Below are positions 1-41,602 of a stretch of 41,602 bases of DNA, piece after piece. Each line of letters opens with the position of its first letter. The stretch's first letter is position 1. The stretch spans positions 1 to 41,602 of the forward strand of contig CALLDL010000035.1 in the NCBI GenBank assembly GCA_937998305.1, in the 5' to 3' direction. The position numbers and the translations under genes were made by a program. Under the pieces are notes generated by a model that saw nothing but the letters and a program-made list of their open reading frames with translations, had not been told where the DNA came from and ran no database searches. Source of the DNA: an uncultured Desulfobacterales bacterium (GTDB taxonomy: Bacteria > Desulfobacterota > Desulfobacteria > Desulfobacterales > UBA11574).

Positions 1-77
1 TTGCGTCTTATTTCATCACCCGCAAAATTATTACGACCATACGATTGCGCAGGGCATCAAAAGAATAGGTTTCAGCC

Positions 78-320
78 CATTTATTTTGCCCTGAAAAACC
101 TGATCCTTCCCCGTGTGACGGGATCTTCAATGGGTCATGCCTGTCCCGCATTGCGGGAGTCAGAGTTCTTCGGCTCTGCCTTAAGAATCGCTGTAAGAGT
201 TTGAAGTGAACTAAAGTTTGAAGTGAGCTAAAGTTAAGGAATTCTGTCAATCATATAAAAACATCGGAGCGAAGCGACACCACAACTTTAGGCACTTTAG
301 ATCACTTTAGACACTTTTAA
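78..320. repeat. Dispersed repeat, copy 1 (CTAAAGT-type inverted repeat)
   Basis: This stretch matches the last 184 bases of the window in the same orientation over most of its length, apart from a different hairpin insert near 102-165. It carries CTAAAGT at 211-217 and 228-234 and the reverse form ACTTTAG at 285-291, 294-300 and 304-310, so the two halves can fold on each other around a centre containing GGAGCGAAGCGACACC. No complete gene is visible; the frames open across it have no family signature. It is a non-coding dispersed repeat of unknown mobility. Confidence 0.8.
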
Positions 321-329
321 CTTGTACGG

Positions 330-379
330 CTTTGAGCCCCTTTCAGGGGTAAACCAAAGCCTGGTCCTTTGGGCCAGGA
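330..379. other. Two tandem hairpins before rsmA
   Basis: CCCCT-ttc-AGGGG (around 337-349) is followed by CCTGG-TCC-TTT-GGG-CCAGG (360-378) and then a short T-containing tract. The second hairpin recurs with a different loop inside repeat copy 2 at 41440-41458. These could be an end structure of the dispersed repeat or a terminator of an upstream gene outside the window. Confidence 0.45.
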
Positions 380-441
380 TTCTTTACTATTTCAAATGAG
401 CGTAAACAAATTTCGGTCATTTGAGGTATTAGGGTCACACA

Positions 442-1305
442 ATGACTTCACCAAGGACATTGCTTGCTGCACATAATATTCGCCCCAAGAAACAACTGGG
501 ACAGAATTTTATCGTCGATCCGGCTTTTACTGAGATGATTGTAAAACGTGCCGGTATATTACCCGCAGATATTATTCTGGAAATCGGAGCAGGGTTGGGT
601 GCGCTGACCATTCCTCTGGCTCGCAGAGCCAAGAAAGTTTTTGCGGTTGAAAAAGATCGCCAAATCATCCCTATTTTAAAAACGGAGATTCTCGTCAACG
701 GTCTTACAAATATTTCCATTATTGAAAAAGACATAATGTCATTAGATATAAAAGCGCTGGTAGAAGACATGGGCAAAAAAATAGTGGTCATGGGCAATCT
801 TCCCTATAATATTTCTTCTCAAATTCTTGTTCAGCTGATTCGGTCAAGAGAGGGTATACGTCGGGCCGTTCTCATGTTTCAGAAAGAGCTGGCGCAGCGC
901 ATTACGGCAGAGACCGGATGCAAGGATTACGGGCGGCTTACAGTCATGTTGCGTTATTGTTCTGATATCAAGAAGCTGGTCGGTGTAAAAGCCTCTCTTT
1001 TTTTTCCAAAACCAAAAGTCGACTCTGAAATTTTGGAATTGAAATTTAAAAAAGAAATCGACCATAAGGCTGCTGATGAGGCATTTCTTTTTAAAGTGAT
1101 AAAATCGGGTTTCGGGAACAGACGAAAAACCCTGAAGAATGCATTGGCTGCAAGTGAACTCAATATTGACCCCAATACAGCAAAGGGGGTACTTGAGAAG
1201 TCGGGTATCGATCCTATTCGTCGTGCTGAGACGCTTACTGTGGAAGAGTTTGTAAAACTGAGCAACACCCTAATTGAGAGTAAACAAAACCGAGAACGAT
1301 CGTAA
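442..1305 (+). CDS. rsmA: 16S rRNA (adenine(1518)-N6/adenine(1519)-N6)-dimethyltransferase RsmA/KsgA
   Basis: Dimethylates two adjacent adenines in the 3' terminal helix of 16S rRNA late in 30S assembly, using S-adenosylmethionine. The 287-residue length is normal for the family. Visible motifs: KKQLGQNF at 16-23, the SAM-binding motif I LEIGAGLG at 46-53, acidic E70 at the end of strand 2, and the catalytic motif IV NLPYNI at 119-124; the C-terminal third is the usual helical rRNA-binding part. ATG at 442 follows AGGG-type bases at 429-432, a modest ribosome site. It is convergent with the M16 peptidase, with palindromic element A between them. Nothing looks damaged. Confidence 0.97.
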   Translation: MTSPRTLLAAHNIRPKKQLGQNFIVDPAFTEMIVKRAGILPADIILEIGAGLGALTIPLARRAKKVFAVEKDRQIIPILKTEILVNGLTNISIIEKDIMSLDIKALVEDMGKKIVVMGNLPYNISSQILVQLIRSREGIRRAVLMFQKELAQRITAETGCKDYGRLTVMLRYCSDIKKLVGVKASLFFPKPKVDSEILELKFKKEIDHKAADEAFLFKVIKSGFGNRRKTLKNALAASELNIDPNTAKGVLEKSGIDPIRRAETLTVEEFVKLSNTLIESKQNRERS

Positions 1306-1403
1306 TATATTTGTTTCAATTAGTGTTCTGATGATTCGACTTTATTTAATATCTCTATCAGCAGTGAAATATGAATTCTGCTATTTTATCTCGTTTTTGT
1401 TTA

Positions 1404-1524
1404 CCCTGCGGGAAAGCCGATGACACCCTATCTCCTTCGTTGCCGAGGGCTCGCGGTAGCCGACTACAGATTCGCCCTCGGATGCCTTGGATATGGGATA
1501 TCCTCGACTTTCGCTCAATCAGGG
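1404..1524. repeat. Palindromic element A (core plus locus-specific arms)
   Basis: Imperfect long inverted repeat between the convergent ends of rsmA and the M16 peptidase gene, ending 13 bases from the peptidase stop. The outer ends are CCCTG and CAGGG, with further pairing blocks GAAAG/CTTTC and ACCCTAT/ATATGGG. The centre holds the family core: CCGAGGGC pairs with GCCCTCGG around an apical GTAG-ccga-CTAC. The same core with different stem bases occurs in elements B, C and H. It probably also acts as a two-way transcription barrier between the converging genes. Confidence 0.8.
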
Positions 1525-1537
1525 AAAAATTTGCTTG

Positions 1538-4447
1538 TTATTGCGGTTTTATAATAATTGTTGCAGCCTTATCGTTAACCAGATATTTTTTCGCGATATT
1601 TGACACCCTTTCCTTTGTAATAGAAGCATAATCCTTCAATATTGTCCGGCTCCAGTCTATCTTTTGGGGATGTATTTTGGAACCTGTAAGAACCGTATCG
1701 AGCCAGTAACTGTTTTTTCGAAACATGTCTTTTATGCTGGTCAGTGTCGGTTCTTTGGCCCGTTTCAGTTCATCCTGGGCAACACCATTTTTTGCAATAT
1801 TTGATACGATTTTTTTTATCTCTTTTATGATCATATCCGACTCGTTAGGGTCAATGTAGGCCATCGCCTGAAGGACGCCATATCCCGGATAGGCCCTGCT
1901 CGGCCTGTTAAACGCAAAGCTGGAATATGCAGACCCCAGCTTTTCTCGTATCTGCTCACGAAATCTGTCTGAGATAATATCCGACAGAATAGACAAACGA
2001 CGCGTCCGGTTGATATTCCAAATATCTTCCGTTGGATAAGCAACAATTATGAGTCCTTTTAAAACTTTTGTCCGAACGGATATGGTCTGGGATTGACCAA
2101 CGGGAAAAACGGGCAGATTTAATTCTTTTTGTGTGTTGACAACGGGGTGCAAAGTGAGGCTTCCAAAATATTGAGCCGTTAATTGGATGATTGAATCGAT
2201 ATCAACATCTCCGACAACTGAGACTTCAATGTCATTATTTCCAATGAATGGGCTGATCCATGATTTAATATCATCAAGGGTCAATTTCTTGAATGTTTCA
2301 TCATCGGGAAGGCCGAATCGATGGTCTCCTCCGGCAAGAAAACGACTGCCGGAAAGTGCCATTGCTCCGTCGATTGATCTGGAAAGTGCCATGTATTTTT
2401 GCCTGTATCGTTTCAAAGAGAGCTCATAAGCATCATTTCTAAAGCCGGGATCCATAATATGGGCGTAAAGAAGTTGAAACAGCAGAGAAACTTCATTGGA
2501 AACGGTTTCTCCTTTGAATAAAAAGCGATCTTCGTCAATACTAAAAGTGGCGTAGGTGTTTTTGCCGGCCAGGGCCCACTTAAGTTCGTCTTTTGTGAGG
2601 GTGCCGAGACCGCTTTCATTAATGACGTTTTCGGTTAACAAGGCCAGGCCCGGTTTGTTTAAAGGCTCACAGGATTTGCCCCGTCCAAAGGAAAGATTAA
2701 TCAATACTTGGTTGGCCTTAAAATCGGTTTTTTTGAGGTTCAGGCGGACACCGTTTTTTAAATCCACCTGGGTAATTTCAAGATCAGGGATCTTTTTTGT
2801 CCGTGTAATACGGCCTTCTTTTTTGGGTTCGGGAAGATATGGAAAAACAACCGATTTCCCCTCAACCGGTCTTGATAAGGCGGCGCGCATACTTTTATGG
2901 TAGGTGTTCAATATTTTCGTTTCGGGATTTTTATCTGTCAGTTTTGCGTTACCGGTGACAACCAAAATCCGGTGTTCGGGGGCCCAAATATCTTTGAAGG
3001 CATCGTGTACATTTTTTAATGTCACCATGTTGATTATCGGAGTATACAGTTCTTTTTCCTGTTGTGGCGACATGAAAACATGGTTCGTGTTCAGGCTCCA
3101 GATGATCTCCCTCGCCAGCTTTTTGCTATTGCGCGTAGAAGCTCTTTTGACAGCATTATCCAACTCAGAAAGAAGATCCTTTTTTACCCTCGCCAGTTCC
3201 GATGTTGTAAAACCGAATATCAATGCCTGCCTTAAGGTTTGTTCGATGATTGAAAGCGATTGCTCCCAGTTTTCGGGATTGCAATCTGCTGTGATGTTGG
3301 CATATTTGACTTGACGAAGAAAAATTCCCGAGCTTATGGATGCTGATGTGAAAGGGGTTCCGGGTTTTTGTATTAATGTGTCGAGTCGATACTTTACCAT
3401 TCGGTTAGCAATATCCTCGATCAATTGTTTTTTTCGAACATCGTATGAATCGGGCATGGATAAAATCTTTTCTAAGATTTCAATGCTTACCGTCGTATTT
3501 CCTAATTCTTTTTCAAAGTGGTAGAAAGATTTTATACCTTTATGCTTTATATCTCCGAGATCAGGAATTGTTCCGGGAGGGGCACGGGGGGTTAATGTAG
3601 AAAAATTATCTTCTATAAGCATTCCCGCCAATTCTGCGTTAAAATCTCCAACCAAAACAAGGATCATATTATCCGGTCGATACCAGGTGTCATAAAACGC
3701 TTTGAATTGCTCTTGGTCGGCCTTTTTGAGTATTTCTTCCCGACCGATAGGAAGTCTTTTTGATATTCTGGCATCTGGGAATTCAAATTCGAGTGTTTTG
3801 ATATATGTTCGATAGGATGCTGAATCCCGAGTCCGTTTTTCAGAGAGAACGACGCGTCGTTCTCTCTCGATTTCAGATGGCAGCAAAAGGGCCCCTTCAG
3901 CAAAATCTTTCATTACAACCAGACCCTTTGCCAGGTTTTCCTTGGTCCCTTCAGGTAAAAGAATGTCATAGACAGTTTCATTAAACCCGGTGTGGGCATT
4001 TGCGTCCGCTCCAAACTGCATCCCGATACTTTGAAAAAATTTTACTAGTTCCGCAGGTTTGAAATGTGTTGAGCCGTTAAACAGCATATGCTCCAGAAAA
4101 TGCGCCAACCCCTGTTGACTGTCAGACTCATGGATTGAACCTGCCTGAATATAAAGATGCATACTCACCCGGTTTTTCGGGTGTTGATTTTTCAATAATA
4201 TATATGCAAAACCATTGGGTAATTTTTTAAACACAAGGGCCGGATCAGGATGAAGATCCCCCTTTTTAAAGGACCATAGATCTAAAGAACTGTTGTGTTC
4301 AACGGCATGATTTACATTGGAAAGATGTTTGGCGGGATTTGATGATGCAATACTTTTATTGATAAAAAAACAAGCCAGTAAAGCAGCAACAATTAAAACA
4401 CTGAATGAAAACTTTACCGAAAAAACGTCAATACGCTTTTTTAACAT
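1538..4447 (-). CDS. M16 family zinc metallopeptidase (pitrilysin-like), exported or lipid-anchored
   Basis: Full-length M16 peptidase with two tandem M16 halves. The active N-terminal half has the inverted zinc motif HFLEH at 116-120, with E196 (75 residues after the second His) as likely third ligand; the C-terminal half lacks the motif, as is normal. I chose ATG 4447 (969 residues) because GGAG lies 7 bases upstream, whereas the longer frame adds only six residues without a ribosome site. Residues 11-30 form a signal or anchor segment containing LLAC at 23-26, a possible lipobox, so the product acts outside the cytoplasm. A 9-bp hairpin (CCGGTTGAG/CTCAACCGG, 4470-4495) lies in its 5' leader. 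Substrate unknown. Confidence 0.93.
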   Translation of the reverse strand: MLKKRIDVFSVKFSFSVLIVAALLACFFINKSIASSNPAKHLSNVNHAVEHNSSLDLWSFKKGDLHPDPALVFKKLPNGFAYILLKNQHPKNRVSMHLYIQAGSIHESDSQQGLAHFLEHMLFNGSTHFKPAELVKFFQSIGMQFGADANAHTGFNETVYDILLPEGTKENLAKGLVVMKDFAEGALLLPSEIERERRVVLSEKRTRDSASYRTYIKTLEFEFPDARISKRLPIGREEILKKADQEQFKAFYDTWYRPDNMILVLVGDFNAELAGMLIEDNFSTLTPRAPPGTIPDLGDIKHKGIKSFYHFEKELGNTTVSIEILEKILSMPDSYDVRKKQLIEDIANRMVKYRLDTLIQKPGTPFTSASISSGIFLRQVKYANITADCNPENWEQSLSIIEQTLRQALIFGFTTSELARVKKDLLSELDNAVKRASTRNSKKLAREIIWSLNTNHVFMSPQQEKELYTPIINMVTLKNVHDAFKDIWAPEHRILVVTGNAKLTDKNPETKILNTYHKSMRAALSRPVEGKSVVFPYLPEPKKEGRITRTKKIPDLEITQVDLKNGVRLNLKKTDFKANQVLINLSFGRGKSCEPLNKPGLALLTENVINESGLGTLTKDELKWALAGKNTYATFSIDEDRFLFKGETVSNEVSLLFQLLYAHIMDPGFRNDAYELSLKRYRQKYMALSRSIDGAMALSGSRFLAGGDHRFGLPDDETFKKLTLDDIKSWISPFIGNNDIEVSVVGDVDIDSIIQLTAQYFGSLTLHPVVNTQKELNLPVFPVGQSQTISVRTKVLKGLIIVAYPTEDIWNINRTRRLSILSDIISDRFREQIREKLGSAYSSFAFNRPSRAYPGYGVLQAMAYIDPNESDMIIKEIKKIVSNIAKNGVAQDELKRAKEPTLTSIKDMFRKNSYWLDTVLTGSKIHPQKIDWSRTILKDYASITKERVSNIAKKYLVNDKAATIIIKPQ

Positions 4448-4469
4448 GGCAATACTCCAATACAATAAG

Positions 4470-4495
4470 CCGGTTGAGTAAAAACGCTCAACCGG
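4470..4495 (-). other. Leader hairpin of the M16 peptidase gene
   Basis: A perfect 9-bp stem, CCGGTTGAG with CTCAACCGG, and an 8-base loop. It sits 22 bases upstream of the chosen peptidase start, just before the ribosome site, so it could influence mRNA stability or translation. No family recognised. Confidence 0.5.
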
Positions 4496-4573
4496 TTTCT
4501 TTAAGATTTAGAAACCCGATGTTGTTTTTGAGAAACACGATAATACACGGCCCAGTTATGTGTGTATTCTAAT

Positions 4574-4718
4574 TACAAGGCATCTCAAAAATACATCTAA
4601 CGCCCAATTACGGTGTTCCGAGCCTCTTCAAAATACTCACTACTCCCTGCATACAGCGCTTTTTCATTTGCTCGCGCCTTGTCCTTGGACGTAATCTGCA
4701 TTTTTGAGATGGCTTGTA
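4574..4718. repeat. Palindromic element I
   Basis: Arms of 25 bases at 4574-4598 and 4694-4718 pair with four mismatches (shared block CATCTCAAAAAT). A second arm pair, ATTACG/CGTAAT, is offset by an eight-base insertion on the left. The interior has CGAGC and GCTCG, then CGCCTTG as seen at the edge of the other cores, but lacks the GTAG-CTAC apex. The minus-strand frame reads ITSKDKARANEKALYAGSS and is open, but has no start or ribosome site of its own that I trust. It lies between the M16 gene and the histone-like gene. Confidence 0.7.
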
Positions 4719-4811
4719 GGAATATAAAACAGATCTTTAAAATGACAATGCCGGAGGGGAATTTTTCTAAGTTGATGTTTAAAAGTAGCGCTGATTTTAT
4801 AACGAATACAG

Positions 4812-4860
4812 AAAGTCTCCCGTTTGCCTGATCCTTATTGTCGGACAAACAGGAGACTTT
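4812..4860 (-). terminator. Terminator of the histone-like gene
   Basis: Long stem: AAAGTCTCC (4812-4820) with GGAGACTTT (4852-4860), continued by CGTTTG and CAAACA. On the minus strand it lies about 70 bases past the histone-like gene and ends in TTTCT. The A/T flanks make it plausible in both directions. Confidence 0.65.
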
Positions 4861-4928
4861 GTTCGTGGCGTTTAGACAGCCTGTAAACCGACTTCATCTT
4901 TACTGCCCATCAAGTGATCTTTTTAAAA

Positions 4929-5312
4929 TTATTTTTTAACATAAAGACCACGAGACTTAGTTTGTATTGCACCTTTTTTTGTGAGCTTATAAAGCGCATT
5001 GCTGAGCTGTCTGGAATCCAGTTTGGTTTTTTCTCTTAGCTGTGCAACAGTGACACCTTTTTTGGTTCGTTTGATGGCATTAAATACAGCGTCCAGCATT
5101 GTTTCCTGTTTGGCAGGCGCTGCTTTCTTTGCTGCGACCTTTTTTGCAACAGTCTTCTTTGCAGCTTTCTTTTTTGCAACAGTCTTCTTTGCAGGTACAG
5201 CTTTCTGAGAAGCCTGGAGCTTATCAACCTGATTGGTAATTTTCTCTACCTGTTTGGAGAGCGTGGACAGGGATTTGGATAATGTCTTCAATTGAGCCTT
5301 TATCTTCTTCAT
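4929..5312 (-). CDS. Histone H1-like Lys/Ala-rich nucleoid protein with C-terminal winged-helix-like domain
   Basis: 127 residues in three parts: an N-terminal coiled-coil-like segment (about 1-36, leucine and lysine heptads), a Lys/Ala tail-like middle built from KKTVAKKKAA-type repeats (about 38-70), and a compact C-terminal segment (MLDAVFNAIKRTKKGVTVAQ onward) resembling small winged-helix DNA-binding domains. I chose ATG 5312 because GGAGG sits 8 bases upstream; a longer frame adds 14 unlikely residues. Likely role: DNA compaction or architecture. The middle is encoded by an exact 30-base tandem repeat, so its length may vary between strains. Monocistronic, with its own candidate promoter and terminator. 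Confidence 0.85.
   Translation of the reverse strand: MKKIKAQLKTLSKSLSTLSKQVEKITNQVDKLQASQKAVPAKKTVAKKKAAKKTVAKKVAAKKAAPAKQETMLDAVFNAIKRTKKGVTVAQLREKTKLDSRQLSNALYKLTKKGAIQTKSRGLYVKK
5141..5194 (-). repeat. 30-base tandem repeat inside the histone-like gene
   Basis: The block TTTTTGCAACAGTCTTCTTT occurs at 5141-5160 and again at 5171-5190, a 30-base period encoding ten residues (KKTVAKKKAA register). The reading frame is kept, so changes in copy number would lengthen or shorten the basic segment without breaking the gene. Confidence 0.85.
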
Positions 5313-5368
5313 TTGATTTTCCTCCTTGGTTGATGTAGTTTGACAAAGTTGCAAATACTTTTAAAATT

Positions 5369-5395
5369 ACTATATATATTTTTTTTAAAAGTCAA
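5369..5395 (-). promoter_or_regulatory. Candidate sigma-70 promoter of the histone-like gene
   Basis: On the minus strand TTGACT (5390-5395) is followed by an AT-rich tract with TATAGT at 5369-5374 (15-base spacing) or TAGTAA two bases further on (17-base spacing). It lies 57-83 bases upstream of the chosen start. The -35 is good; the exact -10 is uncertain. Confidence 0.5.
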
Positions 5396-5514
5396 CAAAA
5401 TCTATTAAATAATATAAAATCATTTCTACTGTTGACAAGTATACTTATCTTTTGGAAGATAACACTTCCTGATCAATGCTTCAGGTGTTATAAAACGTAC
5501 AGCTTTTACTTTGA

Positions 5515-5699
5515 CCTAAATTGAGCGATTTTTGACTTGATCTGTACCGATTTCTTGCGCATCAAGGGTTCGCGAAAATTCTCGACATATCCATGGGTAT
5601 TCCTGTCGAAGATCCCGATGTCTTTTCGGGGCGATTTTCGCAAACCTTGCTGCATCCGGATTTCGGCACATCTCTTCCCCAAAAATCGCTCAACTTAAA
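5515..5699. repeat. Palindromic element G (shares outer arms with element H)
   Basis: The 20-base left arm (5515-5534) pairs with 5680-5699, 17 of 20 positions; shared block TTGAGCGATTTTTG. A second inner stem pairs TTCGCGAAAAT with ATTTTCGCAAA. The outer arm CCTAArTTGAGCGATT is the same as that of element H, 34 kb away, while the interiors differ. It occupies most of the gap between the divergent histone-like and helicase genes. Confidence 0.8.
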
Positions 5700-5728
5700 T
5701 CTGAAAGACTTTATCTGTTTTTCTATCA

Positions 5729-7687
5729 ATGAATTGCCGAATTCTATATAAAAAAGAACTTAATCCTTCTCAACTGGAAGCCGTCAACTTTACACAAGGG
5801 CCTCTTCTTGTCATCGCAGGTGCTGGAAGCGGGAAGACAAGAACGCTTACATATCGAGTCGCACGTCTTGTAGAAGAAGGTATTTCACCGAGTTCTATAC
5901 TTCTGATGACCTTTACGCGTAAATCTGCCCAGGAAATGTTGAAAAGAGCTACAGAACTGCTCGATGACAGATGTAAAGGTGTTGCCGGCGGAACATTTCA
6001 TTCATTCGCTTATGCTATTTTGCGAAAATATGCTTCCAAGGTTGGATTTGAAAACGGTTTCTCAATCATTGATCGAGCGGATTCTGAAGATCTCATCAGC
6101 ATGATGAGAAAAGAAATGACAGGAGCATCAAAGTCCGGTTCCCTTCCGAGAAAGCAAACACTGGCCAATATTTTTAGCCGGGCTGTCAACAAAGATATGT
6201 CTGTCGAAGATGTCGTTCTAAACGACTATCCGCAATTTATACGTCACCTGGAAGCAATCCATGAAATGTCAAAGGCGTATCAAAGACAAAAAGCCGAGCA
6301 TAATTTTATGGATTACGACGATCTTTTGATATACTTGGAAATGCTTTTAAAAGAACACACCGATGTTCGCGACAACATCTGTAAAACTTACCAATATTTA
6401 ATGGTTGACGAATATCAGGATACCAATAAGATTCAGGCGGAAATTATTTATCTTCTCGCCGGTGTCCATGAAAATGTCATGGTGGTGGGTGATGATTCGC
6501 AAAGCATTTATGCATTCCGGGGGGCGAATTTTGAAAATATCATGCGATTTCCTGAAATATTTCCAAAGACCCGAACCATCCAGTTGGAAGAAAACTATCG
6601 CAGTGTTGAACCTATTTTAAAACTTACCAATGTTATGATTGAGCGGGCAACACGGAAATATTCAAAAATTCTTTTTACGCAAAAATCCGGAGGGGCATTG
6701 CCATTGCTGATAAAGGCACAAAGTGAAAACAGCCAATCGCGATTCGTGGCAGAAAAGATACAAAAACTTAATGACAGCGGTGTACCTTTGAGCCAAATCG
6801 CAGTGCTTTTTCGAGCAAGTTTTCATTCTTTTGATCTTGAAATTGAACTCGCCAGAGAAGGGATTCCCTTTGTTAAAGTGGGTGGGTTTAAATTCGTTGA
6901 ATCTGCACATATTAAAGATGTTCTGGCTCATCTCAAAGCCTTTTTCAATCCATATGACAGGATAAGCTGGTACAGGATACTTCTTCTTTTGGATCGTGTC
7001 GGCCCCAAAACCGCACTGGACATTTATGAAACGATTCTAACTGAAAAATCCGGATACACAGGATTTGTAAAAACCAAACTTAAAACCAGCCGATCCAAAG
7101 GTTTGGATAAACTCAAACGCCTCTTTTCTGATATTGACTCCAGGCCCATGTCTGTTGCTCAGATGGGTGAAGCAGTTGTTAAATATTACCTGCCCATATT
7201 AAAAAAGAAATACGATGATTATCCAAAACGGACGAGAGACCTTGAACATCTGGTAACCATCATGGAGCGGTATCATCACCTTGAACCTTTCTTGACCGAC
7301 ATGGCCCTGGAGCCTCCGAATACGAGTTTAAATGACACTTTATCAAGTGGTGATCCGGCTGATGACCGGCTCATTCTGTCAACCGTTCATTCCGCCAAGG
7401 GCCTTGAATGGCACACGGTTTTTATTATATGGGCCCTTGACGGTCGATTCCCGTCGATACATGCTATCCATGATGAAAAAGAGCTTGAAGAAGAGTTGAG
7501 ACTGGTCTATGTTGCAGCAACAAGGGCTAAGGAAAACCTCTTTTTTACATACCCGGCCCAAATTTATGACCGAATGTCACAAATGGTTTTAAACCGGCCC
7601 TGCCGTTTTATAGACAACATTCCCGACGATATTTTATCTAAACTGAGTGTTTTAAACATAGGTTCCACCAAACCGTTATATTTTTGA
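5729..7687 (+). CDS. UvrD/Rep/PcrA-type superfamily 1 DNA helicase
   Basis: ATP-driven 3'-5' helicase family used in repair and replication restart. Visible: Q-motif region LNPSQLEAV at 11-19, Walker A GAGSGKT at 31-37, motif II DEYQD in LMVDEYQDTN (about 227-231), motif III GDDSQSIYAFRGA, motif IV/V region VHSAKGLEW, and motif VI VYVAATRAKENL near the end. At 652 residues it is shorter than E. coli UvrD (720), mainly by lacking a long C-terminal tail, and nearer Rep in size. ATG 5729 has no good ribosome site; it starts 29 bases after element G, so the transcript probably begins in or before that element. I cannot separate Rep from PcrA or UvrD by eye. Confidence 0.9.
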   Translation: MNCRILYKKELNPSQLEAVNFTQGPLLVIAGAGSGKTRTLTYRVARLVEEGISPSSILLMTFTRKSAQEMLKRATELLDDRCKGVAGGTFHSFAYAILRKYASKVGFENGFSIIDRADSEDLISMMRKEMTGASKSGSLPRKQTLANIFSRAVNKDMSVEDVVLNDYPQFIRHLEAIHEMSKAYQRQKAEHNFMDYDDLLIYLEMLLKEHTDVRDNICKTYQYLMVDEYQDTNKIQAEIIYLLAGVHENVMVVGDDSQSIYAFRGANFENIMRFPEIFPKTRTIQLEENYRSVEPILKLTNVMIERATRKYSKILFTQKSGGALPLLIKAQSENSQSRFVAEKIQKLNDSGVPLSQIAVLFRASFHSFDLEIELAREGIPFVKVGGFKFVESAHIKDVLAHLKAFFNPYDRISWYRILLLLDRVGPKTALDIYETILTEKSGYTGFVKTKLKTSRSKGLDKLKRLFSDIDSRPMSVAQMGEAVVKYYLPILKKKYDDYPKRTRDLEHLVTIMERYHHLEPFLTDMALEPPNTSLNDTLSSGDPADDRLILSTVHSAKGLEWHTVFIIWALDGRFPSIHAIHDEKELEEELRLVYVAATRAKENLFFTYPAQIYDRMSQMVLNRPCRFIDNIPDDILSKLSVLNIGSTKPLYF

Positions 7688-7792
7688 TTGATTCAAATGA
7701 TACGCTGTGATATGTGCCCGCTTAACATCATTATCTCTTCCAATTTAAAGTCGGTTTTATTTATCATAACAACTTGATATGATTAAATTATA

Positions 7793-9016
7793 ATGACTCA
7801 ATCCTATATTATTCTCATTTTGGGTTATATTTTCGGTTTTTACATGGCATGGAACATCGGTGCCAATGATGTGGCCAATTCCATGGCCTCATCTGTGGCT
7901 GCGAAAGCAATTACAATTCGCCAGGCCATATTTCTTGCCGGAATATTAAATATCGTTGGCGCGGTTTTCATCGGCTCCCATGTGACCAACACCATTCGAA
8001 AAGGAATTGTGTCGACGGAAATTATGACCGATCCCCATGTGGCCCTTATCGGTGCCCTTTCAGCCCTTATTGCTGCAGCTTTGTGGGTCAGTTTTGCCAC
8101 CTGGAAATCCCTGCCGGTCTCCACAACCCATTCCATCGTTGGCGCAATGATCGGTTTTGGAATCATGGCAGGCGGGTTTAGCGTCATTAATTGGGGAAAG
8201 CTCCTTGCTGTTGTTCTCAGCTGGATCATTTCACCTTTCTTTAGTATCGTTATCGCCTTTATCATTTTTAAAATCATCGTACGATTGATCCTTTCCAAAA
8301 AGGATGCCTTTATCCAAGCATTGAAATTTTCCCCTTTATTTGTTGGTAGTACGCTTTTTGTTGTCGTATTATCGTTTCTATTCAAGACGCCCCTTGGGAA
8401 AAGATTGGCTCTGGGGTCCCAGGCAGCACTGACCGTGGCTGTATTACTGCCGGCTATTCTTGGATTTGCAGCATCCGTTGCTTTGAAACGCTATGTAAAA
8501 AACAGAGAATTAGGTGCAGAGGCGGTCTTTCAGAGAATTCAAATAGGAACCGCCTGCTATGTTGCCCTGGCACAGGGTGCCAATGATGTGGCCAATGCCA
8601 TCGGCCCTCTGGCGGTGATTTATTTTCTGGTTAAAACCGGCAGCGTTGGGGGCAAAGTACCGGTTCCTGTGTTTCTTTTGTTTTTCGGCGGTATCGGAAT
8701 TGCCTGCGGGATTGCCATGGCCGGCCACCGTGTTATGGAAACCATGGGGGAAAAGATTACCAAACTCAGCAATACCCGCGGTTTTTCGGTAGAATTTGCA
8801 ACGGCGACAACGGTTCTTGTGGCTTCAAAAATGGGCTTGCCGGTATCTACCACCCATGCTGCAGTGGGCGGTGTGCTTGGGGTCGGCCTTGCCCGTGGAA
8901 TGGAGGCTATTAATTTTGGCATTGTGATTAAAATTATGGTATACTGGGTGTTAACTGTACCCGCGGCGGCGTTGACCAGTATGATCATTTTTAAAATACT
9001 TCAATTCATTTTTTAA
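7793..9016 (+). CDS. pit: Inorganic phosphate transporter, PiT family
   Basis: Inner membrane phosphate carrier, usually driven by proton or sodium gradients and moving metal-phosphate or phosphate ions. 407 residues with about ten hydrophobic segments and the inverted-duplication signature: GANDVANSM near residue 23 and QGANDVANAIGPL in the second half, plus LPVSTTHS and LPVSTTHA, one per half. It is followed after 12 bases by a DUF47 gene, the usual partner. Start ATG 7793 gives the expected N-terminus just before the first membrane segment; the ribosome site is weak. Whether it prefers phosphate with sodium or protons cannot be read from the sequence. Confidence 0.95.
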   Translation: MTQSYIILILGYIFGFYMAWNIGANDVANSMASSVAAKAITIRQAIFLAGILNIVGAVFIGSHVTNTIRKGIVSTEIMTDPHVALIGALSALIAAALWVSFATWKSLPVSTTHSIVGAMIGFGIMAGGFSVINWGKLLAVVLSWIISPFFSIVIAFIIFKIIVRLILSKKDAFIQALKFSPLFVGSTLFVVVLSFLFKTPLGKRLALGSQAALTVAVLLPAILGFAASVALKRYVKNRELGAEAVFQRIQIGTACYVALAQGANDVANAIGPLAVIYFLVKTGSVGGKVPVPVFLLFFGGIGIACGIAMAGHRVMETMGEKITKLSNTRGFSVEFATATTVLVASKMGLPVSTTHAAVGGVLGVGLARGMEAINFGIVIKIMVYWVLTVPAAALTSMIIFKILQFIF

Positions 9017-9028
9017 AAGGAGCCGGCA

Positions 9029-9697
9029 ATGCGCATTCCATTTTTTTCAATGTTCATGACATCACCTTTTGAAGGCCTTCAGGAACATGCTGAAAAGGTT
9101 AAAGAGTGTGGCTGGGCATTTCAGCAGGCCATCGAGTGTCATCTTGCAGATAAATGCAAAACATTTGAAGAATTCAGACAGGAAGTGATTCAGCTGGAAA
9201 CCGAAGCCGATGTCATCAAACGCCGTATCCGCGGACATCTGCCCAAAGGGACCTTGATGCCGGTCTATAATTTCCTTCTGTTCAGGTACTTGAGGGAACA
9301 AGACCAGGTGATCGATGCTGTAGAAGATGCCCTTGACTGGATTTCTTTCAGAAGCGAACCGGGGATTCCTGCCGAACTTGAAAAAGAGTTTGTTATTCTG
9401 GCGGATGCCGTTATCAACCCCATCGAAGAACTTAGCAAGATGGTTGCTGAAGCCAGAAAATACTTTAGAAATTATTCCGAAGACCAGCGGGTAATCATCA
9501 AAAATATTATTCATACGCTGCACCGGCAGGAACATGAAGCCGACAAAGCCGAAGACATAGTGAAACAAAAAGTGCTGAATATGGATATCGATGCCGTCAC
9601 CGTTTTTCATATGGTCAGACTGGCTGAAATCATCGGCTCCATCGCAGATCATGCTGAAAATGCCGGTGACATGATGCGGGCCATGGTTGCCAGATAG
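9029..9697 (+). CDS. DUF47 / TIGR00153 PhoU-like accessory protein of PiT
   Basis: 222-residue, largely helical, highly charged soluble protein of the PhoU-like DUF47 family, which commonly sits beside pit genes and is thought to regulate phosphate transport. The acidic helices with ETEADVIKRRIR and RQEHEADKAED are typical, matching the two three-helix PhoU-like bundles that bind metal clusters. ATG 9029 is preceded by AAAGGAG at a good distance and lies 12 bases after the pit stop, so the two are cotranscribed. It converges with the hydrolase gene, leaving only 10 bases between stops. Function in this organism is inferred from context. Confidence 0.93.
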   Translation: MRIPFFSMFMTSPFEGLQEHAEKVKECGWAFQQAIECHLADKCKTFEEFRQEVIQLETEADVIKRRIRGHLPKGTLMPVYNFLLFRYLREQDQVIDAVEDALDWISFRSEPGIPAELEKEFVILADAVINPIEELSKMVAEARKYFRNYSEDQRVIIKNIIHTLHRQEHEADKAEDIVKQKVLNMDIDAVTVFHMVRLAEIIGSIADHAENAGDMMRAMVAR

Positions 9698-9707
9698 GAT
9701 TTAAACT

Positions 9708-10529
9708 CTATTCACTATTTGTAATGATCCCGGATACATTTAAAAATGCCTCTAGATCTCTCCAGAACATCTCCCAATCCGGCGGGCAATCGTTGTGCCC
9801 GCTTTCATAGGTGATCATTGTGGCATGAGGTGCCGACTTGTAAAGCGCCATACCATGAGAATAGGGAATGACCTCATCGAACTTGCCGTGGAACACAAGA
9901 ACCGGTTTTTGATAGTTGCGGACAGCAGTGAGATTATCAAACGGGTCCAGGACAAGAAAGCCGGGAGCAAAATATTTTTTTGCAAATGAGCGAGCGCTGA
10001 TAAACGTCGACATGAGGATGAGTGCTGCAGAAGGTCGCTCGGCGGCAAGTGTGCACAACGCACCACCACCTAAGGAACGTCCGAACAAAATAATCTTGGC
10101 CGGGTCCACATCTTTACGTTCAATGAGAATATTGTAAGCATTGTTAAATGTTTCTGTGATACTTTTTTGAGAAGGCTTTCCTTCAGAACGTCCGTAGCCC
10201 GGATATTCCAAAAGCATCACTCCGATTCCAAAATGATTAAACCTTTTGAGTTCATCCGGCCAGAAATCAATGAGTTCTCCGTTTCCATGTGCAAAAATGA
10301 CCGCCGGTGATGGTTCTACTTTATTCATCGGGTCCGGGGGTAGAAACCAGGCTTCGGTTTTACCGAAACTTGTTTTTATCCATATTTTTTCCATAAAAGG
10401 TAGATCTCCGCTTATAGGTGGGGTGTCGATAAGATAACGGGGAAAAAGAATCTGTCGCTGCATTAGAAAAAGAAAACCACAATAAACCAAGTAGCATAAC
10501 ATTGTCCAAAAAATGATTTTAATCGGCAT
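9708..10529 (-). CDS. Membrane-anchored alpha/beta hydrolase
   Basis: 273 residues from ATG 10529, chosen over an upstream TTG (10556) because AAGG lies about 10 bases before it. Residues 1-20 form a hydrophobic N-terminal anchor. The alpha/beta hydrolase fold shows oxyanion HGNGE, the substrate-lid strand EYPGYGRSEG, nucleophile elbow GRSLGG (Ser), acid HGKFDEVIPY (Asp) and the final His in ESGHNDCP. This pattern fits the BEM46/ABHD13/YfhR-like group. Substrate unknown; probably ester or thioester hydrolysis at the membrane face. Convergent with the DUF47 gene and divergent from nrdJ. Confidence 0.9.
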   Translation of the reverse strand: MPIKIIFWTMLCYLVYCGFLFLMQRQILFPRYLIDTPPISGDLPFMEKIWIKTSFGKTEAWFLPPDPMNKVEPSPAVIFAHGNGELIDFWPDELKRFNHFGIGVMLLEYPGYGRSEGKPSQKSITETFNNAYNILIERKDVDPAKIILFGRSLGGGALCTLAAERPSAALILMSTFISARSFAKKYFAPGFLVLDPFDNLTAVRNYQKPVLVFHGKFDEVIPYSHGMALYKSAPHATMITYESGHNDCPPDWEMFWRDLEAFLNVSGIITNSE

Positions 10530-10604
10530 TTTTATTTTACCTTTTATAATTTTCAAATCGCTCTTTTAAAGCTATCAGCGCCTTAGGCAGCTTTAGATGA
10601 ATAA

Positions 10605-10651
10605 TGTGCAGATATTGGGTATTTTTTCTCTTGACATACTATATATAGTGT
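10605..10651. promoter_or_regulatory. Pair of NrdR boxes upstream of nrdJ
   Basis: Bases 10636-10651 match 15 of 16 positions of the published NrdR-box pattern acaCwAtATaTwGtgt. A weaker second box at 10605-10620 matches about 9 of 16, and the two start exactly 31 bases apart, the helical spacing seen for paired NrdR boxes. The strong box overlaps the end of a TTGACA hexamer (10631-10636), so NrdR binding would block RNA polymerase. No nrdR gene lies in the window. Confidence 0.8.
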
Positions 10652-10658
10652 GCAAAAT
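10631..10658 (+). promoter_or_regulatory. Candidate distal promoter of nrdJ, under the NrdR box
   Basis: Perfect -35 TTGACA at 10631-10636 and a 4-of-6 -10 CAAAAT at 10653-10658, spacing 16. It implies a leader of about 270 bases before nrdJ. The leader holds a perfect 8-bp hairpin, CCTCATTC/GAATGAGG (10765-10785). I saw no B12-riboswitch box in it. Confidence 0.5.
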
Positions 10659-10857
10659 GTGATTTTGGAAGTTTTCAACAGGCCTGTTCACAGAATTTTA
10701 TGTGCTTTAACAGGTTTGTTTTTCTATACAGAATCTTCTCTTTAAATGGCATGGTCAATAGCAGCCTCATTCAAACAGAATGAGGTTCCACTTCTTGAAA
10801 CATAAAATTTAACGTATCCTTAGTGAATAAATCTTTAATGGCCAGGTCGAAACTTGT

Positions 10858-10878
10858 TATAATTTAACACTCGTGTTA
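10858..10878 (+). promoter_or_regulatory. Candidate proximal nrdJ promoter (extended -10) with a start-site palindrome
   Basis: TGtTATAAT at 10855-10863 is a perfect extended -10; the -35 is weak. TAACAC-tc-GTGTTA (10865-10878) is a 14-base inverted repeat exactly where transcription should begin, so it may be an operator. No known regulator assigned. Confidence 0.45.
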
Positions 10879-10932
10879 TTGATAAAGATAAATTTAATAA
10901 ACCGATGATCATTACTATACAGGAGAATGGCG

Positions 10933-13419
10933 ATGGGTTCAAAGGGTAAAGTTTTAATTACGGATGAGGGGCATTTCGATCTAACCGCTTACAAATGGGA
11001 TGATCAATTATTTTCGGATATCCTTGCCAAAGACAACCCAATTGAATCCGATCAGGCCATGAGTATCAGCCGATTTTTGAGAAAAGAGATCGCCAACATG
11101 GAAAATCATACCATTACCCTGCCGGTTATCGATAAAATGATCCAGACAAAGTTGATGGAATACGGTTTAACTCAAACTTCGCCCATTCGGCTGGATAAAT
11201 CCATATTCATAAAAAATGGACTGCATCTTTCGAACAATGCGATAAATGTTTTGAAAAGAAGGTATCTAAAGAAAGACAGCCAAGGAAAAATTATCGAGAC
11301 TCCGGAAAAGATGTTTAGAAGGGTGGCACAACATATTGCTAAGGCGGAGAAGAAGTATGACAGTGACGCGGATGTAAAAAAAATGGAGAGCATTTTTTAT
11401 AATATGATGACGGAATTGAAATTTTTGCCCAATTCACCCACACTTATGAATGCAGCCCGGAGACTGGGGCAGTTGGCAGCATGTTTCGTACTTCCTGTGG
11501 AGGACAGTATGGAGGGGATTTTTGATGCTTTGAGAAATGCTGCAATTATCCACAAATCCGGCGGAGGTACAGGTTTTTCTTTTTCCCGACTGCGTCCAAA
11601 AGACAGCAGGGTCGGAACCACCGGCGGTATCGCCTCCGGACCGGTTTCATTTATGAAAATCTTTAACACTGCAACAGAGCAAGTTAAACAGGGAGGGACC
11701 CGCAGGGGAGCCAATATGGCAATTTTGAGGGTCGACCATCCGGATATCATGGAGTTTATTTACAGCAAAAAGAACAATAACGACCTCAACAATTTTAACA
11801 TCTCCGTCGGTGTTACGGATGCATTCATGGACGCTGTCAAAGCAGAGAGCGACTATGATCTTATCGACCCTCGCGGCGAAGAAAAGAAAAAAGAGTTGAA
11901 TGCCGCCGAGGTCTATCAATCCCTCGTGAAACAGGCATGGGAAAACGGGGATCCAGGCATCATTTTTTTAGACCGGTTGAACAGAGACAATCCGACCCCT
12001 TCGCTGGGAGAGATCGAAAGTACAAATCCTTGCGGGGAACAGCCGTTGCTTCCCATGGAATCCTGTAATCTTGGATCCATCAATCTGGCCAAGTTTGTAA
12101 CCCACGATGCCAAACTACCGGCCGTCGACTTCAAGGCATTAAAGGATATTGTTTGGCAGAGTGTCCGATTTTTGGACAATACCATTGATATGTCTAAATA
12201 TCCACTTCCGGAAATTGAAGAAATGGTTCAGGGTAATCGCAAAATTGGCCTTGGCGTTATGGGATTTGCCGATTTGCTATATCAGCTGAAAATTCCCTAC
12301 AACTCAGAAAGAGCTCTTGAGGTTGCAGAGGAGGTGATGGGTTTCATCCAAAAAGAGTCTCATGCTGCCTCAAACCATCTGGGCGAGGAAAGGGGGGGCT
12401 TCCCAAATTTTGATAAAAGCATTTTTAAAAACAAAAAAGGTTGTACATATCGAAATGCCGCTACGACAACCATTGCACCAACAGGCACGTTAAGCATCAT
12501 TTCGGACTGTTCCAGTGGTGTTGAACCGTTGTTTGCCTTGAGTTTTGTTAGAAATGTTATGGATAACGATAAATTGCTGGAGGTGAATCCATACTTTGAA
12601 AATATAGCCAAGGAAAAGGGTTTTTATAGCACGGAATTGATGGATACCATTGCTGTTGAAGGCGGCATTCAGCATCTTGAGGAAATACCCGAAGATGTTC
12701 GAAGAATCTTTGTCACAGCCCATGATGTATCTCCTGAATGGCATATCCGTATGCAGGCTGCTTTTCAAAAGTACACGGATAACGCTGTTTCAAAGACGGT
12801 CAACCTGGCTCGAGATGCCACAGTAGACGATGTGCTAAAAATTTATAATCTGGCTCATGAGTTGGGTTGTAAGGGCGTTACCACATACCGGGACGGGAGC
12901 AAGGAAAATCAGGTTCTGTCTTATTCTGGAAAGGACAATTCTCTCCACGCTTTGGTTGCTATAGTCAAAGATCGGCCAGAAACGCTGGAGGGATTTACCT
13001 CCAGAATGAAAACCGGTATGGGCCAACTTTATGTTACGGTAACCGAATATCAGGGCCAGCCTTTTGAAGTATTTGCAACCATCGGAAAATCAGGAAGGTC
13101 GACCACTGCCAAAACCGAAGCCATCGGCCGTCTCGTTTCGCTTGCTTTAAGATCCGGCGTAAAAGTAGAAAAAATTATCGAACAACTCAAAGGTATCGGT
13201 GGAGAACATCCGGTCTTCCAGGACGGCGGCCTGGTTTTGTCTATACCAGATGCCATTGGCAGGGTCCTTGAAAAGCGGTACTTTAACGACGGTTCTTACA
13301 AGAAAAAAAGGTACGGAAACAGCCTCCTTGGAGAAGTCTGTCCAGAATGCGGTCATACGATAAGTTTTGAAGAGGGATGTATGATCTGTCATTTTTGCGG
13401 TTTTACAAAATGCTCGTAA
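10933..13419 (+). CDS. nrdJ: Adenosylcobalamin-dependent class II ribonucleotide reductase NrdJ
   Basis: Reduces ribonucleotides to deoxyribonucleotides without needing or tolerating-by-design oxygen, generating the thiyl radical with adenosylcobalamin. 828 residues. Visible: N-terminal ATP-cone-like region (about 40-85), C184 as redox-pair cysteine, radical loop NPCGE at 365-369 (C367, E369), CNLGSINL at 378-385, APTGTLSII in the barrel, and a C-terminal cysteine set, CPECGH and CxxCxFC, as in the long TIGR02504 group. I chose the second ATG (10933) because AGGAG lies 7 bases before it, while the first ATG (10927) is only one base away. No reductase subunit or thioredoxin gene is adjacent. 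Confidence 0.97.
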   Translation: MGSKGKVLITDEGHFDLTAYKWDDQLFSDILAKDNPIESDQAMSISRFLRKEIANMENHTITLPVIDKMIQTKLMEYGLTQTSPIRLDKSIFIKNGLHLSNNAINVLKRRYLKKDSQGKIIETPEKMFRRVAQHIAKAEKKYDSDADVKKMESIFYNMMTELKFLPNSPTLMNAARRLGQLAACFVLPVEDSMEGIFDALRNAAIIHKSGGGTGFSFSRLRPKDSRVGTTGGIASGPVSFMKIFNTATEQVKQGGTRRGANMAILRVDHPDIMEFIYSKKNNNDLNNFNISVGVTDAFMDAVKAESDYDLIDPRGEEKKKELNAAEVYQSLVKQAWENGDPGIIFLDRLNRDNPTPSLGEIESTNPCGEQPLLPMESCNLGSINLAKFVTHDAKLPAVDFKALKDIVWQSVRFLDNTIDMSKYPLPEIEEMVQGNRKIGLGVMGFADLLYQLKIPYNSERALEVAEEVMGFIQKESHAASNHLGEERGGFPNFDKSIFKNKKGCTYRNAATTTIAPTGTLSIISDCSSGVEPLFALSFVRNVMDNDKLLEVNPYFENIAKEKGFYSTELMDTIAVEGGIQHLEEIPEDVRRIFVTAHDVSPEWHIRMQAAFQKYTDNAVSKTVNLARDATVDDVLKIYNLAHELGCKGVTTYRDGSKENQVLSYSGKDNSLHALVAIVKDRPETLEGFTSRMKTGMGQLYVTVTEYQGQPFEVFATIGKSGRSTTAKTEAIGRLVSLALRSGVKVEKIIEQLKGIGGEHPVFQDGGLVLSIPDAIGRVLEKRYFNDGSYKKKRYGNSLLGEVCPECGHTISFEEGCMICHFCGFTKCS

Positions 13420-13460
13420 GGGGGGTTTAATATACGCTTTTTTAGGCCCTATATACGACG

Positions 13461-13718
13461 ATGCGTATCGATCAAAATCCTCTATTTAGAAAAACAATCA
13501 TTCCTTGGTATGATTCCGAAGCGGTGTGCATAGGTGTTATCGTATTCATGCTTATTGTTTTTTTCTTCGGCGTTGTCGGGATCTCGGTAGCACGGGAAAA
13601 TGAGGAATATCATGAATATGTTTGGATAGCTGTTCTTCTAGTTGTTATGAGCGGAGGGGTCATTTTTTCTACAATAATTCGGCTAATGAAAAGACACGCC
13701 CGCCGATATTCAAAATAG
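13461..13718 (+). CDS. Small inner-membrane protein, function unknown
   Basis: 85 residues with two clear membrane segments (about 23-43 and 54-75), a short charged loop between them (ARENEEYHEY), and a basic C-terminus (MKRHARRYSK). This gives an N-in/C-in hairpin by the positive-inside rule. It follows nrdJ after 41 bases, so it may be the last gene of that transcript, and converges with lpxC. The ribosome site is weak. I do not recognise a family. Confidence 0.7.
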   Translation: MRIDQNPLFRKTIIPWYDSEAVCIGVIVFMLIVFFFGVVGISVARENEEYHEYVWIAVLLVVMSGGVIFSTIIRLMKRHARRYSK

Positions 13719-13745
13719 GAGGTCCAATTTCTAAAGGGAAACTTA

Positions 13746-14621
13746 TCATGAACCCTTTATTTCATTGATCGTACGGGTTTCCCATGATTCTTTTTCAGCA
13801 AAGATTTTTTTTAGAAAAGAATGGTTGAAGTCATGGCCGGATTTTTCAGCGATAACATGGCCCAAAATAGGCATACCCAGAAGTGAAAAATCACCGATGC
13901 AATCGAGAATTTTATGTCTAACAAACTCATCCTGATATCGCAAACCGCCTTCATTGACAACATTCTTGTCATCGATGGCAATCACATTTTCAAGGGTAAC
14001 GCCACGGGCCAGACCATATTTTTTTAGATATTCATATTCATGTAAGAACCCAAAGGTTCTTGCTCTGGAGATTTCGTTTTCCCAAACGTGATCCGATACA
14101 TCCACAGAATAAGATTGTTTGTTGATCAGAGGATGATCAAATTCAATGGTACAGGTTATTTTATATGTTGAGCATGGATATACACCGACCATTTTTCCAT
14201 CTTTTTTAAGCTCAATCGGTTCTTTGATGACAAAAAAATATCGAGGAGCGTCCAGTTCCTTTATTCCGGCTGCTTTTATCATGGAAGTAAATGGTCCTGC
14301 GCTACCATCCATTATCGGCATTTCATAATTATCTATTTCCACCAGTGCATTATCGATCGAAAGACCGGCAAAACTTGCCATAAGATGCTCTATAGTTGAA
14401 ACAATAAAGCCCTCAAAGCCAATAACAGTTGCCAAGCTTGTATCCACAACCATATTAAAATGGGCAGATATGACAGGACAGTCCAAAAGGTCTGTTCTGA
14501 TGAATTTGACACCATGATTCGGTGGTGCCGGTTTGATGGTTAAATTGACCTTTTGACCTGAATGAACCCCAACACCCGAGCAATTTATCGGCTTTGCGAC
14601 TGTTCGTTGTAAATAATACAT
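13746..14621 (-). CDS. lpxC: UDP-3-O-acyl-N-acetylglucosamine deacetylase LpxC
   Basis: Zinc amidase for the committed step of lipid A synthesis; its presence argues for a lipopolysaccharide outer membrane. 291 residues with both alpha/beta halves. Zinc ligands H79 (in STIEHLMAS), H236 and D240 (in RHKILDCIGD), catalytic E78 and H263 are all present, at positions very close to those of E. coli LpxC (H79, H238, D242, H265). The MDGSAGPF and RARTFGFL motifs are intact. It starts at ATG 14621 and is divergent from yifB. A short AAAGGG/CCCTTT hairpin (13733-13758) overlaps its stop and may terminate both converging genes. Confidence 0.97.
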   Translation of the reverse strand: MYYLQRTVAKPINCSGVGVHSGQKVNLTIKPAPPNHGVKFIRTDLLDCPVISAHFNMVVDTSLATVIGFEGFIVSTIEHLMASFAGLSIDNALVEIDNYEMPIMDGSAGPFTSMIKAAGIKELDAPRYFFVIKEPIELKKDGKMVGVYPCSTYKITCTIEFDHPLINKQSYSVDVSDHVWENEISRARTFGFLHEYEYLKKYGLARGVTLENVIAIDDKNVVNEGGLRYQDEFVRHKILDCIGDFSLLGMPILGHVIAEKSGHDFNHSFLKKIFAEKESWETRTINEIKGS

Positions 14622-14999
14622 ATAAACCAGGTTTTATACAGCGATGCTGCATTTTTTAAAAGTGTTTATCTCAAAGTTCAAAAACGATTAATTGTCCTGC
14701 AAAATGAATCGATGGAGTATTCATAACATATTTAATCAGTTGAACACAATGTTCTTTATCAAATCGTAATGCAGTTTTATAAATAATTCAGAGTAAAGAT
14801 TTAATTGAACAAAAACAAAGTTTTTGTTAAACGTCTATAACATAAATACGAAATAAAAAAATCGATCTTAACTTTCAATCACATCCTAAATTTTTATTAT
14901 CCCTGTTTAACAAGTGCTAATTATAGGTCTTAATGGGTTCATGAAGATCCTTTTTTTGCTCGTCCTGTGAACTTTTTATGATACCTTAAAGGAGGGGAT
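14622..14999. other. AT-rich divergent control region of lpxC and yifB
   Basis: 378 bases without a gene. It contains a perfect 9-bp inverted repeat AACAAAAAC-aaa-GTTTTTGTT (14808-14828), which could be an operator or an attenuator-like hairpin. The ribosome site GGAGG lies right before yifB. I did not find promoter hexamers clear enough to place start sites. Confidence 0.5.
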
Positions 15000-16535
15000 T
15001 TGCTCGCAAAGGTTTTAAGCAGCGCTGTTATTGGAATTGATGCATTTTTGATCGAAGTGGAAGTTGATATAACATCAGGGCTCCCCACCTTTACCACCGT
15101 CGGACTCCCGGAGGCTTCAGTAAAAGAGAGCAAAGAGCGGGTCAAGTCTGCCATCAGCAATTCAGGTTATACCTTCCCGGACGACAGAATTACCGTTAAT
15201 CTTGCCCCTGCTCATATTAAAAAGGAGGGGACCGGTTTTGATTTGCCCATCGCTTTAGGGATCCTTACGGCAACCCAAATCATTTCCCAGAATATCATAT
15301 CCAAATACCTTGTCTTGGGTGAGCTTTCTCTGGATGGTCGCATTAAACCGGTGAAAGGTTCTCTTCCCATGGCTCTGGCTGCAAAAAACGCCGGATATGA
15401 AGGCATTATCGTACCTTATGACAATGGTCGAGAAGCATCGGTTGTGGCGGGAATAACGGTTCTGCCTGTAAAAACAATGTCTCAGCTTGTGGGTTTTTTC
15501 CGCGGATTTACTAAAATAGAACCTGAGAGAATCGATATTTCCCGAATATTTGATTATCGAAACACGTTTGAAGTCAATTTTTCAGAAGTCAAGGGGCAGG
15601 AACATGTTAAACGATCCCTGGAGGTCGCAGCTGCAGGGGGACACAACCTCATAATGATCGGTCCGCCGGGTTCAGGAAAGACAATGCTGGCAAAACGTGT
15701 TCCAACGATACTTCCTCCAATAACATTTGAAGAAGCCATTGAAACGACAAAAATATTCAGCGTCATCGGAATGCTTCCAAAAGACGAGGCTCTAATAACA
15801 AAACGGCCATTTCGATCGCCACATCACACCATATCGGATGCAGGGTTGATCGGCGGCGGTCATATACCAAGGCCCGGCGAGGTCAGCCTGGCGCATAATG
15901 GTGTCCTGTTTTTGGATGAACTTTCAGAATTTAAAAAGCATGTGTTAGAAGTTCTCCGGCAGCCTTTGGAGGATCTTGAGGTAACCATTTCAAGAGCTGC
16001 GCTGACCCTGACGTACCCATCAAGCTTTATGCTCATCGCAGCAATGAACCCGTGTCCTTGCGGGTACTTTTCCGACCCCAAGCATGAGTGCAGATGTACA
16101 TATTCCCAAATTCACCGATACCGATCAAAAATATCCGGTCCGTTGATGGACCGGATCGATATTCACGTGGAGGTTCCGACAGTTTCCTATAAGGACCTTA
16201 TCGAAGAATCCAATGCAGAATCATCGGAGGTTATCGGAGCACGTGTCACAGCTGCCAGAGCGCGCCAGCTCGAACGATTTAAAAGAACAAAAATTTACTG
16301 CAATGCGCAGATGATCAACCGGCATATTAAAAAACACTGTCGGATTGACGAGGCCTCCTGCGATCTTCTTGAAAGCGCCATCGACAAGCTGGGTTTGTCG
16401 GCCAGGGCCTATAACCGCATCCTTAAAATTGCCCGCACCATTGCCGATCTCGACGATGCATCCGACATCGGCGTAGACCACATTGCCGAAGCGGTTCAGT
16501 ATCGGAGCTTGGATCGTGGAAAACGCCTGATATGA
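15000..16535 (+). CDS. YifB/ComM family Mg-chelatase-like AAA+ ATPase
   Basis: Member of the family that includes ComM, a hexameric branch-migration helicase helping integrate incoming DNA during natural transformation; in many bacteria its role is untested. 511 residues: N-terminal ChlI-like domain (about 20-145, with GLPEASVKES), AAA+ core with Walker A GPPGSGKT at 221-228, Walker B LFLDEL, the AAMNPCPCGY segment with its cysteines, and the C-terminal Mg-chelatase helical domain. Start is TTG 15000 with GGAGGGG just upstream, giving the canonical N-terminus MLAKVLSSAVIGID. Single gene, divergent from lpxC. Confidence 0.93.
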   Translation: MLAKVLSSAVIGIDAFLIEVEVDITSGLPTFTTVGLPEASVKESKERVKSAISNSGYTFPDDRITVNLAPAHIKKEGTGFDLPIALGILTATQIISQNIISKYLVLGELSLDGRIKPVKGSLPMALAAKNAGYEGIIVPYDNGREASVVAGITVLPVKTMSQLVGFFRGFTKIEPERIDISRIFDYRNTFEVNFSEVKGQEHVKRSLEVAAAGGHNLIMIGPPGSGKTMLAKRVPTILPPITFEEAIETTKIFSVIGMLPKDEALITKRPFRSPHHTISDAGLIGGGHIPRPGEVSLAHNGVLFLDELSEFKKHVLEVLRQPLEDLEVTISRAALTLTYPSSFMLIAAMNPCPCGYFSDPKHECRCTYSQIHRYRSKISGPLMDRIDIHVEVPTVSYKDLIEESNAESSEVIGARVTAARARQLERFKRTKIYCNAQMINRHIKKHCRIDEASCDLLESAIDKLGLSARAYNRILKIARTIADLDDASDIGVDHIAEAVQYRSLDRGKRLI

Positions 16536-16598
16536 AATGTCTATCAAATCGATGAATGAAATTTCCTTCGGTCGATACTCATGGATTTACAAACGTTT

Positions 16599-16617
16599 AG
16601 GGTCTTATTGCAACCCT
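16599..16617 (+). promoter_or_regulatory. Possible upstream activator site: AGGGT-N9-ACCCT
   Basis: Five-base inverted repeat AGGGT and ACCCT separated by nine bases, about 140-155 bases upstream of the predicted sigma-54 start. That is the usual distance and form for an enhancer-binding-protein site. It is short and could occur by chance. Confidence 0.3.
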
Positions 16618-16725
16618 CTTCTCTTAATATGACGTATGAAAATGCCTTCACATTTCCGTCCCCAATCTATAGTGAAATAAATCTAAATTATATATAAAAC
16701 AATCAGTTATATCCTTCCATCATAC

Positions 16726-16742
16726 TTGGCACAGCCATTGCA
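16726..16742 (+). promoter_or_regulatory. Sigma-54 promoter
   Basis: TTGGCAC (16726-16732) and TTGCA (16738-16742) match the -24/-12 consensus TGGCAC-N5-TTGCw with exact spacing. Transcription would start near 16753, giving a leader of about 138 bases before the small exported protein gene at 16891. A GlrR-type sigma-54 activator is encoded just downstream on the other strand. Confidence 0.75.
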
Positions 16743-16890
16743 CATAAAAAACCAGACGGATTCATCATCCCAGTGCAAATGAAATAACATGGGGTTTCAG
16801 TGAGTTCGCAACATAAGGTCTTTTTAAAACGCTATACTGTTATTTCAAATGCTTCCGGATAAGACGGGACAAAAATAAAAGGAGGATGTA

Positions 16891-17193
16891 ATGAAAAGAA
16901 CAATTTGTTTGGTAGTGTGTGCATTGTTTGTGGTTATCATGATGTCAGGGGTTGCCTTTTCATCTGAAGAGAGCGTCGCAAAGCAGGATCAGGAAATGAT
17001 GATGACCGGGACAATCAATAATGCCAATCAGATCGTGGACAAAGATGGCCAAATCTTCGATGTGACTGACACCAAAGAAGGCAAGGAATTGTTGACTCAT
17101 GTCGGTATGAACGTTCAAGTAAAGGGAACCGTACTGGAAAGTGAGGGAAAGAAACAGATTTCCGTTTCGGCTTATGAAATTATGAAAAAATAA
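16891..17193 (+). CDS. Small exported protein, OB-fold-like, function unknown
   Basis: 100 residues: signal peptide (basic MKRT, hydrophobic 5-20, probable cleavage after A22 or S24), then a mature part of about 76 residues rich in beta strands (TGTINNANQIVDKDG, NVQVKGTVLESEGKKQISV). The pattern resembles small periplasmic OB-fold proteins of the YgiW/YdeI kind, but this is a fold impression, not a family assignment. AGGAGG lies 7 bases before ATG 16891. It has its own sigma-54 promoter and a strong terminator, so it is a one-gene unit next to the GlrK-GlrR system and a likely envelope-stress product. Confidence 0.8.
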   Translation: MKRTICLVVCALFVVIMMSGVAFSSEESVAKQDQEMMMTGTINNANQIVDKDGQIFDVTDTKEGKELLTHVGMNVQVKGTVLESEGKKQISVSAYEIMKK

Positions 17194-17219
17194 TTTGTCA
17201 TCCTTTGGCAAGGGCAAGT

Positions 17220-17256
17220 ACAAAAGCAGAGGGGTAAATTACCCCCCTGCTTTTGT
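17220..17256. terminator. Strong bidirectional terminator
   Basis: ACAAAAGCAG-A-GGGGT pairs with ACCCC-C-CTGCTTTTGT: about 16-18 bp with one mismatch and a 3-5 base loop, A-rich on the left and T-rich on the right. It ends the small exported protein gene on the plus strand and could also end glrR transcripts on the minus strand. Confidence 0.9.
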
Positions 17257-17375
17257 TATATGGGTTGGTCATCAAGATCTGCCTGGATCTTTTTGACAAT
17301 GTCAGGGTGTTGATTGAAAAATTCAATGCTTGCTTTATGTAAATCTTGATCAAAAGATTTTTCAAAGGTCTCACA
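17256..17375 (-). pseudogene. Start-less open frame downstream of glrR (possible gene remnant)
   Basis: Between the glrR stop and the terminator, the minus strand holds 39 open codons reading ETFEKSFDQDLHKASIEFFN and ending ADLDDQPI, a composition that looks protein-like. The frame begins right after a TGA and contains no ATG, GTG or TTG. It may be a decayed small gene, or the tail of a longer protein cut off by a frameshift. No family recognised. Confidence 0.35.
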
Positions 17376-17380
17376 TCAAC

Positions 17381-18748
17381 CTATTTTTCTCTGAAATCGG
17401 CGAGTTTAATATTATATTTTTTTATAAGTTCATAAACATCCGCACGATACTTTCCTGCCAGCTTAGCTGCTTGGCTGACATTGCCTTTGGTCAGTTCAAA
17501 TAGCTGAATAAGATAAGTTTTTTCAAAATTTTCTTTAGCATCTTTAAATGATTTTAAACTCTCAGGATGCACATTCTGGGTTTGAAGGATAAGGTCTTCT
17601 GTAATGATATTGCGTTTCGCCATGGCCATGGCACATTCAATTGTATTTTCAAGTTCTCTGATATTGCCCGGCCAAGGATAAGAGATCAGTTTCTGCATGG
17701 CATCTGTTGAAAACGTGTCTATTTTTTTCCCCATTTCCTCGGAATATTTTTTTAAGAAATGTCTGGAAAGAATAGGGATATCCTCTTTTCTCTCATTGAG
17801 TGTGGGTAGTTTTATTGGAATGACATGAATGCGATAATAAAGATCCTCTCTGAATAAGCCGTTTTTGACCTCTTGTTCGAGATTTTTGTTGGATGCAGCG
17901 ATGATTCTTGCATTCATTTTTACAATCTGTCTTCCCCCTACAGGATAAAATTCCTTTTCCTCTAAAACTCTCAAGACTTTGACCTGCATGGAAAGCGGCA
18001 TTTCAGATATTTCGTCCAGGAAGAAGGTACCAAAGGCAGCCTCGGCAATAAGGCCTTTTTTATTCTTGTCGGCTCCGGTAAAAGCACCTTTCTCATATCC
18101 GAAAAGTTCGCTTTCCATAAGATTTTCCGGTATGGCCGCGCAATTTAGAGCAATAAATGGATCATCCTTTCTGTCGCTTGCAACATGCAAGGTCTTTGCG
18201 ATTAACTCCTTTCCGGTGCCGCTTTTCCCCTCAATATATACATTGGAATCCGTTGCAGCAGCCAGTGTGACCTGTTCGAAAACTTTTTTCATCTTTTCAC
18301 TTCTGCCGATGATATTATCAAACCCGTATCTTTCTTTGACCAAGCGCTGCAATTGTTTCACTGCTTTTGACAGCTTGCTTGTTTCTATACAGTTGTTTAT
18401 CTGCATTAGCAGTTCATGACCATCAAACGGCTTGGTTAAATAGCTGTATGCGCCCTTCTTCATGGCATCAACGGCACTGTTAATCGTTCCATAAGCAGTG
18501 AGAATGATGACGGGAAGGTCGGGAATGAAATGGCGGATATTTTGCATCAGCTGGATACCGTCTTGATCGTCGAGTTTCAGATCGATCATTGCCAGATCAA
18601 ACGGTTCTTGTTCAGCCAGTTTCAGAGCTTTTTCGGCACCGGTGGTCTTTGTAACGTGGTATCCTCCGGATTCAAGTCGCATCTGGATGACCTGAAGAAT
18701 ATTCCGATCATCATCAACAACTAGTATTTTTCCTTTATGGTCGGTCAT
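17381..18748 (-). CDS. glrR: GlrR/QseF-like sigma-54-dependent response regulator
   Basis: Two-component activator that opens sigma-54 promoters. 455 residues from ATG 18748; a TTG at 18763 would overlap the preceding gene. Receiver domain 1-120 with acidic pocket VDDD (11-14), phospho-acceptor D56 and K106; AAA+ domain about 143-375 with Walker A GKSGTGKE (174-181), the sigma-54 contact loop GAFTGA (221-226) intact, and Walker B FLDE (243-246); C-terminal Fis-type helix-turn-helix (about 415-445). All parts needed for activation are present. Last gene of the glrK-qseG-glrR operon, 4 bases after the lipoprotein stop. The name rests on domain order plus gene order. Confidence 0.9.
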   Translation of the reverse strand: MTDHKGKILVVDDDRNILQVIQMRLESGGYHVTKTTGAEKALKLAEQEPFDLAMIDLKLDDQDGIQLMQNIRHFIPDLPVIILTAYGTINSAVDAMKKGAYSYLTKPFDGHELLMQINNCIETSKLSKAVKQLQRLVKERYGFDNIIGRSEKMKKVFEQVTLAAATDSNVYIEGKSGTGKELIAKTLHVASDRKDDPFIALNCAAIPENLMESELFGYEKGAFTGADKNKKGLIAEAAFGTFFLDEISEMPLSMQVKVLRVLEEKEFYPVGGRQIVKMNARIIAASNKNLEQEVKNGLFREDLYYRIHVIPIKLPTLNERKEDIPILSRHFLKKYSEEMGKKIDTFSTDAMQKLISYPWPGNIRELENTIECAMAMAKRNIITEDLILQTQNVHPESLKSFKDAKENFEKTYLIQLFELTKGNVSQAAKLAGKYRADVYELIKKYNIKLADFREK

Positions 18749-18752
18749 AATC

Positions 18753-19343
18753 TTACTGCTCAATTACAGGGAGGGCTTCTCTTTTCTTTTTTTCGATACC
18801 CAAATCAATTTCTTTTAAACGTTTTATCTGATTTTGCAAATTTATTATCTGTTTTTTTTCTGCTCTCAGTTTTTTTTCCAAAAAAGCGTTTCTTTTGTTT
18901 TTTTTGTCAATCCTTTCTGCATAGTCCATGTTCTGGTTTAAAAGCCAAATCCAGATTTTTGCTTTGTTTTTAAAAGCGGACTCAGAATATTCTTTGACGA
19001 GTTTTTTAAAAAAATGAATCGATATTCCATAATTCACATATGTGTATTCCGGATTGGCATATATCAGGCCCATCATATAAAGTGCATGGTCACCGTATTT
19101 TTGAGGAAAACGGTATAATATTTCTCGGTTTATTTCTAAGGATGTCAAAAAATCGCCACCTTCAAAAGATGATTTTGCCTGTAATAAAAGCTGTTTTGCT
19201 TCGCCGTTCTGCTGGAATGGAAACTGCTCCTCATCATATTGGTTATAATAAGGGGTGCATCCGGTTCCGGCAAGCAAAAGGCTTATCCAGCAGGCAATGT
19301 AAAGAAAAAAGTGCTTCCTTTGCCGGGAGTACTTTCTACCCAT
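18753..19343 (-). CDS. QseG-like outer-membrane lipoprotein with C-terminal coiled coil
   Basis: 196 residues. Basic N-region (MGRKYSRQRK), hydrophobic stretch 12-27 and a lipobox-like end AGTGC with C29, so it is probably a lipoprotein, although Gly at -3 is not ideal. The middle resembles tetratricopeptide-like helices (AKSSFEGGDFLTSLEINREI), as in BamD/QseG-type proteins. The last 55 residues are Lys/Glu-rich coiled coil. It starts inside the end of the kinase gene, overlapping it by 61 bases, with a strong GGAGG 6 bases before ATG 19343. In enterobacteria QseG sits between GlrK and GlrR and activates the kinase at the envelope; the position here suggests the same. Confidence 0.8.
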   Translation of the reverse strand: MGRKYSRQRKHFFLYIACWISLLLAGTGCTPYYNQYDEEQFPFQQNGEAKQLLLQAKSSFEGGDFLTSLEINREILYRFPQKYGDHALYMMGLIYANPEYTYVNYGISIHFFKKLVKEYSESAFKNKAKIWIWLLNQNMDYAERIDKKNKRNAFLEKKLRAEKKQIINLQNQIKRLKEIDLGIEKKKREALPVIEQ

Positions 19344-20776
19344 ATTTTTCCTCCGTGTACCGTAATTATATGTTTTGCAATGGAAAGACCGAGCCCCGTA
19401 CCCCTGGCTGTTTCTTTTCCACTCTCTATCCGTTCGAATTTGTCAAATATTTTATTAAGATTTTTTTCGTGAATTCCACAACCTGTATCCGAAACCGATA
19501 CTTTGATTGCCATATCATCGTGATTTTTTACAGAGGTGCTCACTGTAACCAATCCTTTAGCATCCGTATATTTTAAAGCATTTGCGACTAAATTTTCAAG
19601 CAATTGACTGATCCTTTCGGAATCCATCAAGATCTCCGGGAACTGGGGCGGTGGTGTTAATTCAAGTGTAATATTTTTCCGCTGAGCGATGGGGGCCAGT
19701 TTCAAAGTACATTTGCGTATGAGGTGGATCAAATCGGTACGATTGAAATGGTACTCCATCATTTTCGCTTCCATACGGGAAAGATCCAGGATTCTATTGA
19801 CCGAAACAATAAGTCGTTCGCACTCATCGCTGACAATGGTTAAGAGTTCATCTCGACTCTCAGGATTGTCGGCAAAAGTTCCATCAATCAATAATCTTGA
19901 AGCTTCCCTTATAGCGGTTAGCGGCGTACGAAGTTCATGGGATACGTGACTGATGAAATCTTCCTTCATTTCAGCCAGTTCCTTTAGTCTGTCACACATT
20001 ATGTTGAAGTCGTTTGCTAAATCTTTTATTTCAGGAGGTGAGGAGATATCGAGAATCTTTTCGAATTTGCCTTTTGTAATATCTTTTGTTTTTTTCTGTA
20101 ACAATAATATGGAGCGATTGATGCTCCGGGTATTAAAAAATGAAATCAACATACCGAAAAAAATGGAAAGTCCGGCAGCAATGGATGTGGTTTTAAAAAC
20201 ATTGTTGCTGATCTCGCTGGAAATTTTTATCTTTTCGTCTCTATCGGACTTTGCCTCCCAGATGATATATTTGAAATTGTTATTGATTTCTTCAACAATT
20301 TTTTCTTTTTGAATTTGATATTCCTTATATGGATACTCCTGGTCTTTTTTAATGTTTTCGATTTCCTGAGTGAAAATGGAAAAATATTCATTGCAAAGCT
20401 GATTGATTTTGAAAAATCTTTCTTTTTTCCCGGAACCAGCGATATGAAAAAATTTGATTTTCTTTTTTCCAAGACCAGCTATCAGTTGACCCAGTTGCGT
20501 AATGTCTTTATTGAAGTCCTCTCTGATCTTAAGAAAATGTTGATAAAAGTCATCGTCTTTGGAAATAAGGTATTTTTTTTCAAAACTGACCATTGAAAAC
20601 ATATTGTTCGAAAGGCGTTCGGTAAGGCGAACCGTGTGGCCATCGACGGATGAAGCTGCACGTGTGAGGCGGGTTAACTGGTTGAGTTTAACGGTTACAA
20701 AGATGACCAGAAACAATACGAGCATCATTATGGCAAGATATCCGAAAGTCAGTCGTTTGAAGATCGTAAATTTCAT
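19283..20776 (-). CDS. glrK: GlrK/QseE-like sensor histidine kinase
   Basis: Inner-membrane sensor, 497 residues. Membrane segments at about 11-29 and 196-214 enclose a mostly helical periplasmic domain of about 165 residues. HAMP linker about 215-270; HisKA with HELRTP and phospho-acceptor H280; HATPase_c with N-box LLENLVANALKY, G1 DTGCGI and G2 GTGLGLSI; ends in the normal GKGSTFFFTLPAG. First gene of the operon with the QseG-like lipoprotein and GlrR, behind a good sigma-70 promoter. The signal sensed is unknown here; in E. coli the homologous system responds to envelope state and drives the glmY small RNA. Confidence 0.9.
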   Translation of the reverse strand: MKFTIFKRLTFGYLAIMMLVLFLVIFVTVKLNQLTRLTRAASSVDGHTVRLTERLSNNMFSMVSFEKKYLISKDDDFYQHFLKIREDFNKDITQLGQLIAGLGKKKIKFFHIAGSGKKERFFKINQLCNEYFSIFTQEIENIKKDQEYPYKEYQIQKEKIVEEINNNFKYIIWEAKSDRDEKIKISSEISNNVFKTTSIAAGLSIFFGMLISFFNTRSINRSILLLQKKTKDITKGKFEKILDISSPPEIKDLANDFNIMCDRLKELAEMKEDFISHVSHELRTPLTAIREASRLLIDGTFADNPESRDELLTIVSDECERLIVSVNRILDLSRMEAKMMEYHFNRTDLIHLIRKCTLKLAPIAQRKNITLELTPPPQFPEILMDSERISQLLENLVANALKYTDAKGLVTVSTSVKNHDDMAIKVSVSDTGCGIHEKNLNKIFDKFERIESGKETARGTGLGLSIAKHIITVHGGKIWVESTPGKGSTFFFTLPAG

Positions 20777-20925
20777 GATGATATAAAAATCGGCAAGCTT
20801 TCTGAAGAATAGGAGAAAAAACCTCTATCAGGTGCTCGGTAAGCTCTTTAGATGGTATTTTGTTGACCAGGATGGTCTGCTAATCCTGGATTAATTGATA
20901 AACCCCCTCTTTTTTTGAATAGGTG

Positions 20926-20954
20926 TATATAAAGAGATGAGGTTTAAATGTCAA
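20926..20954 (-). promoter_or_regulatory. Sigma-70 promoter of the glrK operon
   Basis: On the minus strand a perfect TTGACA (20949-20954), a spacer of exactly 17 bases, and TATATA (20926-20931). Start expected near 20919, giving a leader of about 143 bases before glrK. The leader contains a CCAGGAT/ATCCTGG stem at 20867-20889. Confidence 0.7.
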
Positions 20955-20971
20955 ACAAAACATTGAGGGTT

Positions 20972-20994
20972 CTTCTCCAATTTTGTTGGAGAAG
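20972..20994. other. Perfect 9-bp hairpin
   Basis: CTTCTCCAA-ttttg-TTGGAGAAG lies between the glrK promoter and the GGTCAAGGATTCAAGGGTT repeat. It could be an end of the repeat unit or a weak terminator; there is no long T-run on either side. Confidence 0.5.
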
Positions 20995-21007
20995 AGGGTC
21001 CAAGGAT

Positions 21008-21157
21008 TCAAGAGGTCAAGGATTCAAGGGTTTGTTTTATAAAGACTTTATCAGCGCCTTTAACATTTGGGAATTTTGCTGTTATTCTATATATCTCTAA
21101 ACAGAGTTAGTGTGACTTTTGATAGACTTTCAACTTTTTGTAATTTTTTAGTATTTC
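21008..21157 (-). pseudogene. Remnant of a four-helix-bundle (S23 / 23S rRNA intervening-sequence) protein
   Basis: The minus-strand frame reads EILKNYKKLKVYQKSH, then an in-frame TAA (21107-21109), then LCLEIYRITAKFPNVKG. This is the recognisable N-terminal helix pair of the S23/IVP four-helix-bundle family (pattern LKVYQKS-x-x-LCLEIYRITAKFP). There is no start codon, a stop splits helix 1, and the region after KFP is replaced by repeat sequence. Family members occur within 23S rRNA intervening sequences and as dispersed genes. Recognition is from memory of the motif. Confidence 0.7.
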
Positions 21158-21181
21158 ACTCGAACCCTTGAATCCTTGACC
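21014..21181. repeat. Inverted-repeat element with 19-base perfect arms
   Basis: GGTCAAGGATTCAAGGGTT at 21014-21032 is repeated exactly inverted at 21163-21181. A second direct, slightly changed copy of the left arm lies just before it (20997-21012), and a diverged one follows the right arm. The 168-base unit encloses a decayed four-helix-bundle protein fragment. It sits in the 661-base gap between glrK and der, which shows no intact gene. Confidence 0.85.
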
Positions 21182-21437
21182 CCTGGTACCCTTTGGAATC
21201 ACACCTGCTCAATTGGAGCTGCCCCACTTATTTTACCCTAATTAACTACAACTAATCGGGAGGTGATCAACATTGAATTAAGACATCCTGATCGGCACAA
21301 AGAAATGCTGCACAACACCTCGCATCACAAGGTTTCGCAGTTTGACAATGTGTTGACGATTCATGTATGTTTGTGTCAGACTTCGTTTACTGCTAATTGA
21401 TCACAATCAAATTTATTTAATTATTTCCAATATTGCC

Positions 21438-22781
21438 ATGAAACCGATTGTTGCCATAGTGGGTCGTCCCAATGTGGGTAAATCGACCCTTTTTAATCGT
21501 GTAACCGGAACAAGGAAGGCTCTTGTTGACGACTTCCCTGGTGTTACAAGGGATCGCCATTACAGTGATGCTGTTTGGAATGGGGTTAACTTTACACTGG
21601 TCGATACCGGCGGATTTCCGGATGATGATGATGATAACTTTGCTCATAAGATACGTTCACAAATCCTTCAGGCTATCGAAGATGCGGATATTATTATTCT
21701 TCTGCTGGATGGCAAGAGTGGAATTTCTCCTTTTGACGAAGATGTTGTCAGGATCCTTCGCCCCCTATCACAACCGGTCTTTTTTGCCGTCAATAAAATC
21801 GACGGGGTCGAGCAAGAGGATAGACTTTATGATTTTTACAGTCTTGGGATAGAAAAATTATATCCTACTTCTGCTGAACACCGTTATGGAATTTCGGATT
21901 TATTAGATGACCTGACTGAAATTCTACCGAAAACAGTTACCGAAGAAGCCGGTGACGTCGTTCGGTTGGCGGTGGTGGGGAAGCCGAACGTCGGGAAATC
22001 ATCTTTGATCAACCGGATCTTAGGGCAAAAGCGCCTGCTTGTCAGCGATATGCCCGGGACAACACGTGATGCCATTGATTCTCTCTGTAAAATTAATGAA
22101 AAACCATACCTTCTTATTGATACTGCAGGCATTCGTCGTAAGGCACGGGTGTCAAAAAAGCTTGAAAAATTTTCAATTATTAAAGCATTAAGAAGCCTTG
22201 AGCGGTGTGATGTTGCGCTTATCATCATTGATGCCCATCAGGGGATAACAGAACAGGATATTAATATTGCAGGTTATGCCTTTGACCGTGGATGTGGTTG
22301 TATTTTTTTATTAAACAAATGGGATCTTGTTGAAAAAGACACCAAAACTGCAAAAAAATATTATGACCGGCTAAGAATGGAAGCCAAATTTTTAAGCTTT
22401 GCACCGATTATAACCATTTCAGCATTAACAGGCCAAAGGGTCTTTAAAATATTTGATCTTGTTGAAGAAGTATTTAAACAATACACATTACGCGTGGGGA
22501 CCGGACAGCTCAACAGGATATTCGAGCAGGCAATTGTTCGGAGCGAACCATCGCTTTACAGAGGGAGACGCCTTAAATTTTATTATGCGACTCAGGTATC
22601 AGCCAGGCCACCAACATTTGTTTGTTTTGTAAACTATCCGGATGCAGTCCATTTTTCCTACAAACGATACCTTATAAATCAAATCAGGGTTAAGGCAGGA
22701 CTTGACAAGACACCGATCCGAATCATTTTCCGCAAACGCACCGGCAAGGAAAGAGGCGTTCGTCTTAGAAAGCGGACTTAG
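21438..22781 (+). CDS. der: Ribosome-associated GTPase Der (EngA)
   Basis: Essential double-GTPase for 50S subunit maturation. 447 residues from ATG 21438 ([10 protein letters not shown]); the open frame extends 25 codons upstream but that part is not family-like. GTPase 1: GRPNVGKST 9-17, DTGG, NKID. GTPase 2: [34 protein letters not shown]-terminal KH-like domain follows and the basic tail [15 protein letters not shown] ends the protein. The ribosome site is poor. rarA follows after 47 bases, so they may be cotranscribed. Confidence 0.97.
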
Positions 22782-22828
22782 GGCCAATCTTAGGCTGTGC
22801 CCGGAAGGACCGTGAAAAAGGGTTAACA

Positions 22829-24199
22829 ATGGATCTGTTTGAATACCGCGCCCAAAAGGATGGCCATGTTTCACGGCCTCTTGCGGACAGAATGCGTCCC
22901 ATTAACCTGGACGAGTTCATCGGGCAAAGGCATGCTGTTGGAGAGGGAACTTTGATACGGCATGCCATTTTGAATGATCGGATTTTTTCCATGATCTTAT
23001 GGGGTTCGCCGGGATGCGGAAAAACAACACTTGCCAGAATTTTTGCAGGCCATACGCGTCGTCATTTTGTCCATTTCTCTGCAGTTTTGTCAGGCGTTAA
23101 GGAGATCAGGTCGGTTATTGAGGATGCAAAGAACCAGCAAAAACTTTTTAGAAAAAAAACCGTTCTTTTTGTGGACGAGATTCATAGATTCAACAAGGCA
23201 CAGCAAGATGCATTCCTTCATCATGTGGAGAGCGGACTCATCACTCTAATTGGTGCGACCACCGAAAATCCGTCATTTGAAGTGATTCCGCCACTGATGT
23301 CCAGATGCCGTGTGATAACGCTTAATCCGCTTTCTGACGAAGATATTGCCGCCATTATGCGCAATGCCCTTAAAGACAGGGAGAGGGGCCTTGGGGACAT
23401 GAATCTGTTTTTCGATGAGGATGCGCTTTCTCATCTGGTCCGAATGTCAGACGGTGATGCCCGGACAGCACTCAACAGCCTTGAAATAGCGGCATCTCTG
23501 ATCGCATCGAGCCGTGAAGATCCATCAAAGGAAAAGCCCATAAATATAACGCTTCAAGATATAGAACGTGCCATGGAACGAAAGGCGCTTTTGTATGATA
23601 AGACCGGTGATGAACACTATAATCTTATCTCCGCATTTCATAAGGGTTTAAGGGGGAGCGATCCGGATGCTGCAGCCTATTGGCTCGGTCGAATGCTGTC
23701 CGCCGGAGAAGATCCTTTTTACGTCGCACGAAGAATGGTCAGGTTTGCGTCCGAAGATATCGGGAATGCCGATCCTCATGCCCTTGGGGTGGCATTGAGT
23801 GCCATGGAGGCCTTTCGGTTTCTCGGCCATCCGGAAGGAGAACTGGCGCTTGTTCAGGCTGCCATCTATCTGGCTACAGCCCCGAAGAGCAACAGCATTT
23901 ACACTGCTTACGGAGCGGTTAAAGCGGTTATAGATAAACATGGGGCGCTGCCGGTTCCGCTCCATATCCGCAATGCGCCGACTGCGCTGATGAGAGGGAT
24001 CGGCTATGGCAAAGATTACAAGTATGCCCATGATTATAAAGATGCCTATATTCCCCAGGACTATTTGCCGGAAAAACTTAAAGGCCGGTATTTTTATAAG
24101 CCCACAGACAGAGGTTATGAAAACCGCATAAAACAATGGTTGGAAAAGTGGCGTAGTCTGAAACAAAAGAAAAAGGACGCTAAAAATAATCACAAGTGA
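22829..24199 (+). CDS. rarA: Replication-associated recombination protein A (RarA/MgsA) AAA+ ATPase
   Basis: Clamp-loader-like ATPase acting at stalled forks with single-strand-binding protein. 456 residues. Visible: LRPINLDEFIGQ-type entry (RMRPINLDEFIGQRH), Walker A GSPGCGKT at 59-66, Walker B FVDEIHRFNKAQQD, sensor-1 GATTENPSF, sensor-2 region DGDARTALNSLE, and the C-terminal tetramerisation domain ending in GYENRIKQWLEKW. Length and motifs are complete. It follows der on the same strand. The 179 bases after it hold no recognised structure. Confidence 0.95.
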   Translation: MDLFEYRAQKDGHVSRPLADRMRPINLDEFIGQRHAVGEGTLIRHAILNDRIFSMILWGSPGCGKTTLARIFAGHTRRHFVHFSAVLSGVKEIRSVIEDAKNQQKLFRKKTVLFVDEIHRFNKAQQDAFLHHVESGLITLIGATTENPSFEVIPPLMSRCRVITLNPLSDEDIAAIMRNALKDRERGLGDMNLFFDEDALSHLVRMSDGDARTALNSLEIAASLIASSREDPSKEKPINITLQDIERAMERKALLYDKTGDEHYNLISAFHKGLRGSDPDAAAYWLGRMLSAGEDPFYVARRMVRFASEDIGNADPHALGVALSAMEAFRFLGHPEGELALVQAAIYLATAPKSNSIYTAYGAVKAVIDKHGALPVPLHIRNAPTALMRGIGYGKDYKYAHDYKDAYIPQDYLPEKLKGRYFYKPTDRGYENRIKQWLEKWRSLKQKKKDAKNNHK

Positions 24200-24378
24200 C
24201 CGGCATCCCTATTCAATTTCATCTCTCGTTTTTAAAGATGTCTCACGCCAGAGTCCCAGACGGCTTCATCCACGGATTCCCTCTAAGCAAGTCCGTACAT
24301 CGGAAAATGACTTGACACCAATATAAAATAAAAATACAAAGCAGCTTGTTTTTTTAACGTTTATCAAATTTTAGCCGA

Positions 24379-25098
24379 GTGTCAGCCATCGGAATTGCCG
24401 GAGTGAAACAGATCAAAGGGATTGTCATCATTGTTGGAAACTACGGAAGCGGAAAGACTGAAGTTTCCATAAATCTTGCCGTGAATCAAAAGCGTGCCGG
24501 TGTTGATGTAAAGATCGCGGATCTTGATCTGGTTAACCCTTACTTCAGAACCCGCGAAGCGAGAAAACCACTTTTGAAGCTGGGGATTGAGGTGGTTGTA
24601 CCCGAGGAAAAATACCTTCAGGCGGATCTGCCTATTTTGAGTCCTGTTGTTGCGGGATTAATCCGCCAACCGAGCGATTTGACGTTGATTGACGCCGGAG
24701 GCAATGATGTTGGGGCAACCGTCCTTGCAGCTCTGGCCGATTCTTTTCGCAATAAACGTGTTCATATGTTGCAGGTGGTGAATCCCTTTCGGCCGTTCAC
24801 TGATACCATTGAAAGCTGCTTGAAAATGCGTGGTGAGATTGAAAGGGCTTCGAAAATGACCATCAATGGAATCATCGGCAATGCAAACCTGATCGATGAA
24901 ACTTCGGTTGATGATATATACAACGGATATGATTTTGTTAAAGCGTTGTCTGGCGAAAGTCGGCTGCCGCTAGAGTTTATTACTGCCTCTGTGGAATTGT
25001 TGCCTGAGATAGATATGGGACGTTTTTCCTGTCCGGTGATCCCCATAGAAAGACAGCTTGTTCCTCCATGGAAAAGAGCCGTAGAACTGAAAAAGTAA
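24379..25098 (+). CDS. MinD/CobQ-type P-loop ATPase of the 2-oxoacid oxidoreductase operon
   Basis: 239 residues, cytoplasmic. Walker A VGNYGSGKTEVSINLA, switch-I-like DLDLVNPYFRTREA and Walker B-like LTLIDAGGNDVG place it in the SIMIBI (MinD/ParA/CobQ) class, but it lacks the deviant second lysine of MinD proper. It lies 41 bases before the ferredoxin gene and is likely cotranscribed. A role in cofactor or iron-sulfur assembly, or in regulating the oxidoreductase, is only inferred from position. The start is uncertain: GTG 24379 or GTG 24403 (MKQIKGIVIIVGN), the latter giving a more compact N-terminus. Confidence 0.8.
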   Translation: MSAIGIAGVKQIKGIVIIVGNYGSGKTEVSINLAVNQKRAGVDVKIADLDLVNPYFRTREARKPLLKLGIEVVVPEEKYLQADLPILSPVVAGLIRQPSDLTLIDAGGNDVGATVLAALADSFRNKRVHMLQVVNPFRPFTDTIESCLKMRGEIERASKMTINGIIGNANLIDETSVDDIYNGYDFVKALSGESRLPLEFITASVELLPEIDMGRFSCPVIPIERQLVPPWKRAVELKK

Positions 25099-25139
25099 GT
25101 TGTTCGTTGTTAAGCTTATAAATAGAGGGGTTAGAAAAT

Positions 25140-25376
25140 ATGTCTTATAAACATACCACCGACAAGGTTCGATGCAAAGGATGCGGGCTATGCGTGGCCG
25201 TTTGCCCAAAAAATGTTCTGGAACTGTCCGATGAAGTGAATTCTATGGGCTATTTCCCTGTGTATCAAGCACGTCCTGGAGACTGTATTTTTTGTACGAC
25301 CTGCTGTATCATGTGTCCTGATGTGGCCATTACCATAACCAAAGTTGTAGAAGAAACTCAAGAAGCGGAAGAATAG
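25140..25376 (+). CDS. 2-oxoacid:ferredoxin oxidoreductase delta subunit (2x4Fe-4S ferredoxin)
   Basis: 78 residues. Two cluster motifs, CKGCGLCVAVCP (17-28) and CIFCTTCCIMCP, each give CxxCxxCxxxCP. Carries electrons from the thiamine-linked 2-oxoacid oxidation to ferredoxin. A ribosome site (GAGGGG) lies upstream, and the alpha-subunit gene follows after 13 bases. The acidic tail EETQEAEE is unremarkable. Confidence 0.93.
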   Translation: MSYKHTTDKVRCKGCGLCVAVCPKNVLELSDEVNSMGYFPVYQARPGDCIFCTTCCIMCPDVAITITKVVEETQEAEE

Positions 25377-25389
25377 CTGGAGAGAAAAT

Positions 25390-26457
25390 ATGGGTAAAAT
25401 ATTAATGAAAGGGAACGAGGCAATTGGAGAGGCCGCAATCAGGGCTGGATGCCTCAATTATTTTGCTTATCCAATTACCCCTCAATCTGAAGTTGCCGAA
25501 TACCTTTCTCGCCGGATGCCGGAAGTAGGGGGTGTATTTTTGCAAGGTGAAAGTGAAGTCGCCGTGGGATATATGCTTTTCGGAGCCGCCGGAAGTGGTG
25601 AAAGAGCTTTTACAACATCATCAAGTCCGGGGGTAAGCCTGATGAGCGAAGCCATTAGTTATATCTCATCTGCCGAGCTTCCGGTCGTTTTTGTCAATAT
25701 TGTCCGGGGCGGCCCCGGATTGGGAGGGATATTGCCGTCCCAGGCGGATTATTTTCAGGCCACAAAAGGTGGAGGGCATGGTGATTACAGATTGCTTGTC
25801 ATGGCGCCGGCAAGTGTTCAGGAAGCCGTGGACATGGTGATGATGGCATTCTCACTGGCAGAAAAATATAGAAATCCGGTGATGATTTTAGGAGACGGCT
25901 TAATCGGGCAGATGATGGAGCCCGTTGAATTTTCAGATCACCTTAAATCCGAACCGAGCAATAAGGATGCGTGGGCAACAAACGGCATGGACACCCGTAA
26001 AAGCAAGGAACGCAATCTGGTTAAATCTCTTTTTTTAGATGCACAACTGCTGGAAGAACATAATTTGGCATTAAAGGCCAAATACGATCGAATGAAGCAA
26101 GAAGAGGTTCGATATGAACCGTATAACATCGATTCGGATTACCGGGCACTTATTGTGAGCTATGGTACCATGAGCCGGGTGTGTAAAACCGCCATTGACA
26201 ATATGAAGACCGAAGGCATTGAAGTGGCCATGATAAGACCCCAGACTCTTTTCCCCTTTCCTATAAATCCGATAAGAAAAGCAGCGTCAAAAAAGGGCTG
26301 CGTGGCTGTTATCAGTTTTGAGCTCAGCATGGGGCAAATGGTTGAAGACGTCGAGAGAAGCGTTCAGGGGAAATGTCCGGTTTACTGGCATGGAAAAGCA
26401 GGCGGAGAAATACCCACACCTGAAGAAGTTATTGATAAGGTTAGATCTTTTACTTAA
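25390..26457 (+). CDS. 2-oxoacid:ferredoxin oxidoreductase alpha subunit (VorB/KorA type)
   Basis: 355 residues; contains the pyrimidine-binding and transketolase C-like domains of the alpha chain. Typical stretches: GNEAIGEAAIRAGC, YPITPQSEVAEYL, QGESEVAVGYMLFGAA, TTSSSPGVSLM, NIVRGGPGLGG and the C-terminal SFELSMGQMVEDVE. Decarboxylates and oxidises a 2-oxoacid to acyl-CoA together with the beta, gamma and delta chains. The branched-chain (Vor) and 2-oxoglutarate (Kor) forms cannot be told apart by eye; the VorB-style automatic name is common for this sequence type. Gene order is delta-alpha-beta-gamma. Confidence 0.92.
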   Translation: MGKILMKGNEAIGEAAIRAGCLNYFAYPITPQSEVAEYLSRRMPEVGGVFLQGESEVAVGYMLFGAAGSGERAFTTSSSPGVSLMSEAISYISSAELPVVFVNIVRGGPGLGGILPSQADYFQATKGGGHGDYRLLVMAPASVQEAVDMVMMAFSLAEKYRNPVMILGDGLIGQMMEPVEFSDHLKSEPSNKDAWATNGMDTRKSKERNLVKSLFLDAQLLEEHNLALKAKYDRMKQEEVRYEPYNIDSDYRALIVSYGTMSRVCKTAIDNMKTEGIEVAMIRPQTLFPFPINPIRKAASKKGCVAVISFELSMGQMVEDVERSVQGKCPVYWHGKAGGEIPTPEEVIDKVRSFT

Positions 26458-26530
26458 GCTTTGCACCCTTAATTTTCAGCAACGCCGATACAGTGTCGCA
26501 GGCTGGGAAATTTTTTAAGGAGAAGACATA

Positions 26531-27268
26531 ATGGCAAAAACATACAAGAAACCCGAGGCGCTTTCCGATCAGCATACCCATTACTGTCCGGGCTGCACCC
26601 ATGGGGTTATTCACCGATTGGTGGCTGAAGTTATCGACGAGCTGGGGATTCGGGGCAGGACAGTCGGCATTGCACCTGTTGGGTGTGCTGTGTTGGCCTA
26701 TAATTATTTCACGTTCGACTTTCAAGAGGCAGCCCATGGTCGGGCGCCGGCTGTGGCAACCGGTATTAAACGGGTTCGTCCAGATCTGATTGTTTTTACC
26801 TATCAGGGGGACGGCGACCTGGCAAGTATCGGAATGGGAGAAATCATACATGCGGCCAACCGGGGAGAAAAGTTTACCACAATATTTGTGAACAATACGG
26901 TCTACGGTATGACTGGGGGACAGATGGCACCGACAACACTACCGGGCCAGCGTACCACAACCTCCCCTGCTGGACGCGATGTTGAGGACGTCGGTATGCC
27001 TTTCAAAATTGCCGAATTGATCTCCGGCCTTCAAACGCCTGCCTATATTTCAAGGCAAACCGTTTTGAAGCCGAAATATATAGTCAGGGGCAAGAAAGCG
27101 ATTAAAAAGGCTTTCCAGTATCAAATGGAAGGCCGGTGTTTCAGCCTGGTGGAATTTGTCAGCACCTGTCCGACCAACTGGGGGATGACGCCGGTGGAGT
27201 CGATTCAGTGGGCCGAAGAAAATATGCTTCCCTATTACCAACTGGGCGAATTTAAAACACCCGAATAA
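26531..27268 (+). CDS. 2-oxoacid:ferredoxin oxidoreductase beta subunit (thiamine diphosphate-binding)
   Basis: 245 residues. Carries the thiamine diphosphate and magnesium site GDGDLASIGMGE and the following NNTVYGMTGGQ; YCPGC near residue 18 is the conserved N-terminal cysteine motif. Also APVGCAV and AHGRAPAVATGIK as in KorB proteins. AAGGAG lies 8 bases before ATG 26531. A 73-base gap follows the alpha gene, longer than the other gaps in the operon but without a hairpin I can identify. Confidence 0.95.
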   Translation: MAKTYKKPEALSDQHTHYCPGCTHGVIHRLVAEVIDELGIRGRTVGIAPVGCAVLAYNYFTFDFQEAAHGRAPAVATGIKRVRPDLIVFTYQGDGDLASIGMGEIIHAANRGEKFTTIFVNNTVYGMTGGQMAPTTLPGQRTTTSPAGRDVEDVGMPFKIAELISGLQTPAYISRQTVLKPKYIVRGKKAIKKAFQYQMEGRCFSLVEFVSTCPTNWGMTPVESIQWAEENMLPYYQLGEFKTPE

Positions 27269-27283
27269 TTTGAGGAGGACTGA

Positions 27284-27829
27284 ATGCAAAAAGAAGTTAT
27301 GTTTGCCGGATTTGGTGGACAAGGCATTCTGTTGATAGGGAATATCCTTGCACACACTGCTATGGAAGAAGGTTTTGAAGTCGCCTGGGTTCCGTCATAT
27401 GGTCCGGAGATGCGAGGCGGGACCGCATATTGCCTGGTGGTAATCAGTGACCGACCCATTGGTTCGCCGATTGTCAGGAACCCCATGCATCTTATTGCCA
27501 TGAATCGTCCTTCTTTGGAAAAATTTGCACCGGTGATAAAGCCAGACGGTGTTGTGGTGATTAACAGTTCATTAATCCCCGTATCCTCGGGTCGTGATGA
27601 TGTTGATGAATTGTTGGTGCCGGCAAATGATATTGCAAAAGATTTAGGGAGTGTGAAGGTTGCCAATATCGTGGCGCTTGGCGCTTTCGTTGCCCGAAGC
27701 AAAATTGTCGATTTTGAAGGGATACGAAAGTGTGTGCAAGAGCAGTTTGCTTCAAAGGAAAAGCTTATTCCCATCAATATGGCAGCGCTTGATGCGGGCA
27801 AAAAGGCCGCTAACCCGAATATTTCATGA
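27284..27829 (+). CDS. 2-oxoacid:ferredoxin oxidoreductase gamma subunit; C-terminus supplied by element D
   Basis: 181 residues. N-terminal GFGGQGILLIGNILA and GPEMRGGTAYCLVVIS are the gamma-chain hallmarks, ending in the usual KLIPINMAALDAGKKAA. The last codons (NPNIS plus the TGA stop) lie inside the left arm of palindromic element D, so the repeat sets where translation ends. AGGAGG precedes ATG 27284, 15 bases after the beta gene. Function with the alpha, beta and delta chains as above. Confidence 0.94.
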   Translation: MQKEVMFAGFGGQGILLIGNILAHTAMEEGFEVAWVPSYGPEMRGGTAYCLVVISDRPIGSPIVRNPMHLIAMNRPSLEKFAPVIKPDGVVVINSSLIPVSSGRDDVDELLVPANDIAKDLGSVKVANIVALGAFVARSKIVDFEGIRKCVQEQFASKEKLIPINMAALDAGKKAANPNIS

Positions 27830-27892
27830 AAACTTTCGAGAAGGCCTTCTTGCTATTAATGAACGCTTCGCACACGTGAAATATCCGGGTTA
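27811..27892. repeat. Palindromic element D (CCCGAATATTTC family, short form)
   Basis: The arms TAACCCGaATATTTCatG (27811-27828) and the inverted copy at 27875-27892 pair at 15 of 18 bases. The centre holds the 12-base perfect palindrome AGAAGGCCTTCT (27839-27850). The left arm overlaps the gamma-subunit stop. The same ends, CCCGAATATTTC and GTGAAATATCCGGG, bound the longer element C after guaB. Confidence 0.85.
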
Positions 27893-27913
27893 AATTAAAG
27901 TAAGGCACAAATT

Positions 27914-29002
27914 ATGAAACTATCTGTTCCAGACTACATCTTATCGATAAAACCGTATACACCCGGGAAACCTCTGGAAGAGCTCGAAAGAGAATATGGT
28001 ATTGATGACTCCATAAAGCTCGCCTCTAATGAAAATCCTATAGGCGCGTCTCCTATGGCGGTTGCAGCCATTAAAGAATCCACTAAAAAATTGAACCGCT
28101 ATCCCGATGGAAGCGGACATGATCTTATCCGAAAAATTTCGAATCATATCGGGTTTTCACCACAACACATCGTTTTGGGCAACGGCTCAGACGAAATTAT
28201 CGGTATGCTTGCCTTTGCCATGCTGCAGCCGGGTGACGAGGTCATATTGCCCGTTCCTTCTTTTCTCATGTATGAAATAATGGTCCGTGGCGCCGGCGCA
28301 ACATCGGTATTTGTTCCTTTGACATCGTTGTCAATCGATTTGGAAGAAATAAAGAAAAAAATTACATTAAAAACCCGGATGATTTTTCTGTGTAATCCCA
28401 ACAATCCCACAGGGACTGTTATTTCTAAAAAAGATTTTGAGAATTTTATACAAGAGATGCCGCCCGAGGTGATTGTCGTGGTGGATGAGGCGTATATTGA
28501 ATTTGTGCGTGATCAAAATTGTGTCAAAAGTTTTGAGTATTTGGATAACATAACGCCGTTGGTTACGCTTCGGACCTTTTCCAAAGCGTATGGTCTGGCC
28601 GGACTTCGCATCGGTTATGGCGTTATGCCGGTGGAGATTGCAGATATTTTAAACAGAATAAGACTCCCTTTCAACACCAATTCATTGGCTCAGGCCGGCG
28701 CTGGTGCAGCGCTTGAGGACAAAATTTTCCTTGAAAAAGTCATTTCTTTGGTCCATGAAGGTCTTGATTTTCTATATGATGCTCTAGACACTTTGGGGAT
28801 AAACTATTTTCCTACACAGACCAATTTTTTCCTGATCGATGTTTGTAAAGACGCCGATGAAATTTACGAAGATATGCTCCGGCAAGGGGTTATTGTCAGA
28901 TCCATGAAATCGTATGGTTATCCCAATTATATTCGAATCAATGTCGGACTTCATGAAGAGAATGTCCGGTTTTTAAAAGCGCTTGAGAAAAGTCTGGCGT
29001 GA
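27914..29002 (+). CDS. hisC: Histidinol-phosphate aminotransferase
   Basis: Pyridoxal-phosphate enzyme of histidine synthesis converting imidazole-acetol phosphate to histidinol phosphate with glutamate. 362 residues; fold type I aminotransferase with ASNENP (37-42), GNGSDEII, NPNNPTG (161-167), DEAYIEF, the PLP lysine K224 in TFSKAYGLAGLRIGYG, and C-terminal IRINVG. Not in a his operon here but ahead of cmk, a recurrent order in this phylum. A role in aromatic amino acids is possible, as for other HisC/AroJ proteins. Element D lies 22 bases upstream. Confidence 0.92.
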   Translation: MKLSVPDYILSIKPYTPGKPLEELEREYGIDDSIKLASNENPIGASPMAVAAIKESTKKLNRYPDGSGHDLIRKISNHIGFSPQHIVLGNGSDEIIGMLAFAMLQPGDEVILPVPSFLMYEIMVRGAGATSVFVPLTSLSIDLEEIKKKITLKTRMIFLCNPNNPTGTVISKKDFENFIQEMPPEVIVVVDEAYIEFVRDQNCVKSFEYLDNITPLVTLRTFSKAYGLAGLRIGYGVMPVEIADILNRIRLPFNTNSLAQAGAGAALEDKIFLEKVISLVHEGLDFLYDALDTLGINYFPTQTNFFLIDVCKDADEIYEDMLRQGVIVRSMKSYGYPNYIRINVGLHEENVRFLKALEKSLA

Positions 29003-29021
29003 ACAAAGTTATCGCTTTCAA

Positions 29022-29690
29022 ATGAAACAACTGCTTATTGCCATAGACGGCCCTTCGGGAGCAGGTAAAACAACGGTAAGCAGGATACTGGCCGATCGTC
29101 TCGGGTACAGATATATTGACACGGGTGCCCTTTACAGAGGTGTCGCTCTGGCAGCCATATCATCAGGTCTAAATCCGGATGACGATAACGGCCTCGAAAA
29201 GCTGTGCAATACTCTGAAAATAAGTTTTGTGTTGGATAAAAAGAGATTGCGGCTAATGTTAAATGGTTCAGATATTACCGATCAAATCAGAACCCCTGAA
29301 ATAACAATGTTTGCTTCGGCTGTTTCTGCAAGGCCGGTTGTGAGGAGTTTCCTTTTGAATTTGCAAAGGGATTTAGGAAGAAAGAAGGGGGTTGTATTTG
29401 AAGGGCGTGACATGGGAACCGTGGTATTCCCAGGTGCTGATGTAAAGTTTTTTCTGGATGCATCTCCAAAGATCAGGGCTAAAAGGCGATACAAAGAATT
29501 AAAAGCAATAAACCTTCAACCATTAGAAGCGGTGGAAAGGGACATGGATCGTAGGGATAAAAATGACAGCACCAGAGATTTAGCGCCATTAAAGCCGGCA
29601 GAGGATGCGATTCGAATAGATTCAACCGATCTTTCTGTTGAAACTGTTGTTGAGCGAATGGTGGCCGCCATCGAAACCACAACTTATTGA
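29022..29690 (+). CDS. cmk: Cytidylate kinase
   Basis: Phosphorylates CMP and dCMP with ATP. 222 residues from ATG 29022 (MKQLLIAIDGPSGAGKTTVS), giving the canonical N-terminus with Walker A GPSGAGKT at 10-17; a longer frame overlapping hisC adds 13 non-family residues. YIDTGALYR, EGRDMGTVVFP, RAKRRYKEL and DRRDKNDSTRDLAPL are intact. Nineteen bases after hisC and upstream of rpsA, so hisC-cmk is probably one transcript. Confidence 0.96.
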   Translation: MKQLLIAIDGPSGAGKTTVSRILADRLGYRYIDTGALYRGVALAAISSGLNPDDDNGLEKLCNTLKISFVLDKKRLRLMLNGSDITDQIRTPEITMFASAVSARPVVRSFLLNLQRDLGRKKGVVFEGRDMGTVVFPGADVKFFLDASPKIRAKRRYKELKAINLQPLEAVERDMDRRDKNDSTRDLAPLKPAEDAIRIDSTDLSVETVVERMVAAIETTTY

Positions 29691-29950
29691 TTTATTTTGA
29701 AAATACATCGACTTTCTTTTGTGGATCTAATAAAAATATCTGCTTAACCGGCACCAATGTTTTAAGCAGCCAGTTTCTTTTCGAATCTTATCAATTCTTT
29801 TGTCATTCCAAGTTTAAGCGAATTGATTGAGATTGAATAATTTATTTAAAATAATCATTGTTTTTTGGGAATGAGTCTGATAGCAAAAGCGGTTATGCTA
29901 TATTGTACGGGTTATAGCAAAATAAAACTGGTCAGGGGGTATTGTATTTA
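29691..29950 (+). promoter_or_regulatory. rpsA leader: extended -10 with an overlapping inverted repeat, and a hairpin
   Basis: A CTGCTTAA/TTAAGCAG stem (around 29740-29770) follows cmk. Further down, TGcTATATT (29896-29904) is an extended -10 without a good -35, inside the inverted repeat TGCTATA-N10-TATAGCA (29896-29919). A GGGGG run (29934-29939) lies before rpsA. The inverted repeat could be an operator for a repressor of ribosomal protein synthesis. Confidence 0.4.
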
Positions 29951-31930
29951 ATGGAAAATTTTGAAGCAAACGATTCAAACAAAACTTTAACGAATGAAAC
30001 ATCCAGTGAGCAATCAGATGCGGAAATTATTAAGGAACAAGACGTATTGAAAACAGATTCATCTGAAGAAGAAACACCATCCGAGGATATTCAAGACCCG
30101 GTTAATGTTTCGGAAGATGCTCAGGAAACAACTTCGGACTCTAAAGAAGATCAAGAAACAACCGGTGATTTGGAAGAAGTTTCGGAAATAATCGGCGATT
30201 CGGAAGAAAGTCCTGTTACACTCGAAGGCTCTGAAGCAGCAGACAATCTAAGTGAAAACATGGACGACATGATGGATATGTACGAGGAAAGTTTTAAACG
30301 ATTCGCTGAAGGTGAAGTTGTTACCGGAAGAATAATTTCCGTAGACAAGGATTATGTCCTTGTTGATATTGGGTACAAATCAGAAGGGCAAATAAGGATT
30401 CATGAATTTCAAGATGAAGACGGAAACTTGATTGCCAATGACGGAGATTTGGTTGATGTAATGGTGGAATGGTGGGATGATGAAGAAGAGCGCGTCATCC
30501 TTTCCAAAGAAAAAGCCGCTAAAGTAAAAGTATGGGAAGAGATTAAGAAATCTTACGACGAAGATCAAACTGTGGAAGGCGTTATTGTCAATCGCGTCAA
30601 GGGAGGATTTTCCGTAGACATTGGTGTTCAGGCATTTCTGCCCGGTTCGCAGGCGGATTTGCGTCCCATTCGCAACCTTGATGAAATGGTTGGGAAGACA
30701 TTTACTTTCAAGATCCTAAAATATAATCGAAAACGGAGTAATATCGTTTTATCCAGGCGAGTCATTCTTGAAGAAGAACGCGATTCCAAGCGATCTGCAA
30801 CACTGGATAGCATTGAAGATGGAAAAATTGTTGATGGCATTGTAAAGAATATAACCGAATATGGTGTGTTTGTCGATCTTGGCGGTGTAGATGGTCTTCT
30901 TCATATTACGGACATTTCATGGGGACGGGTTAAACATCCATCGGAGCTTTTTTCAGTCGGTGACAAAATAACCGTGAAAATTTTAAGCTTTGATATTGAA
31001 CGGGAGAGAGTTTCCTTGGGAATGAAGCAGCTTTCCGAGGACCCCTGGCTGGCAGCCACAGAAAAATATCCCATAGGTTCCCGTGTTAATGGAAAGGTCG
31101 TCAGTCTAACAGATTATGGTTCATTTGTTGAGCTGGAAGAAGGTATCGAAGGGCTGATTCACGTTTCTGAAATGTCGTGGACCCGAAAGATTCGCCATCC
31201 CTCTAAGGTTGTTTCCGTGGGCGATGTGGTTGAAACTGTAGTGCTGGATATCAAGCCTGAAAGCCGACGTATTTCTTTGGGCATGAAACAGGTTGTCCCC
31301 AATCCTTGGGATGTTATTAGTGAAAAGTATCCGGTCGGAACCACCATTGAAGGCAAAATAAAGAATATCACCGACTTCGGCCTTTTTATCGGCATTGGTG
31401 AAGGGATTGACGGGCTTGTACATATTTCCGATATTTCCTGGATAAAGCGGATAAAACATCCATCGGAGTTATATAAAAAAGGCGACGTGGTTCAGGCCAT
31501 CGTATTAGATATTGAAAAGGAGAATGAAAGGTTTTCACTGGGGATCAAGCAATTACAGGAAGACCCTTGGAAAACGGTTGCTGAACGGTATGAAGTTGGA
31601 AAAGAGATTACAGGTACAGTGACCAATCTGACCGACTTCGGCGTTTTTGTAGAAATCGAGGAAGGAATAGAAGGGCTTGTGCATGTATCTGAAATTAGCA
31701 AAGAAAAGATAAAGACCCCCGTCGGAAAATTTAGTATCGGCGATGTTATTACAGCCAAAGTTATGAATATCAACAGCCAGGAAAGGCGAATCGGCCTTTC
31801 AATCAAGCGACTGGAAATCGAAAGCGAACAGAGCTTTTTAAGCGAATATGTCAATAACGCCAGATCCACAACGTCAACTTTTGGGGAAATTTTACGAGAA
31901 AACCTTCAAGAAAAGTTAAATGGGGAATAA
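29951..31930 (+). CDS. rpsA: 30S ribosomal protein S1 with long acidic N-terminal extension
   Basis: Six tandem S1 OB-fold repeats bring mRNA to the 30S subunit. 659 residues from ATG 29951, chosen over TTG 29942 because of spacing from the GGGGG run. Residues 1 to about 103 are a Glu/Asp/Ser/Thr-rich, low-complexity segment with imperfect EDxQETTxD repeats; the normal S1 start (MDMYEESFKRFAEGEVVTGR) follows. The remaining 556 or so residues match the usual six-domain S1 length, with repeats such as ITEYGVFVDLGGVDGLLHI and LTDYGSFVELEEGIEGLIHV. cmk upstream and sppA downstream are common neighbours. Confidence 0.95.
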   Translation: MENFEANDSNKTLTNETSSEQSDAEIIKEQDVLKTDSSEEETPSEDIQDPVNVSEDAQETTSDSKEDQETTGDLEEVSEIIGDSEESPVTLEGSEAADNLSENMDDMMDMYEESFKRFAEGEVVTGRIISVDKDYVLVDIGYKSEGQIRIHEFQDEDGNLIANDGDLVDVMVEWWDDEEERVILSKEKAAKVKVWEEIKKSYDEDQTVEGVIVNRVKGGFSVDIGVQAFLPGSQADLRPIRNLDEMVGKTFTFKILKYNRKRSNIVLSRRVILEEERDSKRSATLDSIEDGKIVDGIVKNITEYGVFVDLGGVDGLLHITDISWGRVKHPSELFSVGDKITVKILSFDIERERVSLGMKQLSEDPWLAATEKYPIGSRVNGKVVSLTDYGSFVELEEGIEGLIHVSEMSWTRKIRHPSKVVSVGDVVETVVLDIKPESRRISLGMKQVVPNPWDVISEKYPVGTTIEGKIKNITDFGLFIGIGEGIDGLVHISDISWIKRIKHPSELYKKGDVVQAIVLDIEKENERFSLGIKQLQEDPWKTVAERYEVGKEITGTVTNLTDFGVFVEIEEGIEGLVHVSEISKEKIKTPVGKFSIGDVITAKVMNINSQERRIGLSIKRLEIESEQSFLSEYVNNARSTTSTFGEILRENLQEKLNGE

Positions 31931-32226
31931 ATAGAGCATCCAGTCCCAAAAGAGCCCGCTTTTACCGATACGATTCGGAAGGCTGTGGTAAAAATTCCGA
32001 AATACACCGTAGCTTGTCAGAACTCAGTGGAGATCCCGATTCTTCGGGGTTGAAGCGTAGCGAAAATCCCGCTTGCAGGGCTATGGGGATAGGAATTCAG
32101 CCCGCCGAAGGCGGGTAAACCCTCCAAGGCTGACAAGCCTTTTGCTTATTAGATCCCGCAGGTTTACCTGCGGGAGTTTCGTAAAATCGTTATGCGATTT
32201 TATTATCAAATGACAAATACAGCATT
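31931..32226. repeat. Cluster of nested hairpins between rpsA and sppA
   Basis: 296 bases without a gene. GCTTGTCAG (32012-32020) and CTGACAAGC (32130-32138) enclose smaller stems, including CCCGCC-gaa-GGCGGG (32101-32115). After the enclosing arm come TCCCGCAGG-ttta-CCTGCGGGA (32154-32175) and TAAAATCG-ttatg-CGATTTTA (32182-32202). They may together terminate rpsA or be a degraded composite repeat. No T-run follows, so a simple intrinsic terminator is not certain. Confidence 0.7.
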
Positions 32227-33117
32227 ATGTTCTCACGCAGGCATCCATATCTTTTTTTCATACTGATCTTTACCACAGTTGTTGCCACAGCAATGATATT
32301 AATGGCTTTTCTTGTTACGCTCAGTACAAGAGATACTGAGTTTGAGTTTGGAGAAAAAGTCGGCGTTATAGAGATAAACGGTATTATTGCAGATTCCAAA
32401 AACATCCTTAATCACCTCAAGCGTTTCCGTGAAGATAATGCTATAAAAGCGATCGTCGTTCGAGTCGATTCACCCGGGGGCGCTGTGGGCCCGTCACAGG
32501 AAATATTCAGGGAGATCAGAAAGACATCCGCCACAAAGAAAGTGGTGGCTTCCATGGGTACCATTGCAACATCCGGAGGGTATTATATCGCTGCCGGGGC
32601 AAATGGAATTATAGCCAATCCCGGGACCATAACCGGAAGCATCGGTGTTATTATGGGTTTTACGAATTATGAGGAGCTGCTTCATAAAATCGGATTGGTT
32701 CCAATTGTTGTAAAGAGCGGTGAGTACAAGGATCTCGGATCGCCCGTTCGAGAGATGAAACCTGAAGAGAAAATCATCCTCCAGGAATTTGCAAAAAAAA
32801 TCCACAGGCAATTTATTAAAGATATCGTTGACGGGCGAAAGATGGATATGGAAAAGGTAGAATCGCTAGCCGACGGACGTATTTTTACCGGCCAAGAGTC
32901 AAAAAAATTTGGCCTTGTGGACCGTCTCGGAAATTTAGAAGATGCAATTGAGTGGGCAGGCCGACTCGGCGGAATAAAAGGGAAGATTGCCACAGTTTAT
33001 GCTAAGGAGAAAAATTTTTCCCTTTTAAGATATATTACGGATTCATCTGCCGGGACTTTATTAAACCATATTCTTGATCCGAAATTATCGGCAGACTATA
33101 TATACAAACCGGAATAA
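32227..33117 (+). CDS. sppA: Signal peptide peptidase SppA (short, 36-kDa type)
   Basis: Inner-membrane serine protease that degrades leftover signal peptides. 296 residues: one N-terminal membrane anchor (about 9-31), then the ClpP-like fold with VDSPGGAVGPSQE, the nucleophile serine in TSGGYYIAAGA, TGSIGVIMG, and the general-base lysine in KSGEYKDLGS. This is the single-domain form seen in Bacillus and many Desulfobacterota rather than the double-domain E. coli form. No clear ribosome site before ATG 32227. Element B begins on the base after its stop codon. Confidence 0.93.
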   Translation: MFSRRHPYLFFILIFTTVVATAMILMAFLVTLSTRDTEFEFGEKVGVIEINGIIADSKNILNHLKRFREDNAIKAIVVRVDSPGGAVGPSQEIFREIRKTSATKKVVASMGTIATSGGYYIAAGANGIIANPGTITGSIGVIMGFTNYEELLHKIGLVPIVVKSGEYKDLGSPVREMKPEEKIILQEFAKKIHRQFIKDIVDGRKMDMEKVESLADGRIFTGQESKKFGLVDRLGNLEDAIEWAGRLGGIKGKIATVYAKEKNFSLLRYITDSSAGTLLNHILDPKLSADYIYKPE

Positions 33118-33244
33118 ACCCTAACATTGCAAAAGCCCATGCTACCGTAATTCCTTCGTTGCCAAGGGTTCGCGGTAGTTTACTACAGCGTCACCCTTGG
33201 ACACCTTGGACTTACGGCATCCTAAGCTTTTGCAAGGTTAGTGT
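33118..33244. repeat. Palindromic element B, abutting the sppA stop codon
   Basis: The arms ACCCTAACaTTGCAAAAGC (33118-33136) and their inverse (33226-33244) pair at 17 of 19, followed inward by CCGTAA/TTACGG. The core has CCAAGGGT paired with ACCCTTGG around GTAG-ttta-CTAC. The first base follows the sppA TAA directly. Likely acts as an mRNA 3' end or transcription barrier. Confidence 0.88.
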
Positions 33245-33309
33245 AAACCCAATTGTTGCATCAATAATACATCGAGGATTTGTTGCGAGAATAAAATAGG
33301 AGACCTTTG

Positions 33310-33339
33310 AAAAGCGCCCGCTTTGTGGGCGTTTTTTTT
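33310..33339. terminator. Intrinsic terminator between sppA and the YciO-like gene
   Basis: AAAAGCGCCC-gctttgt-GGGCGTTTTT gives a 10-bp stem with one G-T pair and then a run of eight T on the plus strand. On the minus strand the same stem is followed by TTTT, and it directly abuts the stop of the YciO-like gene, so it probably serves both directions. Confidence 0.85.
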
Positions 33340-33946
33340 ATTCAAAAACACTCACATCCCCCAAACCTTTCCGGATGATCTCCGGGAAATCATCGATCAG
33401 GGATATGACACTCGAAGGGTGCCCTGTAACAGGGCCTCCGTCAACAACCACATCTATTCTACGATGGAAAAAATCGTGAATAAGAGAGGGGTCATAAAAA
33501 ATTGTTCCGTCCGGCATTGTAGCGCTCGTCGTGATAATGGGATTTCCCAAAGCTTGAACCAGAGAAAGACAAATCCGATTGTCCGGCACGCGAATACCAG
33601 CTGTTTTTCGATTGGTTAGCATGATTTTTGGAACCAGTTTCGAACCCTCCAGAACAAACGTGTAGGGGCCCGGCAGAAGCCGTTTCATTGTTTTATAGGC
33701 ATAATTTGAAACTTTTGCGTAATGGCTGATATGTTTTAGGCCCGAACAAATAAAGCTAAAAGGCTTGATTTTTTTTCGTTGTTTTAACTGGTAAATCTTT
33801 TCTATGGACTTTTTGTTCATAATATCACAACCGATTCCGTAATATGTATCGGTTGGATAGGCGATGATGCCGCCTCTTTTAAGTACATCAACCACCTTTG
33901 TTAGGAGTCGTTCCTGGGGGTTTATGGGATTTATTTTAAAAATCAC
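33338..33946 (-). CDS. YciO/Sua5/YrdC family protein (L-threonylcarbamoyladenylate synthase-like)
   Basis: 202 residues, single YrdC-like domain. GGIIAYPTDTYYGIGCD (about 29-45), the KQRKKIKPFSFIC basic segment, LLPGPYTFVLEG, RKTAGIRVPD and the final GLGDVSVFE follow the YciO subgroup more closely than TsaC. The TsaC SxN motif appears as TTSAT. Family members with threonylcarbamoyl-AMP activity modify tRNA A37; YciO proteins show weak or uncertain activity, so the function is not settled. GTG 33946 starts after AAAGGA at good spacing. Divergent from guaB; element E begins 25 bases upstream. Confidence 0.85.
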   Translation of the reverse strand: MIFKINPINPQERLLTKVVDVLKRGGIIAYPTDTYYGIGCDIMNKKSIEKIYQLKQRKKIKPFSFICSGLKHISHYAKVSNYAYKTMKRLLPGPYTFVLEGSKLVPKIMLTNRKTAGIRVPDNRICLSLVQALGNPIITTSATMPDGTIFYDPSLIHDFFHRRIDVVVDGGPVTGHPSSVISLIDDFPEIIRKGLGDVSVFE

Positions 33947-33970
33947 GGCAATCCTTTTGAAAACATTACC

Positions 33971-34169
33971 GCTTCAGGTATAATTAAATTTTTACTGGAA
34001 GAACTCGTGAATAAGGGCTCGTAATGAAAGAACCTATCCGGGCTATTAATAAAAGCCTATGCTTTAACAGGCGATTTCATCCATAAAATTAAATCGCCGA
34101 AGGTTCTTTCAAAACGATCCCTAATTCACTCAGACAGCTTCCAGACAAAAATTTAATCATACCTGAAGC
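33971..34169. repeat. Long-arm inverted-repeat element E (E/F family)
   Basis: 199 bases. Left arm starts GCTTCAGGTATAATTAAATT and runs about 60 bases to AAAGAACC; the right arm is its imperfect inverse ending CATACCTGAAGC. Blocks CTGGAAG, CGTGAATaAGGG and CTCGTaATGAAAGAACC are kept. The loop holds its own stem, GGCGATTT/AAATCGCC. It matches element F in arms and length but not in loop. It lies between the YciO-like gene and guaB. Confidence 0.88.
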
Positions 34170-34464
34170 TCCTTTGAAACCGATTTGTTTCACAGGATAA
34201 AACTATCATCATAACATATGGATAGATGTATTTATTATGGGTACCGGTATAATGTCAAGGCAAGGCTGCTGTGATTTTTGTTAATATAATTATATTATTG
34301 ATAAAAAATGCGGTATTTCAAATGGTTACAATAGATAGCGCCGCCTACCCTAATAAAGATTGCAAAAGATAAATCTATTTGTTATGCGATACTATCTTAC
34401 TCAAGTTTCGCACCCGAATATTGATAGAAAGCCTTATTTGAAATAACGATTATTGGAGGAACCC
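34170..34464 (+). promoter_or_regulatory. guaB upstream region with a 16-base AT palindrome
   Basis: 295 bases between element E and guaB. TAATATAATTATATTA (34282-34297) is a perfect palindrome and could be an operator, though AT-rich sequence makes this easier by chance. The guaB ribosome site GGAGG is at 34455-34459. I could not place the promoter hexamers confidently. Confidence 0.4.
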
Positions 34465-35928
34465 ATGAAAAAAATACCGCCTGAAGAGGCGTTTTCTTTT
34501 GATGATATTTTATTGCTCCCGGGCTACTCAGATGTTTTGCCGAGAGATGTTGACACCCGCTCTCCTTTAACAAAAAATATTACATTGAACATTCCTCTTG
34601 TTAGTGCAGCTATGGATACCGTAACCGAATCAAGAACTTCCATCAGCATGGCTCGCGAAGGCGGAATCGGTTTCATCCATCGAAATCTGAGTGTTCAGAG
34701 TCAATCGGTTGAGGTTGACAAGGTGAAGAAATCTGAAAGCGGTATGATTGTTGATCCGGTAACCATTCATCCGGATCAGTTTGTTCATGAAGTGTTACGC
34801 CTGATGAAAAAGTATCGCATTTCAGGGGTTCCGGTGACCAAAGGAGACAAATTGGTAGGCATTGTGACGAACAGAGACCTGCGATTTGAGATAAATCTCG
34901 AAAAAAAGATTTCCGAGGTCATGACAAAGGAAAACCTTGTTACGGTTTCAGAAGGAATTACACTGGAAGATTCAAAAAGTCTGTTGCATAAACACAGGAT
35001 CGAAAAGCTCCTGGTGGTTGACAACAAAGATCGTCTGATCGGTATGATAACGATAAAAGATATTGAAAAATTAAAAAAATATCCAAATGCCTGCAAGGAT
35101 GAGTTGGGAAGACTCAGGGTAGGGGCTGCCGTGGGAGTGGGACCGGATATGGAAGAACGCGCAGAGACACTTTTGCTATCGGGTGCTGATGTTATTCTAA
35201 TCGATACCTCCCATGGACATTCTAAAAATGTGATTGAGGCTGTCAAAATATTAAAAAGCAATTTCAAAAATATCGAACTGATTGCAGGGAATGTGGGTAC
35301 GGCGGAGGGGGCTGAAGCGCTGGTTAAAGCAGGTGTGGATGGAGTCAAAATCGGAATTGGACCTGGATCAATTTGCACTACACGCATTGTGGCGGGTGTC
35401 GGCGTTCCGCAGATTACAGCGATCATGAATTGCATCGAGGTATCCAAGAAAACAGGCATACCTTTGATTGCAGACGGTGGCATAAAATTTTCAGGGGATG
35501 TGACAAAAGCGCTTGGCGCAGGTGCCCATGTGGTGATGATCGGAGGGCTTTTTGCCGGAACTGAAGAGAGTCCGGGAGAGTTTGTTATTTATCAAGGCCG
35601 CAGTTACAAAGCCTATCGGGGTATGGGATCCATAGAAGCCATGCAGAAAGGAAGCAGAGACAGATATTACCAGGATGAAGATCCCCATGGTGACAAAATG
35701 GTCCCGGAAGGTATCGTCGGCCGGGTACCTTACAGAGGAAAACTGGCGGACAATATTTTTCAGCTCATCGGTGGATTAAAGGCGGGTATGGGATATGTGG
35801 GATGCTGTACTCTGGATGAACTCAGAGAAAAGGCTCGCTTTGCAAAGATAAGCGCAGCAGGTATGCGTGAAAGTCATGTTCACGATGTAATCATCACCAA
35901 AGAGGCACCAAACTATCGTCTTGACTAG
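34465..35928 (+). CDS. guaB: Inosine-5'-monophosphate dehydrogenase
   Basis: Oxidises IMP to XMP with NAD+, the rate-limiting step to GTP. 487 residues from ATG 34465, with GGAGG five bases upstream; a longer TTG frame would start inside the ribosome site. The TIM barrel is split by a CBS pair (about 93-205: [20 protein letters not shown], then [17 protein letters not shown]). Catalytic Cys loop [15 protein letters not shown], phosphate site [18 protein letters not shown] and the flap after it are intact. Element C begins on the base after its stop. Confidence 0.97.
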
Positions 35929-36184
35929 CCCGAATATTTCATGAAAATTTTCGAGGGGCCTTTTTATTAGTCATGGAAACAGTTTGTTATTTTAAAATTT
36001 GCTTTTAGTTTTAAGGTGACGGTTTGGACCGAAAGTTTTTTTGTTCAATTTCTCAAAATTTTTCACACTACGGGCGCGTGCAAGGCGCCCATTTGCCGCG
36101 TTATCAAGGGCTTGCAGTAGTTTACTACGGCTGCGCCCTTGAATGCCTTGCAAATGAGCGCCTCTCACACGTGAAATATCCGGG
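35929..36184. repeat. Palindromic element C: composite, abutting the guaB stop codon
   Basis: The outer ends CCCGAATATTTC (35929-35940) and GTGAAATATCCGGG (36171-36184) are the same as in element D. Nested inside is an 81-base unit (36083-36163) with arms AGGCGCcCATTTGC and GCAAATGaGCGCCT and the core TCAAGGGC/GCCCTTGA around GTAG-ttta-CTAC. The whole looks like one element placed within another. It starts on the base after the guaB TAG. Confidence 0.88.
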
Positions 36185-36215
36185 ATCGGGTTTAATGCAA
36201 CTTTGACAATTGATT

Positions 36216-36412
36216 GCCTCAGGTGTGATTAAATTTTTGCTGAAAGAACTCGTGGATAACGGCTCGTAATGAAAAAACCGGTCTTATCTTTTAATAACCG
36301 TGAGTGATTCAAGACAATAGGTTCGTTTGGCGTCGAATCGATTGGGATTTTTTCATAACGATCCCTAATCCACTCAAACAGCTTCCAGTAAAAAATTAAT
36401 CACACCTGAGGC
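36216..36412. repeat. Long-arm inverted-repeat element F (E/F family)
   Basis: 197 bases. GCCTCAGGTGTGATTAAATT at the left pairs with the inverse at 36393-36412, with blocks CTGnAAG, CGTGGATaACGG and CTCGTaATGAAAaAACC matching element E. The loop is different from that of E. It ends 76 bases upstream of the dnaE start, so dnaE must be transcribed through it or from the short stretch after it. Confidence 0.88.
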
Positions 36413-36488
36413 TCCATTAACATCAGTTTGTTTCAAAAACCTAAACAGTTACGGATTAATCTTATTCATAACAATACATACTCATAAA

Positions 36489-39400
36489 ATGACTCAAGCA
36501 TCACCCCACTTTGTTCATCTTCATGTCCACACCCAATACAGTCTTTTAGATGGTGCTATCCGGATTGATCCTTTGTTAAAGCGTGTCGCCGATTTTGACA
36601 TGGATGCTGTGGCGATTACCGATCACGGCACCATGTTCGGAGCATTCGAGTTTTATGAAAAGGCCAACAAAGCCGGGATAAAACCGATTATCGGTTGCGA
36701 ATGTTATCTGGCGCCGAGACGTCATACCGACAAAACCCCCCTTGATAAAAGCGGACTTTCACATATCATCCTTCTGGCGGAAAATCAGGAAGGATATCGA
36801 AATCTATGTAAACTGGCGGCCATTGCCCAGCTTCATGGATTTTATTACAAACCCCGCATCGATAAAGAACTTCTAAAACACCACAGTAAAGGACTTATCG
36901 GCCTGTCAGCATGTCTTCACGGTGAAATTCCAAGGCTGATTCAGGAAGGTCGAATCGATAAAGCTGATGAAGCTGCGCGTGATTACCTTAATGTTTTTGG
37001 TGAAGGGAATTTTTTTCTGGAAGTTCAAAACAACGGTATCGATATTCAGGAGGCGGTAAACAGAGCACTGCTGGATATGAGTCAAAGACTTTCCATTGGG
37101 CTGGTTGCTTCGAACGATTGTCATTATCTCGACAAGGAAGATGTCCGTGCCCACGATGTCCTGTTGTGTGTTCAGACCGGAAAAACGGTTCATGATGAGA
37201 ATCGGCTCAAATTCAGAACCGATCAACTCTATCTAAAATCTAAACCAGAGATGTATGGCGCTTTTAAGGATTATCCGGGGGCAATGGAGAACTCCGTGGA
37301 TATCGCCAGGCGCTGCAACCTGGAATTCGATGTTAAATCCTATCACTTTCCGAAATTTGATGTTTCATCAGACCATACTGCAGACGAGATTTTTGAGCAA
37401 CAGGTCAGGGGTGGATTTAAAAGCCTCATGAAAAGCATAATGAACAAAAATCCAAATACCGATGAGAAGCTTTATAATGATCGAATTGAAAATGAAATCG
37501 ATATCATTAAAAGCATGGGCTTTTCAGGTTATTTTTTGATTGTGGCCGATTTTATTCGCTATGCCAAAAACAACGGTATTCCTGTCGGGCCTGGAAGAGG
37601 GTCGGCCGCCGGAAGTATAGTGGCCTATTCTCTTGGAATTACCGATCTGGATCCCATTGAGCATGGTCTTATTTTTGAACGCTTTCTCAATCCTGCCCGC
37701 AAAAGCATGCCGGACATTGATGTCGACTTTTGTATCAACGGCAGAGAGGATGTCTTTAAATATGTGGTTGAAAAGTATGGGGGGGGTGATTATGTCGCCC
37801 AGATCATCACATTCGGAAAATTGAAAACCAGGGCCGTCATTCGTGATGTCGGCCGTGCTTTGGATATACCCCTTAAGGAAGTGGATGCCATCGCTAAAAT
37901 GGTACCGGATGTGTTGAACATCGGTCTTGATGATGCGTTACAACAGGAACCCAGGCTTAAGGAACTGGCAAAAAAGAAGCCTGAAGTTGCCGATCTTATC
38001 AGTGTTTGCCGCGTATTGGAAGGGCTTCCAAGACATGCTTCGACGCATGCTGCGGGTGTTGTCATTGCAGACAAACCGCTGGTTGAATATATGCCCCTTT
38101 ATAAGGGTAAAAAAGGCGAAGTCGTCACCCAGTTCGACATGAAATGTGTTGAAAAGATCGGCCTTGTCAAGTTTGATTTCTTGGGTCTTCGCAATTTAAC
38201 TGTGATTGCGAAGACCCTGAACCTTATCGCAGCCCAAGGGGGCACGCCTCCGGATCTTTCAAACCTCGATTTTAACGATGCTGACACGTATCATCTACTT
38301 GCTTCCGGTGAAACAACGGGCGTATTTCAGCTGGAAAGTTCAGGCATGAAAGATTTGTTGGTGAGGCTAAAACCGGAAACCTTTGATGAAGTCATTGCAC
38401 TGGTTGCGTTATACCGACCAGGCCCCTTAGACAGTGGAATGGTTGATGATTTTGTTGAAAGAAAGCACGGAAAGAAATCGGTGGAATACATTGTTCCCCA
38501 GCTTGAACCGATTTTGAAAGAGACATACGGGGTGATCGTTTATCAGGAACAGGTGATGAAAATTGCCGGTGATCTGGCCAATTATTCCATGGCCGAGGCC
38601 GATGATCTTAGAAAAGCGATGGGGAAGAAAATTCCCGAGATTATGGCCATGCATCGAGAACGTTTTATGCGGGGGGCGTCAGAAAACGGCATTCCATCCG
38701 ACAAGGCCGGGAAGATGTTTTATCTCATGGAAAAGTTTGGGGGATATGGATTCAACAAATCCCATAGTGCGGCATATGCATTGATAGCATATCAGACCGC
38801 TTTTTTGAAAGCGCATTTTCCGGTAGAGTTTATGGCCTCATTGCTGACCAGTGAGATGCATTCGATAGACGGTGTTGTCAAATATATCGCTGAATGTCGC
38901 AGCCACGGTATTGAAGTATTGCCTCCGGACATCAATGAAAGCGGGAAAGAATTTACCGTCACCGGTTCAAAAATAAGGTTCGGACTGGTTGCAGTGAAGA
39001 ACGTTGGAGAAAATGCCATTGAATCTATTATTGAGGTCCGGCATAATGGGAAATTCTCCTCTTTGTTTGATTTTTGTGAGCGAGTCGACCTGAAAAAAGT
39101 TAACAAACGTGTTGTAGAAGGCCTTATTAAATGTGGCGCATTTGATATAACGGGAAATTATCGTTCACAAATGATGGCATCTTTAGAGGACTGCATCGAT
39201 TACGGACAACGTGTTCAAAAGGAGAGGACGGATCCTCAAATGGGATTGTTCAATCTAACTGAAGAACAAAAAGCCTTTAACTTGCCGTCCGTGCCTGAAA
39301 TCGATGAGTGGGATGAAAAAGAGCTTTTAACCCTTGAAAAAGAATCACTTGGGTTCTATATCACCGGGCATCCATTAAGCAGATATGAAAATGTTCTGGA

Positions 39401-40010
39401 AAAGTTCACCAACACAAACTCGGTGAAACTAAAAGAACAAAATGACGGTGATGCCATTAGGATCGGCGGTATGGTCAGAAACACCAAAATCATAAAGACC
39501 AAAAAGGGCGATTTAATGGCTTTTGTTACACTTGAGGATCTGCATGGTGCAGTTGAAATTACCATCTTTTCATCGCTTTATTCAAAAGTGTATGATCTTT
39601 TGACAGATGATAGTGCCATTCTGGTTCGAGGACACCTTCAAAAGGAAGAAAATTCAGCAAAACTATTGGCGGATACCGTCATACCCATGGAGAAAGCCGA
39701 GGAGATCTGGACCACAAGTATCCATTTGAATCTCGACATCGCCCACACTGATAAAGCGTTGTTTGAAAAACTGAATACCGTATTAAAAAGACATCCAGGT
39801 TCCTGCAAAGCTTACATTCACTTGATGAGTCCTGAAAAAACAGAGACGATTATTGCTCTGTCTGACACGATAAAATTAAAAGCCGGTTCTTCATTAATTC
39901 GAGACGTGAACCGGCTTGTGGGATACAATGCAGCTGAAACGGTTTGTCGTCCGGTTGAGTCTTCTTCAACATTTAATGTTTATAATGGGAAGAGAAGGCG
40001 AAAAAGATGA
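36489..40010 (+). CDS. dnaE: DNA polymerase III alpha subunit
   Basis: Replicative polymerase, 1173 residues, full length for the DnaE1 group. N-terminal PHP domain with HVHTQYSLLDG (about 11-21) and TDHGTMFG; polymerase core with GPGRGSAAGSIVAY and catalytic aspartates in PDIDVDF; YRPGPLDSGM and GYGFNKSHSAAYALI in the fingers; helix-hairpin-helix region; OB-fold domain near 995-1075 (IRIGGMVRNTKIIKTKKGD); C-terminal clamp/tau-binding part. ATG 36489 gives the normal N-terminus but has no ribosome site, so weak or leaderless initiation is possible. Element F lies upstream and H begins on the base after its stop. Confidence 0.97.
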   Translation: MTQASPHFVHLHVHTQYSLLDGAIRIDPLLKRVADFDMDAVAITDHGTMFGAFEFYEKANKAGIKPIIGCECYLAPRRHTDKTPLDKSGLSHIILLAENQEGYRNLCKLAAIAQLHGFYYKPRIDKELLKHHSKGLIGLSACLHGEIPRLIQEGRIDKADEAARDYLNVFGEGNFFLEVQNNGIDIQEAVNRALLDMSQRLSIGLVASNDCHYLDKEDVRAHDVLLCVQTGKTVHDENRLKFRTDQLYLKSKPEMYGAFKDYPGAMENSVDIARRCNLEFDVKSYHFPKFDVSSDHTADEIFEQQVRGGFKSLMKSIMNKNPNTDEKLYNDRIENEIDIIKSMGFSGYFLIVADFIRYAKNNGIPVGPGRGSAAGSIVAYSLGITDLDPIEHGLIFERFLNPARKSMPDIDVDFCINGREDVFKYVVEKYGGGDYVAQIITFGKLKTRAVIRDVGRALDIPLKEVDAIAKMVPDVLNIGLDDALQQEPRLKELAKKKPEVADLISVCRVLEGLPRHASTHAAGVVIADKPLVEYMPLYKGKKGEVVTQFDMKCVEKIGLVKFDFLGLRNLTVIAKTLNLIAAQGGTPPDLSNLDFNDADTYHLLASGETTGVFQLESSGMKDLLVRLKPETFDEVIALVALYRPGPLDSGMVDDFVERKHGKKSVEYIVPQLEPILKETYGVIVYQEQVMKIAGDLANYSMAEADDLRKAMGKKIPEIMAMHRERFMRGASENGIPSDKAGKMFYLMEKFGGYGFNKSHSAAYALIAYQTAFLKAHFPVEFMASLLTSEMHSIDGVVKYIAECRSHGIEVLPPDINESGKEFTVTGSKIRFGLVAVKNVGENAIESIIEVRHNGKFSSLFDFCERVDLKKVNKRVVEGLIKCGAFDITGNYRSQMMASLEDCIDYGQRVQKERTDPQMGLFNLTEEQKAFNLPSVPEIDEWDEKELLTLEKESLGFYITGHPLSRYENVLEKFTNTNSVKLKEQNDGDAIRIGGMVRNTKIIKTKKGDLMAFVTLEDLHGAVEITIFSSLYSKVYDLLTDDSAILVRGHLQKEENSAKLLADTVIPMEKAEEIWTTSIHLNLDIAHTDKALFEKLNTVLKRHPGSCKAYIHLMSPEKTETIIALSDTIKLKAGSSLIRDVNRLVGYNAAETVCRPVESSSTFNVYNGKRRRKR

Positions 40011-40134
40011 CCTAAGTTGAGCGATTGCCGATTTTACCGAATCTGCTGTGTTATGAGACATTTGCAGTAGCAGACTACGGCTGAATGCCTCATGCCTTGC
40101 ATCTCCAGCAAACTCGACAATCGCTCAACTTAGG
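40011..40134. repeat. Palindromic element H, abutting the dnaE stop codon
   Basis: Perfect 17-base outer arms CCTAAGTTGAGCGATTG (40011-40027) and inverse (40118-40134), the same arm type as element G. Core TGAGaCATT pairs with AATGcCTCA around GTAG-caga-CTAC, a heavily changed but still paired version of the A/B/C stem. The first base follows the dnaE TGA. Confidence 0.9.
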
Positions 40135-40191
40135 GATGAATATTCGAACAGCGACTTGAGTTTAAAATAAGGAAGGGATAATTTGCCTACT

Positions 40192-41337
40192 ATGAAAGTG
40201 CCTTTGTTAGATTTAAAAGAACAGTATAGAACCATAAAAAAAGAAGTCTTGGAAACTGCTGAAGAACTTTTTGAAAGTCAATATTTTATCCTGGGACCCA
40301 GGGTGGCGTCTTTAGAAAAAGAGATTGCCGATTATTGTTTTTCAAAGCATGCCGTCGGTGTCTCGTCCGGGACAGATGCCCTTTTGATTTCATTGATGGC
40401 GGTGGATATCGGTTTTAAGGACACGGTGATCACCACGCCCTATACTTTTTTTGCCACAGCAGGAAGCATTGCTCGATCCGGTGCCAGGCCGATTTTTGTC
40501 GATATTGATCCCAAAACATATAACATTTCTCCTGAGTGCCTTGAAGGTGCCATTGATTCCATGCCCCGAGCAGAGCTTGAGAGGCTCAGGGCGGTCCTTC
40601 CCGTCCATCTATACGGACAATGCGCCGATATGGCGCCTATTTTGGAGATATGTGAAAAGTACGACCTTGTTGTTATTGAAGATGCGGCCCAGGCCATCGG
40701 GTCGGAATACAGAGGAAAGCGGGCGGGGTCCATGGGGGATTTCGGTTGCTTTTCATTTTTTCCTTCCAAGAACCTGGGCGCTTTTGGGGATGGCGGTATC
40801 GTCACAACAAATTCAGACGATTTCTATGACAAATTATGTACGCTTCGGGCACATGGTTCCCACCCCAAGTATTATCATAAACTTGTCGGTGGAAACTTCA
40901 GATTGGATGCATTTCAGGCAGCCGTGGTTTCCATAAAGTTAAAATATCTTGACCGTTGGACAACAGCACGTCAGAAAAACGCTCAGAATTACAGAGCGCT
41001 TTTTAAAAATGCAGATCTTGAGGATGTGGTTCAGCTTCCGTACGAAAAAGAAGATCGCCACATCTACAATCAATTTGTGATCAACGTAAAAGAAAAAAGA
41101 GACGACCTTCGCCGGTTTTTAAATGATGCCGGAATCGGGACGGAAGTGTATTATCCGGTTCCCATGCATCTCCAGGCCTGCTTTTCTGATTTGAATTATA
41201 AAAAAGGTGATTTTCCTGCCGCTGAACATGCAGCCTTGCATACGGTGGCCCTACCCATATATCCTGAACTTTCAGATGATCAGATAGAATATGTAGTAAA
41301 AAAGATAAAAGCGTTTTACTCAAAACTCTCCTCCTAA
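40192..41337 (+). CDS. DegT/DnrJ/EryC1/StrS family sugar aminotransferase
   Basis: Pyridoxal-phosphate aminotransferase of the kind that adds an amino group to nucleotide-linked keto-sugars for cell-surface glycans. 381 residues from ATG 40192, or 384 from TTG 40183; GGAAGGG (40171-40177) fits the TTG better (spacing 5), so the start is open. SGTDALL binds the PLP phosphate, EDAAQA holds the PLP aspartate, and FFPSKNLGAFGDGG holds the PLP lysine (K196 in the longer numbering). RPIFVDIDPKTYNI is also typical. The exact sugar is unknown; no other glycan genes are in the window. Confidence 0.9.
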   Translation: MKVPLLDLKEQYRTIKKEVLETAEELFESQYFILGPRVASLEKEIADYCFSKHAVGVSSGTDALLISLMAVDIGFKDTVITTPYTFFATAGSIARSGARPIFVDIDPKTYNISPECLEGAIDSMPRAELERLRAVLPVHLYGQCADMAPILEICEKYDLVVIEDAAQAIGSEYRGKRAGSMGDFGCFSFFPSKNLGAFGDGGIVTTNSDDFYDKLCTLRAHGSHPKYYHKLVGGNFRLDAFQAAVVSIKLKYLDRWTTARQKNAQNYRALFKNADLEDVVQLPYEKEDRHIYNQFVINVKEKRDDLRRFLNDAGIGTEVYYPVPMHLQACFSDLNYKKGDFPAAEHAALHTVALPIYPELSDDQIEYVVKKIKAFYSKLSS

Positions 41338-41418
41338 TATTTATAAAAACCCCTTTCCAAATGAACACTGGCGCAGAATCCGGACCAGGAACCCTAATGT
41401 CATAAGTTTTTTTAATAT

Positions 41419-41602
41419 CATTTATTTTGCCCTGAAAAACCTGGTCCTATGGGCCAGGTCAGAGTTCTATGGCTCTGCCTGAAGAATCGCTGCAAGAGTT
41501 TGAAGTGAACTAAAGTTTAAAGTGAGCTAAAGTTAAGGAATTCTATCAATTATATAAAAACATCGGAGCGAAGCGACACCATAACTTTAGGCACTTTAGA
41601 TC
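41419..41602. repeat. Dispersed repeat, copy 2 (runs off the window end)
   Basis: Same orientation and nearly the same sequence as 78-303, except that the insert is shorter and is replaced by the hairpins CCTGGTCC-tat-GGGCCAGG and CAGAG-ttctatgg-CTCTG. It carries CTAAAGT and ACTTTAG blocks as in copy 1. It follows the aminotransferase gene after about 80 bases with no gene seen. Confidence 0.8.

Follow-up and report, generated by a model that had tools for sequence, protein, structure and literature searches.

What are the hairpins that recur at four places along one contig of an uncultured Desulfobacterales bacterium, and what keeps their stems paired while the letters of those stems change? 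The window analysed here is a stretch of 41,602 nucleotides (contig CALLDL010000035.1 of assembly GCA_937998305.1, positions 1 to 41,602), in which a sequence-only reading had recognised four related hairpin cores, A, B, C and H. They belong to a group of small, gene-less mobile hairpin elements that is found in many sulfate-reducing bacteria, often at the stop codons of genes.

The four cores form one family with genuine covariation. They align over about 70 positions, with the apex GTAG-nnnA-CTAC invariant among them. A covariance model, R1, was built from six copies; its positions 1–70 correspond to the core hairpin of C (36091 to 36160, forward strand). This hairpin, denoted P4, is made up of an outer stem, an internal loop (CGTTA/ATGCCTTG), a covarying 8-bp stem, an R.R mismatch and the GTAG-nnnA-CTAC apex. 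RNAalifold places 19 pairs in the six copies, with both sides changed in eight. Across 90 distinct rows from other genomes, standard pairs fill 93.3% of the core cells, whereas shuffles reach 81.6% and slid pairings no more than 50.5%; GTAG is nearly invariant. Both-side changes occur in 12 of the 19 core pairs in these rows, a level reached by none of 500 shuffles, which bears out the earlier proposal of one family whose stem sides change together. Of the individual pairs that had been singled out, 10:44 and 15:39 (alignment columns 22:56 and 27:51) behave as described, and 8:46 (column 20:58) holds for A, B and C; H reads U.C there, at a place where its alignment is ambiguous owing to a 1-nt deletion. 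At loci L055, L082, L083, L087, L088, L090, L091, L093, L094 and L095 small secondary hairpins lie within the loops of the core hairpin; they are of the types CCCCGC..GCGGGATCTTCGAC, GGAGGTTTATCCCGC..GCGGGGC and CCTACGGCCTGACTCCTACGG, and the core stems are apparently intact.

The copies in the window score 92.9, 83.4, 80.6 and 70.5 bits with R1. Many further intergenic copies had been predicted, and the covariance search recovered about 72 matches (E≤0.1) across the 3.35 Mb of the genome to which the window belongs (about 65 element copies in this MAG) and up to 89 matches per genome in relatives. In an order-wide survey of 389 genomes, in which at most 12 candidates were scored per genome, at least one copy was present in 178 genomes and in 80 of 150 genera (R1, E≤1e-5). 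The records that carry names are mostly Desulfobacterales MAGs; a few contigs are labelled Aminicenantes, Acidobacteriota or Planctomycetota, and these copies may reflect transfer or mis-binning. A search of viral contigs and plasmids gave no match.

Homology among the copies stops sharply at two sizes. The 226 copies that were dissected comprise 184 long forms (mostly 250–259 bp) and 42 short forms (mostly 120–129 bp). The elements in the window, and a remnant without a core, are as follows (the helices P1 to P4 are described below; TIR, terminal inverted repeat).

1268–1524, forward strand: element A, long form, 257 bp
Within A: left TIR CCCTAATTGAGAG at 1268; P2 strand from 1281; P2 return strand to 1403
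Within A: P3 (CCC-TGC-GGG) at 1404–1412; core P4 at 1430–1499; right TIR ending GCTCAATCAGGG at 1524
27814–27889, forward strand: core-less remnant with C-type ends CCCGAATATTTCATG...CACGTGAAATATCCGGG; flanks CTAA/TTAA
33119–33243, forward strand: element B, short form, 125 bp; core 33149–33218
35929–36184, forward strand: element C, long form, 256 bp; core 36091–36160
40011–40134, forward strand: element H, short form, 124 bp; core 40041–40109

The limits drawn earlier were too short for A, where the start at 1404 is that of P3, and for C, where the unit at 36083–36163 is only the core of the long form; B, given as 33118–33244, was close but not exact, and H agrees.

Element B starts 2 nt past the stop codon of an S49 peptidase ORF (ending at 33117), and element C starts at the next base after the stop codon of an IMP dehydrogenase ORF (34453–35928). 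The TGA stop codon of the DNA polymerase III alpha gene (dnaE, 36489–40010) lies in the 5-bp target duplication of H, GATGA, at 40006–40010 and 40135–40139. Element B is bounded by a 4-bp duplication, TAAA, at 33115–33118 and 33244–33247, and the flanks of A show no clear target duplication. The left end of A overlaps the last codons of a KsgA-like ORF (442–1305); this ORF stops inside the element (1268–1305), and either its last codons are element-derived or the gene was trimmed by the element. The core-less remnant sits at the 3' end of a POR-like ORF (27284–27829). Core-less derivatives with the same ends are also seen as pairs of the family-1 ends introduced below, 42–150 bp apart, in this genome (G000) and in G001, G002 and G003 (G003:C17:3356-3397, G002:C624:3308-3358, G001:C442:4911-4978, G000:C10:9489-9637).

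Other repeats share the window. At 33953–34206 and 36204–36452 lies a palindromic repeat unrelated to the hairpin elements, about 250 bp long with ends near GCCTCAGGTRTGATTAAATTTTT, which has very many copies in the five genomes of the genus. Since the two ends of the contig (159–303 and 41458–41602) are repeat copies that are 94% identical, the contig was probably broken at a dispersed repeat.

The copies start with CC and end with GG, and are bounded by 13-bp TIRs, for example CCTAAAYTGAGCG, CCTGAATYTTGCA, CCCTAWCGTTGCA and CCCGAATATTTCA, among others. In the genome of the window a perfect 5-bp target duplication flanks 11 of 53 copies, compared with a maximum of 4 in permutations (n=500). 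When all copies are considered, a 5-bp duplication accompanies CCT-type ends in 38 of 98 cases (background 2.4) and a 4-bp duplication accompanies CCC-type ends in 27 of 71 (background 3.5), two counts that are slightly favourable, as the boundary finder gave a small bonus for matching flanks, which the 11 of 53 did not receive. Empty and filled orthologous sites were found for H and C among genomes of the same genus. The H site reads GATGA-[H]-GATGA in the genome of the window and in G003, and a single GATGA in G002 and G004; the C site is empty in G002 (...GACTAG directly followed by GGTTTAATG...) and occupied by a short form in G004. Element B is found in G002 and G003, and G004 has another element at the same stop codon. 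Being short, devoid of a transposase gene, bounded by TIRs and target duplications and absent from some orthologous sites, the hairpin units are MITEs, that is, non-autonomous transposons. The idea of one repeated structured family is kept, with the correction that the outer arms are transposon ends and not only a structural stem.

The fold of the long copies (about 255 bp) is an exact four-way junction, in which P1 is formed by the ends. Along the element the order is a 13-nt end, P2 with a loop of about 90 nt, the mini-hairpin P3 (CCC-TNC-GGG), P4, and the other end. Among 84 long copies, 76 have P2 beginning precisely at nucleotide 14 and its return strand running right up to P3. The sequence of P2 is wholly different among subfamilies (TTTCAAATAGTGAC/GTCACCATTTGAAA, TAAACAAAATGGGG/CCCCATTTTGTTTA and TGAAAATTAATGAGAA/TTCTCATCAATTTTCA) while the pairing is kept: 82.2% of cells are Watson-Crick, with a covariation score of 0.612 compared with at most 0.123 in shuffled and at most 0.113 in slid controls. 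A P2 strand pairs with its own partner at 11.5 of 14 positions, but with the partner from an element with different ends at only 6.1 of 14. The short copies (about 124 bp) lack exactly P2 and P3, and in at least three subfamilies inspection of the sequences shows the 13-nt end joined directly to P4.

P3 has the general form CCC-NNN-GGG, with a TNC loop in 91 of 143 cases. Its complement is CCC-GNA-GGG, and GNA triloops closed by G-C pairs belong to a class of DNA mini-hairpins of extraordinary stability (PMC4686876); in 76 of 143 cases the read strand is compatible with an RNA UNCG loop. P3 can be taken for an RNA UNCG tetraloop, but CCT-TTC-AGG variants suit a 3-bp stem with a TNC triloop at least equally well, so that P3 favours neither RNA nor DNA.

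The pattern of the ends, together with duplications of 4–5 bp, suggested IS1380 as the partner of these elements. The best-known insertion sequence of the IS1380 family (family model NCBIfam NF033539) is ISEcp1. It duplicates 5 bp of its target and can use, in place of its own right end, a sequence that merely resembles it (PMC2887853). IS1380 transposase loci from the order were inspected for flanking repeats with duplications. Locus L251 (end sequence CCTAAATTGAGCG) has the ends CCTAAATTGAGCGAAT/CCTAAGCTAAGCGAAT and the target duplication ATAAT, its end being that of family 1 of the MITEs, and locus L244 (end sequence CCTGAATTTTGCA) has the ends CCTGAATTTTGCACGC/CCTGAATTTTGCACCT and the duplication TAAGA, its end being that of family 2. 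The ORFs of both loci are IS1380 transposases above the NCBI curated cut-off. Further IS1380 ends lie close to MITE ends (CCTAAAAGTTGCA, CCTGAATAATTCA and CCCGGATCCTGCA). One genome, G248, holds four 1777-bp copies of the L244 element with the same ends at separate sites, each with different flanking duplications.

The IS1380 elements and the MITEs have in common the terminal repeats starting with CCT or CCC, two 13-bp ends that are identical between them, and the duplications of 4–5 bp; in contrast to the insertion sequences, the hairpin elements have no transposase, and nothing is shared beyond the ends. A simple internal deletion of these insertion sequences was rejected as an origin: the R1 core is absent from 53 of 53 IS1380 loci, and the sequences just inside the ends differ between the IS1380 elements and the hairpin elements. 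The IS1380 elements with matching ends are in other genomes of the order. No IS1380 transposase (PF13701) was found in the genome of the window (an 88.6% complete MAG) or in relatives of the same genus, and in G008, a single-contig genome with 53 copies, none exceeded the cut-off; a pair of family-1 TIRs 1–3 kb apart around a transposase was not seen in the genus among the exact matches listed. Across the 389 genomes, the presence of IS1380 and that of the element are not associated (42 genomes with both, p=0.21). Because the ends are identical to those of intact IS1380 elements, IS1380 transposases are the likely movers of the MITEs, and mobilisation was probably by transient IS1380 partners.

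Long copies whose interiors are 88–92% identical can carry ends that are only 38–62% identical; for pairs with interiors at 88% identity, that of the TIRs falls as low as 38–54%. In L108 and L140 the interior is 92% identical up to a shared ...CTCGACTTT, after which the sequences read TGCAACGTTAGAG and CGCTCAGTTAGGG, respectively; at the left end a matching switch falls precisely on nucleotide 14. The 13-bp end behaves as an exchangeable cassette, both ends being swapped together, and the family thus seems to pass between IS1380 partners. The route of exchange may be recombination, stepwise co-adaptation or conversion inside the P1 stem.

The two strands of the elements are not equivalent. On the read strand, A.C mismatches outnumber G.U pairs by 25:11 in P2 and 23:9 in P4 (events per cluster), and the ratio in P1, 36:27, is not significant; A.C mismatches of the read strand are G.U (or G.T) pairs on the complement. 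By folding energy the complement is the more stable strand for 137 of 151 long copies and 39 of 42 short ones; with shuffled sequences subtracted, the same holds for 14 of 15 clusters (Wilcoxon p=0.0006), although most copies fall in two large clusters, leaving a modest number of independent cases. Individually, C and A show no clear difference between strands, and the strands of H differ (−50.0 vs −69.5 with RNA energies, −30.7 vs −35.6 with DNA energies). These values point to the complement of the read strand as the folded one. The asymmetry favours one single strand, which would fold in the cell as ssDNA or RNA, over a symmetric DNA cruciform. The proposed maintained fold in RNA or cruciform DNA is borne out in its architecture, with a symmetric cruciform the less likely form.

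None of the 226 dissected copies lies inside an ORF, as judged with a simple ORF caller. For 21 of the 42 short copies the left end is −15 to +10 nt from the stop codon of a gene reading in, and one short copy has such a stop codon at its right end. Long copies also abut stop codons (35 at the left, 20 at the right). Stop-codon sites are common to unrelated mobile families: an inverted-repeat family, AAGCYATCTC...GAGATRGCTT, seen in the window at 4574–4718, in L340 near 120–300 and in L347 near 3690–3920, occupies in G003 and G004 the stop codons at which the genome of the window has C and B.

It could be proposed that the element is a functional cis-acting or antisense RNA spread by transposition, with the four-way junction of the transcribed complement serving the host or the element. 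The architecture and loop sequences are conserved across the order, P2 and P4 covary, the G.U-type asymmetry favours the complement, and short forms stand directly behind stop codons in one orientation, upstream genes reading into them by 29:7. However, long forms have no orientation preference relative to genes (82:79), which makes a general cis role unlikely; the strand of the short forms that belongs to the upstream mRNA is the one that folds worse (39 of 42); and the Rfam covariance models, run against the window, report nothing over the hairpin elements at E≤1. We regard this explanation as rather doubtful.

Covariation alone is no proof of function, because stem correction during the replication of palindromes could also yield it, and such quasi-palindrome correction is an established mutational process. 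The elements could accordingly be ordinary MITEs in which the fold is a by-product of intrastrand template switching at palindromes, without selection. P1, P2 and P4 all covary, including arms with no need for recognition by a protein, and the same process could account for both ends changing together. It should, however, erase mismatches and internal loops that are in fact kept order-wide, namely the R.R mismatch, the internal loop CGTTA/ATGCCTTG and the nnnA loop at the apex; the borders of the P2 helix are exact despite the loop of about 90 nt, the types of mismatch are unequal between strands, and P3 keeps its TNC loop in most cases. A by-product of this kind is unlikely.

REP sequences and REPINs are intergenic hairpins with a GTAG tetranucleotide and strand-specific wobble pairs (PMC3733652), features that the present elements share. 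That these are REP-like elements processed as single-stranded hairpins by a RAYT/Y1 (HUH) transposase, with GTAG as its recognition tag, is highly improbable: the near-invariant GTAG, the single-strand folding with a strand preference and the abundance of Y1 genes in the order would fit, but GTAG lies at the hairpin apex and not at one terminus, TIRs and 4–5 bp duplications are not products of HUH single-strand transposition, which the empty sites contradict too, and a profile search for the RAYT/Y1 gene that had been suggested as a check found no PF01797 gene in G000, G001, G003 and G004 (incomplete MAGs with 19–72 copies each). The earlier judgement that this is not a standard REP is correct, REPs lacking the TIRs and target duplications seen here.

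Further known systems can be compared with the elements. Tn3-derived TIMEs are non-autonomous, have TIRs and 5-bp duplications and spread between genes, with 38-bp Tn3 ends; the ends of the hairpin elements are instead 13 bp long and identical to those of IS1380 elements. For integron attC sites, the boxes RYYYAAC and GTTRRRY are not consistent among subfamily ends (by inspection only), and TIRs with a duplication count against attC. Bacterial MITEs of the kind of ERIC/IRU, Correia and QMITE2 also include YPAL. ERIC/IRU (127 bp), Correia and QMITE2 are short, palindromic, intergenic, high-copy MITEs with stem-loop transcripts and frequent 3'-UTR positions (PMC10969869). The hairpin elements are likewise short, palindromic, intergenic and of high copy number, the likeness to ERIC/IRU being one of size and palindromy only; unlike these MITEs they keep one interior across more than 80 genera (80 of 150 by R1) while the helix sequences change fully, and they have exact domain borders, a separable P2 and P3 module and exchangeable ends. 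A review of bacterial MITEs does not mention IS1380 MITEs (PMC10969869), and no earlier report of the hairpin family was found in the openly accessible literature searched. As a MITE the element is of a known kind; the conserved junction fold together with exchangeable ends is new.

The reading that we prefer, and hold with high confidence, is that of a MITE superfamily, most likely mobilised in trans by IS1380 transposases, in which the interior is a conserved structural module and the ends are exchanged together. At some time an IS1380 transposase in the lineage would have recognised the 13-bp ends, excised or copied the element and placed it into A/T-rich targets, of which 4 or 5 bp were duplicated. 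Insertions at stop codons would survive because the duplication restores the stop codon. The interior fold would be kept while the interior sequence drifts, and a lineage that gains the ends of another IS1380 element would acquire a new transposase partner. We infer that the fold aids the persistence of the element, through mobility or through tolerance beside genes. A bolder version is possible and is put forward tentatively: a 'hermit-crab' element, an order-wide non-coding DNA module whose single-stranded four-way junction (the complement, as ssDNA or RNA) is active in its own spread and which takes new 13-bp ends for different IS1380 transposases.

MITEs are usually regarded as decaying derivatives of insertion sequences with an unimportant interior. 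Here the opposite is seen: in at least 80 genera covariation maintains a single interior whose ends change, a pattern that resembles SINEs exploiting different LINEs. The finding accounts for a large class of hairpins behind Desulfobacterales stop codons that might otherwise pass for terminators or regulatory RNAs; the R1 covariance model can be used to annotate them. If confirmed, it would make a bacterial non-autonomous DNA transposon a lineage of its own, carried by successive transposases and endowed with a testable structural module.
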